Origin: Candidatus Kapaibacterium sp.
GTDB lineage: Bacteria; Bacteroidota; Ignavibacteria; Kapaibacteriales; UBA4661
Direction of reading: 5' to 3'
Assembly: GCA_025358765.1 (NCBI GenBank)
Contig: JANYIG010000342.1
Span: 1 to 43,334 of the forward strand
DNA length: 43,334 nt
Shown here: one piece after another, positions 1 through 43,334 of the stretch
How positions within the stretch are numbered: the first letter of the stretch is position 1
How the letters are laid out: each line of letters begins with the position of its first letter
Notes under the pieces: generated by a model
Seen by the model: only the letters and a program-made list of their open reading frames with translations
Told to the model about the DNA's origin: nothing
The model's database searches: none
Translations under genes and position numbers: made by a program

Positions 1-61
1 ACCACTTCATAACAAACGCCCAGTTCAACATTATCACAAATGCTTGAGGTACTATGCACAT

Positions 62-976
62 TTACGGCTTCAAGCCTTTGGGAACACCATTCGGAAAATA
101 TTTCTGAATAGCTTCTTTGATGCGCCCGATGCGGTTTTCGGGGTTCGGATGTGTGCTGAGAAATTCCGGCTGCCGCTGCCCGCCGCCAGAAGATTCTGCC
201 AAAATTTCCATCACGCGAATCATGCTCCGTGGGTCGTAGCCGGCTTCACTCATAAATTTCACCCCAAGGCGATCGGCTTCCAGTTCATCGTCACGTCCGT
301 ATTTTGTGTTTACCAAATTGCCAATCATCATTGCTACTTGTGCGCTGTGCTGAGTGTTGGGATTATCTGGGTCGTAGGTCGCCATCACCGCCGCTCCCGT
401 CAAACCTTGGGTGAGTTCTTGTTGCGCCATTTGCTGTGCGCTGTGCCTTGCTACAACATGACCAATTTCATGCCCCAACACGCCAGCAATCTGTCCTTCG
501 CTCTCCAACCGTCGCAGCAACGCCATCGTGATAAACGTCTGTCCGCCCGGAAGCGCAAAAGCGTTAATCGTTTTTTCGTCCGCCAGCGCATGACATTCTA
601 TCGGATAGCCACTTTGAGCAATAGCGGCGTTGCCTCGCACAAGATGTTTGCCGATAGCGTCCACCAGAGCTTGTGCTTTTGGGTCAGCCGCGAGACCGCC
701 ATACTGCGCCGCCATCTGCGGGGCAGACTGCAAGCCAATCGCAATTTCTTGCTCAGGCGAAATTTTCACGTGCTGTGTTTCGCCTGTGATGGTATTCACC
801 GACGAAGAATTGAGGTACGAAAATATAGCCCCGCCCGCTACAAACAGCCCGATAAGAAGGCGCATTCCCAAACCACCGCCGCTCGGACGAGTGGAAAGCG
901 GCATTGCACGAGAAAAAAGGTCTTGTCCGTTCATGGTCGTAATAGATTTAAGTGTTGAGTGGGAAGTGTTCAGCAT
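62..976 (-). CDS. M48-family zinc metallopeptidase, membrane-anchored
   Basis: Predicted zinc endopeptidase of the periplasm or cell envelope (BepA/LoiP/YcaL-like M48 group), likely acting in envelope protein quality control. One hydrophobic segment near residues 38-55 looks like an uncleaved N-terminal anchor. The protease domain carries HEIGH at 169-173 and ELEAD at 231-235, which supply the two His ligands, the catalytic Glu and the third ligand Glu. The conserved NAFALPGG segment is at 138-145. No TPR region follows, so it is shorter than BepA. An ATG at codon 15 (position 934) is an equally possible start because neither has a Shine-Dalgarno sequence. It lies 28 bases after the small membrane-protein gene and may be the last gene of a nuoL-led unit. 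Family call is sure; substrate is unknown. Confidence 0.9.
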   Translation of the reverse strand: MLNTSHSTLKSITTMNGQDLFSRAMPLSTRPSGGGLGMRLLIGLFVAGGAIFSYLNSSSVNTITGETQHVKISPEQEIAIGLQSAPQMAAQYGGLAADPKAQALVDAIGKHLVRGNAAIAQSGYPIECHALADEKTINAFALPGGQTFITMALLRRLESEGQIAGVLGHEIGHVVARHSAQQMAQQELTQGLTGAAVMATYDPDNPNTQHSAQVAMMIGNLVNTKYGRDDELEADRLGVKFMSEAGYDPRSMIRVMEILAESSGGGQRQPEFLSTHPNPENRIGRIKEAIQKYFPNGVPKGLKP

Positions 977-1004
977 AAAAGTTTGTCACTGAGTTTGTCA
1001 TTGA

Positions 1005-1493
1005 CTATTCTTCAACCGAAACAAACTCTTCAACTTCAAGCAATTCATAGATGCCTCCGGCAAGCGCACCAAATACAACGTGGCTTGCCACCAACAATCC
1101 ACCGCGAACAATCAGAAATTGCGGAAACCATGCAGACATTGTGTAAAAATTCACCGCGTATAGCGCAAGTCCAAACGCCGCACCTCCCACCACGCCAACC
1201 AGCAAACCCCAGCGGTGCAATACTGTTGCGATAAGCGCCGCAAAAGCAACAGACATCGGCAGATGCACTAACAAACACATGCCAAACACCGCTGCATCAA
1301 ATGTTGCGGGTGGCGGCAGTACACGCTCGCCCATCACAACCGAAGCTATGATACGAGGTAGTAGCCATGCGCTTCCCACAGCGGAGTTCGTAAGCCACAT
1401 CGTGAGTGCCAAAAAGACCGTACCACTTATCACACCAGCGAACACGACGGCACGCCAGTCCACGAGTTGTTTGAGGGTTTGTTGAGGTTTCAT
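1005..1493 (-). CDS. Small polytopic membrane protein, unknown function
   Basis: A 162-residue hydrophobic protein with about four predicted membrane helices (roughly residues 15-36, 66-90, 93-115 and 127-148), a charged N-terminus and an acidic C-terminal tail (ELLEVEEFVSVEE). I do not recognise a family and see no catalytic motif. It sits between nuoL (51 bases upstream) and the M48 protease (28 bases downstream) on the same strand, so the three are probably co-transcribed. That context suggests an inner-membrane role, but nothing in the sequence ties it to complex I. The start is an ATG; no competing upstream ATG was noted. Confidence 0.75.
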   Translation of the reverse strand: MKPQQTLKQLVDWRAVVFAGVISGTVFLALTMWLTNSAVGSAWLLPRIIASVVMGERVLPPPATFDAAVFGMCLLVHLPMSVAFAALIATVLHRWGLLVGVVGGAAFGLALYAVNFYTMSAWFPQFLIVRGGLLVASHVVFGALAGGIYELLEVEEFVSVEE

Positions 1494-1544
1494 GGAGTAT
1501 CAAAATATGTCAAAAAATGACTGCCGTTCCATTGTATTATTTTT

Positions 1545-3536
1545 TTACCCCAATAACAACCACGTCATAATAGCAATTATCCCCAACACCATCACAAATG
1601 CGTAGTTTTGCACAATGCCTGTTTGTACTGTGCGAATTGCTCCCGATACGCCACCAACGCCGTCGGCAATACCATTCACTGCGCCGTCCACTACCTTGTT
1701 TTCCACTGTTTTCCACAGAACACTTGTGGAAAACTTGGATAACATATTAAAAACTACGCCATAATAAAATTCATCTATAAAATATTTCCGCCAGAGCAGA
1801 TTGTACACGCCAGAAAAACTCTCTGCCAATTCTGCGGGACGCACGGATGCTGATTTGTACAGCGATGTTGCCAAGAAAATACCTGCTATTGCCACCACCA
1901 GCGATACGAGTATTAACACATATTCTATAGAATGAATTTCCCCACCGCTCACCCGCCCAAGCTGGTTATTTGCCGCCGAAAAAACGGGTTCGAGCCAATG
2001 CTCTATCCAATTGCCCACGTGCAGCGGATGCCCAAGCGCATGAGGGATTCCCACCAAACCACCCACTACCGACAAAAATGCCAATATCATAAGAGGAACG
2101 GTCATTGTTTTTGGCGACTCGTGCGGATGGGTATGATGTGTGTCGAAGCGCTCTTGACCGCTAAACGTCAGGTGGACAAGGCGGAACATATAGAATGCTG
2201 TGCAAAATGCCGCCACAACCAGCAATCCCCACAATACTGGAGAACCATGCTCGAACACATTCCAAAGAATTTCGTCCTTTGAAAAAAAGCCTGCAAACGG
2301 CACAATCCCAGAAATCGCAATGGAGGCGATCAAGAACGTACGATACGTCACGGGCATATATTGTTTCAACCCACCCATTTTTTGAATATCTTGTTCTTCG
2401 TGCATTCCGTGAATCACCGAGCCAGAACCAAGGAACAGACAGGCTTTGAAGAAAGCGTGCGTCATCACGTGAAACACCGCCGCCGTGTAAGCCCCAACGC
2501 CAAGCGCAGCGAACATAAATCCAAGCTGGCTCACGGTGGAATACGCTAATACTTTTTTGATGTCGTTTTGAACTAAACCCATCGTTGCCGCCAGCAGCGC
2601 CGTAGCCACGCCAATCACCGCAACGGTCGTCATGGCAGTTTGTGAGAGCGCAAAGATAGGAGCAGTGCGGGCTATCAGGAAAATTCCCGACGTAACCATC
2701 GTTGCCGCGTGAATCAGCGCCGAAACAGGCGTTGGACCCGCCATAGCGTCTGGCAACCACACAAAAAGCGGTATCTGCGCCGACTTACCCGTGCAGCCCA
2801 AAAACAGCAATAGCGCTACCGCCGTGATAATCCCAACACTATACGCAGAGCCGTTCGGAAAAAAACCGCTTGCGTTCGAGGCGAGTGCGAGTGTATTCAC
2901 CTCGTCGTAGCGGAGTGTGCCGAACATCGCATATATCGTGAACATCGCCAACAACATGCCGAAGTCGCCTATACGGTTGAAGATGAATGCTTTTTTTGCC
3001 GCGTCGCCCGTCCAGATGATGCTTACACCGTCAAATTTACGGTCGTACCAAAAGCCAATTAGCAAATACGACGACAATCCCACGCCCTCCCAACCCAAAA
3101 ATGTGACAACGTAATTATCCGCCAGCACGAGGTTCAGCATCATAAAGATGAACAAATTCAGATAGGTGAAAAACCGAAAAAAGCTCTGGTCGCCGTGCAT
3201 ATAGCCGATGGAATACACGTGAATCAAAAAGCCTACGCCCGTGATAATAAGCGTGAACAGCACGGAAAGCTGGTCAACTTTGTACGCAAGGTCAATCGAA
3301 AAACTGCCGGCGTGAATCCATGTAAACAGGCTCACCGTTTGCGGTGCGACCGCACCGGAAGCCATTTGCACGAACACATAAAGCGCAATCAAAAACGACG
3401 CTCCCACCGTCGCGCTGGCAAGTGAACCAATCATGCCCTCGCCGTTGTCAAGATAGGCAAGCTGTTTACCAAACAATCCCAAAAGCGCAAACCCGACAAG
3501 CGGAAGAAGCGGAACGAGAAGAATCAATGTATCCAT
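1545..3536 (-). CDS. nuoL: NADH-quinone oxidoreductase subunit L
   Basis: Antiporter-like membrane subunit of respiratory complex I, which helps couple NADH:quinone electron transfer to proton pumping. The 663-residue length is normal for NuoL. Visible landmarks are the GWEGVGLSSYLLIG stretch (about 148-161) with the conserved membrane Glu, the GCTGKSAQIPLFVWLPDAM stretch (about 248-265) with the conserved Lys, and PTPVSALIHAATMVTSG just after. A hydrophobic C-terminal part follows the His-rich loop near 475, consistent with the long lateral helix and last membrane helix. No other complex I subunit is adjacent; nuoF lies about 16 kb away on the same strand. Downstream genes are a small membrane protein and an M48 protease. 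Confidence 0.97.
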   Translation of the reverse strand: MDTLILLVPLLPLVGFALLGLFGKQLAYLDNGEGMIGSLASATVGASFLIALYVFVQMASGAVAPQTVSLFTWIHAGSFSIDLAYKVDQLSVLFTLIITGVGFLIHVYSIGYMHGDQSFFRFFTYLNLFIFMMLNLVLADNYVVTFLGWEGVGLSSYLLIGFWYDRKFDGVSIIWTGDAAKKAFIFNRIGDFGMLLAMFTIYAMFGTLRYDEVNTLALASNASGFFPNGSAYSVGIITAVALLLFLGCTGKSAQIPLFVWLPDAMAGPTPVSALIHAATMVTSGIFLIARTAPIFALSQTAMTTVAVIGVATALLAATMGLVQNDIKKVLAYSTVSQLGFMFAALGVGAYTAAVFHVMTHAFFKACLFLGSGSVIHGMHEEQDIQKMGGLKQYMPVTYRTFLIASIAISGIVPFAGFFSKDEILWNVFEHGSPVLWGLLVVAAFCTAFYMFRLVHLTFSGQERFDTHHTHPHESPKTMTVPLMILAFLSVVGGLVGIPHALGHPLHVGNWIEHWLEPVFSAANNQLGRVSGGEIHSIEYVLILVSLVVAIAGIFLATSLYKSASVRPAELAESFSGVYNLLWRKYFIDEFYYGVVFNMLSKFSTSVLWKTVENKVVDGAVNGIADGVGGVSGAIRTVQTGIVQNYAFVMVLGIIAIMTWLLLG

Positions 3537-3588
3537 TATGCAGTTTCCATCAAATGTTGAGAAGATTGTTTACGTTGTTTGTGTTTGC

Positions 3589-4099
3589 TCAAAAATTCCA
3601 GCCGAAACTTATGCCGCCCCACGGCAAACCATAACCATTGCTAGCAATGAAGGGTGTGAATGTAACACGAAAAAGAAAACCGCCGTTCAGAGGCTGATAA
3701 CGATAGCCGACAATTCCGGCTACGATAACACCAGAAGCTGCAACATCAGTCAATGCAACGAGTGATACTCCGCCACCCAATTCTAATTTATGTTGTTTTT
3801 TGCCAATGAGAGTACTGAATGATGTGGTTCCAGTAAAAATTGCATGGGAGCTGAAAGGAATGAGTAACAATCCTATTCTCAGGCAATTAGATTCAGAAAC
3901 CATTCGTTCATAATTAATTAAATGAACCGACAACGGCACTTCCTAAAATCTCCAAATACACATTATTGCGGGCGGTCTGCACCACAACAGTATCAGCGGC
4001 AGCAGTATTCACAGCGTTTGTATTCCGAACTTGTGCGTGTGTTTGCCCACAGACAAGCAACAGAGCGGCGCAGGCAAAAAATACAACGAAATTCCGCAT
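3589..4099 (-). pseudogene. Small outer-membrane beta-barrel protein, frameshifted
   Basis: Two reading frames together make one protein. The first part (4099 down to 3914) starts with a clear Sec signal peptide (MRNFVVFFACAALLLVCGQTHAQ) and ends ...YLEILGSAVVGSFN-stop. The second part, in another frame, continues as NYERM... and ends in PWGGISFGWNF, an aromatic C-terminus typical of outer-membrane barrels. At 3911-3921 the plus strand reads TAATTAATTAA. Removing one TAAT unit fuses the frames to GSFNYERM, the motif expected in this Bacteroidota family, and gives about 168 residues. The break therefore looks like a 4-base tandem duplication. It could be a true mutation, slipped-strand variation or an assembly error. 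The only visible start for the second part alone is a GTG near 3939, with no signal peptide. Function is unknown. Confidence 0.75.
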
Positions 4100-4202
4100 A
4101 GTGTCAGGGACAAATGGATAAAAGAGCGAGCGTCAATTTTGGCTTCTCTTGTCGTGACCAATCTACAAAAAAATTCAAACATTTCACGCGGTAATCAAGG
4201 CA

Positions 4203-5873
4203 TTACGGCTTCGTTGGAGAACCATCCCGCGAGAACCAACGTAGCGTGTAAAGGTATTGCTGCGGAAGGTCGTCCTTGTCGTTCGCCCCAGCAAAGCCAC
4301 GTTTGAGCAGTTGCGTTTTGAACCACACATCGAACGCTGCTTGTTGCTGCAACAGTTGTTCCGCCTTGAGCGCAAAACCCGCCTCTTGCAAGGTTTTCCC
4401 AAAAGTCCGCGAATTTGTGGGGTAGCGGTTGCGCTGCACGAGCCAAAAATTTGTTACACCTGCGGCTTGCGCCTCTTGAATCATCTTCTTGCACGAGTCT
4501 GCGGTCATGATAAAGCCGATGTCCGTTTCATTCAGCACGTACGAACGGTATGCGGGCAGATTGTAGTGCATAGCGGTTGTTGTGGTAGAGTCAATCAGCC
4601 CAACGCCCATTTTGCCATAACCATAGCCAATGGGGTGGAGTACGACAGTCTGCGCGGCATTCGGCGTGATTGTGCGAATGGCTTCGGCAATTTCCCGAAG
4701 CGGCGGCGTGTGTTGTACGGCAGGAATGTTCAAATTCCATATCGTAACGGCGAACACATTACACGCTACCATCACCACTACCAGTGCCATTCGTAGGCGC
4801 TTTTGTTTGATGCGAAAAAGCGCCATTCCCAAAAACACCCACACAAATGGCGCAAAATACGATAAACGCTGAATGGAAGGAAACAAAAATACGGGCTGTG
4901 CGGGATACATCTTTGCAGCAACAGCGGAAATTACCACAATCGGCATTACAACGAGCATGATGCCGATATTATTCAGCAACACAGTTTTGTTCATGGACTT
5001 TATGAGCAATATACTCAACACCCCGAATGTTGGAACGCTCGCCCAAAACCACCACGGCAGCAGCACTGCGCCGTTCATCACGCCGTATAGCGTTGCCACA
5101 ATAAACACGGGAAACGCCAGCAATTTCGAGCGTCCGCCCGTCACGTCTGCGCCGGAAGACACAGACAAAATCGCTGCTACAAGTGGGATAATCACCAGCA
5201 AAATTGCTACTTGCGCCACAGCCCAGATTGCTACTGTACGCATACTCTTTCCGCGAATGGTTAAAAGGTAATGAAGCCCCGCACACAGCGCGAGTGTTGC
5301 TGCCGGAAGGTAGTGAATATAAAATAGCAACGAGATTGCAAGAGCGTAACCCACTATCCAGCGTGGTTGTGGGGTTGCAGAATTTTTATTCGTTTCTTCA
5401 TTATCGTATTGAATCCATCGTAAATAGCAATACAGCGCCGTCAGGCTTAGAAGCATTGCCAACGCTTGATACCGTGCAAAATTCGCCGCCATCCAGACCG
5501 TTGGCGTGGTAGCAGCAAGCAAGAATATTGTCCAGCGCTGTTCGTCGGTGTTGCGTTTTGCAAGTAATTCCACGACCTTCCAAAGCGCTCCCAAAGCTAA
5601 TGCCAGCACAAGCGTGGAAAACAAGCGCAACGACGCATCGCCATAACCAAAGACTATTCCCCAATAATGTAGAATGAGCGGGCATCCGGGCGGATTGTTC
5701 TCTTTCGGCGGCGAAAGGTACAGCTCGTTGATAACCTTCGGCGTTTGTTCTGCGGACCAATACATCGCAAATTCATCACCCGCAACCGACCGCACGGTCA
5801 ACGTTGCAAGCGAAAACACAAAGAGCAATCCAATCACGGACAATACCACAATACGAACAGAACGAGTTGACAT
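4203..5873 (-). CDS. GT39/PMT_2-type membrane glycosyltransferase (ArnT-like)
   Basis: A 556-residue polytopic membrane protein of the GT-C fold, which transfers a sugar from a polyprenyl-phosphate donor to a lipid or protein acceptor on the periplasmic side. Evidence: one N-terminal helix, then the first-loop acidic pair in GDEFAMYW (Asp33, Glu34); the NNPPGCPLILHYW segment and GDASLRL motif typical of PMT_2 proteins; roughly ten further hydrophobic helices to about residue 375; and a soluble C-terminal domain that ends in a cluster of aromatic and charged residues. Acceptor and donor cannot be read from sequence. It stands alone between a broken outer-membrane protein gene and a terminator-like hairpin upstream, so it is probably a separate unit. 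Confidence 0.85.
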   Translation of the reverse strand: MSTRSVRIVVLSVIGLLFVFSLATLTVRSVAGDEFAMYWSAEQTPKVINELYLSPPKENNPPGCPLILHYWGIVFGYGDASLRLFSTLVLALALGALWKVVELLAKRNTDEQRWTIFLLAATTPTVWMAANFARYQALAMLLSLTALYCYLRWIQYDNEETNKNSATPQPRWIVGYALAISLLFYIHYLPAATLALCAGLHYLLTIRGKSMRTVAIWAVAQVAILLVIIPLVAAILSVSSGADVTGGRSKLLAFPVFIVATLYGVMNGAVLLPWWFWASVPTFGVLSILLIKSMNKTVLLNNIGIMLVVMPIVVISAVAAKMYPAQPVFLFPSIQRLSYFAPFVWVFLGMALFRIKQKRLRMALVVVMVACNVFAVTIWNLNIPAVQHTPPLREIAEAIRTITPNAAQTVVLHPIGYGYGKMGVGLIDSTTTTAMHYNLPAYRSYVLNETDIGFIMTADSCKKMIQEAQAAGVTNFWLVQRNRYPTNSRTFGKTLQEAGFALKAEQLLQQQAAFDVWFKTQLLKRGFAGANDKDDLPQQYLYTLRWFSRDGSPTKP

Positions 5874-5903
5874 GAGAATATCAATGGATATAGTTACGAA
5901 GAA

Positions 5904-5958
5904 AAAGCCACCGAGAACGCTTCATGGCTTATCCATTGCTGCGCTGCACGGTGGCTTT
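5904..5958 (-). terminator. Probable intrinsic terminator of the class II amidotransferase gene
   Basis: Perfect 10-base inverted repeat AAAGCCACCG (5904-5913) and CGGTGGCTTT (5949-5958). Read on the minus strand, the stem is followed by a T-rich run (TTTTTCTTCG). It lies just past the stop of the amidotransferase gene ending at 5984. The 35-base loop is long for a terminator, though it may fold further. Confidence 0.55.
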
Positions 5959-5983
5959 CTTCAACAATCTTGTTGTTTAATAT

Positions 5984-6880
5984 TTAATAACTGTCTGCTG
6001 GAACAAGTTTTTCAATCGGAAGTTCGATGCTTTGGAAACGAAGCCCTAATTTTTCATCAATAATCATCATCGCATTGCGCTCGACCTTCATCCAATCTGA
6101 ACGGCGCAGTGTGAACGGTTCCGAGGCAATAATAATCGAAGATGGCTGTCCGTCGAACGGCTCCATACGACACTCACCGTCGCGGCAGTGGTATTCTTTG
6201 CCATACATATAATATAGCGACGAAGGCTGCACGAGTTGATTGGTCGTGTAGCGCGTTGCGACAATACTTTTGCCGTTTGTGACGGCAAGGTTCAGGTATG
6301 CGTGTTTTTTTAAGCCATTTTCCGCGTGTATTTCCGCAAAATCGTCGAGCATTTTGTTCATCGCATAGACCATATCGTCCGTTGTAACGTCGCCACTTGG
6401 GTCTTCGATATGATTCAAAAGCAAACCGAACAAATGTTCTGAATCAGTTGAACCCATAACGGCATCATAAGCCACATCGTTCAAACGGCGCAAAATCGGG
6501 CGGCGAATCTTGCCGAACTCACCCACCATGCCGTTGTGCATAAACATGAGTTTACCGCATTGGAATGGGTGGGAATTAACTTCTTCCACCATTGAGCCGG
6601 GCGATGCCGCACGGACATGGGCAAAAATAAGCGGCGACGAGACTTTTTTTGCCAAATTTCGCAGATTCATGTCGCTCCATGCGGGCTTGACACTGCGGAA
6701 GACACATGGCATTGGGTCGAGTTCAGGAACGTACCAGCCAAGCCCAAAACCGTCACCATTGACGGCAACCGACATTTCCTCGGCTTGCATTGTCTGGGCA
6801 ACGATGAGAGAGAATTTTGGCTTATAAAGCAAGTCTTCCGCTAAAACTGGCGGTCCGATGTAGGCAAGAAATCTACACAT
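5984..6880 (-). CDS. Class II glutamine amidotransferase (EgtC/YafJ-like)
   Basis: N-terminal-nucleophile glutaminase domain of the EgtC/YafJ group. The protein begins Met-Cys-Arg-Phe-Leu, so Cys2 becomes the catalytic N-terminal residue after Met removal. Other family motifs are NGDGFGLGWY (41-50), HVRAAS (88-93), NSHPF (102-106), HNG (115-117) and GSTDSEH (about 143-149). The 298-residue length is slightly above the usual 250-270. No ergothioneine genes are near, so a role as EgtC is not supported; it is better read as a stand-alone amidase of unknown substrate. A Bacteroidota-type promoter lies immediately upstream at 6911-6942 and a terminator downstream, so it is likely a single-gene unit. 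Confidence 0.88.
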   Translation of the reverse strand: MCRFLAYIGPPVLAEDLLYKPKFSLIVAQTMQAEEMSVAVNGDGFGLGWYVPELDPMPCVFRSVKPAWSDMNLRNLAKKVSSPLIFAHVRAASPGSMVEEVNSHPFQCGKLMFMHNGMVGEFGKIRRPILRRLNDVAYDAVMGSTDSEHLFGLLLNHIEDPSGDVTTDDMVYAMNKMLDDFAEIHAENGLKKHAYLNLAVTNGKSIVATRYTTNQLVQPSSLYYMYGKEYHCRDGECRMEPFDGQPSSIIIASEPFTLRRSDWMKVERNAMMIIDEKLGLRFQSIELPIEKLVPADSY

Positions 6881-6910
6881 AAAGCATCAATGGTAATGTT
6901 CGGATAATTT

Positions 6911-6942
6911 CAAAGTTAGAAGATTGTGGGAAGTCCCCCAAG
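6911..6942 (-). promoter_or_regulatory. Bacteroidota-type promoter of the class II amidotransferase gene
   Basis: On the minus strand, TAACTTTG (plus-strand CAAAGTTA 6911-6918) matches the -7 consensus TAnnTTTG. It is preceded after 20 bases by CTTG (plus-strand 6939-6942), close to the -33 TTTG. The expected transcription start is about 25 bases before the ATG at 6880. Confidence 0.6.
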
Positions 6943-6947
6943 AAGCC

Positions 6948-8042
6948 TCAAGCCGGACGGCGGGTTGAAACAATATAGACATCGGTTCCGACCGAGGTAA
7001 CGCTTTTAATATCAAATTTTTTCGCAGCGTTCAGTGAAGGCGTTGAAAGTGACGAGAACGTGTGCAAACCGCTTCCCATCGCAATCGGTGCGATAAACGT
7101 GTGCATTTCATCAATCAAATTTTCTTGGGCAAAGGATGAAAACACACGTGCACCACCTTCGACCAGCACCGAGGTGATGTTCATGGACACGAGTTGCTCC
7201 AAAATCGCCCGCAAATTCAAGTAATCCCCATTGCCCGCGCCCGCTGGAATCACCTGCACGCCGCTTACTTTCAGCGCTGTGGCTTTGGGTTTGGTAAGTG
7301 CTGTGGAACGGCAAAATACCATCGTGTTGTGGCGCTCGGCACTCGTGAACACTTTAGCCTTTAAGGACACGGAAAGGTCGGAGTCAAGAATCACGCGCAC
7401 GGGATTGCGACCGTCTGCCATCCGAACGGTCAATTCGGGGTCGTCCTTAGCAGCCGTTACGCCGCCCACCAGCACTGCATCTACTTCAGCACGGAGTTCG
7501 TGAGCAATCGTGCGGCTTTCCTCGCAGGTAATCCATTTCGATTGACCGAATACCGTTGCAATGCAGCCATCCAACGACTGCCCGACTTTCATCAAAATAT
7601 ACGGTTGCCCCGTGGTGATATGCTTTGTGAAAAAGCGATTGACCCACTGTGCTTCGTCCTCTAAAACGCCAACCACAACTTCGATTCCCGCCTCACGCAG
7701 CGCTTCAATGCCTTTGCCGGACACTTCAGGATTAGGGTCTATCATGCCGACAACCACACGAGCAATCTTTTTTTCGATAATCAGTTGCACACAAGGCGGC
7801 GTTTTTCCGAAATGGTTACACGGCTCAAGGTTAACCACCAACGTCGCACCTTCGAGCGGACGAGATGCACTGCGAATCGCTTCTACCTCAGCATGAGAAC
7901 CACCAAATTCTTTGTGCCATCCTTCGCCGATGACTTCGCCATCTTTCACCAGCACACAGCCCACACGCGGGTTCGGGCTTACTCTGCCATTGCCACGCGT
8001 TGCTAATTCTATTGCTCGTCGCATCGCCTGCTCGTCGCTCAT
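6948..8042 (-). CDS. ribD: Bifunctional riboflavin biosynthesis deaminase/reductase
   Basis: Carries out two steps of riboflavin synthesis: deamination of diaminohydroxyphosphoribosylaminopyrimidine, then NADPH-dependent reduction of the ribosyl side chain. The N-terminal deaminase domain (about 1-145) has the zinc motif HAE (50-52) and PCNHFGKTPPC (Cys75 and Cys84); Asn replaces the more common Ser of PCSH. The reductase domain (about 150-364) starts at RPYILMKVGQSLDG-like sequence and has the VLVEGG motif. I chose the ATG at 8042 because GGAGAGG lies 5 bases upstream, one of the few strong Shine-Dalgarno sites in the window; a TTG at 8060 is possible but would overlap this site. Other rib genes are not in the window. 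No FMN riboswitch was seen upstream. Confidence 0.95.
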   Translation of the reverse strand: MSDEQAMRRAIELATRGNGRVSPNPRVGCVLVKDGEVIGEGWHKEFGGSHAEVEAIRSASRPLEGATLVVNLEPCNHFGKTPPCVQLIIEKKIARVVVGMIDPNPEVSGKGIEALREAGIEVVVGVLEDEAQWVNRFFTKHITTGQPYILMKVGQSLDGCIATVFGQSKWITCEESRTIAHELRAEVDAVLVGGVTAAKDDPELTVRMADGRNPVRVILDSDLSVSLKAKVFTSAERHNTMVFCRSTALTKPKATALKVSGVQVIPAGAGNGDYLNLRAILEQLVSMNITSVLVEGGARVFSSFAQENLIDEMHTFIAPIAMGSGLHTFSSLSTPSLNAAKKFDIKSVTSVGTDVYIVSTRRPA

Positions 8043-8204
8043 GGTCGCCTCTCCAATCAAATTGCGGTCTTAAAACCCGAGTTGTGTCATGTTTTATGAA
8101 TTCTTACGAACTTGAAAGATACAAACAGAAATAGATATTTCCCACAGAAAAGTTGGACGGCGACTCTCACCATTGTTGTCGTAGTCATGCTTTCCTCGCA
8201 CGCT

Positions 8205-9077
8205 TTATGCAAGCACGGAACACGCGGACGCAACAAACTCCGCCACCCGCGCCGCGCCGATTGCGGCGGCTTCTATCACTTCTTCGTGCGAAACCGTCAC
8301 GGGCACAGTTTCCGGCAACGTGTTGGTAATCAGTGAGCAACCAGCCACCTGTAGCCCACAAACCCGTGCAAATTCTGCTTCGTGGACGGTGGACATCCCA
8401 ATCGCGTGTCCGCCAAACAGCCTGTACATTCGCGCTTCGGCAGGTGTTTCATAGCTTGGTCCCGTTACTGCAACATATATGCCGTGATGATGCGGTACGC
8501 CCTTCGCCGTGAGTTCGGCGCTTATTTGTTTGCGCGGTTCCCGTGCAAAAATTTCATTGTATTTGGTCGGTAATATCGTCGGTAGTTTTTCCTTCAGCCC
8601 CGCCAACCAACCGCGCTGCACTGAACGGAACAACAGATTATGCGAATCGGAAAGCAGCATAATGTCGCCCGCCGCAAACAGAGGATTTAATCCGCCCGCC
8701 GCATTCGTCAGCACCGCAAAACGCGCTCCGAGCAATGCAGCAAGACCAATTTGCGCCAGAGCATCCTGCATCGAAAAACCCTCGTACAAATGGCACCGTC
8801 CGGTAAAATGCGCCACCCGCTTGCCGCCAATATCAATAATGCGAATCACCGACGAATGCCCCGCCACGCTTGGCGACGGGAACCCCGCGATGTCGCTCGT
8901 ATTGATGATTTCGAGCGGCTTGTAGCCTTCAAGCGCTGTGTTCAGACCGCTGCCTGTAATCACCACACCGTCCACCGCCCGTTCGTAGATAGCCGCACTC
9001 AAACGCCGAAATGCACGAGCGTAATCGCCGTAATGTTGTTCAAGGATTGTTTGTCGTTGTGTTGATAGGTTGTTCAT
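8205..9077 (-). CDS. punA: Purine nucleoside phosphorylase (trimeric PNP type)
   Basis: Phosphorolysis of inosine and guanosine to free base and ribose-1-phosphate in purine salvage. Motifs of the trimeric PNP/MTAP family are present: GSGLN (about 42-46, phosphate loop), GRCHLYEG (93-100), NAAGG (125-129), GPSYETPAE (206-214) with the base-site Glu region, GMST (227-230) and a late ITN (Asn contacting the purine). The 290-residue length is normal. The ATG at 9077 is preferred over a TTG at 9092. It follows purD on the same strand by about 20 bases, so de novo (purD) and salvage (punA) purine genes are probably co-transcribed. MTAP activity cannot be excluded. Confidence 0.93.
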   Translation of the reverse strand: MNNLSTQRQTILEQHYGDYARAFRRLSAAIYERAVDGVVITGSGLNTALEGYKPLEIINTSDIAGFPSPSVAGHSSVIRIIDIGGKRVAHFTGRCHLYEGFSMQDALAQIGLAALLGARFAVLTNAAGGLNPLFAAGDIMLLSDSHNLLFRSVQRGWLAGLKEKLPTILPTKYNEIFAREPRKQISAELTAKGVPHHHGIYVAVTGPSYETPAEARMYRLFGGHAIGMSTVHEAEFARVCGLQVAGCSLITNTLPETVPVTVSHEEVIEAAAIGAARVAEFVASACSVLA

Positions 9078-9099
9078 GAGATGATATTTCAAGTGTGTA

Positions 9100-10392
9100 T
9101 CAATGTTGCAACCCTTTTATGCCAATGTCATGGCGGAAGGTTTTGCCGTCAAATTCTATCGCCTCGACTGCTGTGTATGCCATATCAAGAGCCGTTTTCA
9201 GCGTTGCGTCCTTGCCCGTAACGCCTAGCACACGCCCGCCGTTTGCGACGAGCGTTCCGTTTGCAAGCATTGTTCCTGCGTGAAATACGGTTGCACCTGT
9301 TTTTTCTGCCGCCGCAATGCCGCGTAGTTCCATGCCTTTGGCGTACTCGCCCGGATAACCTTTTGCCGCAAGCACCACGCAACACGCCACGCCGTCAGCT
9401 ACTCGTTGAACGGCTTCCGACTGAAGATGCCCACAGGCGGCGCTGTAGAGCAGTTTCGCAAAATCCGCCTTCAGCACAGCAAGAACAGCCTGCGTTTCGG
9501 GGTCGCCAAAACGAGCATTAAACTCTACGACTTTGGGTTCGCCATTATGAATTATCAAACCCACAAACAAACAGCCCACAAAAGGCATCCTCTCTTGCTT
9601 CATGCCGCGCAGCGTTGGTGCAATAATGCGTTCATGCACCTTCGTCATTATGTCATCCGTCACAAGCGGCGCTGGTGCATACGCCCCCATACCGCCCGTG
9701 TTTTCGCCCGTGTCGCCCTCACCAATGCGCTTGTGGTCTTGCGCGGGGGCGAGTGTGATAAATCGTTCCCCATCGCACACGGCAAAGACAGACGCTTCTT
9801 CGCCGTACATAAATTCTTCTATCACAATGCGGCTACTTGCTTCGCCAAATCTGCCGCCGAGCATTTCTTCCACCGTGCGAAGCGCTTCCGCGCTGGTTTC
9901 GGCAATCACCACACCTTTGCCCGCCGCCAAACCATCTGCTTTGATAACAACAGGAAGCGCTTGTTTTGCTACCGAAGCGACATAGTCAAGCGCTGCTGCA
10001 AGCTCTGACTGCTGAAAACGGCAGAACTGCGCGGTTGGGATGCCGTGCCGCATCATAAACTCCTTCGCAAAACCTTTGGAGGATTCCAACTGCGCCGCCA
10101 GACGCGACGGTCCAAATACTGGAATACCAGCATTGTTCAGGTCGTCGGCAAGCCCGGCAGCAAGCGGTGCTTCGGGACCAATCACCACAAGTTCGCAAGC
10201 GTGTTCGCGGCAAAATGCAACGACCTCTTCGTGCTGCGTAATAGCGATGGCAGCCGGACGAACACCTTCAATACTGAATATGCCCGGATTGCCGGGAGCG
10301 GCGTAGAGCGTAATAGATTCGGAAGAAGATTCAATGAGTTTTGCGGCTATGGCGTGTTCACGACCGCCGGAGCCTATAAGAAGGATATTCAT
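9100..10392 (-). CDS. purD: Phosphoribosylamine-glycine ligase
   Basis: GAR synthetase, the second step of de novo purine synthesis, joining phosphoribosylamine and glycine with ATP. The start MNILLIGSGGREHAIA is the family hallmark. ATP-grasp features follow: ADGLAAGKGVV near 150-160, EEFMYGEEASVF near 200, and VVEFNARFGDPETQAVL near 285-300. The 430-residue length is standard. It is the first gene of a likely two-gene unit with punA; no other pur genes are present. No purine riboswitch-like structure was recognised upstream. Confidence 0.97.
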   Translation of the reverse strand: MNILLIGSGGREHAIAAKLIESSSESITLYAAPGNPGIFSIEGVRPAAIAITQHEEVVAFCREHACELVVIGPEAPLAAGLADDLNNAGIPVFGPSRLAAQLESSKGFAKEFMMRHGIPTAQFCRFQQSELAAALDYVASVAKQALPVVIKADGLAAGKGVVIAETSAEALRTVEEMLGGRFGEASSRIVIEEFMYGEEASVFAVCDGERFITLAPAQDHKRIGEGDTGENTGGMGAYAPAPLVTDDIMTKVHERIIAPTLRGMKQERMPFVGCLFVGLIIHNGEPKVVEFNARFGDPETQAVLAVLKADFAKLLYSAACGHLQSEAVQRVADGVACCVVLAAKGYPGEYAKGMELRGIAAAEKTGATVFHAGTMLANGTLVANGGRVLGVTGKDATLKTALDMAYTAVEAIEFDGKTFRHDIGIKGLQH

Positions 10393-10497
10393 AAAGGAAA
10401 TGGCAATGAGAAGGATTGGGTATGCTGTGAAACTACGAAAAATTTTGCAAATGGGAGGGAGATTTGTAAAGCAGATGCTCGAGATAGATATTCGATA

Positions 10498-11031
10498 TCA
10501 TGCGCTTTTGAGTTCGCGCATTTGGTCAATATGGCGCAATTCATGGTGAGCAATCATCGTCATCCACGACACGCCCGTGAGAGCACCAAAGATGGGGTGC
10601 GGAAAGGAAATGGAAGCAAGCTCTTGATAGCTGTGTCCGTCAATCATTTGCAACAGGTAAGCACGCGAGGAATGTAATAATTCAATAATTTCTGGCAATG
10701 AAGGTGGATTCAGGGGTGTAAGGCGTTCTGGAGCTGGAAACGACAACGATCTGTTGGGAAGTACTTTTATCATTGTGTGCCACATCGCACGGAGTTCTTC
10801 TTCTGATTTCGGCTCATGGCGCTCTGGAGCGTCAAGAAATTTTTGAATGCCTCGTGTGACACTTTTTTCAGTTAAGTGTATATGATATGCAGTTTCAATA
10901 TGCGACCATCTGCCCTCCGGCGGTGGAAGGTATTCGTTCTGAAGCTCAACGAACAAGAGTTCACGCACGGTTGCAGCTTCTGCGCGAAGAGCCTCTACGG
11001 TCGGCGGAAAGGAGAACGTCAACGATTCCAT
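10498..11031 (-). CDS. DinB-superfamily four-helix protein
   Basis: A 177-residue protein with the DinB/YfiT-like helical-bundle fold. The metal-site pattern is visible: an early His in RWSHIETAYHIH (near 44-52) and a late pair in AHHELRHIDQM (His163 and His167). Members range from metal-dependent thiol S-transferases to proteins of unknown function, so the reaction cannot be assigned. It lies between purD and an LRR gene on the same strand with about 100 and 55 bases on either side, giving no functional hint. The ATG start fits the domain. Confidence 0.8.
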   Translation of the reverse strand: MESLTFSFPPTVEALRAEAATVRELLFVELQNEYLPPPEGRWSHIETAYHIHLTEKSVTRGIQKFLDAPERHEPKSEEELRAMWHTMIKVLPNRSLSFPAPERLTPLNPPSLPEIIELLHSSRAYLLQMIDGHSYQELASISFPHPIFGALTGVSWMTMIAHHELRHIDQMRELKSA

Positions 11032-11085
11032 TATGTGCGATAGAATATGGGTTAAAAATTAGTTTGACAATATATCCATTTCAGG

Positions 11086-12447
11086 TCAATTTCCAATCTC
11101 AACTGAAGGTACAAGCCCGCGAATGCGTTCAATTTCTTTGCCTTGCATTGGGTTTTTACCAATGTTCAGCATTTGCAGTCGCAAAAGGTTGCTGATTTCA
11201 TTGGGCAATGTTTGAAGCTCATTGTAGCCCATATTTAGCGTTTGTAATTTGCCAAGCATCCCGATTTCTGATGGCAAAAATGCAATGCGATTGCCGCGTA
11301 GGTTTAAGATTTGCAAATTCGTGAGTAGATTGATTTCTGTGGGGATTCGCACCAACAAATTGCTCATCATTTCCAATGATTGTAACCCCGTCAAATACGT
11401 AATTTCTTTGGGAATCGTTTTAAATTCATTGCTCGTCAAGTTCAAACTCCGAAGCGTGGTTATGTTCGCAAAATTCAGGGGCAACGCACTAAGAAAATTA
11501 TTCGAGGCATCAAATGTTTGTAGGCTTGCCAACTCGATAAATCCCGCCGGAAGCTCTGTAAGACGGTTCTTGCTGATATCCAAATCCTGCAGCGAAGTCA
11601 TTTCGCGGATGCTTTCGGGCAGCACCCTGAGTTTGTTTTTCGATAAGACAAGAGCCTGTAATTTCGACAAATTTCCAATACACTCTGGCAACAGCGTAAG
11701 CTTATTATTGCGGAGAATGAGCGTTCGTAGTTTGGATACCGTGCAAAGTTCGTTAGGTAGCGCCGTAAGCAGATTAGAGCCGAGTTCAATCGTTTCCAGT
11801 TTCGTAAGATTACCGATTTCAGGCGGCAAAGCAGAAAGCTGGTTGTTGCTAAGGTCAAGATACTGAATGCTTGTCAATTTACCAATCTCTGGTAATAGCG
11901 CAGAGAGTTTATTGCTGCTCAGGCTCAGTTCTTGCAGTGCGAGCAACTGCACAATAGCCGCAGGCAACACGGAAAGCCGATTGCCCGATAAATCCAACGA
12001 CTGAAGTAGCGTCAGCTTTACGATGTCTGCCGGAACCGTTGAGAGCTTGTTACTGGCTACGTTCAGAGTTTTGAGTTTCGTAAGAGTGCCGATGTCCGTA
12101 GGCAGTGAATCAAGCTGATTGAACAACAAATTGAGGGATTGCAAGCTCGTAAGTTTCGTAATCTCTGGCGGAAGCACCGTGAGCTGGTTAAAGCTCAGAT
12201 CAAGCGATTGCAAATTGGTGAATTTTCCGATTTCCGAAGGAAGTTCTGTCAGCATTTGCCCACTCAAGTTCAAAATATAGACCTTCTCCGGCGATTTCAG
12301 TGCGATATCCAGCGCTTTATATTCGCCCTGTGCGATATTTTTCCCGGAAGGAACGTTGACCTGTGCCGAAAGTTCAATTCTCACGAGTACCAGACTCGCA
12401 CAGATAACCAGGGCAAATATCCTTGCAAAAAGGATTGTTGAACGCAT
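11086..12447 (-). CDS. Exported leucine-rich-repeat protein
   Basis: After a signal peptide (from the ATG at 12447, MRSTILFARIFALVICASLVLVR..., processed near the SAQ) the protein has a short cap (KALDIALKSPEKVYILNLSG) and then about sixteen consecutive 23-residue leucine-rich repeats of the form LPxEIxxLTxLQxLxLxxNxL, ending in a short tail. The repeats are regular with no breaks. Such proteins form a curved solenoid for protein binding; the partner is unknown. A longer version from a GTG at 12558 would place 37 extra residues before the signal peptide, so I reject it. The mature protein is periplasmic, surface-located or secreted; no lipobox or sorting domain is visible. Confidence 0.85.
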   Translation of the reverse strand: MRSTILFARIFALVICASLVLVRIELSAQVNVPSGKNIAQGEYKALDIALKSPEKVYILNLSGQMLTELPSEIGKFTNLQSLDLSFNQLTVLPPEITKLTSLQSLNLLFNQLDSLPTDIGTLTKLKTLNVASNKLSTVPADIVKLTLLQSLDLSGNRLSVLPAAIVQLLALQELSLSSNKLSALLPEIGKLTSIQYLDLSNNQLSALPPEIGNLTKLETIELGSNLLTALPNELCTVSKLRTLILRNNKLTLLPECIGNLSKLQALVLSKNKLRVLPESIREMTSLQDLDISKNRLTELPAGFIELASLQTFDASNNFLSALPLNFANITTLRSLNLTSNEFKTIPKEITYLTGLQSLEMMSNLLVRIPTEINLLTNLQILNLRGNRIAFLPSEIGMLGKLQTLNMGYNELQTLPNEISNLLRLQMLNIGKNPMQGKEIERIRGLVPSVEIGN

Positions 12448-12756
12448 GATTCTATCTGTTGCTGAACGTGGGATAAGCATAAATGTGTCAAAAATTAAGG
12501 TGGCGTGTGATGAACGGTCGTGTTCGCCGTCAGGCAATATTGTTGATTGTCGCAGCACGTGCCGTATAGTTCATGCTTTTCATTATACCAGATTAGGGGT
12601 AAATTTACGGATTTTCTGGCTTCTAACAGTCGCAAATCAATTTCAAAAATCGTGCCATCAAGCAACTCCACAGAAACCACAAGGGCGGTTGTAGTCGCTC
12701 TTGTAACGACTACAACCGCCCGAATACTGTTGTGTGAGAATTTAACAGCCTGTTTT
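12448..12756. other. Intergenic stretch between asnS and the LRR gene
   Basis: About 310 bases without a convincing gene. The open frames here start only at TTG codons, run antisense to each other through the same hairpin, and resemble no family I know. The main structured element is the 15-base-stem hairpin at 12683-12721. The promoter of the LRR gene should lie in the half next to 12447, but I could not identify a clean TAnnTTTG box. Confidence 0.5.
12683..12721. repeat. Perfect 15-base inverted repeat downstream of asnS
   Basis: GGGCGGTTGTAGTCG (12683-12697) is exactly complementary to CGACTACAACCGCCC (12707-12721), with a 9-base loop. It begins about 35 bases past the asnS stop. No strong U-run follows on either strand, so it could be a terminator of unusual form, an mRNA-stabilising hairpin or a copy of a dispersed intergenic repeat. 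Only one copy is seen in this window. Confidence 0.7.
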
Positions 12757-14109
12757 TTATGGTTCAATGCGCGTAATCATCCGCGGATATGGAATTACCT
12801 CACGGATGTGTTCTGCTCCTGTAATCCACTTCACTGTGCGTTCCAAGCCAAGTCCAAAGCCGCTATGCGGCACACTTCCGTAGCGACGCAAATCCAAGAA
12901 CCACTCGAACGATTCCAATGGCAAATCGTGCGATAAAATGCGTTCTTTGAGTGCTTCATAATCGTCTTCGCGCTGGCTTCCGCCAATAATCTCGCCCGCT
13001 CCTTCGGGAGCAAGCATATCCATCGCAAGCGCTACTTTCGGGTTTTCAGGATCGCGCTTCATGTAAAACGCCTTTACTTCGGACGGATAACGGTGGATAA
13101 TACACGGTTTGTCGAATTGCTGCATAATTGCTTCTTCTTGCGGCGAGCCAAAATCCTCGCCCCACGGGAAATCAATCTGAATTTCCGTACCATCCGGCTG
13201 TTTTCGATTGAGTTTCACGTTGTTTTTATTCAACCATTCAACAGCTTCCGTATAAGACATACGGTGGAACGGGCGACGCACAGCCTCAAGTTTGGAAATG
13301 TCCCGACCCAAAGATTCAAGCTCTTTTCGGCGATGTTTCAAAACGGTTTGGACGATGTATTCGACCATATCTTCCGCCAAATCCATATCATCGTTCAAAT
13401 CGAAAAATGCCATTTCCGGCTCCACCATCCAAAACTCCGTCAAATGGCGGCGCGTCTTGGATTTCTCCGCACGGAACGTAGGACCGAACGTGTAAACCTT
13501 GCCGAGCGCCATTGCAGAGGCTTCGGCGTAGAGTTGCCCAGACTGTGATAAATACGCCTTGCCTAGGTCGAAATATTCTGTCTCGAACAGCGTGGAAGTG
13601 CCTTCGCACGCCGCCGGCGTGAGAATAGGCGAATCCGCCAGCACAAAACCATTGCCATCAAAAAAATCCCGTATCGCCTTCACAATCACCGCACGAACGC
13701 GCATAATGGCGTGCTGACGCGATGATCGAAGCCACAAGTGGCGGTTCGACATCAAAAACTCAATACCGTGTTCTTTCGGCGTAATCGGATAATCTTTCGA
13801 GAGGCTCAGGATTTTCAAATCCGTCACGTCCACTTCCACGCCACTTGGAGCGCGTTCTTCTGCTCGTACGGTTCCCGTAATGCGGACAGCGCTTTCTTGC
13901 GTGAGCGTTTTTGCTTCGGCGAAAAGCTCTTCCGACACATTGCCTTTGAACAAAACGCATTGCACCGTGCCGGAGCCGTCGCGGAGTTTGATAAACTGAA
14001 GTTTGCCCTTGCCCGTCGAGTCATAAACCCAGCCGTTCAGCACAACACTTTGCCCAATCACGCTTGGCAGGGTTTCAACGGTTTGATAGGATTTGTAGGA
14101 TGAAGTCAT
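12757..14109 (-). CDS. asnS: Asparaginyl-tRNA synthetase
   Basis: Charges tRNA-Asn with asparagine. An N-terminal OB-fold anticodon-binding domain (about 1-115, with [20 protein letters not shown]) precedes a class II catalytic core. The core shows [19 protein letters not shown], then [30 protein letters not shown], the AsnRS-type tract, and motif 3 [13 protein letters not shown] near the C-terminus. The [12 protein letters not shown] region and short length (about 450) distinguish it from AspRS. The ATG at 14109 is preferred; a TTG 12 bases upstream is possible. It starts 26 bases after the PIN-domain gene and may be read from the same transcript. Confidence 0.96.
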
Positions 14110-14135
14110 AAAGGTTGGCAAAAATGAAAAAATCG

Positions 14136-14612
14136 TTATTGCTCAAAATCAAGTGTTCCCAAGAACTCTGGTAACCGCACATTCATATCCATAAAGACAA
14201 ATGGCTGTAGCGTCGCGTTGTCTTTGTACAATGCCTTCACTAACTTTTGACTCTCTATATCGCAGGTTACATAGCCATCTACTTTTTCAACAATAGTTTG
14301 AGCAATCAGTTTGCTATCGTTTGGAATGATATCGCGTAGGGTGAGTTGGAGAGAGCCTTGTCGCCTTTGCTCAAAAAGAATACGAGCAATTTCGCCAGCT
14401 TTGATAGCATGGGTGATATTGAAAGGACTTAGTTTGAGCTTGGGTAGTGGTAATTCTTCGATGTTACCTTTTACGCAGTATTCAGCAACAGCGATTGTGG
14501 AACACAGCATAGAAATATTTTGGTCAAGAAAATATTTAAAATAGGCTTTGGCGTTGGTATGAAGCGTTTCATTTTCTTTCAACAAACGAATAAGAAAACT
14601 GGTATCAAGCAT
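14136..14612 (-). CDS. PIN-domain (VapC-like) ribonuclease, putative toxin
   Basis: A 158-residue PIN-domain protein. All four acidic metal-site positions are visible: Asp3 in MLDTSFLI, Glu44 in STIAVAEYC, Asp99 in IPNDSKLIA and Asp118 in YVTCDIE. That makes an active Mg-dependent endoribonuclease likely. I chose the ATG at 14612, where the PIN core begins, 13 bases after the stop of the upstream gene; starting at 14666 would overlap that gene. It pairs with a 260-residue gene in place of a typical 70-90 residue antitoxin. The two genes look more AT-rich than flanking asnS and ugd. A toxin-antitoxin role is an inference from fold and pairing. Confidence 0.8.
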
Positions 14613-14625
14613 CAGGGTCTTCAAC

Positions 14626-15408
14626 CTATGCACGACTATACCCCCGAACTTCTTGCAGCCAAACATCTACATCCGGCACATCTTCCCAGCTTTTTTTTGC
14701 TTTGCGGATAAGGCTATTCAAGTATTCTTCATCATAGCGGGGTACATACTCAGCAAAATCAATAAATCGAAACGAGGTTTTGTCAACGTTCTGAGTTAGT
14801 GGGTTCTGTTTAGCCTGAACACGCACGGCAGCAAATTCATAGAGCCTTGTATTTTCAATCTGTTTAAGTGAATCTTTTGTTGTGCGAATTTGAACAATAC
14901 CATATTCCTTTGTATCAAGGTCTATCGCGGGCTGAGTTTTGCCACCAAACTCTGTGATTTCTCCATACAAATACAATTCTACATCAACCCACAGCGACTC
15001 ACTACGCCGATACTGGGTGGTTTTGTCAAGATGAAGTTTATTGGATTTTGCTGTAGAAGTGCTAATATCAATGGTGTAACTCTTATCTATCACCTGCTCT
15101 TGTAAGTATTCAATACCCTTCACCGTTTTATCATCACAATCATTCAACGAACCTTGTTTGTTAATTTGACCAATAAGTGCGTTAAGCACTATAACAGCTT
15201 GCACAGCTGTTGTGGTAAATCTATGCTTAACGGAGCCTTCAAGAAGCTGATAGGTAATGGTTGGTCTGTTTTTGTCATTTGGAAATAATAACTGCCCCGC
15301 TTGCTCAAGAATCTCTCTGATTTCGGCAATATCCAGATTATCAGGCAAAAGTGGTTTCCCATCTTTTTTGCCGTCAATCTTGATTTCCATGTATGCAGTA
15401 TTTTTCAT
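14626..15408 (-). CDS. Unrecognised 260-residue partner of the PIN-domain gene
   Basis: I do not recognise the family. The N-terminal 75 residues begin MKNTAYMEIKIDGKKDGK and are mixed alpha/beta. The middle is rich in beta-forming residues, including ELYLYGEITEFGGKTQPAIDL, and is soluble with no signal peptide or membrane helix. The C-terminus (YVPRYDEEYLNSLIRKAKKSW followed by EDVPDVDVWLQEVRGYS) looks like a basic amphipathic helix plus an extended acidic and aromatic tail, which resembles the toxin-binding tails of VapB-type antitoxins. It precedes the PIN gene by 13 bases. ATGs at 15420 and 15390 are alternative starts. No DNA-binding motif is evident, so an antitoxin role is inference only. 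Confidence 0.65.
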   Translation of the reverse strand: MKNTAYMEIKIDGKKDGKPLLPDNLDIAEIREILEQAGQLLFPNDKNRPTITYQLLEGSVKHRFTTTAVQAVIVLNALIGQINKQGSLNDCDDKTVKGIEYLQEQVIDKSYTIDISTSTAKSNKLHLDKTTQYRRSESLWVDVELYLYGEITEFGGKTQPAIDLDTKEYGIVQIRTTKDSLKQIENTRLYEFAAVRVQAKQNPLTQNVDKTSFRFIDFAEYVPRYDEEYLNSLIRKAKKSWEDVPDVDVWLQEVRGYSRA

Positions 15409-15486
15409 AACATTCAACATACAAAAAGGCAACAACAGAGTCAAGGATTCATCAGACTCATAGCACTTTTGTTACATTCTGCTACG

Positions 15487-16824
15487 TTACGGTTTAATCG
15501 TCTTCCGCCCGATGCTGTAATACTCAAAACCCGTGTCCGCCATCTTGTTCAGGTCGAAAAGATTGCGTCCGTCGAAGATAATAGCATTCGTCATTATGCT
15601 CTTCATCCGCGCAAAATCAGGCTTGCGGAACTCGTTCCACTCCGTCACAATCACGAGCGCATCGGCATTCAGAAGCGCTTCATATGGATTTTTTGCGTAC
15701 TGAATAGTTGCGCCGTAGAGCCGTTCTGCACCTTCCATAGCCGCAGGGTCGTAGGCAGCAATAGTTGCGCCCTTCGCCAACAAAGCATCAATCACACGGA
15801 ATGCCGGAGCCTCACGTATGTCGTCGGTGTTGGGTTTGAAGGCAATGCCCCAAAGAGCAATTGTTTTACCTTGTACATTGCCGTCAAACCGCGCTAAAAT
15901 GCGCTTAATGAAGCGCTCCTGTTGGCGTTCGTTCGCAGCTTCGACAGCTTCGACGATGCCGAGGTCAATTCCTGCCTGCTTTGCAGAGGTCTTGAGTGCG
16001 CGAACATCCTTCGGAAAACAGCTTCCGCCGTAACCCACGCCCGCAAAAAGGAAACGTTTCCCGATGCGAGCATCCGCGCCGATGGCAAGACGGATGTTCT
16101 CGATATCTGCTCCCGCCTGTTCGCAATACGCCGAAAGTTCGTTCATAAACGAAATTCGCATTGCAAGAAATGAATTTGCAGCATATTTTGCCACTTCGGC
16201 GCTTTTGGTGTCGAGTACGTAAATCGGATTGCCACTGCGCGTGAAGGGGTCATATAAATCTTTCATAATCTCGGCACTCTTCACGTCCTCTGTGCCGACC
16301 ACCACGCGGTCGGGCTTCATAAAGTCTTCGACGGCAAAACCTTCGCGTAAGAACTCAGGGTTGCTTACCACATCAAAATTCCCGTTTGGTGCAGTTTCAC
16401 GAACTTTTTCACGCACACGTTCCGACGTTCCGACGGGAACCGTACTTTTATTGACGACGATTTTGAAGTCCTGAATCGCGTTTTTTGTGAGAATTGAACC
16501 AATGTCGCCAGCCGCTTTTAATACGTGCTGCAAGTCTGCCGAACCGTCTTCGTCGGGCGGCGTAGGCAGACACAGAAAAAGAATACTGCATTGGTTAACG
16601 GCTTCTTCAAGATTCGTGGTGAAGTACAGCCGTTCTTCGCGAAGATTACGCTCGAAGATGTATTCCAAACCGGGTTCGTAAATTGTGACTTTGCCAGAGC
16701 GTAGTTTTGCTACTTTTGCTTCGTCAATATCCACACAAATGACAGTATTTCCAGTTTCCGCAAAACAAGTACCCGTGACGAGTCCGACGTATCCGGTGCC
16801 AATAATTCCAATAGTATAAGGCAT
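15487..16824 (-). CDS. ugd: UDP-glucose 6-dehydrogenase
   Basis: Two-fold NAD-dependent oxidation of UDP-glucose to UDP-glucuronate, a precursor for surface polysaccharides. The N-terminal NAD site is GTGYVGLVTG (9-18). FLCLPTP and STVPVGT follow near 84-133, and the catalytic Cys269 lies in GYGGSCFPKD. The C-terminal domain carries ALWGIAFKPNTDDIREAP. The 445-residue length is normal for the bacterial single enzyme. Closely related UDP-sugar dehydrogenases (for example ManNAc-type) are less likely given these motifs. It is divergent from queE, with TAATTTTG boxes facing both genes in between. Confidence 0.93.
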   Translation of the reverse strand: MPYTIGIIGTGYVGLVTGTCFAETGNTVICVDIDEAKVAKLRSGKVTIYEPGLEYIFERNLREERLYFTTNLEEAVNQCSILFLCLPTPPDEDGSADLQHVLKAAGDIGSILTKNAIQDFKIVVNKSTVPVGTSERVREKVRETAPNGNFDVVSNPEFLREGFAVEDFMKPDRVVVGTEDVKSAEIMKDLYDPFTRSGNPIYVLDTKSAEVAKYAANSFLAMRISFMNELSAYCEQAGADIENIRLAIGADARIGKRFLFAGVGYGGSCFPKDVRALKTSAKQAGIDLGIVEAVEAANERQQERFIKRILARFDGNVQGKTIALWGIAFKPNTDDIREAPAFRVIDALLAKGATIAAYDPAAMEGAERLYGATIQYAKNPYEALLNADALVIVTEWNEFRKPDFARMKSIMTNAIIFDGRNLFDLNKMADTGFEYYSIGRKTIKP

Positions 16825-16876
16825 GAAATCGTTTGTAAGTCCAACTAAATCTATCGCTATGAATTGAAAAGGATTT

Positions 16877-16905
16877 CAAAATTACACTTTTTGCGGCTAA
16901 TTTTG
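16877..16905. promoter_or_regulatory. Divergent -7 boxes between ugd and queE
   Basis: Two TAATTTTG boxes fit the Bacteroidota -7 consensus TAnnTTTG: one on the minus strand for ugd (plus-strand CAAAATTA 16877-16884) and one on the plus strand for queE (16898-16905). Both are 40-50 bases from the start codons. The -33 elements are poor, so the call is tentative. Confidence 0.4.
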
Positions 16906-16945
16906 AGAAAAGTTTTCACACGCTACTGCATCAATATCGTGCCAA

Positions 16946-17689
16946 ATGATTGAACAACGAACGGATGAACGACCAGATAGACAGCTCACGGGGGGAGCCA
17001 TTGCTGAAAGCGTAGTTTGTACGCCGACACTCGAACTATCATTTCTGTTGAACGAGATTTTCTACTCTGTACAAGGCGAAGGAACACGAGCAGGGCTTCC
17101 GTGCGTGTTTGTCCGATTGCATGGATGCAAACTGCGCTGTTCATATTGTGATACGAAGTACGCGATAGACCGCAGAAGCGGTGGGCTTGCCATGACTGGC
17201 GTAGAAATTAATACACGTGTGCGGGCGTTTGGCTGCAATTTCGTTGAATTCACTGGAGGTGAACCGCTTGAGCAGGCAAATATATTCCCGCTGATGAGCT
17301 ATTTTTGTGATGAAGGCTTCACTGTTGCGGTCGAAACAGGCGGGCATATTGACACAGAACCTTGCGATGAGCGTGTTATCCGCATTATTGACATGAAAAC
17401 ACCGTCGTCGAAGATGATGCCTATGAATAATTACAAAAACCTCGATATTCTGAATCCGCACGACGAAGTAAAATTCGTTATTGGCAGCCGTGAGGACTAC
17501 GAGTGGTCGCGAAGCCTCTTGCGAGCGCATGACCTTGACAAACGCACAGCATCGGTATTATTTTCTCCTGTATTTGGTGCAATAGAATTTAAGACGCTTG
17601 TGGAATGGATTCTCGACGACCACCTACCCGTGCGCTTCCAGCTTCAGATGCACAAATTCATTTGGCATCCTGACACCCGCGGTGTCTGA
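16946..17689 (+). CDS. queE: 7-carboxy-7-deazaguanine synthase (radical SAM)
   Basis: Radical SAM enzyme that contracts 6-carboxytetrahydropterin to 7-carboxy-7-deazaguanine in queuosine and other 7-deazapurine pathways. The 4Fe-4S motif is C-x3-C-x2-C at Cys61, Cys65 and Cys68 (GCKLRCSYCDT). It is preceded by NEIFYSVQGEGTRAGLPCVFVRLHG, the family signature, and followed by EFTGGEPL and VAVETGGH. Length of 247 residues is normal, with about 30 extra N-terminal residues from this ATG. queC, queD and queF are not nearby. Confidence 0.95.
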   Translation: MIEQRTDERPDRQLTGGAIAESVVCTPTLELSFLLNEIFYSVQGEGTRAGLPCVFVRLHGCKLRCSYCDTKYAIDRRSGGLAMTGVEINTRVRAFGCNFVEFTGGEPLEQANIFPLMSYFCDEGFTVAVETGGHIDTEPCDERVIRIIDMKTPSSKMMPMNNYKNLDILNPHDEVKFVIGSREDYEWSRSLLRAHDLDKRTASVLFSPVFGAIEFKTLVEWILDDHLPVRFQLQMHKFIWHPDTRGV

Positions 17690-17802
17690 GAATGTTTTAG
17701 AAAGACGGCATTATGCGGGCGGCGTAAGGTTATCCGAAACAATCACGACTAACAAACGTCTTTACACAAGACATACTTTTCTTATACTTTTCTCTTTATT
17801 TC

Positions 17803-18399
17803 ATGCCAAACATCATGAGTAACCAGCGTCATCTCCGTGCAGCATTATTTCCCGTTTTTGCAGCTGTCGCATTTTTAGGTATGTTCCTGACTGCCCCATT
17901 TGTCAACGCAACAAAACCTTTCGTAGCAGCATCTCCAAGCGTATTCATCGTCAAAACGGTTGATAAACCAAATGGAGACAAAATGGTGGATTTTTCGTGG
18001 CAAAATGGTGGTAAGTCAGTTAAACTCTCCGAGCTTGCCAAAGGGAAACCAATCTTTATCAATTTCTGGGCAACATGGTGTCCGCCGTGCAGAGCTGAAA
18101 TCCCGGACATTATCAAACTAAGCAAAGAGTTTGGTAGCAAAGTAACGTTTGTCGGCATTTCGCTCGACGAAGATAAAACGGATGAAAAAGTTCTCAAGCT
18201 GGTAAGCACATACACCTCAAAAACGAATATGCCGTATATCAATATCATTGACCCTACTCAGATTTTGGCAAAAGCATATGGCGGTGTTGGCTCAATCCCC
18301 ACAACATTTATTGTTGACAAAAATGGCAAAATTATTGAAAAAATTGAAGGAATGCGCTCCGAAGCTGACTTCCGCGCGGCGCTAAAAAAAGTCCTCTAA
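17803..18399 (+). CDS. TlpA-family periplasmic thiol-disulfide oxidoreductase
   Basis: A thioredoxin-fold protein with a signal peptide or anchor (hydrophobic residues about 13-33) and the redox motif FWATWCPPCRAEIP, active cysteines Cys93 and Cys96. The region GGVGSIPTTFIVDKNGKI holds the cis-Pro loop. It probably reduces disulfides in the envelope, for example in cytochrome c maturation (ResA/TlpA/CcmG-like) or oxidative repair. An ATG at codon 5 (17815) is an alternative start. No cytochrome maturation gene is near. Confidence 0.9.
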   Translation: MPNIMSNQRHLRAALFPVFAAVAFLGMFLTAPFVNATKPFVAASPSVFIVKTVDKPNGDKMVDFSWQNGGKSVKLSELAKGKPIFINFWATWCPPCRAEIPDIIKLSKEFGSKVTFVGISLDEDKTDEKVLKLVSTYTSKTNMPYINIIDPTQILAKAYGGVGSIPTTFIVDKNGKIIEKIEGMRSEADFRAALKKVL

Positions 18400-18524
18400 A
18401 AAACCTTTCACCGAACACGGGGGCAATCAAATATGGTCTGTTTCGCGTTGACTTCGTGAAGCGGCTCTTTGATTTTGCACCACGAAAATATATCACGAAA
18501 ATTCTTGCTGCAAAGGTTCGCCTT

Positions 18525-18553
18525 TTTGCAGGGTTGTCTTTTCTCTATCTTTG
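18525..18553 (+). promoter_or_regulatory. Bacteroidota-type promoter of the secreted amidotransferase-like gene
   Basis: TTTG (18525-18528), a 17-base spacer, then TATCTTTG (18546-18553), a full match to TAnnTTTG. The predicted transcription start is near 18560, which supports translation from the ATG at 18586 and rules out starts before 18553. Confidence 0.65.
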
Positions 18554-18585
18554 TGAGCATTCATTCACCAATTCCGACCGTTTCT

Positions 18586-19863
18586 ATGAATCGTAGTATC
18601 ACGCTCCTTGCCTTGCTTCTCTGCGGCATTATTGCCACCAATACCGTTACAGCAACCGCACAAAAGCTGCTCATACCGATGGACATTACGCAAACAGATC
18701 ATTTGAAATCCTATGGACTTGCGTACTGGGTATTGACCAAAAGCAAACCCGTTGACTGGCTTCTGAACTATCGCGGCGGCTCGTTTATGATGGATTACGA
18801 AGAAGTTGTTGCGGCAGAATGTCGTATTCGCGGTGTTGCATTCGAGCAGTTGGATGGTGCGGCTTCCACACAGATTTACAGTGAAGTGCAAAGCGAGGCA
18901 AAAAACATGGAAGTCGTGCGGCTCGAAAAGCAGCCACGCATTGCCGTGTACGTTCCGCCCGGGTTTAAGCCTTGGGATGATGCGGTAACACTCGTGATGG
19001 AATACGCGGAAGTGCCATACACCAAACTTTGGGACGAGGAAGTTGTGAATGACTCATTGCCGCACTACGACTGGTTGCACGTCCATCACGAGGACTTCAC
19101 AGGGCAATACGGCAAGTTCTTTTCGAGTTACGCAACCGCTCCATGGTATATCCAGCAAGTAGCACTCCTCGAAAGTACGGCGAAAAAATTGGGTTTCCGT
19201 AAGGTGTCAGAATTAAAAAAAGCCGTTGTGGAGAAAATTCGTGCTTGGATTGGCGGAGGCGGGTTTATGTTCGCTATGTGTGGTGCAACAGACACGTTCG
19301 ATATTGCTCAAGCCGCGAAGAATATAGATATTTGCGAAACGATGTTCGACGGTGACCCCGCCGACCCCGCAGCCAGTCAGAAATTGGATTTCGCTCGGAC
19401 GTTTGCATTCGAGAATTTTTCGCTTGAGATGAACCCCTATGTCTATGAATATTCCACCATTGACTGCGATGCATCGTATCGTCAGGCTGACCCAACAACT
19501 GATTATTTTACGCTTTTCGACTTCTCTGCTAAATATGACCCCGTTCCGACAATGCTCACGCAATCGCACTCGAATATTGTGCATGGCTTTTTGGGGCAGA
19601 CGACGGCATTTCACAAAGAGTTCATCAAAAAATCGGTACTGAATTTGGGTGAAAAAGAAGGCACGGACGAAGTAAAATATATTCATGGAAACTTCGGGCG
19701 CGGCACATTCACGTGGTACGGCGGTCACGACCCCGAAGATTACCGCCACGCGGTCGGCGATCCACCAACGGATTTATCGCTCCATAAAAATTCACCCGGC
19801 TATCGGTTGATTTTGAACAATATTCTCTTTCCGGCGGCGAAGAAAAAGAAGCAAAAAACGTGA
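18586..19863 (+). CDS. Secreted protein with amidotransferase-like nucleophile elbow ('asparagine synthetase B'-like)
   Basis: A 425-residue exported protein. The start at 18586 is set by a signal peptide (MNRSITLLALLLCGIIATNT...) and by a promoter just upstream. The mature N-terminus KLLIPMDITQTDHLKSYGLAYWVL matches a Bacteroidota family that databases often label asparagine synthetase B, although the ATP-binding domain of that enzyme is not visible. The strand-turn GGGGFMFAMCGATDT with Cys232 resembles the nucleophile elbow of class I glutamine amidotransferases, and HGNFGRGTFTWYGGHDPEDY near the C-terminus could supply His381. I infer a periplasmic hydrolase or ligand-binding protein of the flavodoxin-like amidotransferase fold. 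The tail is Lys-rich. It converges with nuoF, 27 bases away. Confidence 0.75.
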   Translation: MNRSITLLALLLCGIIATNTVTATAQKLLIPMDITQTDHLKSYGLAYWVLTKSKPVDWLLNYRGGSFMMDYEEVVAAECRIRGVAFEQLDGAASTQIYSEVQSEAKNMEVVRLEKQPRIAVYVPPGFKPWDDAVTLVMEYAEVPYTKLWDEEVVNDSLPHYDWLHVHHEDFTGQYGKFFSSYATAPWYIQQVALLESTAKKLGFRKVSELKKAVVEKIRAWIGGGGFMFAMCGATDTFDIAQAAKNIDICETMFDGDPADPAASQKLDFARTFAFENFSLEMNPYVYEYSTIDCDASYRQADPTTDYFTLFDFSAKYDPVPTMLTQSHSNIVHGFLGQTTAFHKEFIKKSVLNLGEKEGTDEVKYIHGNFGRGTFTWYGGHDPEDYRHAVGDPPTDLSLHKNSPGYRLILNNILFPAAKKKKQKT

Positions 19864-19890
19864 TATCGGCAAGCTCGATAGCCGTTATTT

Positions 19891-21225
19891 CTACGCCACA
19901 ACTTCAAATTTCTCGGCGCGGCTGCGAACGCCATGGACGACATTGAGCGGCACAAAATTTCGACTTTTCTGCACACGGGACTCGAATTCGTCGCGGAATT
20001 TGGTGATAAATGCTTTGACGGGCCAAGCTGCCGCATCGCCAAGTGCACAAATGGTATTGCCCTCAATATTTGATGCCACACCCAACAATAAATCGAGGTC
20101 TTCGCTTGTGCCGTCGCCTTTGGCAATACGTTTGAGGATTTTTTCCATCCAGCCGCAACCCTCGCGGCACGGCGTACACTGCCCGCAAGATTCGTGGTGG
20201 TAAAAATGCGCGATGCGAAGCGTTACTTTTACGATATCTGTATCTTCGTCCATCACTATCACGCCGCCTGTACCGATGTGCGTTCCAAGTTTTTTGAGGC
20301 TTTCTTCATCCATGCGAACGCCTTCAATCTCGTCGCCTCTAAAAGCAGGCATAGAGCAGCCTCCAGGAATTACTGCTTTGATTTTTTTACCGCCCGGCAC
20401 ACCGCCAGCATGATTGTAGATAATATCCGTAAGTAATGTTCCCGTTGGAAGTTCATACACGCCCGGCTTGCTTACGTGACCACTCACACCATAAAGCGCT
20501 GTTCCCGCATGTCCGGGAGCGCCAATCTTGGCATATTCCTCTGCGCCGAGCGCAAAGATAGCGGGTGAGGCGGCAATCGTTTCCACATTGTTAATCGTGG
20601 TGGGCATTCCCCACAGCCCCTTAGCCGCTGGGAACGGCGGCTTTACACGCGGATAGGCACGGTCGCCTTCGAGCGACGACATCAATGCCGTTTCTTCACC
20701 GCAGATATACGCACCCGCACCTTTATGAATCACAATATTCGTTGAAAAATCTGTTCCGAGAGTTTGCTTCATCTTTTCGCCCACAAAACCCTTATCGTAA
20801 GCGTCTTGTAGAGCTTTTTCCATAAGGCGAACCCATTTGTGGTACTCGCCGCGAATATAAAGAAAACTCGTTGTGATACCCATTGCGTAGCCCGCAATCA
20901 ATATACCTTCGATAAGTTGATGCGGATTGGACTCGAAGATTTGACGGTCTTTGAACGAACCGGGTTCGGATTCGTCGCCATTGACGGCAAAATATTTCGG
21001 GCGATCGTTGCCCTTAGGCATAAAACTCCATTTTAAACCTGTTGGAAAGCATGCCCCGCCCCGCCCGCGCAAGCCAGATTTCTTTACTTCATTCGTCACC
21101 TCATCGGGGGTCATTTTTAGTGCTTTGCGGAACTGCTCGTAGCCGCCGTTGCTGATATATACGTCAATCTCGTGCAGATTCGGAATATTCGGCAAAATCA
21201 GATTGGGCGCGGTGTACATGGACAT
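19891..21225 (-). CDS. nuoF: NADH-quinone oxidoreductase subunit F
   Basis: NADH-oxidising subunit of complex I, binding NADH, FMN and the N3 4Fe-4S cluster. The Rossmann-type GLRGRGGACFPTGLKW segment is present, with Cys where many homologues have Gly (GGAGFPTG). The FMN/NADH site continues in YFAVNGDESEPGSFKDR, and ICGEETALMSSLEG is standard. Cluster ligands are in SCGQCTPCREGC with a fourth Cys in NTICALGDAAAW. Length of 444 is typical. It is isolated from nuoE, nuoG and nuoL. Divergent from the DUF3127 gene. Confidence 0.96.
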   Translation of the reverse strand: MSMYTAPNLILPNIPNLHEIDVYISNGGYEQFRKALKMTPDEVTNEVKKSGLRGRGGACFPTGLKWSFMPKGNDRPKYFAVNGDESEPGSFKDRQIFESNPHQLIEGILIAGYAMGITTSFLYIRGEYHKWVRLMEKALQDAYDKGFVGEKMKQTLGTDFSTNIVIHKGAGAYICGEETALMSSLEGDRAYPRVKPPFPAAKGLWGMPTTINNVETIAASPAIFALGAEEYAKIGAPGHAGTALYGVSGHVSKPGVYELPTGTLLTDIIYNHAGGVPGGKKIKAVIPGGCSMPAFRGDEIEGVRMDEESLKKLGTHIGTGGVIVMDEDTDIVKVTLRIAHFYHHESCGQCTPCREGCGWMEKILKRIAKGDGTSEDLDLLLGVASNIEGNTICALGDAAAWPVKAFITKFRDEFESRVQKSRNFVPLNVVHGVRSRAEKFEVVA

Positions 21226-21515
21226 ATTGAATGCTCCGTGATAATGGTAAAGGGTTTTGTCGTGATGTTTGAGAACGAATTATTATGAGACTGCAAGTTA
21301 GAAAGTCTTTGCGTTATTTCCAATAACCTCTGCTACCAGCAACAAAGTTCCGCTCTTTCGCCTCTATTGTCCGAACACCTTAAAAAGCGAGAGCAAAAAG
21401 GTTCGCAAAAAAAGCCCTATCAACCGTGAAGTTTTCTTAGAAAAATTTGTTATCTTGCCGCCTCGAAAATCAATAATTTTTCAGAGTTTTGTTTTCTTTT
21501 TCTAAGGTACGTAAT

Positions 21516-21917
21516 ATGGCATCATTTGAAACAATTGGTACATTGCACGAGGTGTTCGATGAAGTTCAAGTAACCGAAAAATTCCGCAAACGCGAATTTA
21601 TCCTCGAAATGGAGGACGGCACATATACCAATTACATAAAATTTCAATTCGTGCAGGACAAATGTTCCGCGCTGAATTCGTACAAAGCGGGCGACAAAGT
21701 AAAAGTTTTATTCAATCTTTCAGGCAGAAAAGGCACGACCAGAGATGGTGGCGTGGCGTATTACACAAACCTTTCCGCATGGAAGATTGAACCGACCGAT
21801 GCTGTTTCAAGCGGTGGCGGTGGTTCGCGTGGCGGCAATTCATCTGTTTCATCCAGCGCTTCGTCTGCATCTTCGATTGATGCGCCAGCACCAGATGACG
21901 ATGATATTCCGTTCTAA
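21516..21917 (+). CDS. DUF3127 OB-fold protein with SSB-like acidic tail
   Basis: A 133-residue protein that matches the Bacteroidota family DUF3127. The first 90 residues are an OB-fold-like beta domain (from MASFETIGTLHEVFDEVQ to YYTNLSAWKIE). A Gly/Ser-rich linker follows, and the last residues are DDDDIPF, essentially the C-terminal peptide of single-stranded-DNA-binding protein that recruits repair and replication partners. I infer a nucleic-acid-binding accessory protein. The ATG at 21516 is preferred over a TTG at 21489 because AAGG lies 8 bases upstream and the domain begins there. A weak TATCTTG box occurs at 21451-21457. Confidence 0.85.
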   Translation: MASFETIGTLHEVFDEVQVTEKFRKREFILEMEDGTYTNYIKFQFVQDKCSALNSYKAGDKVKVLFNLSGRKGTTRDGGVAYYTNLSAWKIEPTDAVSSGGGGSRGGNSSVSSSASSASSIDAPAPDDDDIPF

Positions 21918-21972
21918 CGACATTTCACTTAAATGATATGCCATTTTCATGCTGGTTTCTCGCGAACTTCCA

Positions 21973-23001
21973 ATGAATATTCAGCATGACGTTTCGCTCA
22001 AACCATACAATACATTTGGCATTGACGTATTCGCACATGCGTTTGTGGGCGTTACAACACACGAGGAATTAGATGATACCCTGTTTCACGTGTGCGGATT
22101 TGAGCGAAGTTTTGTTTTAGGCGGTGGGAGTAACGTCTTGTTTACGCGAAATTTCGACGGCTTGGTTGTCCATCTCGCCTTACGTGGCATCCGTGTGTAT
22201 TCAGAAGATGACGAGTTTGTCACGATTGAATCCAGCGCAGGTGAACGGTGGGATGACCTTGTGCAATATTGCGTCGAGCGCAATTGGGGTGGTATTGAGA
22301 ACCTCTCGCTTATTCCGGGTACGGTTGGTGCGGCTCCGGTGCAAAATATCGGCGCTTACGGTGTGGAACTACAAGACACTATTGTCTGTGTGCAAGGCGT
22401 GATGCGTCAAACAGGTGATCAACGCATATTCACCCGCGAGCAATGCCGTTTTGGGTACCGTGATAGCGTTTTCAAACGTGAACTACGCGACCAATGTATT
22501 GTTACCTCTATCAGGCTGAGGCTCCGCAAGAACCCTCGTGCGGAGCATTTGAGCGTACGGTACGGCGCAATCGCAGCGGAGCTTGGTCAAAAACTATTGT
22601 CCGAATGCACAATTCGAGATGTAAGCGAAGCTGTGCGACGTATTAGACGCAGCAAACTCCCTAATCCCGCCGAATTAGGCAACGCTGGTAGTTTTTTCAA
22701 GAACCCTGAAGTAACGCATGAGGTCGCCGAGCGCATTAAGAGAGAATTTCCCGCCATGCCATTATTTCCCGCCCTCAAAGATGCCCCCCTTGTTAAACTA
22801 CCCGCCGGATGGCTGATTGAACAATGCGGTTGGAAAGGCAAGCGTATTGGCAATACCGGCGCTCACATACAGCAAGCATTGGTATTAGTCAATTATGGTG
22901 GAGCCAGCGGCAACGAAGTATTTGCGTGTGCACAGGCGATTCAAGAATCAGTGCAAGTGCGCTTTGGGGTACGGTTAGAAATGGAAGTTAACATCGTTTA
23001 A
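21973..23001 (+). CDS. murB: UDP-N-acetylenolpyruvoylglucosamine reductase
   Basis: FAD-dependent enzyme making UDP-N-acetylmuramate for peptidoglycan. The E. coli-type (type I) form: KPYNTFGIDV near the N-terminus, FVLGGGSNVLF (FAD site), NLSLIPGTVGAAPVQNIGAYGVE, GYRDSVFK and the catalytic region LGNAGSFFKNP. The C-terminus has LIEQCGWKGKRIGNTGAH. Length from the ATG at 21973 is 342 residues; an ATG at 21949 would add eight. It is 55 bases after the DUF3127 gene on the same strand, so co-transcription is possible. Other mur genes are absent here. Confidence 0.95.
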   Translation: MNIQHDVSLKPYNTFGIDVFAHAFVGVTTHEELDDTLFHVCGFERSFVLGGGSNVLFTRNFDGLVVHLALRGIRVYSEDDEFVTIESSAGERWDDLVQYCVERNWGGIENLSLIPGTVGAAPVQNIGAYGVELQDTIVCVQGVMRQTGDQRIFTREQCRFGYRDSVFKRELRDQCIVTSIRLRLRKNPRAEHLSVRYGAIAAELGQKLLSECTIRDVSEAVRRIRRSKLPNPAELGNAGSFFKNPEVTHEVAERIKREFPAMPLFPALKDAPLVKLPAGWLIEQCGWKGKRIGNTGAHIQQALVLVNYGGASGNEVFACAQAIQESVQVRFGVRLEMEVNIV

Positions 23002-23084
23002 AATCTTTTGACACTTCTGACGATTTCTTTTTCTGTGACGTGTTCTCAACTAACTTTTTCAAAGCTTAATAGAGAGGTTTTCCC

Positions 23085-23813
23085 ATGAATCGTGAAATAC
23101 ACCAGTGGTGGAGTCCGCGCCTGAACAAGAACATGGAGATTGTCGCCTACGGGCACTACGGCTTCGCCCTTCTGATGCTCCCAACAGCGGCGGCAGATTT
23201 TCTTGAGTACGAGCGTTTTCACTTAATTGATACACTTGCACCATTCATCGAACAGGGTAAAGTCAAGGTCTATTCGATTAACAGCATCAACTCGGAAAGC
23301 TGGCTGAATCGGCGCATGATGCCGCATCACAAAGCAATCCGCCACAACCAATTTAATCACTACGTGTTTGATGAAGTTGTGCCGTTTATTTTCAACAACT
23401 GTGGCGGCTCTGTGCCGATTATCACAACGGGCGCATCATTAGGTGCTTTGCATGCAGCAAATATGTTTTTCCATCGCCCCGACTTGTTTCATGGAACCAT
23501 TGCTATGAGCGGTGTTTATGATCTTACTTCGTACACCGACGGTTTTTTCAATGATGACGTGTATTACAATTCGCCCATTCATTATTTGCCGAACATAACC
23601 GACCATTATACGCTTGAACTCTATCGCCGCAGCCACATCCATATTCTGAGCGGAAGTGGTGCATACGAAGCTCCCGACGCGGCTTTTAAACTTTCTCAAA
23701 CGCTTTGGGATAAATCAGTGCCGAACGAGGTGGATATTTGGGGTGCAGACATGCGCCATGATTGGCCCACGTGGCGGGCAATGCTGCCATATTACATTGC
23801 GACACGTTTCTGA
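23085..23813 (+). CDS. Esterase-family alpha/beta hydrolase
   Basis: A 242-residue alpha/beta-hydrolase of the putative-esterase (EstD/FrmB-like) type. The nucleophile motif GASLG puts Ser118 at the elbow, followed by the typical ALHAANMFFHRPDLFHG. A late His in GADMRHDWPTW (about 222) fits the catalytic His, and an Asp from GAYEAPDAA could complete the triad. No signal peptide, so cytoplasmic. A GAGAGG Shine-Dalgarno site lies 7 bases before the ATG. Substrate is unknown. The gene follows murB by 83 bases. Confidence 0.85.
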   Translation: MNREIHQWWSPRLNKNMEIVAYGHYGFALLMLPTAAADFLEYERFHLIDTLAPFIEQGKVKVYSINSINSESWLNRRMMPHHKAIRHNQFNHYVFDEVVPFIFNNCGGSVPIITTGASLGALHAANMFFHRPDLFHGTIAMSGVYDLTSYTDGFFNDDVYYNSPIHYLPNITDHYTLELYRRSHIHILSGSGAYEAPDAAFKLSQTLWDKSVPNEVDIWGADMRHDWPTWRAMLPYYIATRF

Positions 23814-23951
23814 AGTGTTGGTTTATAGAATGTCTATTTTCGACATTTCGCAACGAGCGAAACAAAATTAATGACTGTTCGTATATAGCGTTTTACCATT
23901 TTTTATGGTGAAGCGCTGTTTTTATTTTTCTACTTTCCTCACGGAGGCTTT

Positions 23952-25106
23952 ATGAAACGTTTTTTGACCACTGTTTTATCAACCGCAGTCTTAATAGTCT
24001 TTGGGTTGTTTTTGGACACGGCTACTTCTTTCGCACAAGGCAAACTCACACAACCACCGAGCGGCAGCAATCAAAAAGCCAGTGTGACACAATACATCGG
24101 CTTGGTAAAAATAACCATTGACTACAATAGCCCAAATGTTACTAGCCCTCAGGGCGAGGACAGAACGGGCAAAATTTGGGGCAAACTTGTCCCTTACGGG
24201 CTTGCAGACTTGGGATTCGGTCCGGCAGGCTTAAGACCATGGCGTTCCGGCGCGAATGAAAATACAACGTTGACTTTTTCGCACGATGTGACGATTGAGG
24301 GACAAAAACTTGCTGCCGGAACCTATGGCTTCCACACGATTCCGGGTGAAGCGGAATGGACACTAATTTTCTCGAAAAATTCAACCGCATGGGGCAGCTA
24401 TTTTTACAAAGAGTCCGAAGATGCTCTTCGCGTGAAAGTCAAATCGCAACCAGCAGAATTTCACCAATGGTTATCATATGAATTTTCCGAGCGTCGCCCA
24501 GACCGTGCGACGGTTGCTCTTGTATGGGAGAAACTGAAAGTGCCGTTTACGATTACTATTCCGAATATTGGACAATATTATGTTGACCAAATGTCCCGCG
24601 AACTTCAGAATGAACAGGGGTTTGTCTCGGAAAACTGGGCAGCGGCGGCAAATTATTGTTTGCAAAATAATATCAATCTCGATCAAGCTACTCAATGGGC
24701 TGAATATGCCATTAGTGCACCGTTTGTAGGCGAAAAGAAATTTGCCACTCTCAGCACCAAAGCACAAATTCTTGCGAAACTTGGCAAGGCTAAAGAAGCT
24801 ACTGACCTCATGACTCAGGCGCTTCCGATGGGTAATATGCAAGAAGTTCATGGCTATGGACGGCAATTACTTACCCAAAAACGCACACAAGAAGCACTTG
24901 ATGTCTTCAACATGAATGCCAAGAAAAATCCCGATGTGTTTACCACAAACATGGGGCTAGCTCGTGGATACTCAGGTGTAGGCGATTACAAACAGGCTTT
25001 GAAATACGCGAAAAAAGCGCTTGCACAAGCTCCCGACCCGCAAAATAAATCTTTCGTTGAAGAAGGCATCAAAAAACTCGAGGCGGGCAAAGACATTAAC
25101 GGCTAA
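23952..25106 (+). CDS. Exported DUF2911 protein with TPR-like C-terminus
   Basis: A 384-residue secreted protein: signal peptide about 1-29 ending FAQG, then a DUF2911 domain (about 35-190; typical NYNSPN-like DYNSPNVTSPQG, LVPYG, WRSGANENTTLTFSHDVTIEGQKLAAGTYG and GSYFY), then helical repeats (about 210-380) of TPR character with EALDVF and ALKYAKKALAQAPD. The family is common in Bacteroidota and its function is unknown. GGAGG is 5 bases before the ATG, so expression is probably strong. An intrinsic terminator follows at 25131. Confidence 0.9.
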   Translation: MKRFLTTVLSTAVLIVFGLFLDTATSFAQGKLTQPPSGSNQKASVTQYIGLVKITIDYNSPNVTSPQGEDRTGKIWGKLVPYGLADLGFGPAGLRPWRSGANENTTLTFSHDVTIEGQKLAAGTYGFHTIPGEAEWTLIFSKNSTAWGSYFYKESEDALRVKVKSQPAEFHQWLSYEFSERRPDRATVALVWEKLKVPFTITIPNIGQYYVDQMSRELQNEQGFVSENWAAAANYCLQNNINLDQATQWAEYAISAPFVGEKKFATLSTKAQILAKLGKAKEATDLMTQALPMGNMQEVHGYGRQLLTQKRTQEALDVFNMNAKKNPDVFTTNMGLARGYSGVGDYKQALKYAKKALAQAPDPQNKSFVEEGIKKLEAGKDING

Positions 25107-25130
25107 TATTTTTTGCGATATAAACAAAAC

Positions 25131-25172
25131 GAGGCTGTTTCAATGGTGGGACAGCCTTTCTGTTGTTTTATG
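25131..25172 (+). terminator. Intrinsic terminator after the DUF2911 gene
   Basis: Inverted repeat AGGCTGT (25132-25138) and ACAGCCT (25151-25157) with a 12-base loop, followed by the T-rich TTCTGTTGTTTTATG. It lies 25 bases past the stop codon. Confidence 0.65.
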
Positions 25173-25367
25173 TGTCATATGTACGAAAAGCGTCTCGGCA
25201 GGCAGGTTTGAAGACACGATTGAGGGGAAGCGGGGACGGCGCTTTGCTGACGCGGGGTTGTTTACAAATATGCTTTAACGAGAAAAATTATTTGATTTAA
25301 TCCTTCGTTTCTGTAGATTAAAATGAATGTGTGTGTGATTTATCTTCCATCTTACTCTGCTTGAGCT

Positions 25368-25835
25368 ATGACCGCATTTCAGCAGCAATTTCCTATTGAT
25401 AACGACCTCTATGTCGAGGTTTCACGTGATAATAATGGCGCAACATGGTCTGACCAGATAACGCTTCAGTTGTGCATCGAACACAGCAAAATGGAAGTGG
25501 GAAAACTTCACCTCCGCTCCTTAGAAGCGCTTTCGTACAGTGGATTTGGTGGGGATGATTTCTTTCAACATGGTTTGAAATCTATCGAACCAGGTAAAGG
25601 ATATGCACATCGGCTTCACGACTTTTTGATAACGCACAAAGAGCAACTGCCCTTTGCTATCCGCAACGTTTATTCAACAAACCCAGGCGTGGATAATCTG
25701 TATTTTGTGTTGCCTAATCAACCGCGTCTGTACCTCTCAGAAAGCGCAATTCGATTCTGGAACAAGCGTATTGAGCGGAGTAAAGCTGAATATGTTGATG
25801 TAATGAAGCGCTATAAAATTACATGGAATCCGTAG
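25368..25835 (+). CDS. Uncharacterised 155-residue cytoplasmic protein
   Basis: I do not recognise the family with confidence. The protein is soluble, begins MTAFQQQFPIDNDLYVEVSRDN, and contains alternating strands and helices. GKGYAHRLHDFLITHKEQLP in the middle and AIRFWNKRIERSKAEY near the end are faintly like the cofactor-binding loop and last helix of GNAT acyltransferases, so a distant GNAT-like fold is possible. It stands alone, converging with the methyltransferase/MTHFR fusion gene. The leader from 25173 to 25367 shows nothing definite. Confidence 0.6.
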   Translation: MTAFQQQFPIDNDLYVEVSRDNNGATWSDQITLQLCIEHSKMEVGKLHLRSLEALSYSGFGGDDFFQHGLKSIEPGKGYAHRLHDFLITHKEQLPFAIRNVYSTNPGVDNLYFVLPNQPRLYLSESAIRFWNKRIERSKAEYVDVMKRYKITWNP

Positions 25836-25863
25836 CAAGTGTGAAGCAAAGACATATTGCCCT

Positions 25864-27723
25864 TCACAACTGCTCCAGAATCTCCACCGCCATCGAATAT
25901 TTCTTAAACGGCGGCATCAGATACACGCCGTCTATCATTGGTTTTGCTGCCCGCAAGAACTCCACTGCAAGTTTAATTCCCTCGCGTGAAGCGGCTTCAA
26001 CGCCACCGCCTGCGTTTGCGTCGTGGATACGTTTGCGAACCCAGTCAGGGATATTCATTCCCGGAACCTCGTGATGCAGAAAATCCGCATGACGCGCAGA
26101 CCGCAGCGGAATGATACCTAACATGAAGCGAATATTGATGTGTTTTGTACGGTTTAAAAACGATTCCAGCGTTCGGATGTCAAAAATCGGCTGTGAGAAC
26201 GCGATGTGAGCGCCTTGCTCTGCTTTTTCCGCCAGACGGCGTACCTCGCGCTCCATATCGTAGGCAACAGGGTTACAGCCACAACTAATGCAAAATTGCG
26301 TGTGCGAACCAATCGGATTGCCCATCAAATCCCGCCCTTGATTCATTTGCCCTAAAGAGCGAATCAGACCAACAGCATCCACATCATAAACCGACGTAGC
26401 ATAAGGAAAATCGCCAATCTGTGCGGGATCGCCTGTGACAGCAAGAATATTTTTTACACCCATCGCATGAGCACCTAACAACTCAGATTGCAAGCCAATC
26501 ATATTGCGGTCGCGGCAAGCAAGGTGCGCCTGACACTCAATGCCTATTTGCGTTTGGACAATCTGCGAAATCGCTATTGAACTCATCCGTAGCCTTGCAC
26601 GTGCGCCATCCGAAATATTTACAGCATCTAATCCATGTTCTTTCAGATATTGTGCGCCTTCGAGAATGCTTGATAAATCTAATCCGCGCGGCACGTCGAG
26701 TTCAACTGTTGCCAAAAACTTTGTCCCCAAATTCCGCGAAAACTGCGTAGAACCATCTTCCGAAGGCGGTTCAGATTTTTCCGCTTTTGCGGGTTTGATT
26801 TCCACTTTCATGCTGCCTACAACCACGCCTTGAAGCGCCTCGGCAATCGCCTTGATATGTGCGACCGTTGCACCGCCCTCGGCACCCACAATCAACGCTC
26901 CCGCCTCAGCCAAACGTCGTACGGAGTTTGCAACGTAGCTCGGTTCGCCGTTGTAGAACGACTTACCATCCACGAGCGTGGGAATGCCGATATCTGGCTG
27001 AGCAATCATAGGAACCCCTGATTGCGTGGCTTCTGCGTGAAGCCCCTTCACAATGTCCATCATACGCTGTGGTCCGACGGTGCCGTTTGTGCCAATCGCC
27101 GCAACGCCTTTACTGATGAGCCTTCGCGCAATATCGCTCGGATACGAGGTGGAAAGGACAGCGCCGTCTTCTGGGAACGTTTTTTGTGCAATAATCGGCA
27201 TTTCCGGTGCCACGAATTGCACGGCTTCGATGGCGATTTCAAGTTCCACAACGTCAATAAACGATTTCAGCATAATAACGTCTGCACCGCCATCCACCAG
27301 TGCTATGGCTTGGTCAATAAACGCCTGTCGCACGTCGTCGGGTTTGAGGTTGCCAAGCGGGGTAAGGAATTTTCCTGCCGGACCAATCACGCCCGCCACA
27401 TACGCCTTATGGAGCGCTGCACAGCGAGCTATCCACACGCCTTTGCGGTTAAATTCATAGACTTTTTCGCCCAAACCGTAGCGTTCAAGCGCAAGGCGGT
27501 TAGCGTGTTCGGTGTTGGTCTGGATGAGCATAGCGCCCGCGTTCATAAATTCGCGGTGAATTGTTTCGACCAACACAGGGTCTTTCGTGTTATAGACACA
27601 AGGCGGAAACTCATTCGCACCACGAGCAGCAAGCTCGGTAGCCATTGAGCCATCTGTCAAAAGCGGCGTTGATTCATGTAATCGGTCGGTAAACGTTATT
27701 TTTGAATGTTGAGAACGTATCAT
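25864..27723 (-). CDS. Homocysteine S-methyltransferase-like / methylenetetrahydrofolate reductase fusion, zinc site lost
   Basis: A 619-residue fusion with the layout of Bacillus YitJ. The C-terminal half (about 335-619) is an FAD-dependent MTHFR reducing methylene-THF: ATVELDVPRG with the catalytic Glu, HLACRDRNMIGLQS, VTGDPAQIGDFP and AFSQPIFD. The N-terminal half (about 1-300) has the Pfam S-methyl_trans fold (LLTDGSMATEL, IQTNTEHANRLALERYGL), but all three zinc-binding Cys are absent: the usual GxNC reads GTNG (Gly214) and the usual GGCCG reads GAEGG (Glu282, Gly283). Homocysteine activation by zinc is therefore unlikely. It follows acsA by 30 bases, probably in one transcript. ATG at 27723 preferred over TTG at 27732. 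Confidence 0.88.
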   Translation of the reverse strand: MIRSQHSKITFTDRLHESTPLLTDGSMATELAARGANEFPPCVYNTKDPVLVETIHREFMNAGAMLIQTNTEHANRLALERYGLGEKVYEFNRKGVWIARCAALHKAYVAGVIGPAGKFLTPLGNLKPDDVRQAFIDQAIALVDGGADVIMLKSFIDVVELEIAIEAVQFVAPEMPIIAQKTFPEDGAVLSTSYPSDIARRLISKGVAAIGTNGTVGPQRMMDIVKGLHAEATQSGVPMIAQPDIGIPTLVDGKSFYNGEPSYVANSVRRLAEAGALIVGAEGGATVAHIKAIAEALQGVVVGSMKVEIKPAKAEKSEPPSEDGSTQFSRNLGTKFLATVELDVPRGLDLSSILEGAQYLKEHGLDAVNISDGARARLRMSSIAISQIVQTQIGIECQAHLACRDRNMIGLQSELLGAHAMGVKNILAVTGDPAQIGDFPYATSVYDVDAVGLIRSLGQMNQGRDLMGNPIGSHTQFCISCGCNPVAYDMEREVRRLAEKAEQGAHIAFSQPIFDIRTLESFLNRTKHINIRFMLGIIPLRSARHADFLHHEVPGMNIPDWVRKRIHDANAGGGVEAASREGIKLAVEFLRAAKPMIDGVYLMPPFKKYSMAVEILEQL

Positions 27724-27753
27724 TTCAAGCAACGAGGGTGAAACAAAAAAAAA

Positions 27754-29643
27754 TTAATCTGCAAGCGTTGACAAATCGCCAGGATCTTGTCCAAGCGATT
27801 CCGCTTTTAAGTAACGACGAACAATCTTGCCACTGCGCGTTTTGGGAAGCGAATCGCGGAACTCTACTTCGCTCGGCGTGGCTATGGGTCCAAGCTCGCG
27901 GCGTACGTGGTCTATGAGTATAGATTTCATGGTATCGGAAGCCTCGTGTCCAGCCCGTAGCACCACAAATACCTTAATCCGTTCGCCTTTAAGTTCATCC
28001 GGTAATCCCACAACGGCGGATTCTGCTACGGCCGCATGAGTAATAAGCGCTCCTTCAACTTCTGCTGTGCCAATGCGATGTCCGGCAACTTTGATTACAT
28101 CATCCGAGCGCCCCAAAACACAGTAGTAGCCGTCTTCGTCGTAAAACGCCACATCGCCGCTTGTATAGCAGCCCGGAAAGTCTTTCCAATACTCTTTGTA
28201 GCGCTCGTCGTCATTCCACACAGTTCGCATCATGTAGGGAAGCGGTCTGCGGAGGACGAGCGTTCCACCGGTGTTTGGCGGAACCTGATTGCCCTCAGCA
28301 TCCAAAATCGCTAGAACAACGCCCGGAAGCGGCTTGCCCGCCTTACCGAGCCGCGCATCGAATGCCGGCAGCGTACCAATAACGGGCGAGGCGATTTCTG
28401 TTTGCCACCAATTATCCACGACGTAGCCGCCATCGCCGACGATGTTGTCTTGTGCCCATTGATGGGCTTCGGGGTTGAGTGGCTCTCCGGCGCAAGCTAC
28501 AAGCCGCAATGTGGAAAGGTCGTATTTTTTAATTGGCTCTGCGCCATGCTTCATAAACATCCGCACCGCCGTCGGAGCCGTAAACATGACATTCACGCCA
28601 TGACGTTGTACCGTTTTCCAGACGATAGACGGGTCGGGATAATCCAATGCTCCCTCGCGAGCAAGCACCGTAGCGCCGTTGATAAGCGGTCCATAAACGA
28701 TATAGCTATGCCCGACTATCCAGCCGATGTCGGACGTACTCCAAAAAATATCTGTTGGCTTAATGTCGTAAAAAGCTCGTGAAAGATAATACGTTCCCAC
28801 CATGTAGCCACCATGCACGTGGACAACACCTTTGGGTTTACCGGTAGTCCCGCTTGTGTACAGGATGAAAAGCGGGTCTTCTGAATCCATGATTTCCGGC
28901 TCGCACCACTGTGGCTGCCCTTTGATAAAATCATAAAAGTCAATCTCACGGCTTGAAGCCATATCCAATAGCGGCTCTTGACGACGATGGACGATGATAT
29001 GTTGCACAGAATCAAGTCCTTCGACAGCGCTGTCAACGATAGATTTTAAGCTAACACGCTTGCCTGCACGATATGTCACGTCTGAGCAAATAACCATCTT
29101 TGCACCACTATCCTCAATCCGTGTACGAAGCGCTTGAACACCCATTCCCGCATAGACCACCGAATGAATCGCACCAATCCTTGCGCACGCGAGCATTGAA
29201 CAGATTCCCTCCGGCGTGAGTGGCATGTAGATGATAACACGGTCGCCTTTGCCCACACCCGCACTTTTGAGCGCATTGGCTAACTGGCAGACGCGGCGCA
29301 GCAAGCGGTCGTATGTCATTACGTGTTCTGCCCCTTCTTCGGTCATCCAGATAAGCGCCACTTTATTGCGGAGTGCGCCTTTTGCATGGCGATCAAGCGC
29401 GTTTATCGTGATATTCGTTTTGCCGCCCAAAAACCACTTGTGGTGCGGCGGCGTGAATTCAACGACTTTGTGCCATTTCTCTGTCCACTCCAATTCCGCA
29501 GCAATACTGCCCCAAAACCATTCTGGCGAGCTAATTGAATGCTGATAAAGTGATTCATAATCTCGAATCATCGCACCATCACGGAGAAACGAAGGTGGCG
29601 TGATCACACGCTGTTCGGTAATCAAGGTTTCAATAGCATTCAT
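27754..29643 (-). CDS. acsA: Acetate-CoA ligase (acetyl-CoA synthetase)
   Basis: Activates acetate to acetyl-CoA through acetyl-AMP. ANL-superfamily motifs: the P-loop YTSGTTGKPKG, the acetate-pocket segment WSTSDIGWIVGHSYIVYGPL, YTSGDVAFYDEDGYYCVLGRSDDVIKVAGHRIGTAEVE with the hinge, and SGKIVRRYLK near the C-terminus, where Lys606 is the conserved catalytic Lys controlled by acetylation in this family. Length 629 is slightly short at the N-terminus compared with the usual 640-660. Upstream and divergent is the GNAT-argG-argC group. Confidence 0.94.
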   Translation of the reverse strand: MNAIETLITEQRVITPPSFLRDGAMIRDYESLYQHSISSPEWFWGSIAAELEWTEKWHKVVEFTPPHHKWFLGGKTNITINALDRHAKGALRNKVALIWMTEEGAEHVMTYDRLLRRVCQLANALKSAGVGKGDRVIIYMPLTPEGICSMLACARIGAIHSVVYAGMGVQALRTRIEDSGAKMVICSDVTYRAGKRVSLKSIVDSAVEGLDSVQHIIVHRRQEPLLDMASSREIDFYDFIKGQPQWCEPEIMDSEDPLFILYTSGTTGKPKGVVHVHGGYMVGTYYLSRAFYDIKPTDIFWSTSDIGWIVGHSYIVYGPLINGATVLAREGALDYPDPSIVWKTVQRHGVNVMFTAPTAVRMFMKHGAEPIKKYDLSTLRLVACAGEPLNPEAHQWAQDNIVGDGGYVVDNWWQTEIASPVIGTLPAFDARLGKAGKPLPGVVLAILDAEGNQVPPNTGGTLVLRRPLPYMMRTVWNDDERYKEYWKDFPGCYTSGDVAFYDEDGYYCVLGRSDDVIKVAGHRIGTAEVEGALITHAAVAESAVVGLPDELKGERIKVFVVLRAGHEASDTMKSILIDHVRRELGPIATPSEVEFRDSLPKTRSGKIVRRYLKAESLGQDPGDLSTLAD

Positions 29644-29659
29644 AGCATCTCAGAAGAAC

Positions 29660-29668
29660 TGTGGATAA
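29660..29668 (-). promoter_or_regulatory. DnaA-box sequence in the acsA/GNAT intergenic region
   Basis: Plus strand TGTGGATAA is the exact complement of the DnaA consensus TTATCCACA. It lies 17 bases upstream of acsA. A single box proves nothing by itself; compare the second at 35022. Confidence 0.4.
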
Positions 29669-29894
29669 AGTGGGGATTGGTATGAATATTGCAGCGAACG
29701 CGAATATAGCAAAATGTTATGAAATGAAGCGCGGGTAATCGTGTCTATAACTTGTGTTATCATGGAGCAACACGGCAGAATCTACCAAAGAAAGCCTGCA
29801 AAATTACGCAAAACTTTCGTAAGTTTACGATTTCCGTTTTTACCGTCATTTGGGCGGGATTGGTTTCACCTTCAATCTCTTCTTTTTACGCATC

Positions 29895-30581
29895 ATGGAC
29901 AAACTCTCGGAACAGTCTTTGGAATCACAATTTACCGTTACGGTGGCCGGCGAAGAACACCTCGCTTTTGCCGAAGAAATTTGTACGACGATTGAAGAAT
30001 CTGCCAAAGCACGTGGAACAGGCATTGCCAAGCGTTCACCTGACTACGTACGGACTAAAATAAGCGAAGGCAAAGCTGTAATAGCACTTACGGTGGATGG
30101 GAAATTTGCAGGATTTTGCTACATCGAGACGTGGGGCGGCAAGCAATATGTGGCAAATTCTGGTCTTATCGTCAAGCCGGAATTACGTCAAAGTGGTCTT
30201 GCAAAGCGCATCAAACACGCCGCGTTCCGCCTATCGCGAGAGAAATACCCCGATGCAAAGATTTTTAGCATCACCACCAGCCATGCAGTGATGAAAATGA
30301 ATACAGAGCTTGGCTACGTACCTGTGCCGTTTTCTGAACTCACACAAGACGACGAATTTTGGAATGGCTGTAGTTCCTGCCCAAATTATGATGTGCTGAC
30401 GCGCACAAACCGCAAAATGTGCATCTGCACTGGAATGCTTTACGACACTAATGCACCAAAGCAGGTTATTGAGATTGAGATTCCTGAGCTTAAACCCCAG
30501 CAAAACGACCTTCCGCCCGTTGCCTCTAATGCGAGCAATGAGGCGAATTCCCTGCGACGAGATTCACAGCCGCACGATTAG
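29895..30581 (+). CDS. GNAT acetyltransferase of the arginine cluster, possible N-acetylglutamate synthase
   Basis: A 228-residue GNAT-fold protein. The acetyl-CoA pyrophosphate loop is seen in SGLIVKPELRQSGLAKRIKHAAF, followed by IFSITTSHAVMKMNTELGY, the usual motif B. The C-terminal part has a Cys cluster (GCSSCPNYDVLTRTNRKMCICTG) and a disordered acidic tail. It sits 83 bases before argG, then argC; Bacteroidota lacking classical argA often have such a GNAT beside argG, so acylation of glutamate as the first arginine step is a reasonable inference. The ATG at 29895 fits the domain better than the earlier start at 29850. Confidence 0.8.
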   Translation: MDKLSEQSLESQFTVTVAGEEHLAFAEEICTTIEESAKARGTGIAKRSPDYVRTKISEGKAVIALTVDGKFAGFCYIETWGGKQYVANSGLIVKPELRQSGLAKRIKHAAFRLSREKYPDAKIFSITTSHAVMKMNTELGYVPVPFSELTQDDEFWNGCSSCPNYDVLTRTNRKMCICTGMLYDTNAPKQVIEIEIPELKPQQNDLPPVASNASNEANSLRRDSQPHD

Positions 30582-30664
30582 TAATCTTAGCAGTCAACCG
30601 TCGTCTTCATTACGAACATTTCATTGCCGTTATTTGCGGTGATAAACTTTATTATTTTTATTCT

Positions 30665-31858
30665 ATGGCAACAAAACAAAAAGTCGTACTCGCCTTTAGT
30701 GGTGGATTAGATACATCCTATTGTGTGAAATACCTTTCGGCGCAGGGTCTGGAAGTGTATTCGGCAATCGTGAATACGGGCGGTTTTTCGTCGGATGAGC
30801 TGAAAGAAATTGAACAGAAAGCGCTTCGCTTGGGCGTTGTGAAGCATGTTACGCTTGACGAGACCGATGCGTACTACACGCAATGTATCCGTTATCTTGT
30901 CTTTGGCAACGTCCTCAAAAATAATGTCTATCCGCTTTCCGTAAGTGCCGAACGGGTGTTTCAGTCGTTGGCAATTGCGCGGTATGCAAAGGAAGTCGGA
31001 GCGGATGCCGTTGCACACGGCTCCACCGGTGCTGGTAACGACCAAGTGCGATTTGATGCGGCGTTCAACGTCCTGATTCCGGGTGTGGAGATTCTCACAC
31101 CCATTCGTGATTTGAAGCTCTCCCGCGATGAAGAAATCACATTTCTGAAGCAACACGGTGTCGAGCAAGACTGGTCGAAAGCGCAATACTCGATAAACAA
31201 AGGCTTGTGGGGTACGACCGTTGGTGGCAAAGAAACTCTCACTTCCGACCAATATTTACCCGAAAGTGCTTTCCCGACGCAACTTTCCAAGCACGAGCCG
31301 GAAGAAATTACGTTGCACTTCACAAAGGGCGAGCTCACCGGATTAAACGGTCAAACGATGCCGCCTGTACTCGCCATACAGCGCCTTGCAGAACTTGCTC
31401 AACCTTTTGCGATTGGGCGCGACATTCACATCGGCGACACAATTATCGGCATCAAAGGCAGAGTAGGGTTCGAGGCTGCTGCACCGCTCATCATTATCAA
31501 GGCACACCACACGCTTGAAAAACATACATTGACTAAAGCACAACTTACACTCAAGGAATTGTGCGCTGCTCAGTATGGAACGATGCTCCATGAAGGGCAA
31601 TTTCTTGAGCCAGCGATGCGGAATATCGAGACGTTGCTTTCCGACACACAAGCAAGTGTCACAGGCGTTGCGAAAGTGTATTTGGCTCCGTATCGTTTCC
31701 ATATCGTGGGAATTCAATCGCCGCACGATTTGATGCAAGCAAAATTCGGCAAATATGGTGAGATGAACAATGCGTGGACAGGCAATGATGTACGCGGTTT
31801 TGCCAAAATCGTCTCGAACCAAGCAATGATGTACAATTCTGTGAACAATCAGCCATAA
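30665..31858 (+). CDS. argG: Argininosuccinate synthase
   Basis: Condenses citrulline and aspartate with ATP to argininosuccinate. N-terminal AFSGGLDTSYC is the ATP pyrophosphatase P-loop. Other family elements are VAHGSTGAGNDQVRFD (substrate site) and YSINKGLWGTTVGG. Length 397 is standard. Its TAA overlaps the argC ATG by one base (TAATG), so the two are translationally linked. Confidence 0.96.
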   Translation: MATKQKVVLAFSGGLDTSYCVKYLSAQGLEVYSAIVNTGGFSSDELKEIEQKALRLGVVKHVTLDETDAYYTQCIRYLVFGNVLKNNVYPLSVSAERVFQSLAIARYAKEVGADAVAHGSTGAGNDQVRFDAAFNVLIPGVEILTPIRDLKLSRDEEITFLKQHGVEQDWSKAQYSINKGLWGTTVGGKETLTSDQYLPESAFPTQLSKHEPEEITLHFTKGELTGLNGQTMPPVLAIQRLAELAQPFAIGRDIHIGDTIIGIKGRVGFEAAAPLIIIKAHHTLEKHTLTKAQLTLKELCAAQYGTMLHEGQFLEPAMRNIETLLSDTQASVTGVAKVYLAPYRFHIVGIQSPHDLMQAKFGKYGEMNNAWTGNDVRGFAKIVSNQAMMYNSVNNQP

Positions 31859-32850
31859 TGGACATTATCAACATTGGCATTATCGGTGGAGCGGGCTACA
31901 CGGGTGGCGAGCTGTTACGCTTACTTCTACGTCATCCAAATGCACAGATTTCATTCGTCCACAGCACAAGCAATTCTGGTAAATTCGTCCACGAAGTACA
32001 TCCAGACTTGCTCGGCGAAACGGAACTTCGCTTTGTTGGCAATACTGTGAGCGAGATTATCAGCGATGTTGACGTTCTTTTTCTTTGCGTTGGGCATGGC
32101 GAGGCTGTGAAATTTATAGCTGCAAATGCGATTCCGTCGGACGTACGGGTAATCGACCTCAGCCAAGATTTTCGGTATATTCAAAGTGAACAATGGTTGT
32201 ATGGGTTGCCGGAGCTAAACAGAAATACCATCAAACAGGCTGCTGCTGTGCAAATAAATATTGCAAACCCGGGTTGTTTTGCGACGTGTATCCAGCTTGG
32301 ATTATTGCCGCTTGCCGCACACCATCTGCTTCCGACAGATGTTCACACGAGTGCTATTACTGGCTCGACAGGCGCGGGGCGGGGCTTGTCGGATACGTCG
32401 CATTTTTCGTGGCGCAACAACAATGTGGGAATCTATAAAGCCTTCACCCACCAGCATTTGAAGGAAATCCGTGCGTCACTTGCACAATTACAGCCAGATT
32501 TTACGAGCAATCTGAACTTCATACCTTATCGCGGCAGCTTCACACGCGGGATTCTGGCGGCTTCCTACGTCAAAACCGACCTCAGTGAAGCCGAAGCGCA
32601 AGGGCTTTACCGTACCTACTACGCCACGCATCCGTTTGTACATCTGAGTGCTATAAACCCAGACGTAAAGCAGGTTGTGAACACGAATAAATGCGTTGTG
32701 TATGTAGAAAAGCATGACGATACCTTGCTTGTTGTAACGGCAATTGACAATCTTCTGAAAGGCGCATCAGGGCAGGCTGTGCAGAATATGAATCTCTTAT
32801 TTGGGTTCGAGGAGACAACGGGATTATTACTGAAATCTGTGGCGTTTTGA
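31858..32850 (+). CDS. argC: N-acetyl-gamma-glutamyl-phosphate reductase
   Basis: NADPH-dependent reduction of N-acyl-glutamyl phosphate to the semialdehyde in arginine synthesis. Rossmann motif GIIGGAGYTGGELLRLL (7-23), catalytic Cys140 in NPGCFATCIQLG, and the later STGAGRGLSDTSHFSWR and HQHLKEI segments, where the His is catalytic. Whether the acyl group is acetyl or succinyl (as in some Bacteroidota) cannot be told from sequence. Starts on the last base of the argG stop. Confidence 0.95.
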   Translation: MDIINIGIIGGAGYTGGELLRLLLRHPNAQISFVHSTSNSGKFVHEVHPDLLGETELRFVGNTVSEIISDVDVLFLCVGHGEAVKFIAANAIPSDVRVIDLSQDFRYIQSEQWLYGLPELNRNTIKQAAAVQINIANPGCFATCIQLGLLPLAAHHLLPTDVHTSAITGSTGAGRGLSDTSHFSWRNNNVGIYKAFTHQHLKEIRASLAQLQPDFTSNLNFIPYRGSFTRGILAASYVKTDLSEAEAQGLYRTYYATHPFVHLSAINPDVKQVVNTNKCVVYVEKHDDTLLVVTAIDNLLKGASGQAVQNMNLLFGFEETTGLLLKSVAF

Positions 32851-32894
32851 CTTTTTACAAAATTTCCATGTAGCTCGAATTCAAGAGCTAAAAA

Positions 32895-32931
32895 TAAGGC
32901 TTCGTGCGGAAATATACCACACGAAGCCTTA
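32895..32931. terminator. Strong terminator, rpsP side, probably bidirectional
   Basis: Perfect 12-base inverted repeat TAAGGCTTCGTG (32895-32906) and CACGAAGCCTTA (32920-32931), 13-base loop. On the minus strand it is followed by a T-run (TTTTTAGC), a classic terminator for the ffh-rpsP unit. It also lies 45 bases past the argC stop and may end that transcript. Confidence 0.8.
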
Positions 32932-32964
32932 TTACGCTTGATGAGCAGCGTCGAAAAACGAATA

Positions 32965-33489
32965 TTACTCTGCTGGCGTTTCTGCCACTGGTGCTTCGGC
33001 TGCTGCTTTTGCAGCCGCTTTTGCTTCTACAGCCGCCGCTTCGGCTGCTGCTTTTGCTGCAATTTCTGCTGCCTTTGCAGCCTCGACCACATCTTTAGCA
33101 GCTACAGCCGCCGCAAGAGTTTTTTTACTGGCTTTTTGTCCTTTTTTGGCAATCACGGCGGCAACGCGTTTCTCAACGGCTGCTTTGTGTGCCGCTAACT
33201 CCGTTTCGACTTCTACTGCTGTTTTGCCCTTGCGTTTAAGGTGTAGGCGCAACAATACACCTTCACTACTCAAAAGATGACGAACCGTATCGGTCGGTTG
33301 AGCGCCATTATCCAACCAATACATTGCACGTTCTTGATCTAAAATGATTCTGGATGGCTGTGCAACAGGGCTGTATTGACCAACAACCTCAAGATGCTGA
33401 CCATCACGGCGTTTGCGGCTATCCATTGCTACGATGTCATAAATAGGACGCTTTTTGCGACCTCTGCGGCGTAAACGAAGTTTTACCAT
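32965..33489 (-). CDS. rpsP: 30S ribosomal protein S16 with long Ala/Lys/Glu tail
   Basis: Small-subunit ribosomal protein bS16. The core (about 1-85) starts MVKLRLRRRGRKKRPIYDIV and has the expected QYSPVAQ and GAQPTDTVRHLL. The tail (about 95-174) is low-complexity, rich in Ala, Lys and Glu, and extends far past the usual 80-90 residues; long tails of this type are common in Bacteroidota S16. It follows ffh by 110 bases and ends at the strong hairpin terminator. Two direct repeats in the leader may be regulatory. Confidence 0.96.
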   Translation of the reverse strand: MVKLRLRRRGRKKRPIYDIVAMDSRKRRDGQHLEVVGQYSPVAQPSRIILDQERAMYWLDNGAQPTDTVRHLLSSEGVLLRLHLKRKGKTAVEVETELAAHKAAVEKRVAAVIAKKGQKASKKTLAAAVAAKDVVEAAKAAEIAAKAAAEAAAVEAKAAAKAAAEAPVAETPAE

Positions 33490-33506
33490 GATTCTAATGG
33501 AATTAT

Positions 33507-33539
33507 AAATTGTAAATTGTTACTCTGAAATTGTAAATT
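33507..33539. repeat. Paired 12-base direct repeat upstream of rpsP
   Basis: AAATTGTAAATT occurs at 33507-33518 and again at 33528-33539, exactly 21 bases apart (two helical turns), in the ffh-rpsP gap. The spacing would suit a dimeric protein or an RNA-level control site, but chance in AT-rich DNA is possible. Confidence 0.6.
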
Positions 33540-33599
33540 TTCTCAGCTTCTTATTGCTCGATGCCCCAAAAGAATGGGACACGTAAAAAATGGAGTTTC

Positions 33600-34952
33600 T
33601 TATCGCCGTCCGGGAGGCATCATGCCGCCCCCGCCCATCATGCCTTTGAGTGCACCCATTTTGCCGCCACCCTTGGTCATTTGCTTCATCATTTTCTGCA
33701 TGTCTTCAAACTGCTTAATCATTCGATTAACGTCTTGAATACTTGTTCCACTGCCCATCGCAATTCGCTTCCGGCGCGAACCATTGATGATTTTTGGGTG
33801 CTTACGTTCTTGTTTGGTCATCGAAAGGATAATTGCCTCCACTCGACCCATAGCACGTTCGTCAATCTGTACGTTTTTGAGCGCTTTATCCATGCCAGGC
33901 AACATTCCTAACAAATCACGAAGCGAACCCATTTTTTTGATTTGATTTAATTGCTCAAGAAAATCATTCAAATCAAATTCGTTTTTCTTGATTTTATCTT
34001 CGAGTTTTTTCGCATCTTCTTCATCGAATTCTTGTTGTGCGCGTTCCACGAGCGTGAGAACGTCACCCATACCCAAAATACGTGAGGCAATGCGGTCTGG
34101 ATAAAATGGCTCAAGATTGTCTAATTTTTCGCCCGTGCTGATGAACTTAATAGGCTTGTTCACCACGGCTTTGATGGAAAGCGCCGCGCCGCCACGTGTA
34201 TCGCCGTCCATTTTCGTGAGGACAACGCCGTTAAACGCAAGACGATCATTGAATGCTTTTGCCGTATTGACCGCATCTTGTCCCGTCATCGAATCACACA
34301 CAAACAAGATTTCATGGGGCTTGACGGCGTTTTTAATATTCTCCGCCTCTTGCATCATCTCTTCGTCCACACTCAACCGCCCCGCCGTATCTATAATCAC
34401 CACATCACGCGCATAACGTTTTGCGTAGGCAACAGCTTCCTCAGCAAGTTTCACAGGATTCACCCCTTCTTGTGAGAAGACGGGAATTGTGATTTGCTCG
34501 CCGAGCATCTTCAGTTGGTCAATTGCCGCCGGACGGTATATATCGCCTGCTACGAGAAGCGGCTGCTTGCCTTGTTTTTTGAGGTTTTTGGCAAGTTTAC
34601 CACAGAATGTTGTTTTACCAGAACCTTGCAAACCAGCAACCATAATAATAGTCGGCGGTTGCCCTGACATTGTAATATTCGATCGAGCAGAACCCATCAA
34701 GGTTACAAGCTCGTCGTAAATGATTTTTACGATGAGCTGTCCAGGCGTGACATTACCTTTCACGTCCAAACCAATTGCCTTTTGTTTGATGTCCTCAATG
34801 AATTTTTTTGCCACCTGCAAATTCACATCGGCATCCAAAAGAGCATTACGGACTTCGAGCAAACCCTCCTCGATATTCTCTTCGGTGATTTTTGCTTGCC
34901 CGCGAATCCGCTTGATCGCTGATTCTATCTTGCTTTGAAGGTTTTCAAACAT
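33600..34952 (-). CDS. ffh: Signal recognition particle protein Ffh
   Basis: GTPase of the signal recognition particle, bringing nascent membrane proteins to the FtsY receptor. N domain 1-85; G domain with GLQGSGKTT (P-loop), the TKMDGDTRGG motif and DTAGRLSVDEEMM; Met-rich M domain (about 300-430) with RRKRIAMGSGT, the RNA-binding segment; and a Gly/Met-rich end (GMMGGGGMMPPGRR). Length of 450 is typical. A well-matched Bacteroidota promoter lies just upstream (34989-35019). Confidence 0.97.
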   Translation of the reverse strand: MFENLQSKIESAIKRIRGQAKITEENIEEGLLEVRNALLDADVNLQVAKKFIEDIKQKAIGLDVKGNVTPGQLIVKIIYDELVTLMGSARSNITMSGQPPTIIMVAGLQGSGKTTFCGKLAKNLKKQGKQPLLVAGDIYRPAAIDQLKMLGEQITIPVFSQEGVNPVKLAEEAVAYAKRYARDVVIIDTAGRLSVDEEMMQEAENIKNAVKPHEILFVCDSMTGQDAVNTAKAFNDRLAFNGVVLTKMDGDTRGGAALSIKAVVNKPIKFISTGEKLDNLEPFYPDRIASRILGMGDVLTLVERAQQEFDEEDAKKLEDKIKKNEFDLNDFLEQLNQIKKMGSLRDLLGMLPGMDKALKNVQIDERAMGRVEAIILSMTKQERKHPKIINGSRRKRIAMGSGTSIQDVNRMIKQFEDMQKMMKQMTKGGGKMGALKGMMGGGGMMPPGRR

Positions 34953-34988
34953 AATGCCTTATGCGTCATAGCTTTTGGAAAATAGACA

Positions 34989-35019
34989 CAAAAGTACGAC
35001 TTTTTTGTGAATACACAAA
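34989..35019 (-). promoter_or_regulatory. Bacteroidota-type promoter of ffh
   Basis: On the minus strand TTTG (plus-strand CAAA 35016-35019), a 19-base spacer and TACTTTTG (plus-strand CAAAAGTA 34989-34996) match the consensus fully. The predicted RNA starts about 30 bases before the ffh ATG. Confidence 0.75.
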
Positions 35020-35021
35020 AC

Positions 35022-35030
35022 TTATCCACA
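35022..35030 (+). promoter_or_regulatory. DnaA-box sequence next to the ffh promoter
   Basis: TTATCCACA, an exact DnaA consensus, beside the -33 box of ffh and between the divergent ffh and HPt promoters. It is one of two perfect matches in the window, both intergenic. Confidence 0.45.
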
Positions 35031-35082
35031 TTCAAAGGTGTGATTTTTTTGCATCCTGTCCGAAACGGAAGTCCGTGAAAGT

Positions 35083-35113
35083 TTTGCGAACACCAAAAAT
35101 CTTGCTAACTTTA
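35083..35113 (+). promoter_or_regulatory. Bacteroidota-type promoter of the HPt gene and sugar cluster
   Basis: TTTG (35083-35086), 19 bases, TAACTTTA (35106-35113), one mismatch to TAnnTTTG. It points into the HPt gene and could start the whole surface-sugar cluster. Confidence 0.55.
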
Positions 35114-35188
35114 CAGTGTAGCTATTGATTATAACACTCCGTAAGAATGGCGGTGTTTCCTTTTACAGCATATTTCTGTCATAAATCT

Positions 35189-35500
35189 ATGCCCATGACC
35201 CTGCCAACCGACGAGATTATTCTCGAACTGCTTCCAGAGTTTGTCAGTGACTGGATAAAGCAGATGGAAACCGATTTCCATTCCATCCTTGAGCGCCAAA
35301 ACGAACAAGAACTTTATCGTCTTGGTCATACGCTCAAAGGCTCGTGTTTACAGTTTGGACTCAAGGAACCGGCGCAACTCGGGATTCAACTCATGGCGCT
35401 TTCCAAAGAACAAAAATTTGGTGAGGCTGCAGAACTCTATCAACCGCTTATGGATATGTTCATTGAAGCACAGACGGTCTTAAAACAGAAATTTGGGTAA
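35189..35500 (+). CDS. HPt-domain phosphotransfer protein
   Basis: A roughly 100-residue single-domain histidine phosphotransfer protein. The phospho-acceptor motif HTLKGSCLQFG is clear (His47 from the ATG at 35189; His45 from the ATG at 35195), within a four-helix bundle. It should relay phosphate between a hybrid kinase and a response regulator, neither of which is in this window. It lies 25 bases upstream of the hexapeptide acyltransferase, the first gene of the sugar cluster, so it may be co-transcribed. An earlier start at 35147 would add about 14 residues of low likelihood. Confidence 0.8.
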   Translation: MPMTLPTDEIILELLPEFVSDWIKQMETDFHSILERQNEQELYRLGHTLKGSCLQFGLKEPAQLGIQLMALSKEQKFGEAAELYQPLMDMFIEAQTVLKQKFG

Positions 35501-35524
35501 GAACACTATGACAACAACTTTTTT

Positions 35525-36244
35525 ATGATACACCGTCTTGCGGTTGTCGAAACAACGTCCATCGGCGAAAACGTTCATGTAGCTGAGTTTGCGGTCATTC
35601 GTGACGGAGCAAGCATCGGCAACAACGTCACAATCCACCCACACGTTGTCATTGAATCTGGCGTAGAAGTTGGCGATGGCGTAGAAATATTTTCGGGTGC
35701 CGTTCTGGGCAAGGAGCCAAAAGGTGCGGGGGCATTGGCTCGACAGCCAGTATTTGAGCGCTTTGTACGAATTGGTAATCATTCTTCGATTGGACCACAC
35801 GCTGTTATTTATTACGACGTGTCTATCGGCGATCACACACTTATTGGTGACGGTGCTTCGATTCGTGAGCAATGTGTGATTGGTAGCCGCGTCGTGATCG
35901 GGCGGATGGTAACAATAAATTACGATGTAAAAATCGGCAACTTTGTCAAAATTATGGATCATTCATGGATGGCGGGAAACATGATCATCGGTAATAATGT
36001 GTTTATATCCGGTGGTGTGTTGACCTCGAATGACAATGAAATTGGAAAGAATGGCTACCATGAAACTGTCATTGGACCTTGTATTGAGGACGGCGTGACC
36101 ATTGGTCTTGGCGCAAAATTATTGCCCAATTTAACAATTGGCAAAGGCGCAATGGTGGGTGCTGGTGCAGTCGTAACACGCGATGTGGCACCAGCAACTC
36201 TTGTGCTAGGAATTCCTGCGCGGTTTGTGCGGAATCTGGAATAG
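35525..36244 (+). CDS. Hexapeptide-repeat acyltransferase (FdtC/WbpD-like)
   Basis: A 239-residue left-handed beta-helix protein with many hexapeptide turns (I/V-G-x-x-x-x pattern) throughout, for example IGENVHVAEFAVI, IGPHAVIYYDVSIGDHTLIG and IGKGAMVGAGAVV, ending in the typical GIPARFVRNLE cap. Such trimeric enzymes acylate sugar nucleotides from acyl-CoA. With FdtA and FdtB genes downstream, N-acetylation of dTDP-3-amino-3,6-dideoxyhexose is the best guess. A role in another sugar cannot be excluded. It is followed by a 276-base gap. Confidence 0.8.
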   Translation: MIHRLAVVETTSIGENVHVAEFAVIRDGASIGNNVTIHPHVVIESGVEVGDGVEIFSGAVLGKEPKGAGALARQPVFERFVRIGNHSSIGPHAVIYYDVSIGDHTLIGDGASIREQCVIGSRVVIGRMVTINYDVKIGNFVKIMDHSWMAGNMIIGNNVFISGGVLTSNDNEIGKNGYHETVIGPCIEDGVTIGLGAKLLPNLTIGKGAMVGAGAVVTRDVAPATLVLGIPARFVRNLE

Positions 36245-36348
36245 CCTTTAATGAAGTTTCTTGCAGTGGTCTCGTCGGGGTTGGCTTGTGAGTGCGGATT
36301 ACATGTCTTGTTACCTAAGTTCTTCGACAAAAGTAATTCGGTATAGGC

Positions 36349-36372
36349 AACAAGGTAGCATGCTGCCTTGTT
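36349..36372 (+). repeat. Short hairpin in the gap after the hexapeptide acyltransferase
   Basis: AACAAGG (36349-36355) pairs with CCTTGTT (36366-36372) around AGCATGCT. No T-run follows, so termination is doubtful. The rest of the gap 36245-36520 shows nothing I can assign. Confidence 0.35.
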
Positions 36373-36520
36373 CACAAGATTGTACCGAAAAATTATTGAT
36401 TACAAACTTAATTCTCTTTAATCTGCTCGTTTCAGATTTAAAATCACACTACTTTTTGTTTGCGACACTATAGGGCTTCTGAGCATTTGGATTTTGCGAA
36501 CGAACCACAATCATATTGTT

Positions 36521-36946
36521 ATGAATATCATACATGCCACCACAATCGGAGACTGCAATATCATTCAATTACCAAAAATCTCCGATCCGCGTGGAAATCT
36601 CACGTTTGTTGAGGGTGAGAACCACATTCCATTTGAGATTAAACGAGCGTATTGGATTTACGATGTTCCAGGCGGCGAAAAACGCGGTGGTCATGCATAT
36701 AAAACCCTTGGCGAGTTTATCATAGCACTTTCAGGCAGCTTTGACGTTACACTTGACGATGGTAATGAAAAAAAGACATTTTCGCTTAATCGCTCGTATT
36801 TTGGGCTATACGTACCAAGTATGGTATGGCGAACGATTGAGAACTATTCAACAAACGGCGTTACGCTGATTCTTGCGTCAGAACATTATACACCAGAAAA
36901 CTACATCCGCGATTACGCAGCATTTATCACGGCAAAAGGATTATAA
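36521..36946 (+). CDS. FdtA-type sugar 3,4-ketoisomerase, copy 1 (active-site His replaced by Tyr)
   Basis: A 141-residue cupin of the FdtA/QdtA family, which isomerises dTDP-4-keto-6-deoxyglucose to the 3-keto sugar before transamination. The YDVPGGEKRGG signature is intact, but the following motif reads H-A-Y (His58, Tyr60) where copies 2 and 3 have H-A-H. In characterised FdtA the two His of this motif lie in the active site, so copy 1 may have altered chemistry or be inactive. It ends YIRDYAAF like the family. The ATG at 36521 is chosen over 36494. Its TAA is at the start of copy 2, with no gap. Confidence 0.85.
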   Translation: MNIIHATTIGDCNIIQLPKISDPRGNLTFVEGENHIPFEIKRAYWIYDVPGGEKRGGHAYKTLGEFIIALSGSFDVTLDDGNEKKTFSLNRSYFGLYVPSMVWRTIENYSTNGVTLILASEHYTPENYIRDYAAFITAKGL

Positions 36947-37414
36947 GTGCATATGGATAAAGTCAGCATGATGCAGTCACGACCAACCATTCGTGATTGC
37001 AAAATATACGATTTACAGCGCATTTTTTATCGCGAAGGTAATCTAACGCCGATGAATGGTGGTTTGGATATTCCATTTGACATCAAAAGGGTGTTCTATA
37101 TTTACGACATTCCAGGTGGCGAAAACCGTGGTGCTCACGCCCACATCTCGTGCGAGCAGTTTATCGTATGTATGCTCGGCGGATTTGATGTTGCTCTTGA
37201 TGATGGGTTCAACCGTGACACAATCAATCTTAATCGGTCATATCGAGGATTGTATGTTCCACCAATGATTTGGGCATCGGAAATCAATTTTTCATCCGGC
37301 TCTATTTGTGCGGTATTTGCATCGGAACACTACACAGAATCGGACTACATCCGCAATTACAACGACTTCTTGCAAGCCGTACAATCGCCGATTGCAAGAA
37401 AAAACGAGCCGTAA
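36947..37414 (+). CDS. fdtA: FdtA-type sugar 3,4-ketoisomerase, copy 2
   Basis: A 155-residue FdtA/QdtA-family cupin with the complete motif YDIPGGENRGAHAH (His64, His66) and the C-terminal EHYTESDYIRNYNDF. It should convert dTDP-4-keto-6-deoxyglucose to a 3-keto isomer; FdtA and QdtA products differ in C4 configuration, which I cannot assign here. The GTG at 36947 abuts the stop of copy 1, so translational coupling is likely; an ATG at 36953 is the alternative start. The pair differs widely in sequence, so it is not a recent duplication. Confidence 0.88.
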   Translation: MHMDKVSMMQSRPTIRDCKIYDLQRIFYREGNLTPMNGGLDIPFDIKRVFYIYDIPGGENRGAHAHISCEQFIVCMLGGFDVALDDGFNRDTINLNRSYRGLYVPPMIWASEINFSSGSICAVFASEHYTESDYIRNYNDFLQAVQSPIARKNEP

Positions 37415-37510
37415 GCTACATTCGCATTAAATAAGGTTGAGATTTCGGCGAAACTTGAATATTTATTGCACGTACAAACAAAAATCACCTCAAGTAAAAA
37501 GGATTTGGGA

Positions 37511-38473
37511 ATGGATAGAGCTGAAGAATTAACATCGTTGCGTCAGAATCGCCTCTTTTTTTACTCTCCCTATTGCTTTATTCCGACTATTGAGCGCTCC
37601 ACTCACCTAAAAATTGTTTCTGACCGCATCGCTTCATTTGTGAATAAGGTTAGAGAAAATGTATATTCAGTGGAAATCACAGTTAATCACGCACCATTTT
37701 TGTTCCTTGTCGAATTTTTAGAATGGGATACGGATTATTTTCACCTAAGAACGTTCAAACTTTTTACCGCTGTGTACGATGAACAACAGCCATTTGAAGA
37801 CATCACCGAGGCTGCTCGCCAGTTTAACATTATACTCACGAACGAACTTCATAGCGAATATTGCTTCATCGAAATTCCGTCAGAAGACATCCGTTTAATT
37901 CAAGCCTTAACGCTAAATGGCTTTAAACTTATTGAGACACGGCTCACATACTTTCGTGGCGATTTGGACAAGCATGCTCACGAACGTTTTGGGGTGCGAC
38001 CTGCAACAAAAGCTGATATAGAAAACCTCAAGCGCGTAGCTCGTGTAATGCGAAACGACTATGACCGATTTCATGCAGACACGATTTTTAGTACGAAAAT
38101 TGCCGACGAGTTTTTGGCAACCTACGTGGAAGCAGCAGTGAACGGATTCTCAGACATCGTACTTGTGCCGAATCAGGAAGGTAGCGCGTCCGATGCGTTT
38201 TTGACAGCACTGTACTATAAAACCCAATGGGCATCACTCGGCGAGAATGTCTCGAAAATGGTGTTGTCGGCGGTTTCTTCCAGCACATGCAAAGGCTGGT
38301 ATATCAAACTTATTTCGGAAATGACATATCATTTGCGCGATGAAGGCGCGAAATACGTTTTTATGAACACCCAGTCCACCAACCGAGCCGTGTTCAGAAC
38401 ATGGGAAAAATTAGGCTATCGCCTCGGGTTATCCACTCATGTATTGGCATTCGCAACCACAGATCGTAAATAA
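37511..38473 (+). CDS. GNAT-family acyltransferase of the sugar cluster (WecD-like)
   Basis: A 320-residue protein. The C-terminal part (about 165-315) is a GNAT domain (FGVRPATKADIENLKRVAR near its start, AKYVFMNTQSTNRAVFRTWEKLGYR as motif B). The N-terminal half resembles the two-part WecD/FdtX-type sugar acyltransferases, with a short FIEIPSEDIRLIQALTLNGFKL stretch. Position between ketoisomerase genes suggests N-acylation of the same amino sugar, in competition with or in addition to the hexapeptide enzyme upstream. The ATG at 37511 is chosen; a TTG at 37466 is less likely. Confidence 0.75.
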   Translation: MDRAEELTSLRQNRLFFYSPYCFIPTIERSTHLKIVSDRIASFVNKVRENVYSVEITVNHAPFLFLVEFLEWDTDYFHLRTFKLFTAVYDEQQPFEDITEAARQFNIILTNELHSEYCFIEIPSEDIRLIQALTLNGFKLIETRLTYFRGDLDKHAHERFGVRPATKADIENLKRVARVMRNDYDRFHADTIFSTKIADEFLATYVEAAVNGFSDIVLVPNQEGSASDAFLTALYYKTQWASLGENVSKMVLSAVSSSTCKGWYIKLISEMTYHLRDEGAKYVFMNTQSTNRAVFRTWEKLGYRLGLSTHVLAFATTDRK

Positions 38474-38520
38474 GTCAGCATATCATCTGTTGGCAATCTC
38501 TTTTCGTTAGGTAAACATTC

Positions 38521-39495
38521 ATGCCCAGACTTTCGATTATCATACCCTGCTATTTTAACGAGGATAACATCCCCATTACTGGCTCGACGCTGATTGAGAA
38601 CGAAAAGAATTTTGTAAACATTGGTGAATCTGTTGAGTTTGAATATATTTTGGTAGATGATGGCTCTAAAGATAACACATTTGATGCTATCATTGAGTTT
38701 CAAAAGCATTACCCGCACAAGGTTCAAGCAATTAAGCTCGCGGCGAATGTTGGATCGCATAATGCAATTTTGGCGGGCATGACCCATGCGACGGGTGATT
38801 GCTGCGTTATCCTCGCTGCTGATTTGCAAGACCCACCAGAGCTCATCGTACAGATGTACAATTATTGGGCAAAGGGCATTAAACTTGTGCTGGCAAACCG
38901 CACACAGCGTGAAGAATCCTTCTCACAGCGCTTATTTGCGAACACGTTTCATGTACTCATCAAAAAACTCGCGCTCAAAAATGTTCCTGACGGTGGCTTT
39001 GATCTCGTGCTATTCGACAAAGCGCTAAAAGAAGAAGTTGTACGGATGGCAGAAAAAAACACACATATACTGTATTTGTTGGTCTGGCTTGGTTACGACT
39101 ATGTGAATATTCCCTACACACGTAAACAGCGTGAAATCGGCGTTTCACGGTGGACGCTGGCAAAAAAGGTGAAGTTATTGATTGATTCTTTTATTGCGTT
39201 TTCGTTTTTTCCGATTCGCGCCATTTCCGCAATCGGTCTTACGTTGGGCATTATCGCATTTATCTACAGCGCGGCAGTGGTTATTGGGCGCATCACGGGA
39301 CTTTCACCGGGTGTCGAGGGTTGGTCATCGCTGATGGTCGTGTTACTATGCGTATCAGCATTTCAGATGATTGCCTTAGGAATTATTGGTGAATATGTCT
39401 GGCGGACGTTAGATGCTTCCCGCAAACGCCCTAATTTTGTCATCGAACGGGTTCTTCGAGAACCATCATCTCCGGAAGAAAAGAAGAATCCATGA
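38521..39495 (+). CDS. Family 2 glycosyltransferase, membrane-anchored (DPM1/GtrB-like)
   Basis: A 324-residue GT-A enzyme that likely moves a sugar onto undecaprenyl phosphate. The catalytic domain starts MPRLSIIIPCYFNEDN; VDDGSKDNT holds the nucleotide-binding Asp pair and ADLQDPPEL the DxD-type metal site. The segment KQREIGVSRWTLAKKVK is the QxxRxGxSKW-like motif of the DPM1/GtrB group. Two C-terminal helices (about 236-258 and 270-292) anchor it. It overlaps the next gene by four bases (ATGA). Confidence 0.9.
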   Translation: MPRLSIIIPCYFNEDNIPITGSTLIENEKNFVNIGESVEFEYILVDDGSKDNTFDAIIEFQKHYPHKVQAIKLAANVGSHNAILAGMTHATGDCCVILAADLQDPPELIVQMYNYWAKGIKLVLANRTQREESFSQRLFANTFHVLIKKLALKNVPDGGFDLVLFDKALKEEVVRMAEKNTHILYLLVWLGYDYVNIPYTRKQREIGVSRWTLAKKVKLLIDSFIAFSFFPIRAISAIGLTLGIIAFIYSAAVVIGRITGLSPGVEGWSSLMVVLLCVSAFQMIALGIIGEYVWRTLDASRKRPNFVIERVLREPSSPEEKKNP

Positions 39496-40271
39496 GTGTA
39501 CAATATTCAGATTGTTTGGTTGCTGTTGTCACCTATAACAATGGTGAAGACTTGCAACTCACGTTGGATAAGTTTCCGAAGGAATATCCAGACAAGCATT
39601 ACCCGTACTCAGTTGTTGTCCACGTGGATGGCTCGACCGACGGTTCCGATGCGTGTTTGAAGGAATATCCTTATCCGATCATCGGCAACAAAACAAATCG
39701 CGGTGTGGGCAAGGCAATCAAAAATTCCATCGAATACGCAAAAAAAAACGGATTCAAGGCAATCGTTATTATTCCGGGAAATAACAAGAATTATCCAAGT
39801 GAGATTCCGGCACTCCTCAAGCCAATTGTCACAAATAATGTTGACTATGTACAAGGTTCGCGATTCCTTCGTTCATCAAAAGAAGATCGCCGCCGTGACA
39901 ATACACCATTATTTCGCATTGTGATGGTACAAGTTCACGCGCTGATGTTCACGATTTTGACGGGGAGGCGCTGCACAGATGCACTTGATGGTTTTCGTGC
40001 ATATAAACTATCCGTTTTCGACGATCCAAGCATAAATATTCACCAAGAATGGCTCGATACTTACGAATTCGAGACGTATTTGCATTACAAAGTGTTGCGC
40101 TCCAAAAAATTCACGTATGCAGAGGTTGCCACATCGAAGATTTACCCTGAAGATAAAAAAGGTATTATTACAAATCGTCAAGGCAAAAAATACTCACACA
40201 TCCGCCCATTTGTAGATTGGTGGAGAATTTTACGCCCACTTTTATTCTTAATTACGGGGATAAAAAAATAA
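39492..40271 (+). CDS. Family 2 glycosyltransferase, second copy
   Basis: A 259-residue GT2 enzyme with no membrane helix. The nucleotide-binding part has VAVVTYNNGEDL, VHVDGSTDGSDA and NRGVGKAIKNSIEYAKKNG; IPGNNKNYPSEIP stands where a DxD would be (Asn-rich rather than Asp-rich), and ALDGFRAYKLSVF follows. It overlaps the upstream GT by ATGA, so the two probably work in series on the same glycan. Acceptor and donor unknown. Confidence 0.85.
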   Translation: MSVQYSDCLVAVVTYNNGEDLQLTLDKFPKEYPDKHYPYSVVVHVDGSTDGSDACLKEYPYPIIGNKTNRGVGKAIKNSIEYAKKNGFKAIVIIPGNNKNYPSEIPALLKPIVTNNVDYVQGSRFLRSSKEDRRRDNTPLFRIVMVQVHALMFTILTGRRCTDALDGFRAYKLSVFDDPSINIHQEWLDTYEFETYLHYKVLRSKKFTYAEVATSKIYPEDKKGIITNRQGKKYSHIRPFVDWWRILRPLLFLITGIKK

Positions 40272-40324
40272 GCCTTTATGCAAAAACTTCGCGGGAATCA
40301 ATTATCTAACGACGCTAAAAAATC

Positions 40325-40744
40325 ATGACGACAACCATCCATGATTGCGCCATCGTGAACTTGCCCAAAACTGGCGAAGACATGCGCGGTAGCTTGTCGT
40401 TTATTGAAGGTGGAAACCACATTCCTTTTCCTGTTCGTCGCGTGTATTATTTGTATGATGTGCCGGGTGGTATCGAACGTGGCGGACATGCACATAAGGA
40501 TCTGCAACAGTTGATTATTGCTACATCTGGCAGTTTTGATGTTGTGCTGGACGACGGACACCAACGCAAAACCGTTACGCTCAATCGCCCATATTATGGG
40601 CTATTCGTGCCGACAATGATTTGGCGAGAACTTATCAATTTTTCTTCTGGCGCTGTGCTATTTGTGCTGGCTTCTAATACATATTCCGAAAGCGATTATT
40701 ACCGCAATTACGATGATTTCCTCCAAGCAAAATATGGAAACTAA
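40325..40744 (+). CDS. fdtA: FdtA-type sugar 3,4-ketoisomerase, copy 3
   Basis: A 139-residue FdtA/QdtA-family cupin with the intact motif [14 protein letters not shown] (His55, His57) and C-terminal [15 protein letters not shown]. It overlaps the FdtB aminotransferase by 11 bases, so this copy is the most likely direct partner of that enzyme. It lies 53 bases after the second glycosyltransferase gene. Confidence 0.9.
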
Positions 40745-41939
40745 CCACGTGAACACAATCACCCAACTCGCTGCACAAACCGCACAACTTGACCAGGCAG
40801 TACCTTTTCTTGATTTGAAAGGTATTAATCTTGCCCTTGCACCACAGTTGCATACGGCACTTCAAGACGTATTAGATAGTGGTTGGGTTGTGCTTGGCAA
40901 ACAAGTCGCAGAGTTTGAAAAAGAGTACGCCACCTTTACGGATGCAAAGTATGCTATCGGTGTAGGCAATGGTCTTGACGCGCTTCACATCGCATTGAAG
41001 GTGTTGAGCATCGGCAAGGGGGCTGAGGTTATCGTTCCGTCGAATACATACATTGCTACAGTATTGGCAATTTCTTTTGTTGGCGCAATGCCTGTGTTTG
41101 TTGAACCGCGACTCGACACCTACAATATTGACCCTGAACTCATCGAAGCAGCCATTACACCGCGTACGGCAGCAATTATGCCCGTACATTTGTATGGACA
41201 GGCGTGCGAGATGGATCAGATGATGCAAATTGCGGAACGACACGGTTTGTATGTGATTGAAGATAACGCACAATCGCAAGGTGCAACCTCAAATGGCAAA
41301 CTCACCGGCAGTTTTGGGCATATTAACGGAACGAGTTTTTATCCGGGCAAGAACCTTGGTGCAATCGGTGATGCTGGCGCTATTACAACGAACGATGAGA
41401 ATTACCAGAAACACTGCTTATCGTGGCGGAATTACGGGTCACATAAAAAATACTACAACGAAGTGCAGGGATTTAATTCCCGTTTAGACGAGTTACAAGC
41501 CGCATTTTTGCGGGTGAAGCTTCCGACGCTTGCCGCAGAAAATACACAACGCCAACATGTTGCAGCACTGTATAATCAGGCGCTTCAGGGCATTGGTGAT
41601 GTTGTTACACCGTCCGTAGCGGATGGGTCAACGTCGGTCTATCATTTGTATGTGATTCGTACTAAATACCGTGATGCATTGCAAGAGCATTTGCAACGTA
41701 ACAATATTGGCACGATGATTCATTACCCAATTCCACCACACTTGCAGGAAGCATATCAATCCTATAATTGGAAACGAGGTGCGTTTCCAATTGCCGAGCA
41801 AATCTCGAATGAAGTGCTTTCGTTGCCCATCTATCCTAATCTGAGCGAAGGACAAGTGGGCCGTGTCGCAGAAGTGATGAAGGATTTTTTTACCACCTGC
41901 AAGAACGACAAAAGTGATGTGGTAGGAGTTCGTGGATGA
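40734..41939 (+). CDS. fdtB: DegT/DnrJ/EryC1-family sugar aminotransferase (FdtB-like)
   Basis: A 401-residue PLP-dependent enzyme that converts a 3-keto-6-deoxy sugar nucleotide to its 3-amino form. The PLP Lys is in [15 protein letters not shown], preceded by [10 protein letters not shown] with the Asp that contacts the PLP ring. [14 protein letters not shown] and [15 protein letters not shown] are typical of the FdtB/QdtB subgroup. Start at the ATG 40734, inside the end of FdtA copy 3; the longer frame begins in a region coding for FdtA. Overlaps hisH by ATGA. Confidence 0.9.
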
Positions 41940-42532
41940 TTGCAATCGTGAAATATAATGCAGGCAACGTACATTCGGTAATGAATACATTGAATCGCAT
42001 TGGTGTGGAACCAGTTTTGACGGACAGTCCTGAAGAACTTCGTGCAGCAGACAAAGTGATTTTTCCGGGTGTTGGCGAGGCAAGCTCTGCAATGGCGTAT
42101 CTGCGAGAACAGGGCTTGGATGTCGTCATCAAAAGTCTTCTGCAGCCAGTATTGGGTGTGTGTGTAGGAATGCAGCTTTTGTGTAGTTTTTCTGAGGAGA
42201 ACAACACGGAATGTATGGGTGTGTTCCCCGTGCGCGTGTTGAAGTTTGTGGAGCCGACAGATTCCGAGCAACGCTTCAAAGTCCCGCATATCGGCTGGAA
42301 CTCATTGCGTGAGTTGCAATCACCCTTGTTTGCTGGTCTTGTGCCAGATTCGTATATGTACTATGTTCATAGCTATTATGCTTCGCTTTCGCCCGAAACG
42401 ATAGCCCTTACCGATTACATCCATCCTTTCAGTGCAGCACTGCACACAAAAAATTTCTACGCTGTGCAATTCCATCCCGAAAAAAGCGGGGCGTTGGGTG
42501 AGCAGATATATCGGAATTTTTTGGCGTTGTAA
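41936..42532 (+). CDS. hisH: Imidazole glycerol phosphate synthase subunit HisH (glutaminase)
   Basis: Class I glutamine amidotransferase subunit supplying ammonia to HisF in histidine synthesis. The triad is Cys76 in [10 protein letters not shown], His180 and Glu182 in QFHPEKSG. The start [15 protein letters not shown] and the [10 protein letters not shown] oxyanion-region motif fit HisH. It overlaps fdtB by four bases, and no hisF or other his gene is in the window. It may serve histidine synthesis, or an amidotransferase step on a surface sugar as with HisH2/HisF2 in O-antigen clusters. Confidence 0.9.
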
Positions 42533-42567
42533 GTTGACTCCGTTTACCCCACCATTTCTGAACAATC

Positions 42568-43236
42568 TTACTCGAATTGACGTTTGAATGCAGCAAACTC
42601 TTGGCGCAAGTCCGCAAGCTCTTGGTAAAGTGCGGCAACCTGCGTTTCTAATGCTGCAAGGCGCTCCGTGTCAGCCTTTGCATTTGTAGGTGCCGAAGAA
42701 GTTTCTGACATAGAATGCGCGTGAAACGCAGCCACATCTGCTTCTCCGGCAAGAAGGTGCATGAACCGGACATCTTTTTGTCCCGTTTGACGAGGAAGCC
42801 TTATTACGAGTGGATTATCCAGCGCCGCTAATTCATTCAATACCGTTTCCACCTCAGCAAGGCTCTGGAACTCGTACATCCGCTCTGCTCGTCCTTTTAT
42901 CTCGCCGAGGGTTTGTGCTCCACGAAGCATCAGTTCACAGAGAACGGCGGTTTGACTATGTGTTAGATTTAATACTTCCGTGAAAAGTTGGCGCAGTCGG
43001 TTTGTCCGGCTACCAACGACCTCCACAAGGCGAGTTAATCCCTTCTGCCGCGCCGCCTCGAAAGCCTGAGCTACCTCATTTTCCCCGAAACTCAGAACAG
43101 GTTCACGATTGGACTTTTGATTGCAGGCGTTTGTGAGCGCATTCAACGTAAGTGGATAATATTCTGGTGTCGTGATTTCTTTTTCGATAAGCACACCAAG
43201 AACACGAATTTCCGTCAACGAAAGAGGTGTTTGCAT
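42568..43236 (-). CDS. DUF480 (YceH) family protein
   Basis: A 222-residue YceH-family protein with two winged-helix-like domains (about 1-85 and 90-165) and a coiled-coil C-terminus (ALETQVAALYQELADLRQEF). Signature segments are TEIRVLGVLIEKEITTPEYYPLTLNALTNACNQKSNREPV near the start, and LCELMLRGAQTLGEIKGRAERM in the second domain. Function unknown. It converges with hisH. Confidence 0.93.
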   Translation of the reverse strand: MQTPLSLTEIRVLGVLIEKEITTPEYYPLTLNALTNACNQKSNREPVLSFGENEVAQAFEAARQKGLTRLVEVVGSRTNRLRQLFTEVLNLTHSQTAVLCELMLRGAQTLGEIKGRAERMYEFQSLAEVETVLNELAALDNPLVIRLPRQTGQKDVRFMHLLAGEADVAAFHAHSMSETSSAPTNAKADTERLAALETQVAALYQELADLRQEFAAFKRQFE

Positions 43237-43266
43237 AAATAACGTGAGTTCGACATAAGAAACCCC

Positions 43267-43334
43267 TCAAAGTGCGATAATAGGAAGCATTTGGAGTTCA
43301 TCAGGAAAAATCGTGTCGTAATTGACCGATGGCT
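43267..43334 (-). CDS. Possible 3' end of an unknown gene (partial)
   Basis: The minus strand has an open frame from the window edge that ends in TGA at 43267-43269, encoding ...SVNYDTIFPDELQMLPIIAL. It ends 30 bases before the YceH start. It is too short to name; the ending is only faintly like nuclease-family C-termini. Confidence 0.3.
   Translation of the reverse strand, partial: PSVNYDTIFPDELQMLPIIAL

Follow-up and report, generated by a model that had tools for sequence, protein, structure and literature searches.

A methylenetetrahydrofolate reductase fusion of Kapabacteria and related families whose homocysteine methyltransferase half has lost its zinc site

The window, a 43,334-nucleotide stretch of a Candidatus Kapaibacterium sp. 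genome, encodes a fusion of a homocysteine methyltransferase (HMT) half and a methylenetetrahydrofolate reductase (MTHFR) half. Judged from its sequence, the fusion is a member of a known family that fails the defining catalytic feature of that family, the zinc site of the HMT half. The best reading of these data is a working MTHFR joined to a pseudo-HMT barrel with a re-tooled pocket. The features on which this reading is based are listed in Table 1.

Table 1. Positions of the fusion gene, its domains and changed site residues, and of the separate metH of the same genome
Feature	Position	Strand	Basis or remark
HMT-MTHFR fusion gene, ATG start	25864..27723	(-)	NF006396, 599.6 bits
Zinc-less pseudo-homocysteine methyltransferase barrel (S-methyl_trans)	26833..27663	(-)	Pfam; fold kept in AlphaFold model
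MTHFR half	25873..26721	(-)	Pfam; sole MTHFR found in genome
Lys156 for Glu of (F/L)ETF, reads KSF	27265..27267	(-)	Alignment, codon
Gly217 for first zinc Cys (GxNC), reads GTNG	27082..27084	(-)	Alignment, codon
Asp247 for Asn of PNAG, reads PDIG	26992..26994	(-)	Alignment, codon
Glu285-Gly286 for zinc Cys pair (GGCCG), reads GAEGG	26875..26880	(-)	Alignment, codons
metH (HMT-pterin-B12)	L190:1648-4467		MetH of the window's genome
MetH reactivation domain, separate ORF	G000:C249:761-1612		Contig C249

The open reading frame of the fusion spans 25864..27732 on the (-) strand. The ATG at 27723 was the likely start because its position agrees with the starts of the orthologs, and the end coordinate of the preliminary description was therefore right. 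Residue numbers (P0001) count from the TTG at 27732, so that the ATG is residue 4 and 3 must be subtracted to number from it. The protein matched NCBIfam NF006396, "bifunctional homocysteine S-methyltransferase/methylenetetrahydrofolate reductase" (PRK08645, YitJ type), over profile positions 4-601 of 611, with a score far above the cut-off of 453 bits. The Pfam domains S-methyl_trans (PF02574) and MTHFR (PF02219) were found at residues 24-300 (158.6 bits, cut-off 22) and 338-596 (102 bits), respectively. The domain order and length were the same as those of the YitJ-type fusions. Membership in NF006396 and PF02574 was thus supported by the profile scores and, for PF02574, by the barrel fold, while the (Cys)3 zinc site of both families was absent.

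The zinc positions were set by alignment with the genome's own MetH, the fusions that retain the cysteines (Cys-type), and solved structures, and the codons were verified. All three zinc cysteines claimed to be missing in the preliminary description were indeed lost, at Gly217, Glu285, and Gly286. Among the 70 zinc-less rows collected, no Cys was present at 217 or 286, and a lone Cys occurred at 285 in two. Furthermore, the HMT halves of these rows had no conserved Cys, shifted or otherwise, with a median of 2 Cys per row (range 0-5) and fewer than three in 37 of the 70. The remaining site residues had also changed. Residue 156, a Glu in 100% of the Cys-type fusions (n = 29), was Lys in 87% of the clade, with Ser (5/70), Arg (3/70), and Leu (1/70) as the exceptions; residue 247 was Asp in 97%; and residue 285 was Asp or Glu in 61 of the 70 (87%). 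The counterpart of residue 156 is presumably one of the carboxylates that hold the amino group of homocysteine, and the Asn of PNAG presumably binds the zinc of T. maritima MetH in its resting state. Two other residues of the homocysteine pocket were retained to different degrees: Thr74 was kept in 70/70 members, and Asp27 was kept in 53/70 and lost in several branches. Carboxylates have been found to hold the homocysteine amino group in both MetH and MetE (PMC539065).

Over the 622 residues, 11 positions were conserved at ≥80% within both groups yet different between them. They included four residues of the zinc and homocysteine site (156, 217, 247, and 286) together with the neighbouring 157, and the chance of at least four of the seven site residues falling among the eleven was about 2e-6. 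The homocysteine site was probably lost along with the zinc ligands. Consistent with the preliminary description, the absence of the three cysteines from the sequence suggests that the HMT half would not activate homocysteine through zinc. We infer that both the zinc chemistry and homocysteine activation are absent, and that the barrel has been put to some other use; the preliminary description had suggested that it may regulate MTHFR, bind folate, or carry out a different methyl transfer.

The AlphaFold model had a mean pLDDT of 88.3 with the barrels kept, and its best PDB matches were T. maritima MetH, BHMT, MmuM, and MTHFRs. The HMT module of T. maritima MetH (1q7m/3bof) was both the best sequence match of the HMT half (117 bits) and the top structure match; MetH carries (Cys)3Zn with cobalamin and folate modules, and its zinc ligands are absent here. 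In the model, all changed site positions lay where the barrel strands end on their C-terminal side, or just past that point. The earlier statement that the rest of the fold is intact therefore stood for the fold and failed for the pocket, where Lys156 and Asp247 replace Glu and Asn. In the model, the mouth of the barrel may be an open pocket or may be plugged by a Lys-Asp salt bridge.

The MTHFR half, described earlier as intact, was found to have both the PF02219 fold and the catalytic residues of the family (the acid, the Asp of GDP, and the Gln). Glu344, Asp435, and Gln514 were invariant in the clade; the phmmer alignments extended over the GDP and Q segments (Asp435 and Gln514), and Glu344 corresponded to E. 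coli Glu28 by motif only. In addition, the AlphaFold model matched T. thermophilus MTHFR with a TM of 0.83 on the target length. The fusion was the only MTHFR match in every genome carrying the zinc-less form, the window's genome included, which makes reductase activity likely. Cys400, Cys406, and Cys484 of this half were highly conserved in the zinc-less clade (58/70, 70/70, and 67/70, respectively); Cys400 was not among the commonest residues of the sampled Cys-type groups, and Cys484 was common to the clade and its nearest sisters.

The survey of the fusion's distribution covered the genome of the window together with 60 relatives. The zinc-less form was full-length in 45 of these genomes and present as a fragment with the same motifs in one. 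A Cys-type fusion, about 38% identical, occurred in eight genomes, all of family f3, and a stand-alone MTHFR in four; neither an MTHFR nor a fusion was found in three. In family f8, which belongs to the same order, the MTHFR is a stand-alone protein. The 70 zinc-less orthologs came from Kapabacteria and two related families, all without the zinc site, and the labels of the named matches ("Candidatus Kapaibacterium" and "Ignavibacteria" MAGs) placed the group in Kapabacteria, although one zinc-less row (L116) was from a MAG labelled Armatimonadetes. Within the same class, two further families (f16 and f18) were also zinc-less, and four (f11, f14, f19, and f23) kept GxNC and GACCGS. The Cys-type sisters were about 48% identical to the zinc-less fusion. 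Two Cys-type fusions of one f3 genus, L048 (G027) and L051 (G053), lacked two of the three zinc cysteines, with the motifs GxNS and GGCL/GGCV; there the site has eroded in part and independently.

In trees obtained by quick searches, the 70 zinc-less rows formed one clade, both for the whole protein (SH-aLRT 100) and for the MTHFR half only, which holds no trait columns (99); the latter tree required a single state change. The loss of the zinc site thus defines a clade, a possibility that had been raised in the preliminary description. The root was placed among Cys-type rows (Rubrobacter, Zixibacteria, Armatimonadota, and others), and the outgroups therefore point to loss of the zinc site as the direction of change. 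A sequencing or assembly error was ruled out by the 70 orthologs with the same loss.

Decay after fusion was likewise ruled out, by dN/dS and by conservation. The dN/dS of the HMT half was 0.02-0.11 in close pairs, similar to that of the reductase half, and 72 positions of the HMT half were conserved at ≥90% in the zinc-less clade compared with 70 in the Cys-type fusions. Selection acts on the barrel, whose active site was remodelled a single time and has been maintained since.

The possibility that the fusion is the main methionine synthase of the genome was not borne out. Contig C140 encoded a separate MetH composed of HMT, pterin, and B12 domains, its zinc motifs (GLNC and GGCCGT) intact; no MetE was found in the window's genome. 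The MetH reactivation domain was encoded by a separate open reading frame on another contig. The same split was observed in families f1 and f9, and the MetH of f4 was divided at another place. An Mrr-type restriction endonuclease gene (L190:704-1696) directly followed metH, the listed frames overlapping by about 50 bases. Moreover, the genome had three strong matches to PF01053 enzymes of the trans-sulfuration/sulfhydrylation type, and a supply of homocysteine is therefore probable. Every genome with the zinc-less fusion had a MetE or at least some portion of a MetH: seven relatives (G014, G023, G028, G030, G036, G041, and G046) had MetE without MetH, and the rest had MetH, or parts of it where the genome was incomplete. 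Because the fusion is the sole MTHFR found and a separate MetH or MetE accompanies it, the cell needs the reductase half to make methyl-folate, and the HMT half is dispensable for homocysteine methylation. The presence of MetH alone does not explain the zinc loss, since the Cys-type fusions of f3 coexist with MetH. A MetH-specific or MetH-docking role of the barrel is disfavoured, because genomes with MetE have retained the half just as those with MetH have.

The acs gene (acetate-CoA ligase; window 27754-29643) lies upstream of the fusion on the same strand, separated from its TTG by 21 bases, and the two may form one operon in the window; the neighbours differed in other Kapabacteria. A DoxX/MauE-like gene was upstream of the fusion in 24 loci. 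Downstream, RDD, tryptophan-dioxygenase-like, and ComF-like genes occurred in 11-20 loci. All of these were identified by eye from sequence, and none was in the window. A 155-aa open reading frame beside the fusion on the opposite strand (window 25368-25835) had no Pfam match. No neighbour gene that would suggest a substrate was conserved across the clade, and the neighbourhoods gave no clue to function.

In the proposed mechanism, the fusion is the sole MTHFR of the cell and feeds methyl-folate to a separate MetH, or to MetE in some relatives. The N-terminal barrel descends from a zinc-dependent homocysteine methyltransferase, and its three Cys ligands and the Glu were lost a single time, in the common ancestor of Kapabacteria and the two related families. 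Its mouth was rebuilt with the conserved Lys156 and Asp247 and usually an acid at 285, and methyl transfer to homocysteine would have been abandoned. The barrel may now bind another ligand, most likely a methionine-cycle metabolite, and thereby tune the reductase. That the barrel is a ligand-binding regulator of the attached reductase is put forward tentatively, at somewhat less than an even chance; it is favoured because specific charged residues are kept at the mouth and because MTHFR catalyzes the committed step. The fuller version, in which a dead HMT became a metabolite sensor exerting allosteric control over a bacterial MTHFR independently of the eukaryotic SAM domain, is rather unlikely as it stands. 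The sensor reading is weakened by the replacement of Lys156 in 9 of the 70 rows, and by the fact that a scaffold would predict much of the same pattern. It is also weakened by a 2026 review, in which prokaryotic MTHFRs are not highly SAM-regulated, unlike the eukaryotic enzymes, and SAM regulation is a eukaryotic trait (PMC13001107).

A purely structural role of the barrel as a scaffold is unlikely, yet it has a direct precedent in the N-terminal barrel of MetE, which is of the homocysteine type and whose fold persisted although it no longer binds metal or homocysteine (PMC539065). The preserved fold of the AlphaFold model agrees with such a role, which would suit genomes with MetH and genomes with MetE alike. 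However, a scaffold does not require the set of charged residues held at the mouth at the frequencies given above, and the stand-alone MTHFR of f8 also argues against it. A somewhat less probable alternative is a new zinc-free catalysis coupled to the methyl-folate made by the reductase half, by methyl or one-carbon transfer to or from another substrate or by use of another metal held by carboxylates. The strong constraint on the HMT half and the coordinated replacement of the zinc- and homocysteine-site residues would fit this alternative, but Lys156 is not universal, Asp27 is missing from several branches, and no clade-wide neighbour gene hints at a substrate. It is very improbable that the HMT half is a passive relic retained through its fusion to an essential reductase: the other methionine synthase, whole or in part, in every genome would make homocysteine methylation here dispensable, but the half is conserved as strongly as in the Cys-type fusions, its dN/dS is low, and its new residues are themselves conserved. 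Finally, a working homocysteine methyltransferase, without zinc or with zinc on shifted residues, is hardly credible despite the retained Asp27 and Thr74, given that no replacement Cys is conserved, that the invariant Glu became Lys with reversal of charge, and that zinc is needed by all known methionine synthases (PMC7005905).

Under the preferred reading, the fusion can be compared with known systems. Relative to the NF006396 type, the zinc cysteines are all gone, Glu is replaced by Lys, and Asn by Asp, and homocysteine methyltransferase activity would not be expected from such a sequence. The fusion resembles the N-terminal barrel of MetE in that the fold was kept and the zinc site lost; in MetE the dead barrel is paired with a working zinc/homocysteine barrel, whereas the partner here is MTHFR. 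If the barrel were a sensor, the logic would be similar to that of eukaryotic MTHFR with its SAM-binding regulatory domain, an extra domain on a committed step (PMC11018872, PMC13001107). However, the eukaryotic domain has a different fold and is C-terminal, whereas the barrel is N-terminal and its regulation is only proposed. A search of the open-access literature found no zinc-less HMT-MTHFR fusion, and the word "fusion" is absent from the 2026 MTHFR review (PMC13001107).

Under the name homocysteine methyltransferase, which annotation pipelines assign to it, the fusion may be counted among the methionine synthases, and in Kapabacteria and their kin this half should not work so. The zinc-less clade and its Cys-type sisters form a clean natural pair for studying the conversion of an enzyme domain into a pseudoenzyme. 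The finding would be of wider interest if the sensor reading were true: a barrel that senses a methionine-cycle metabolite would make this a regulated bacterial MTHFR, whereas the 2026 review ascribes regulation by SAM to eukaryotes (PMC13001107).
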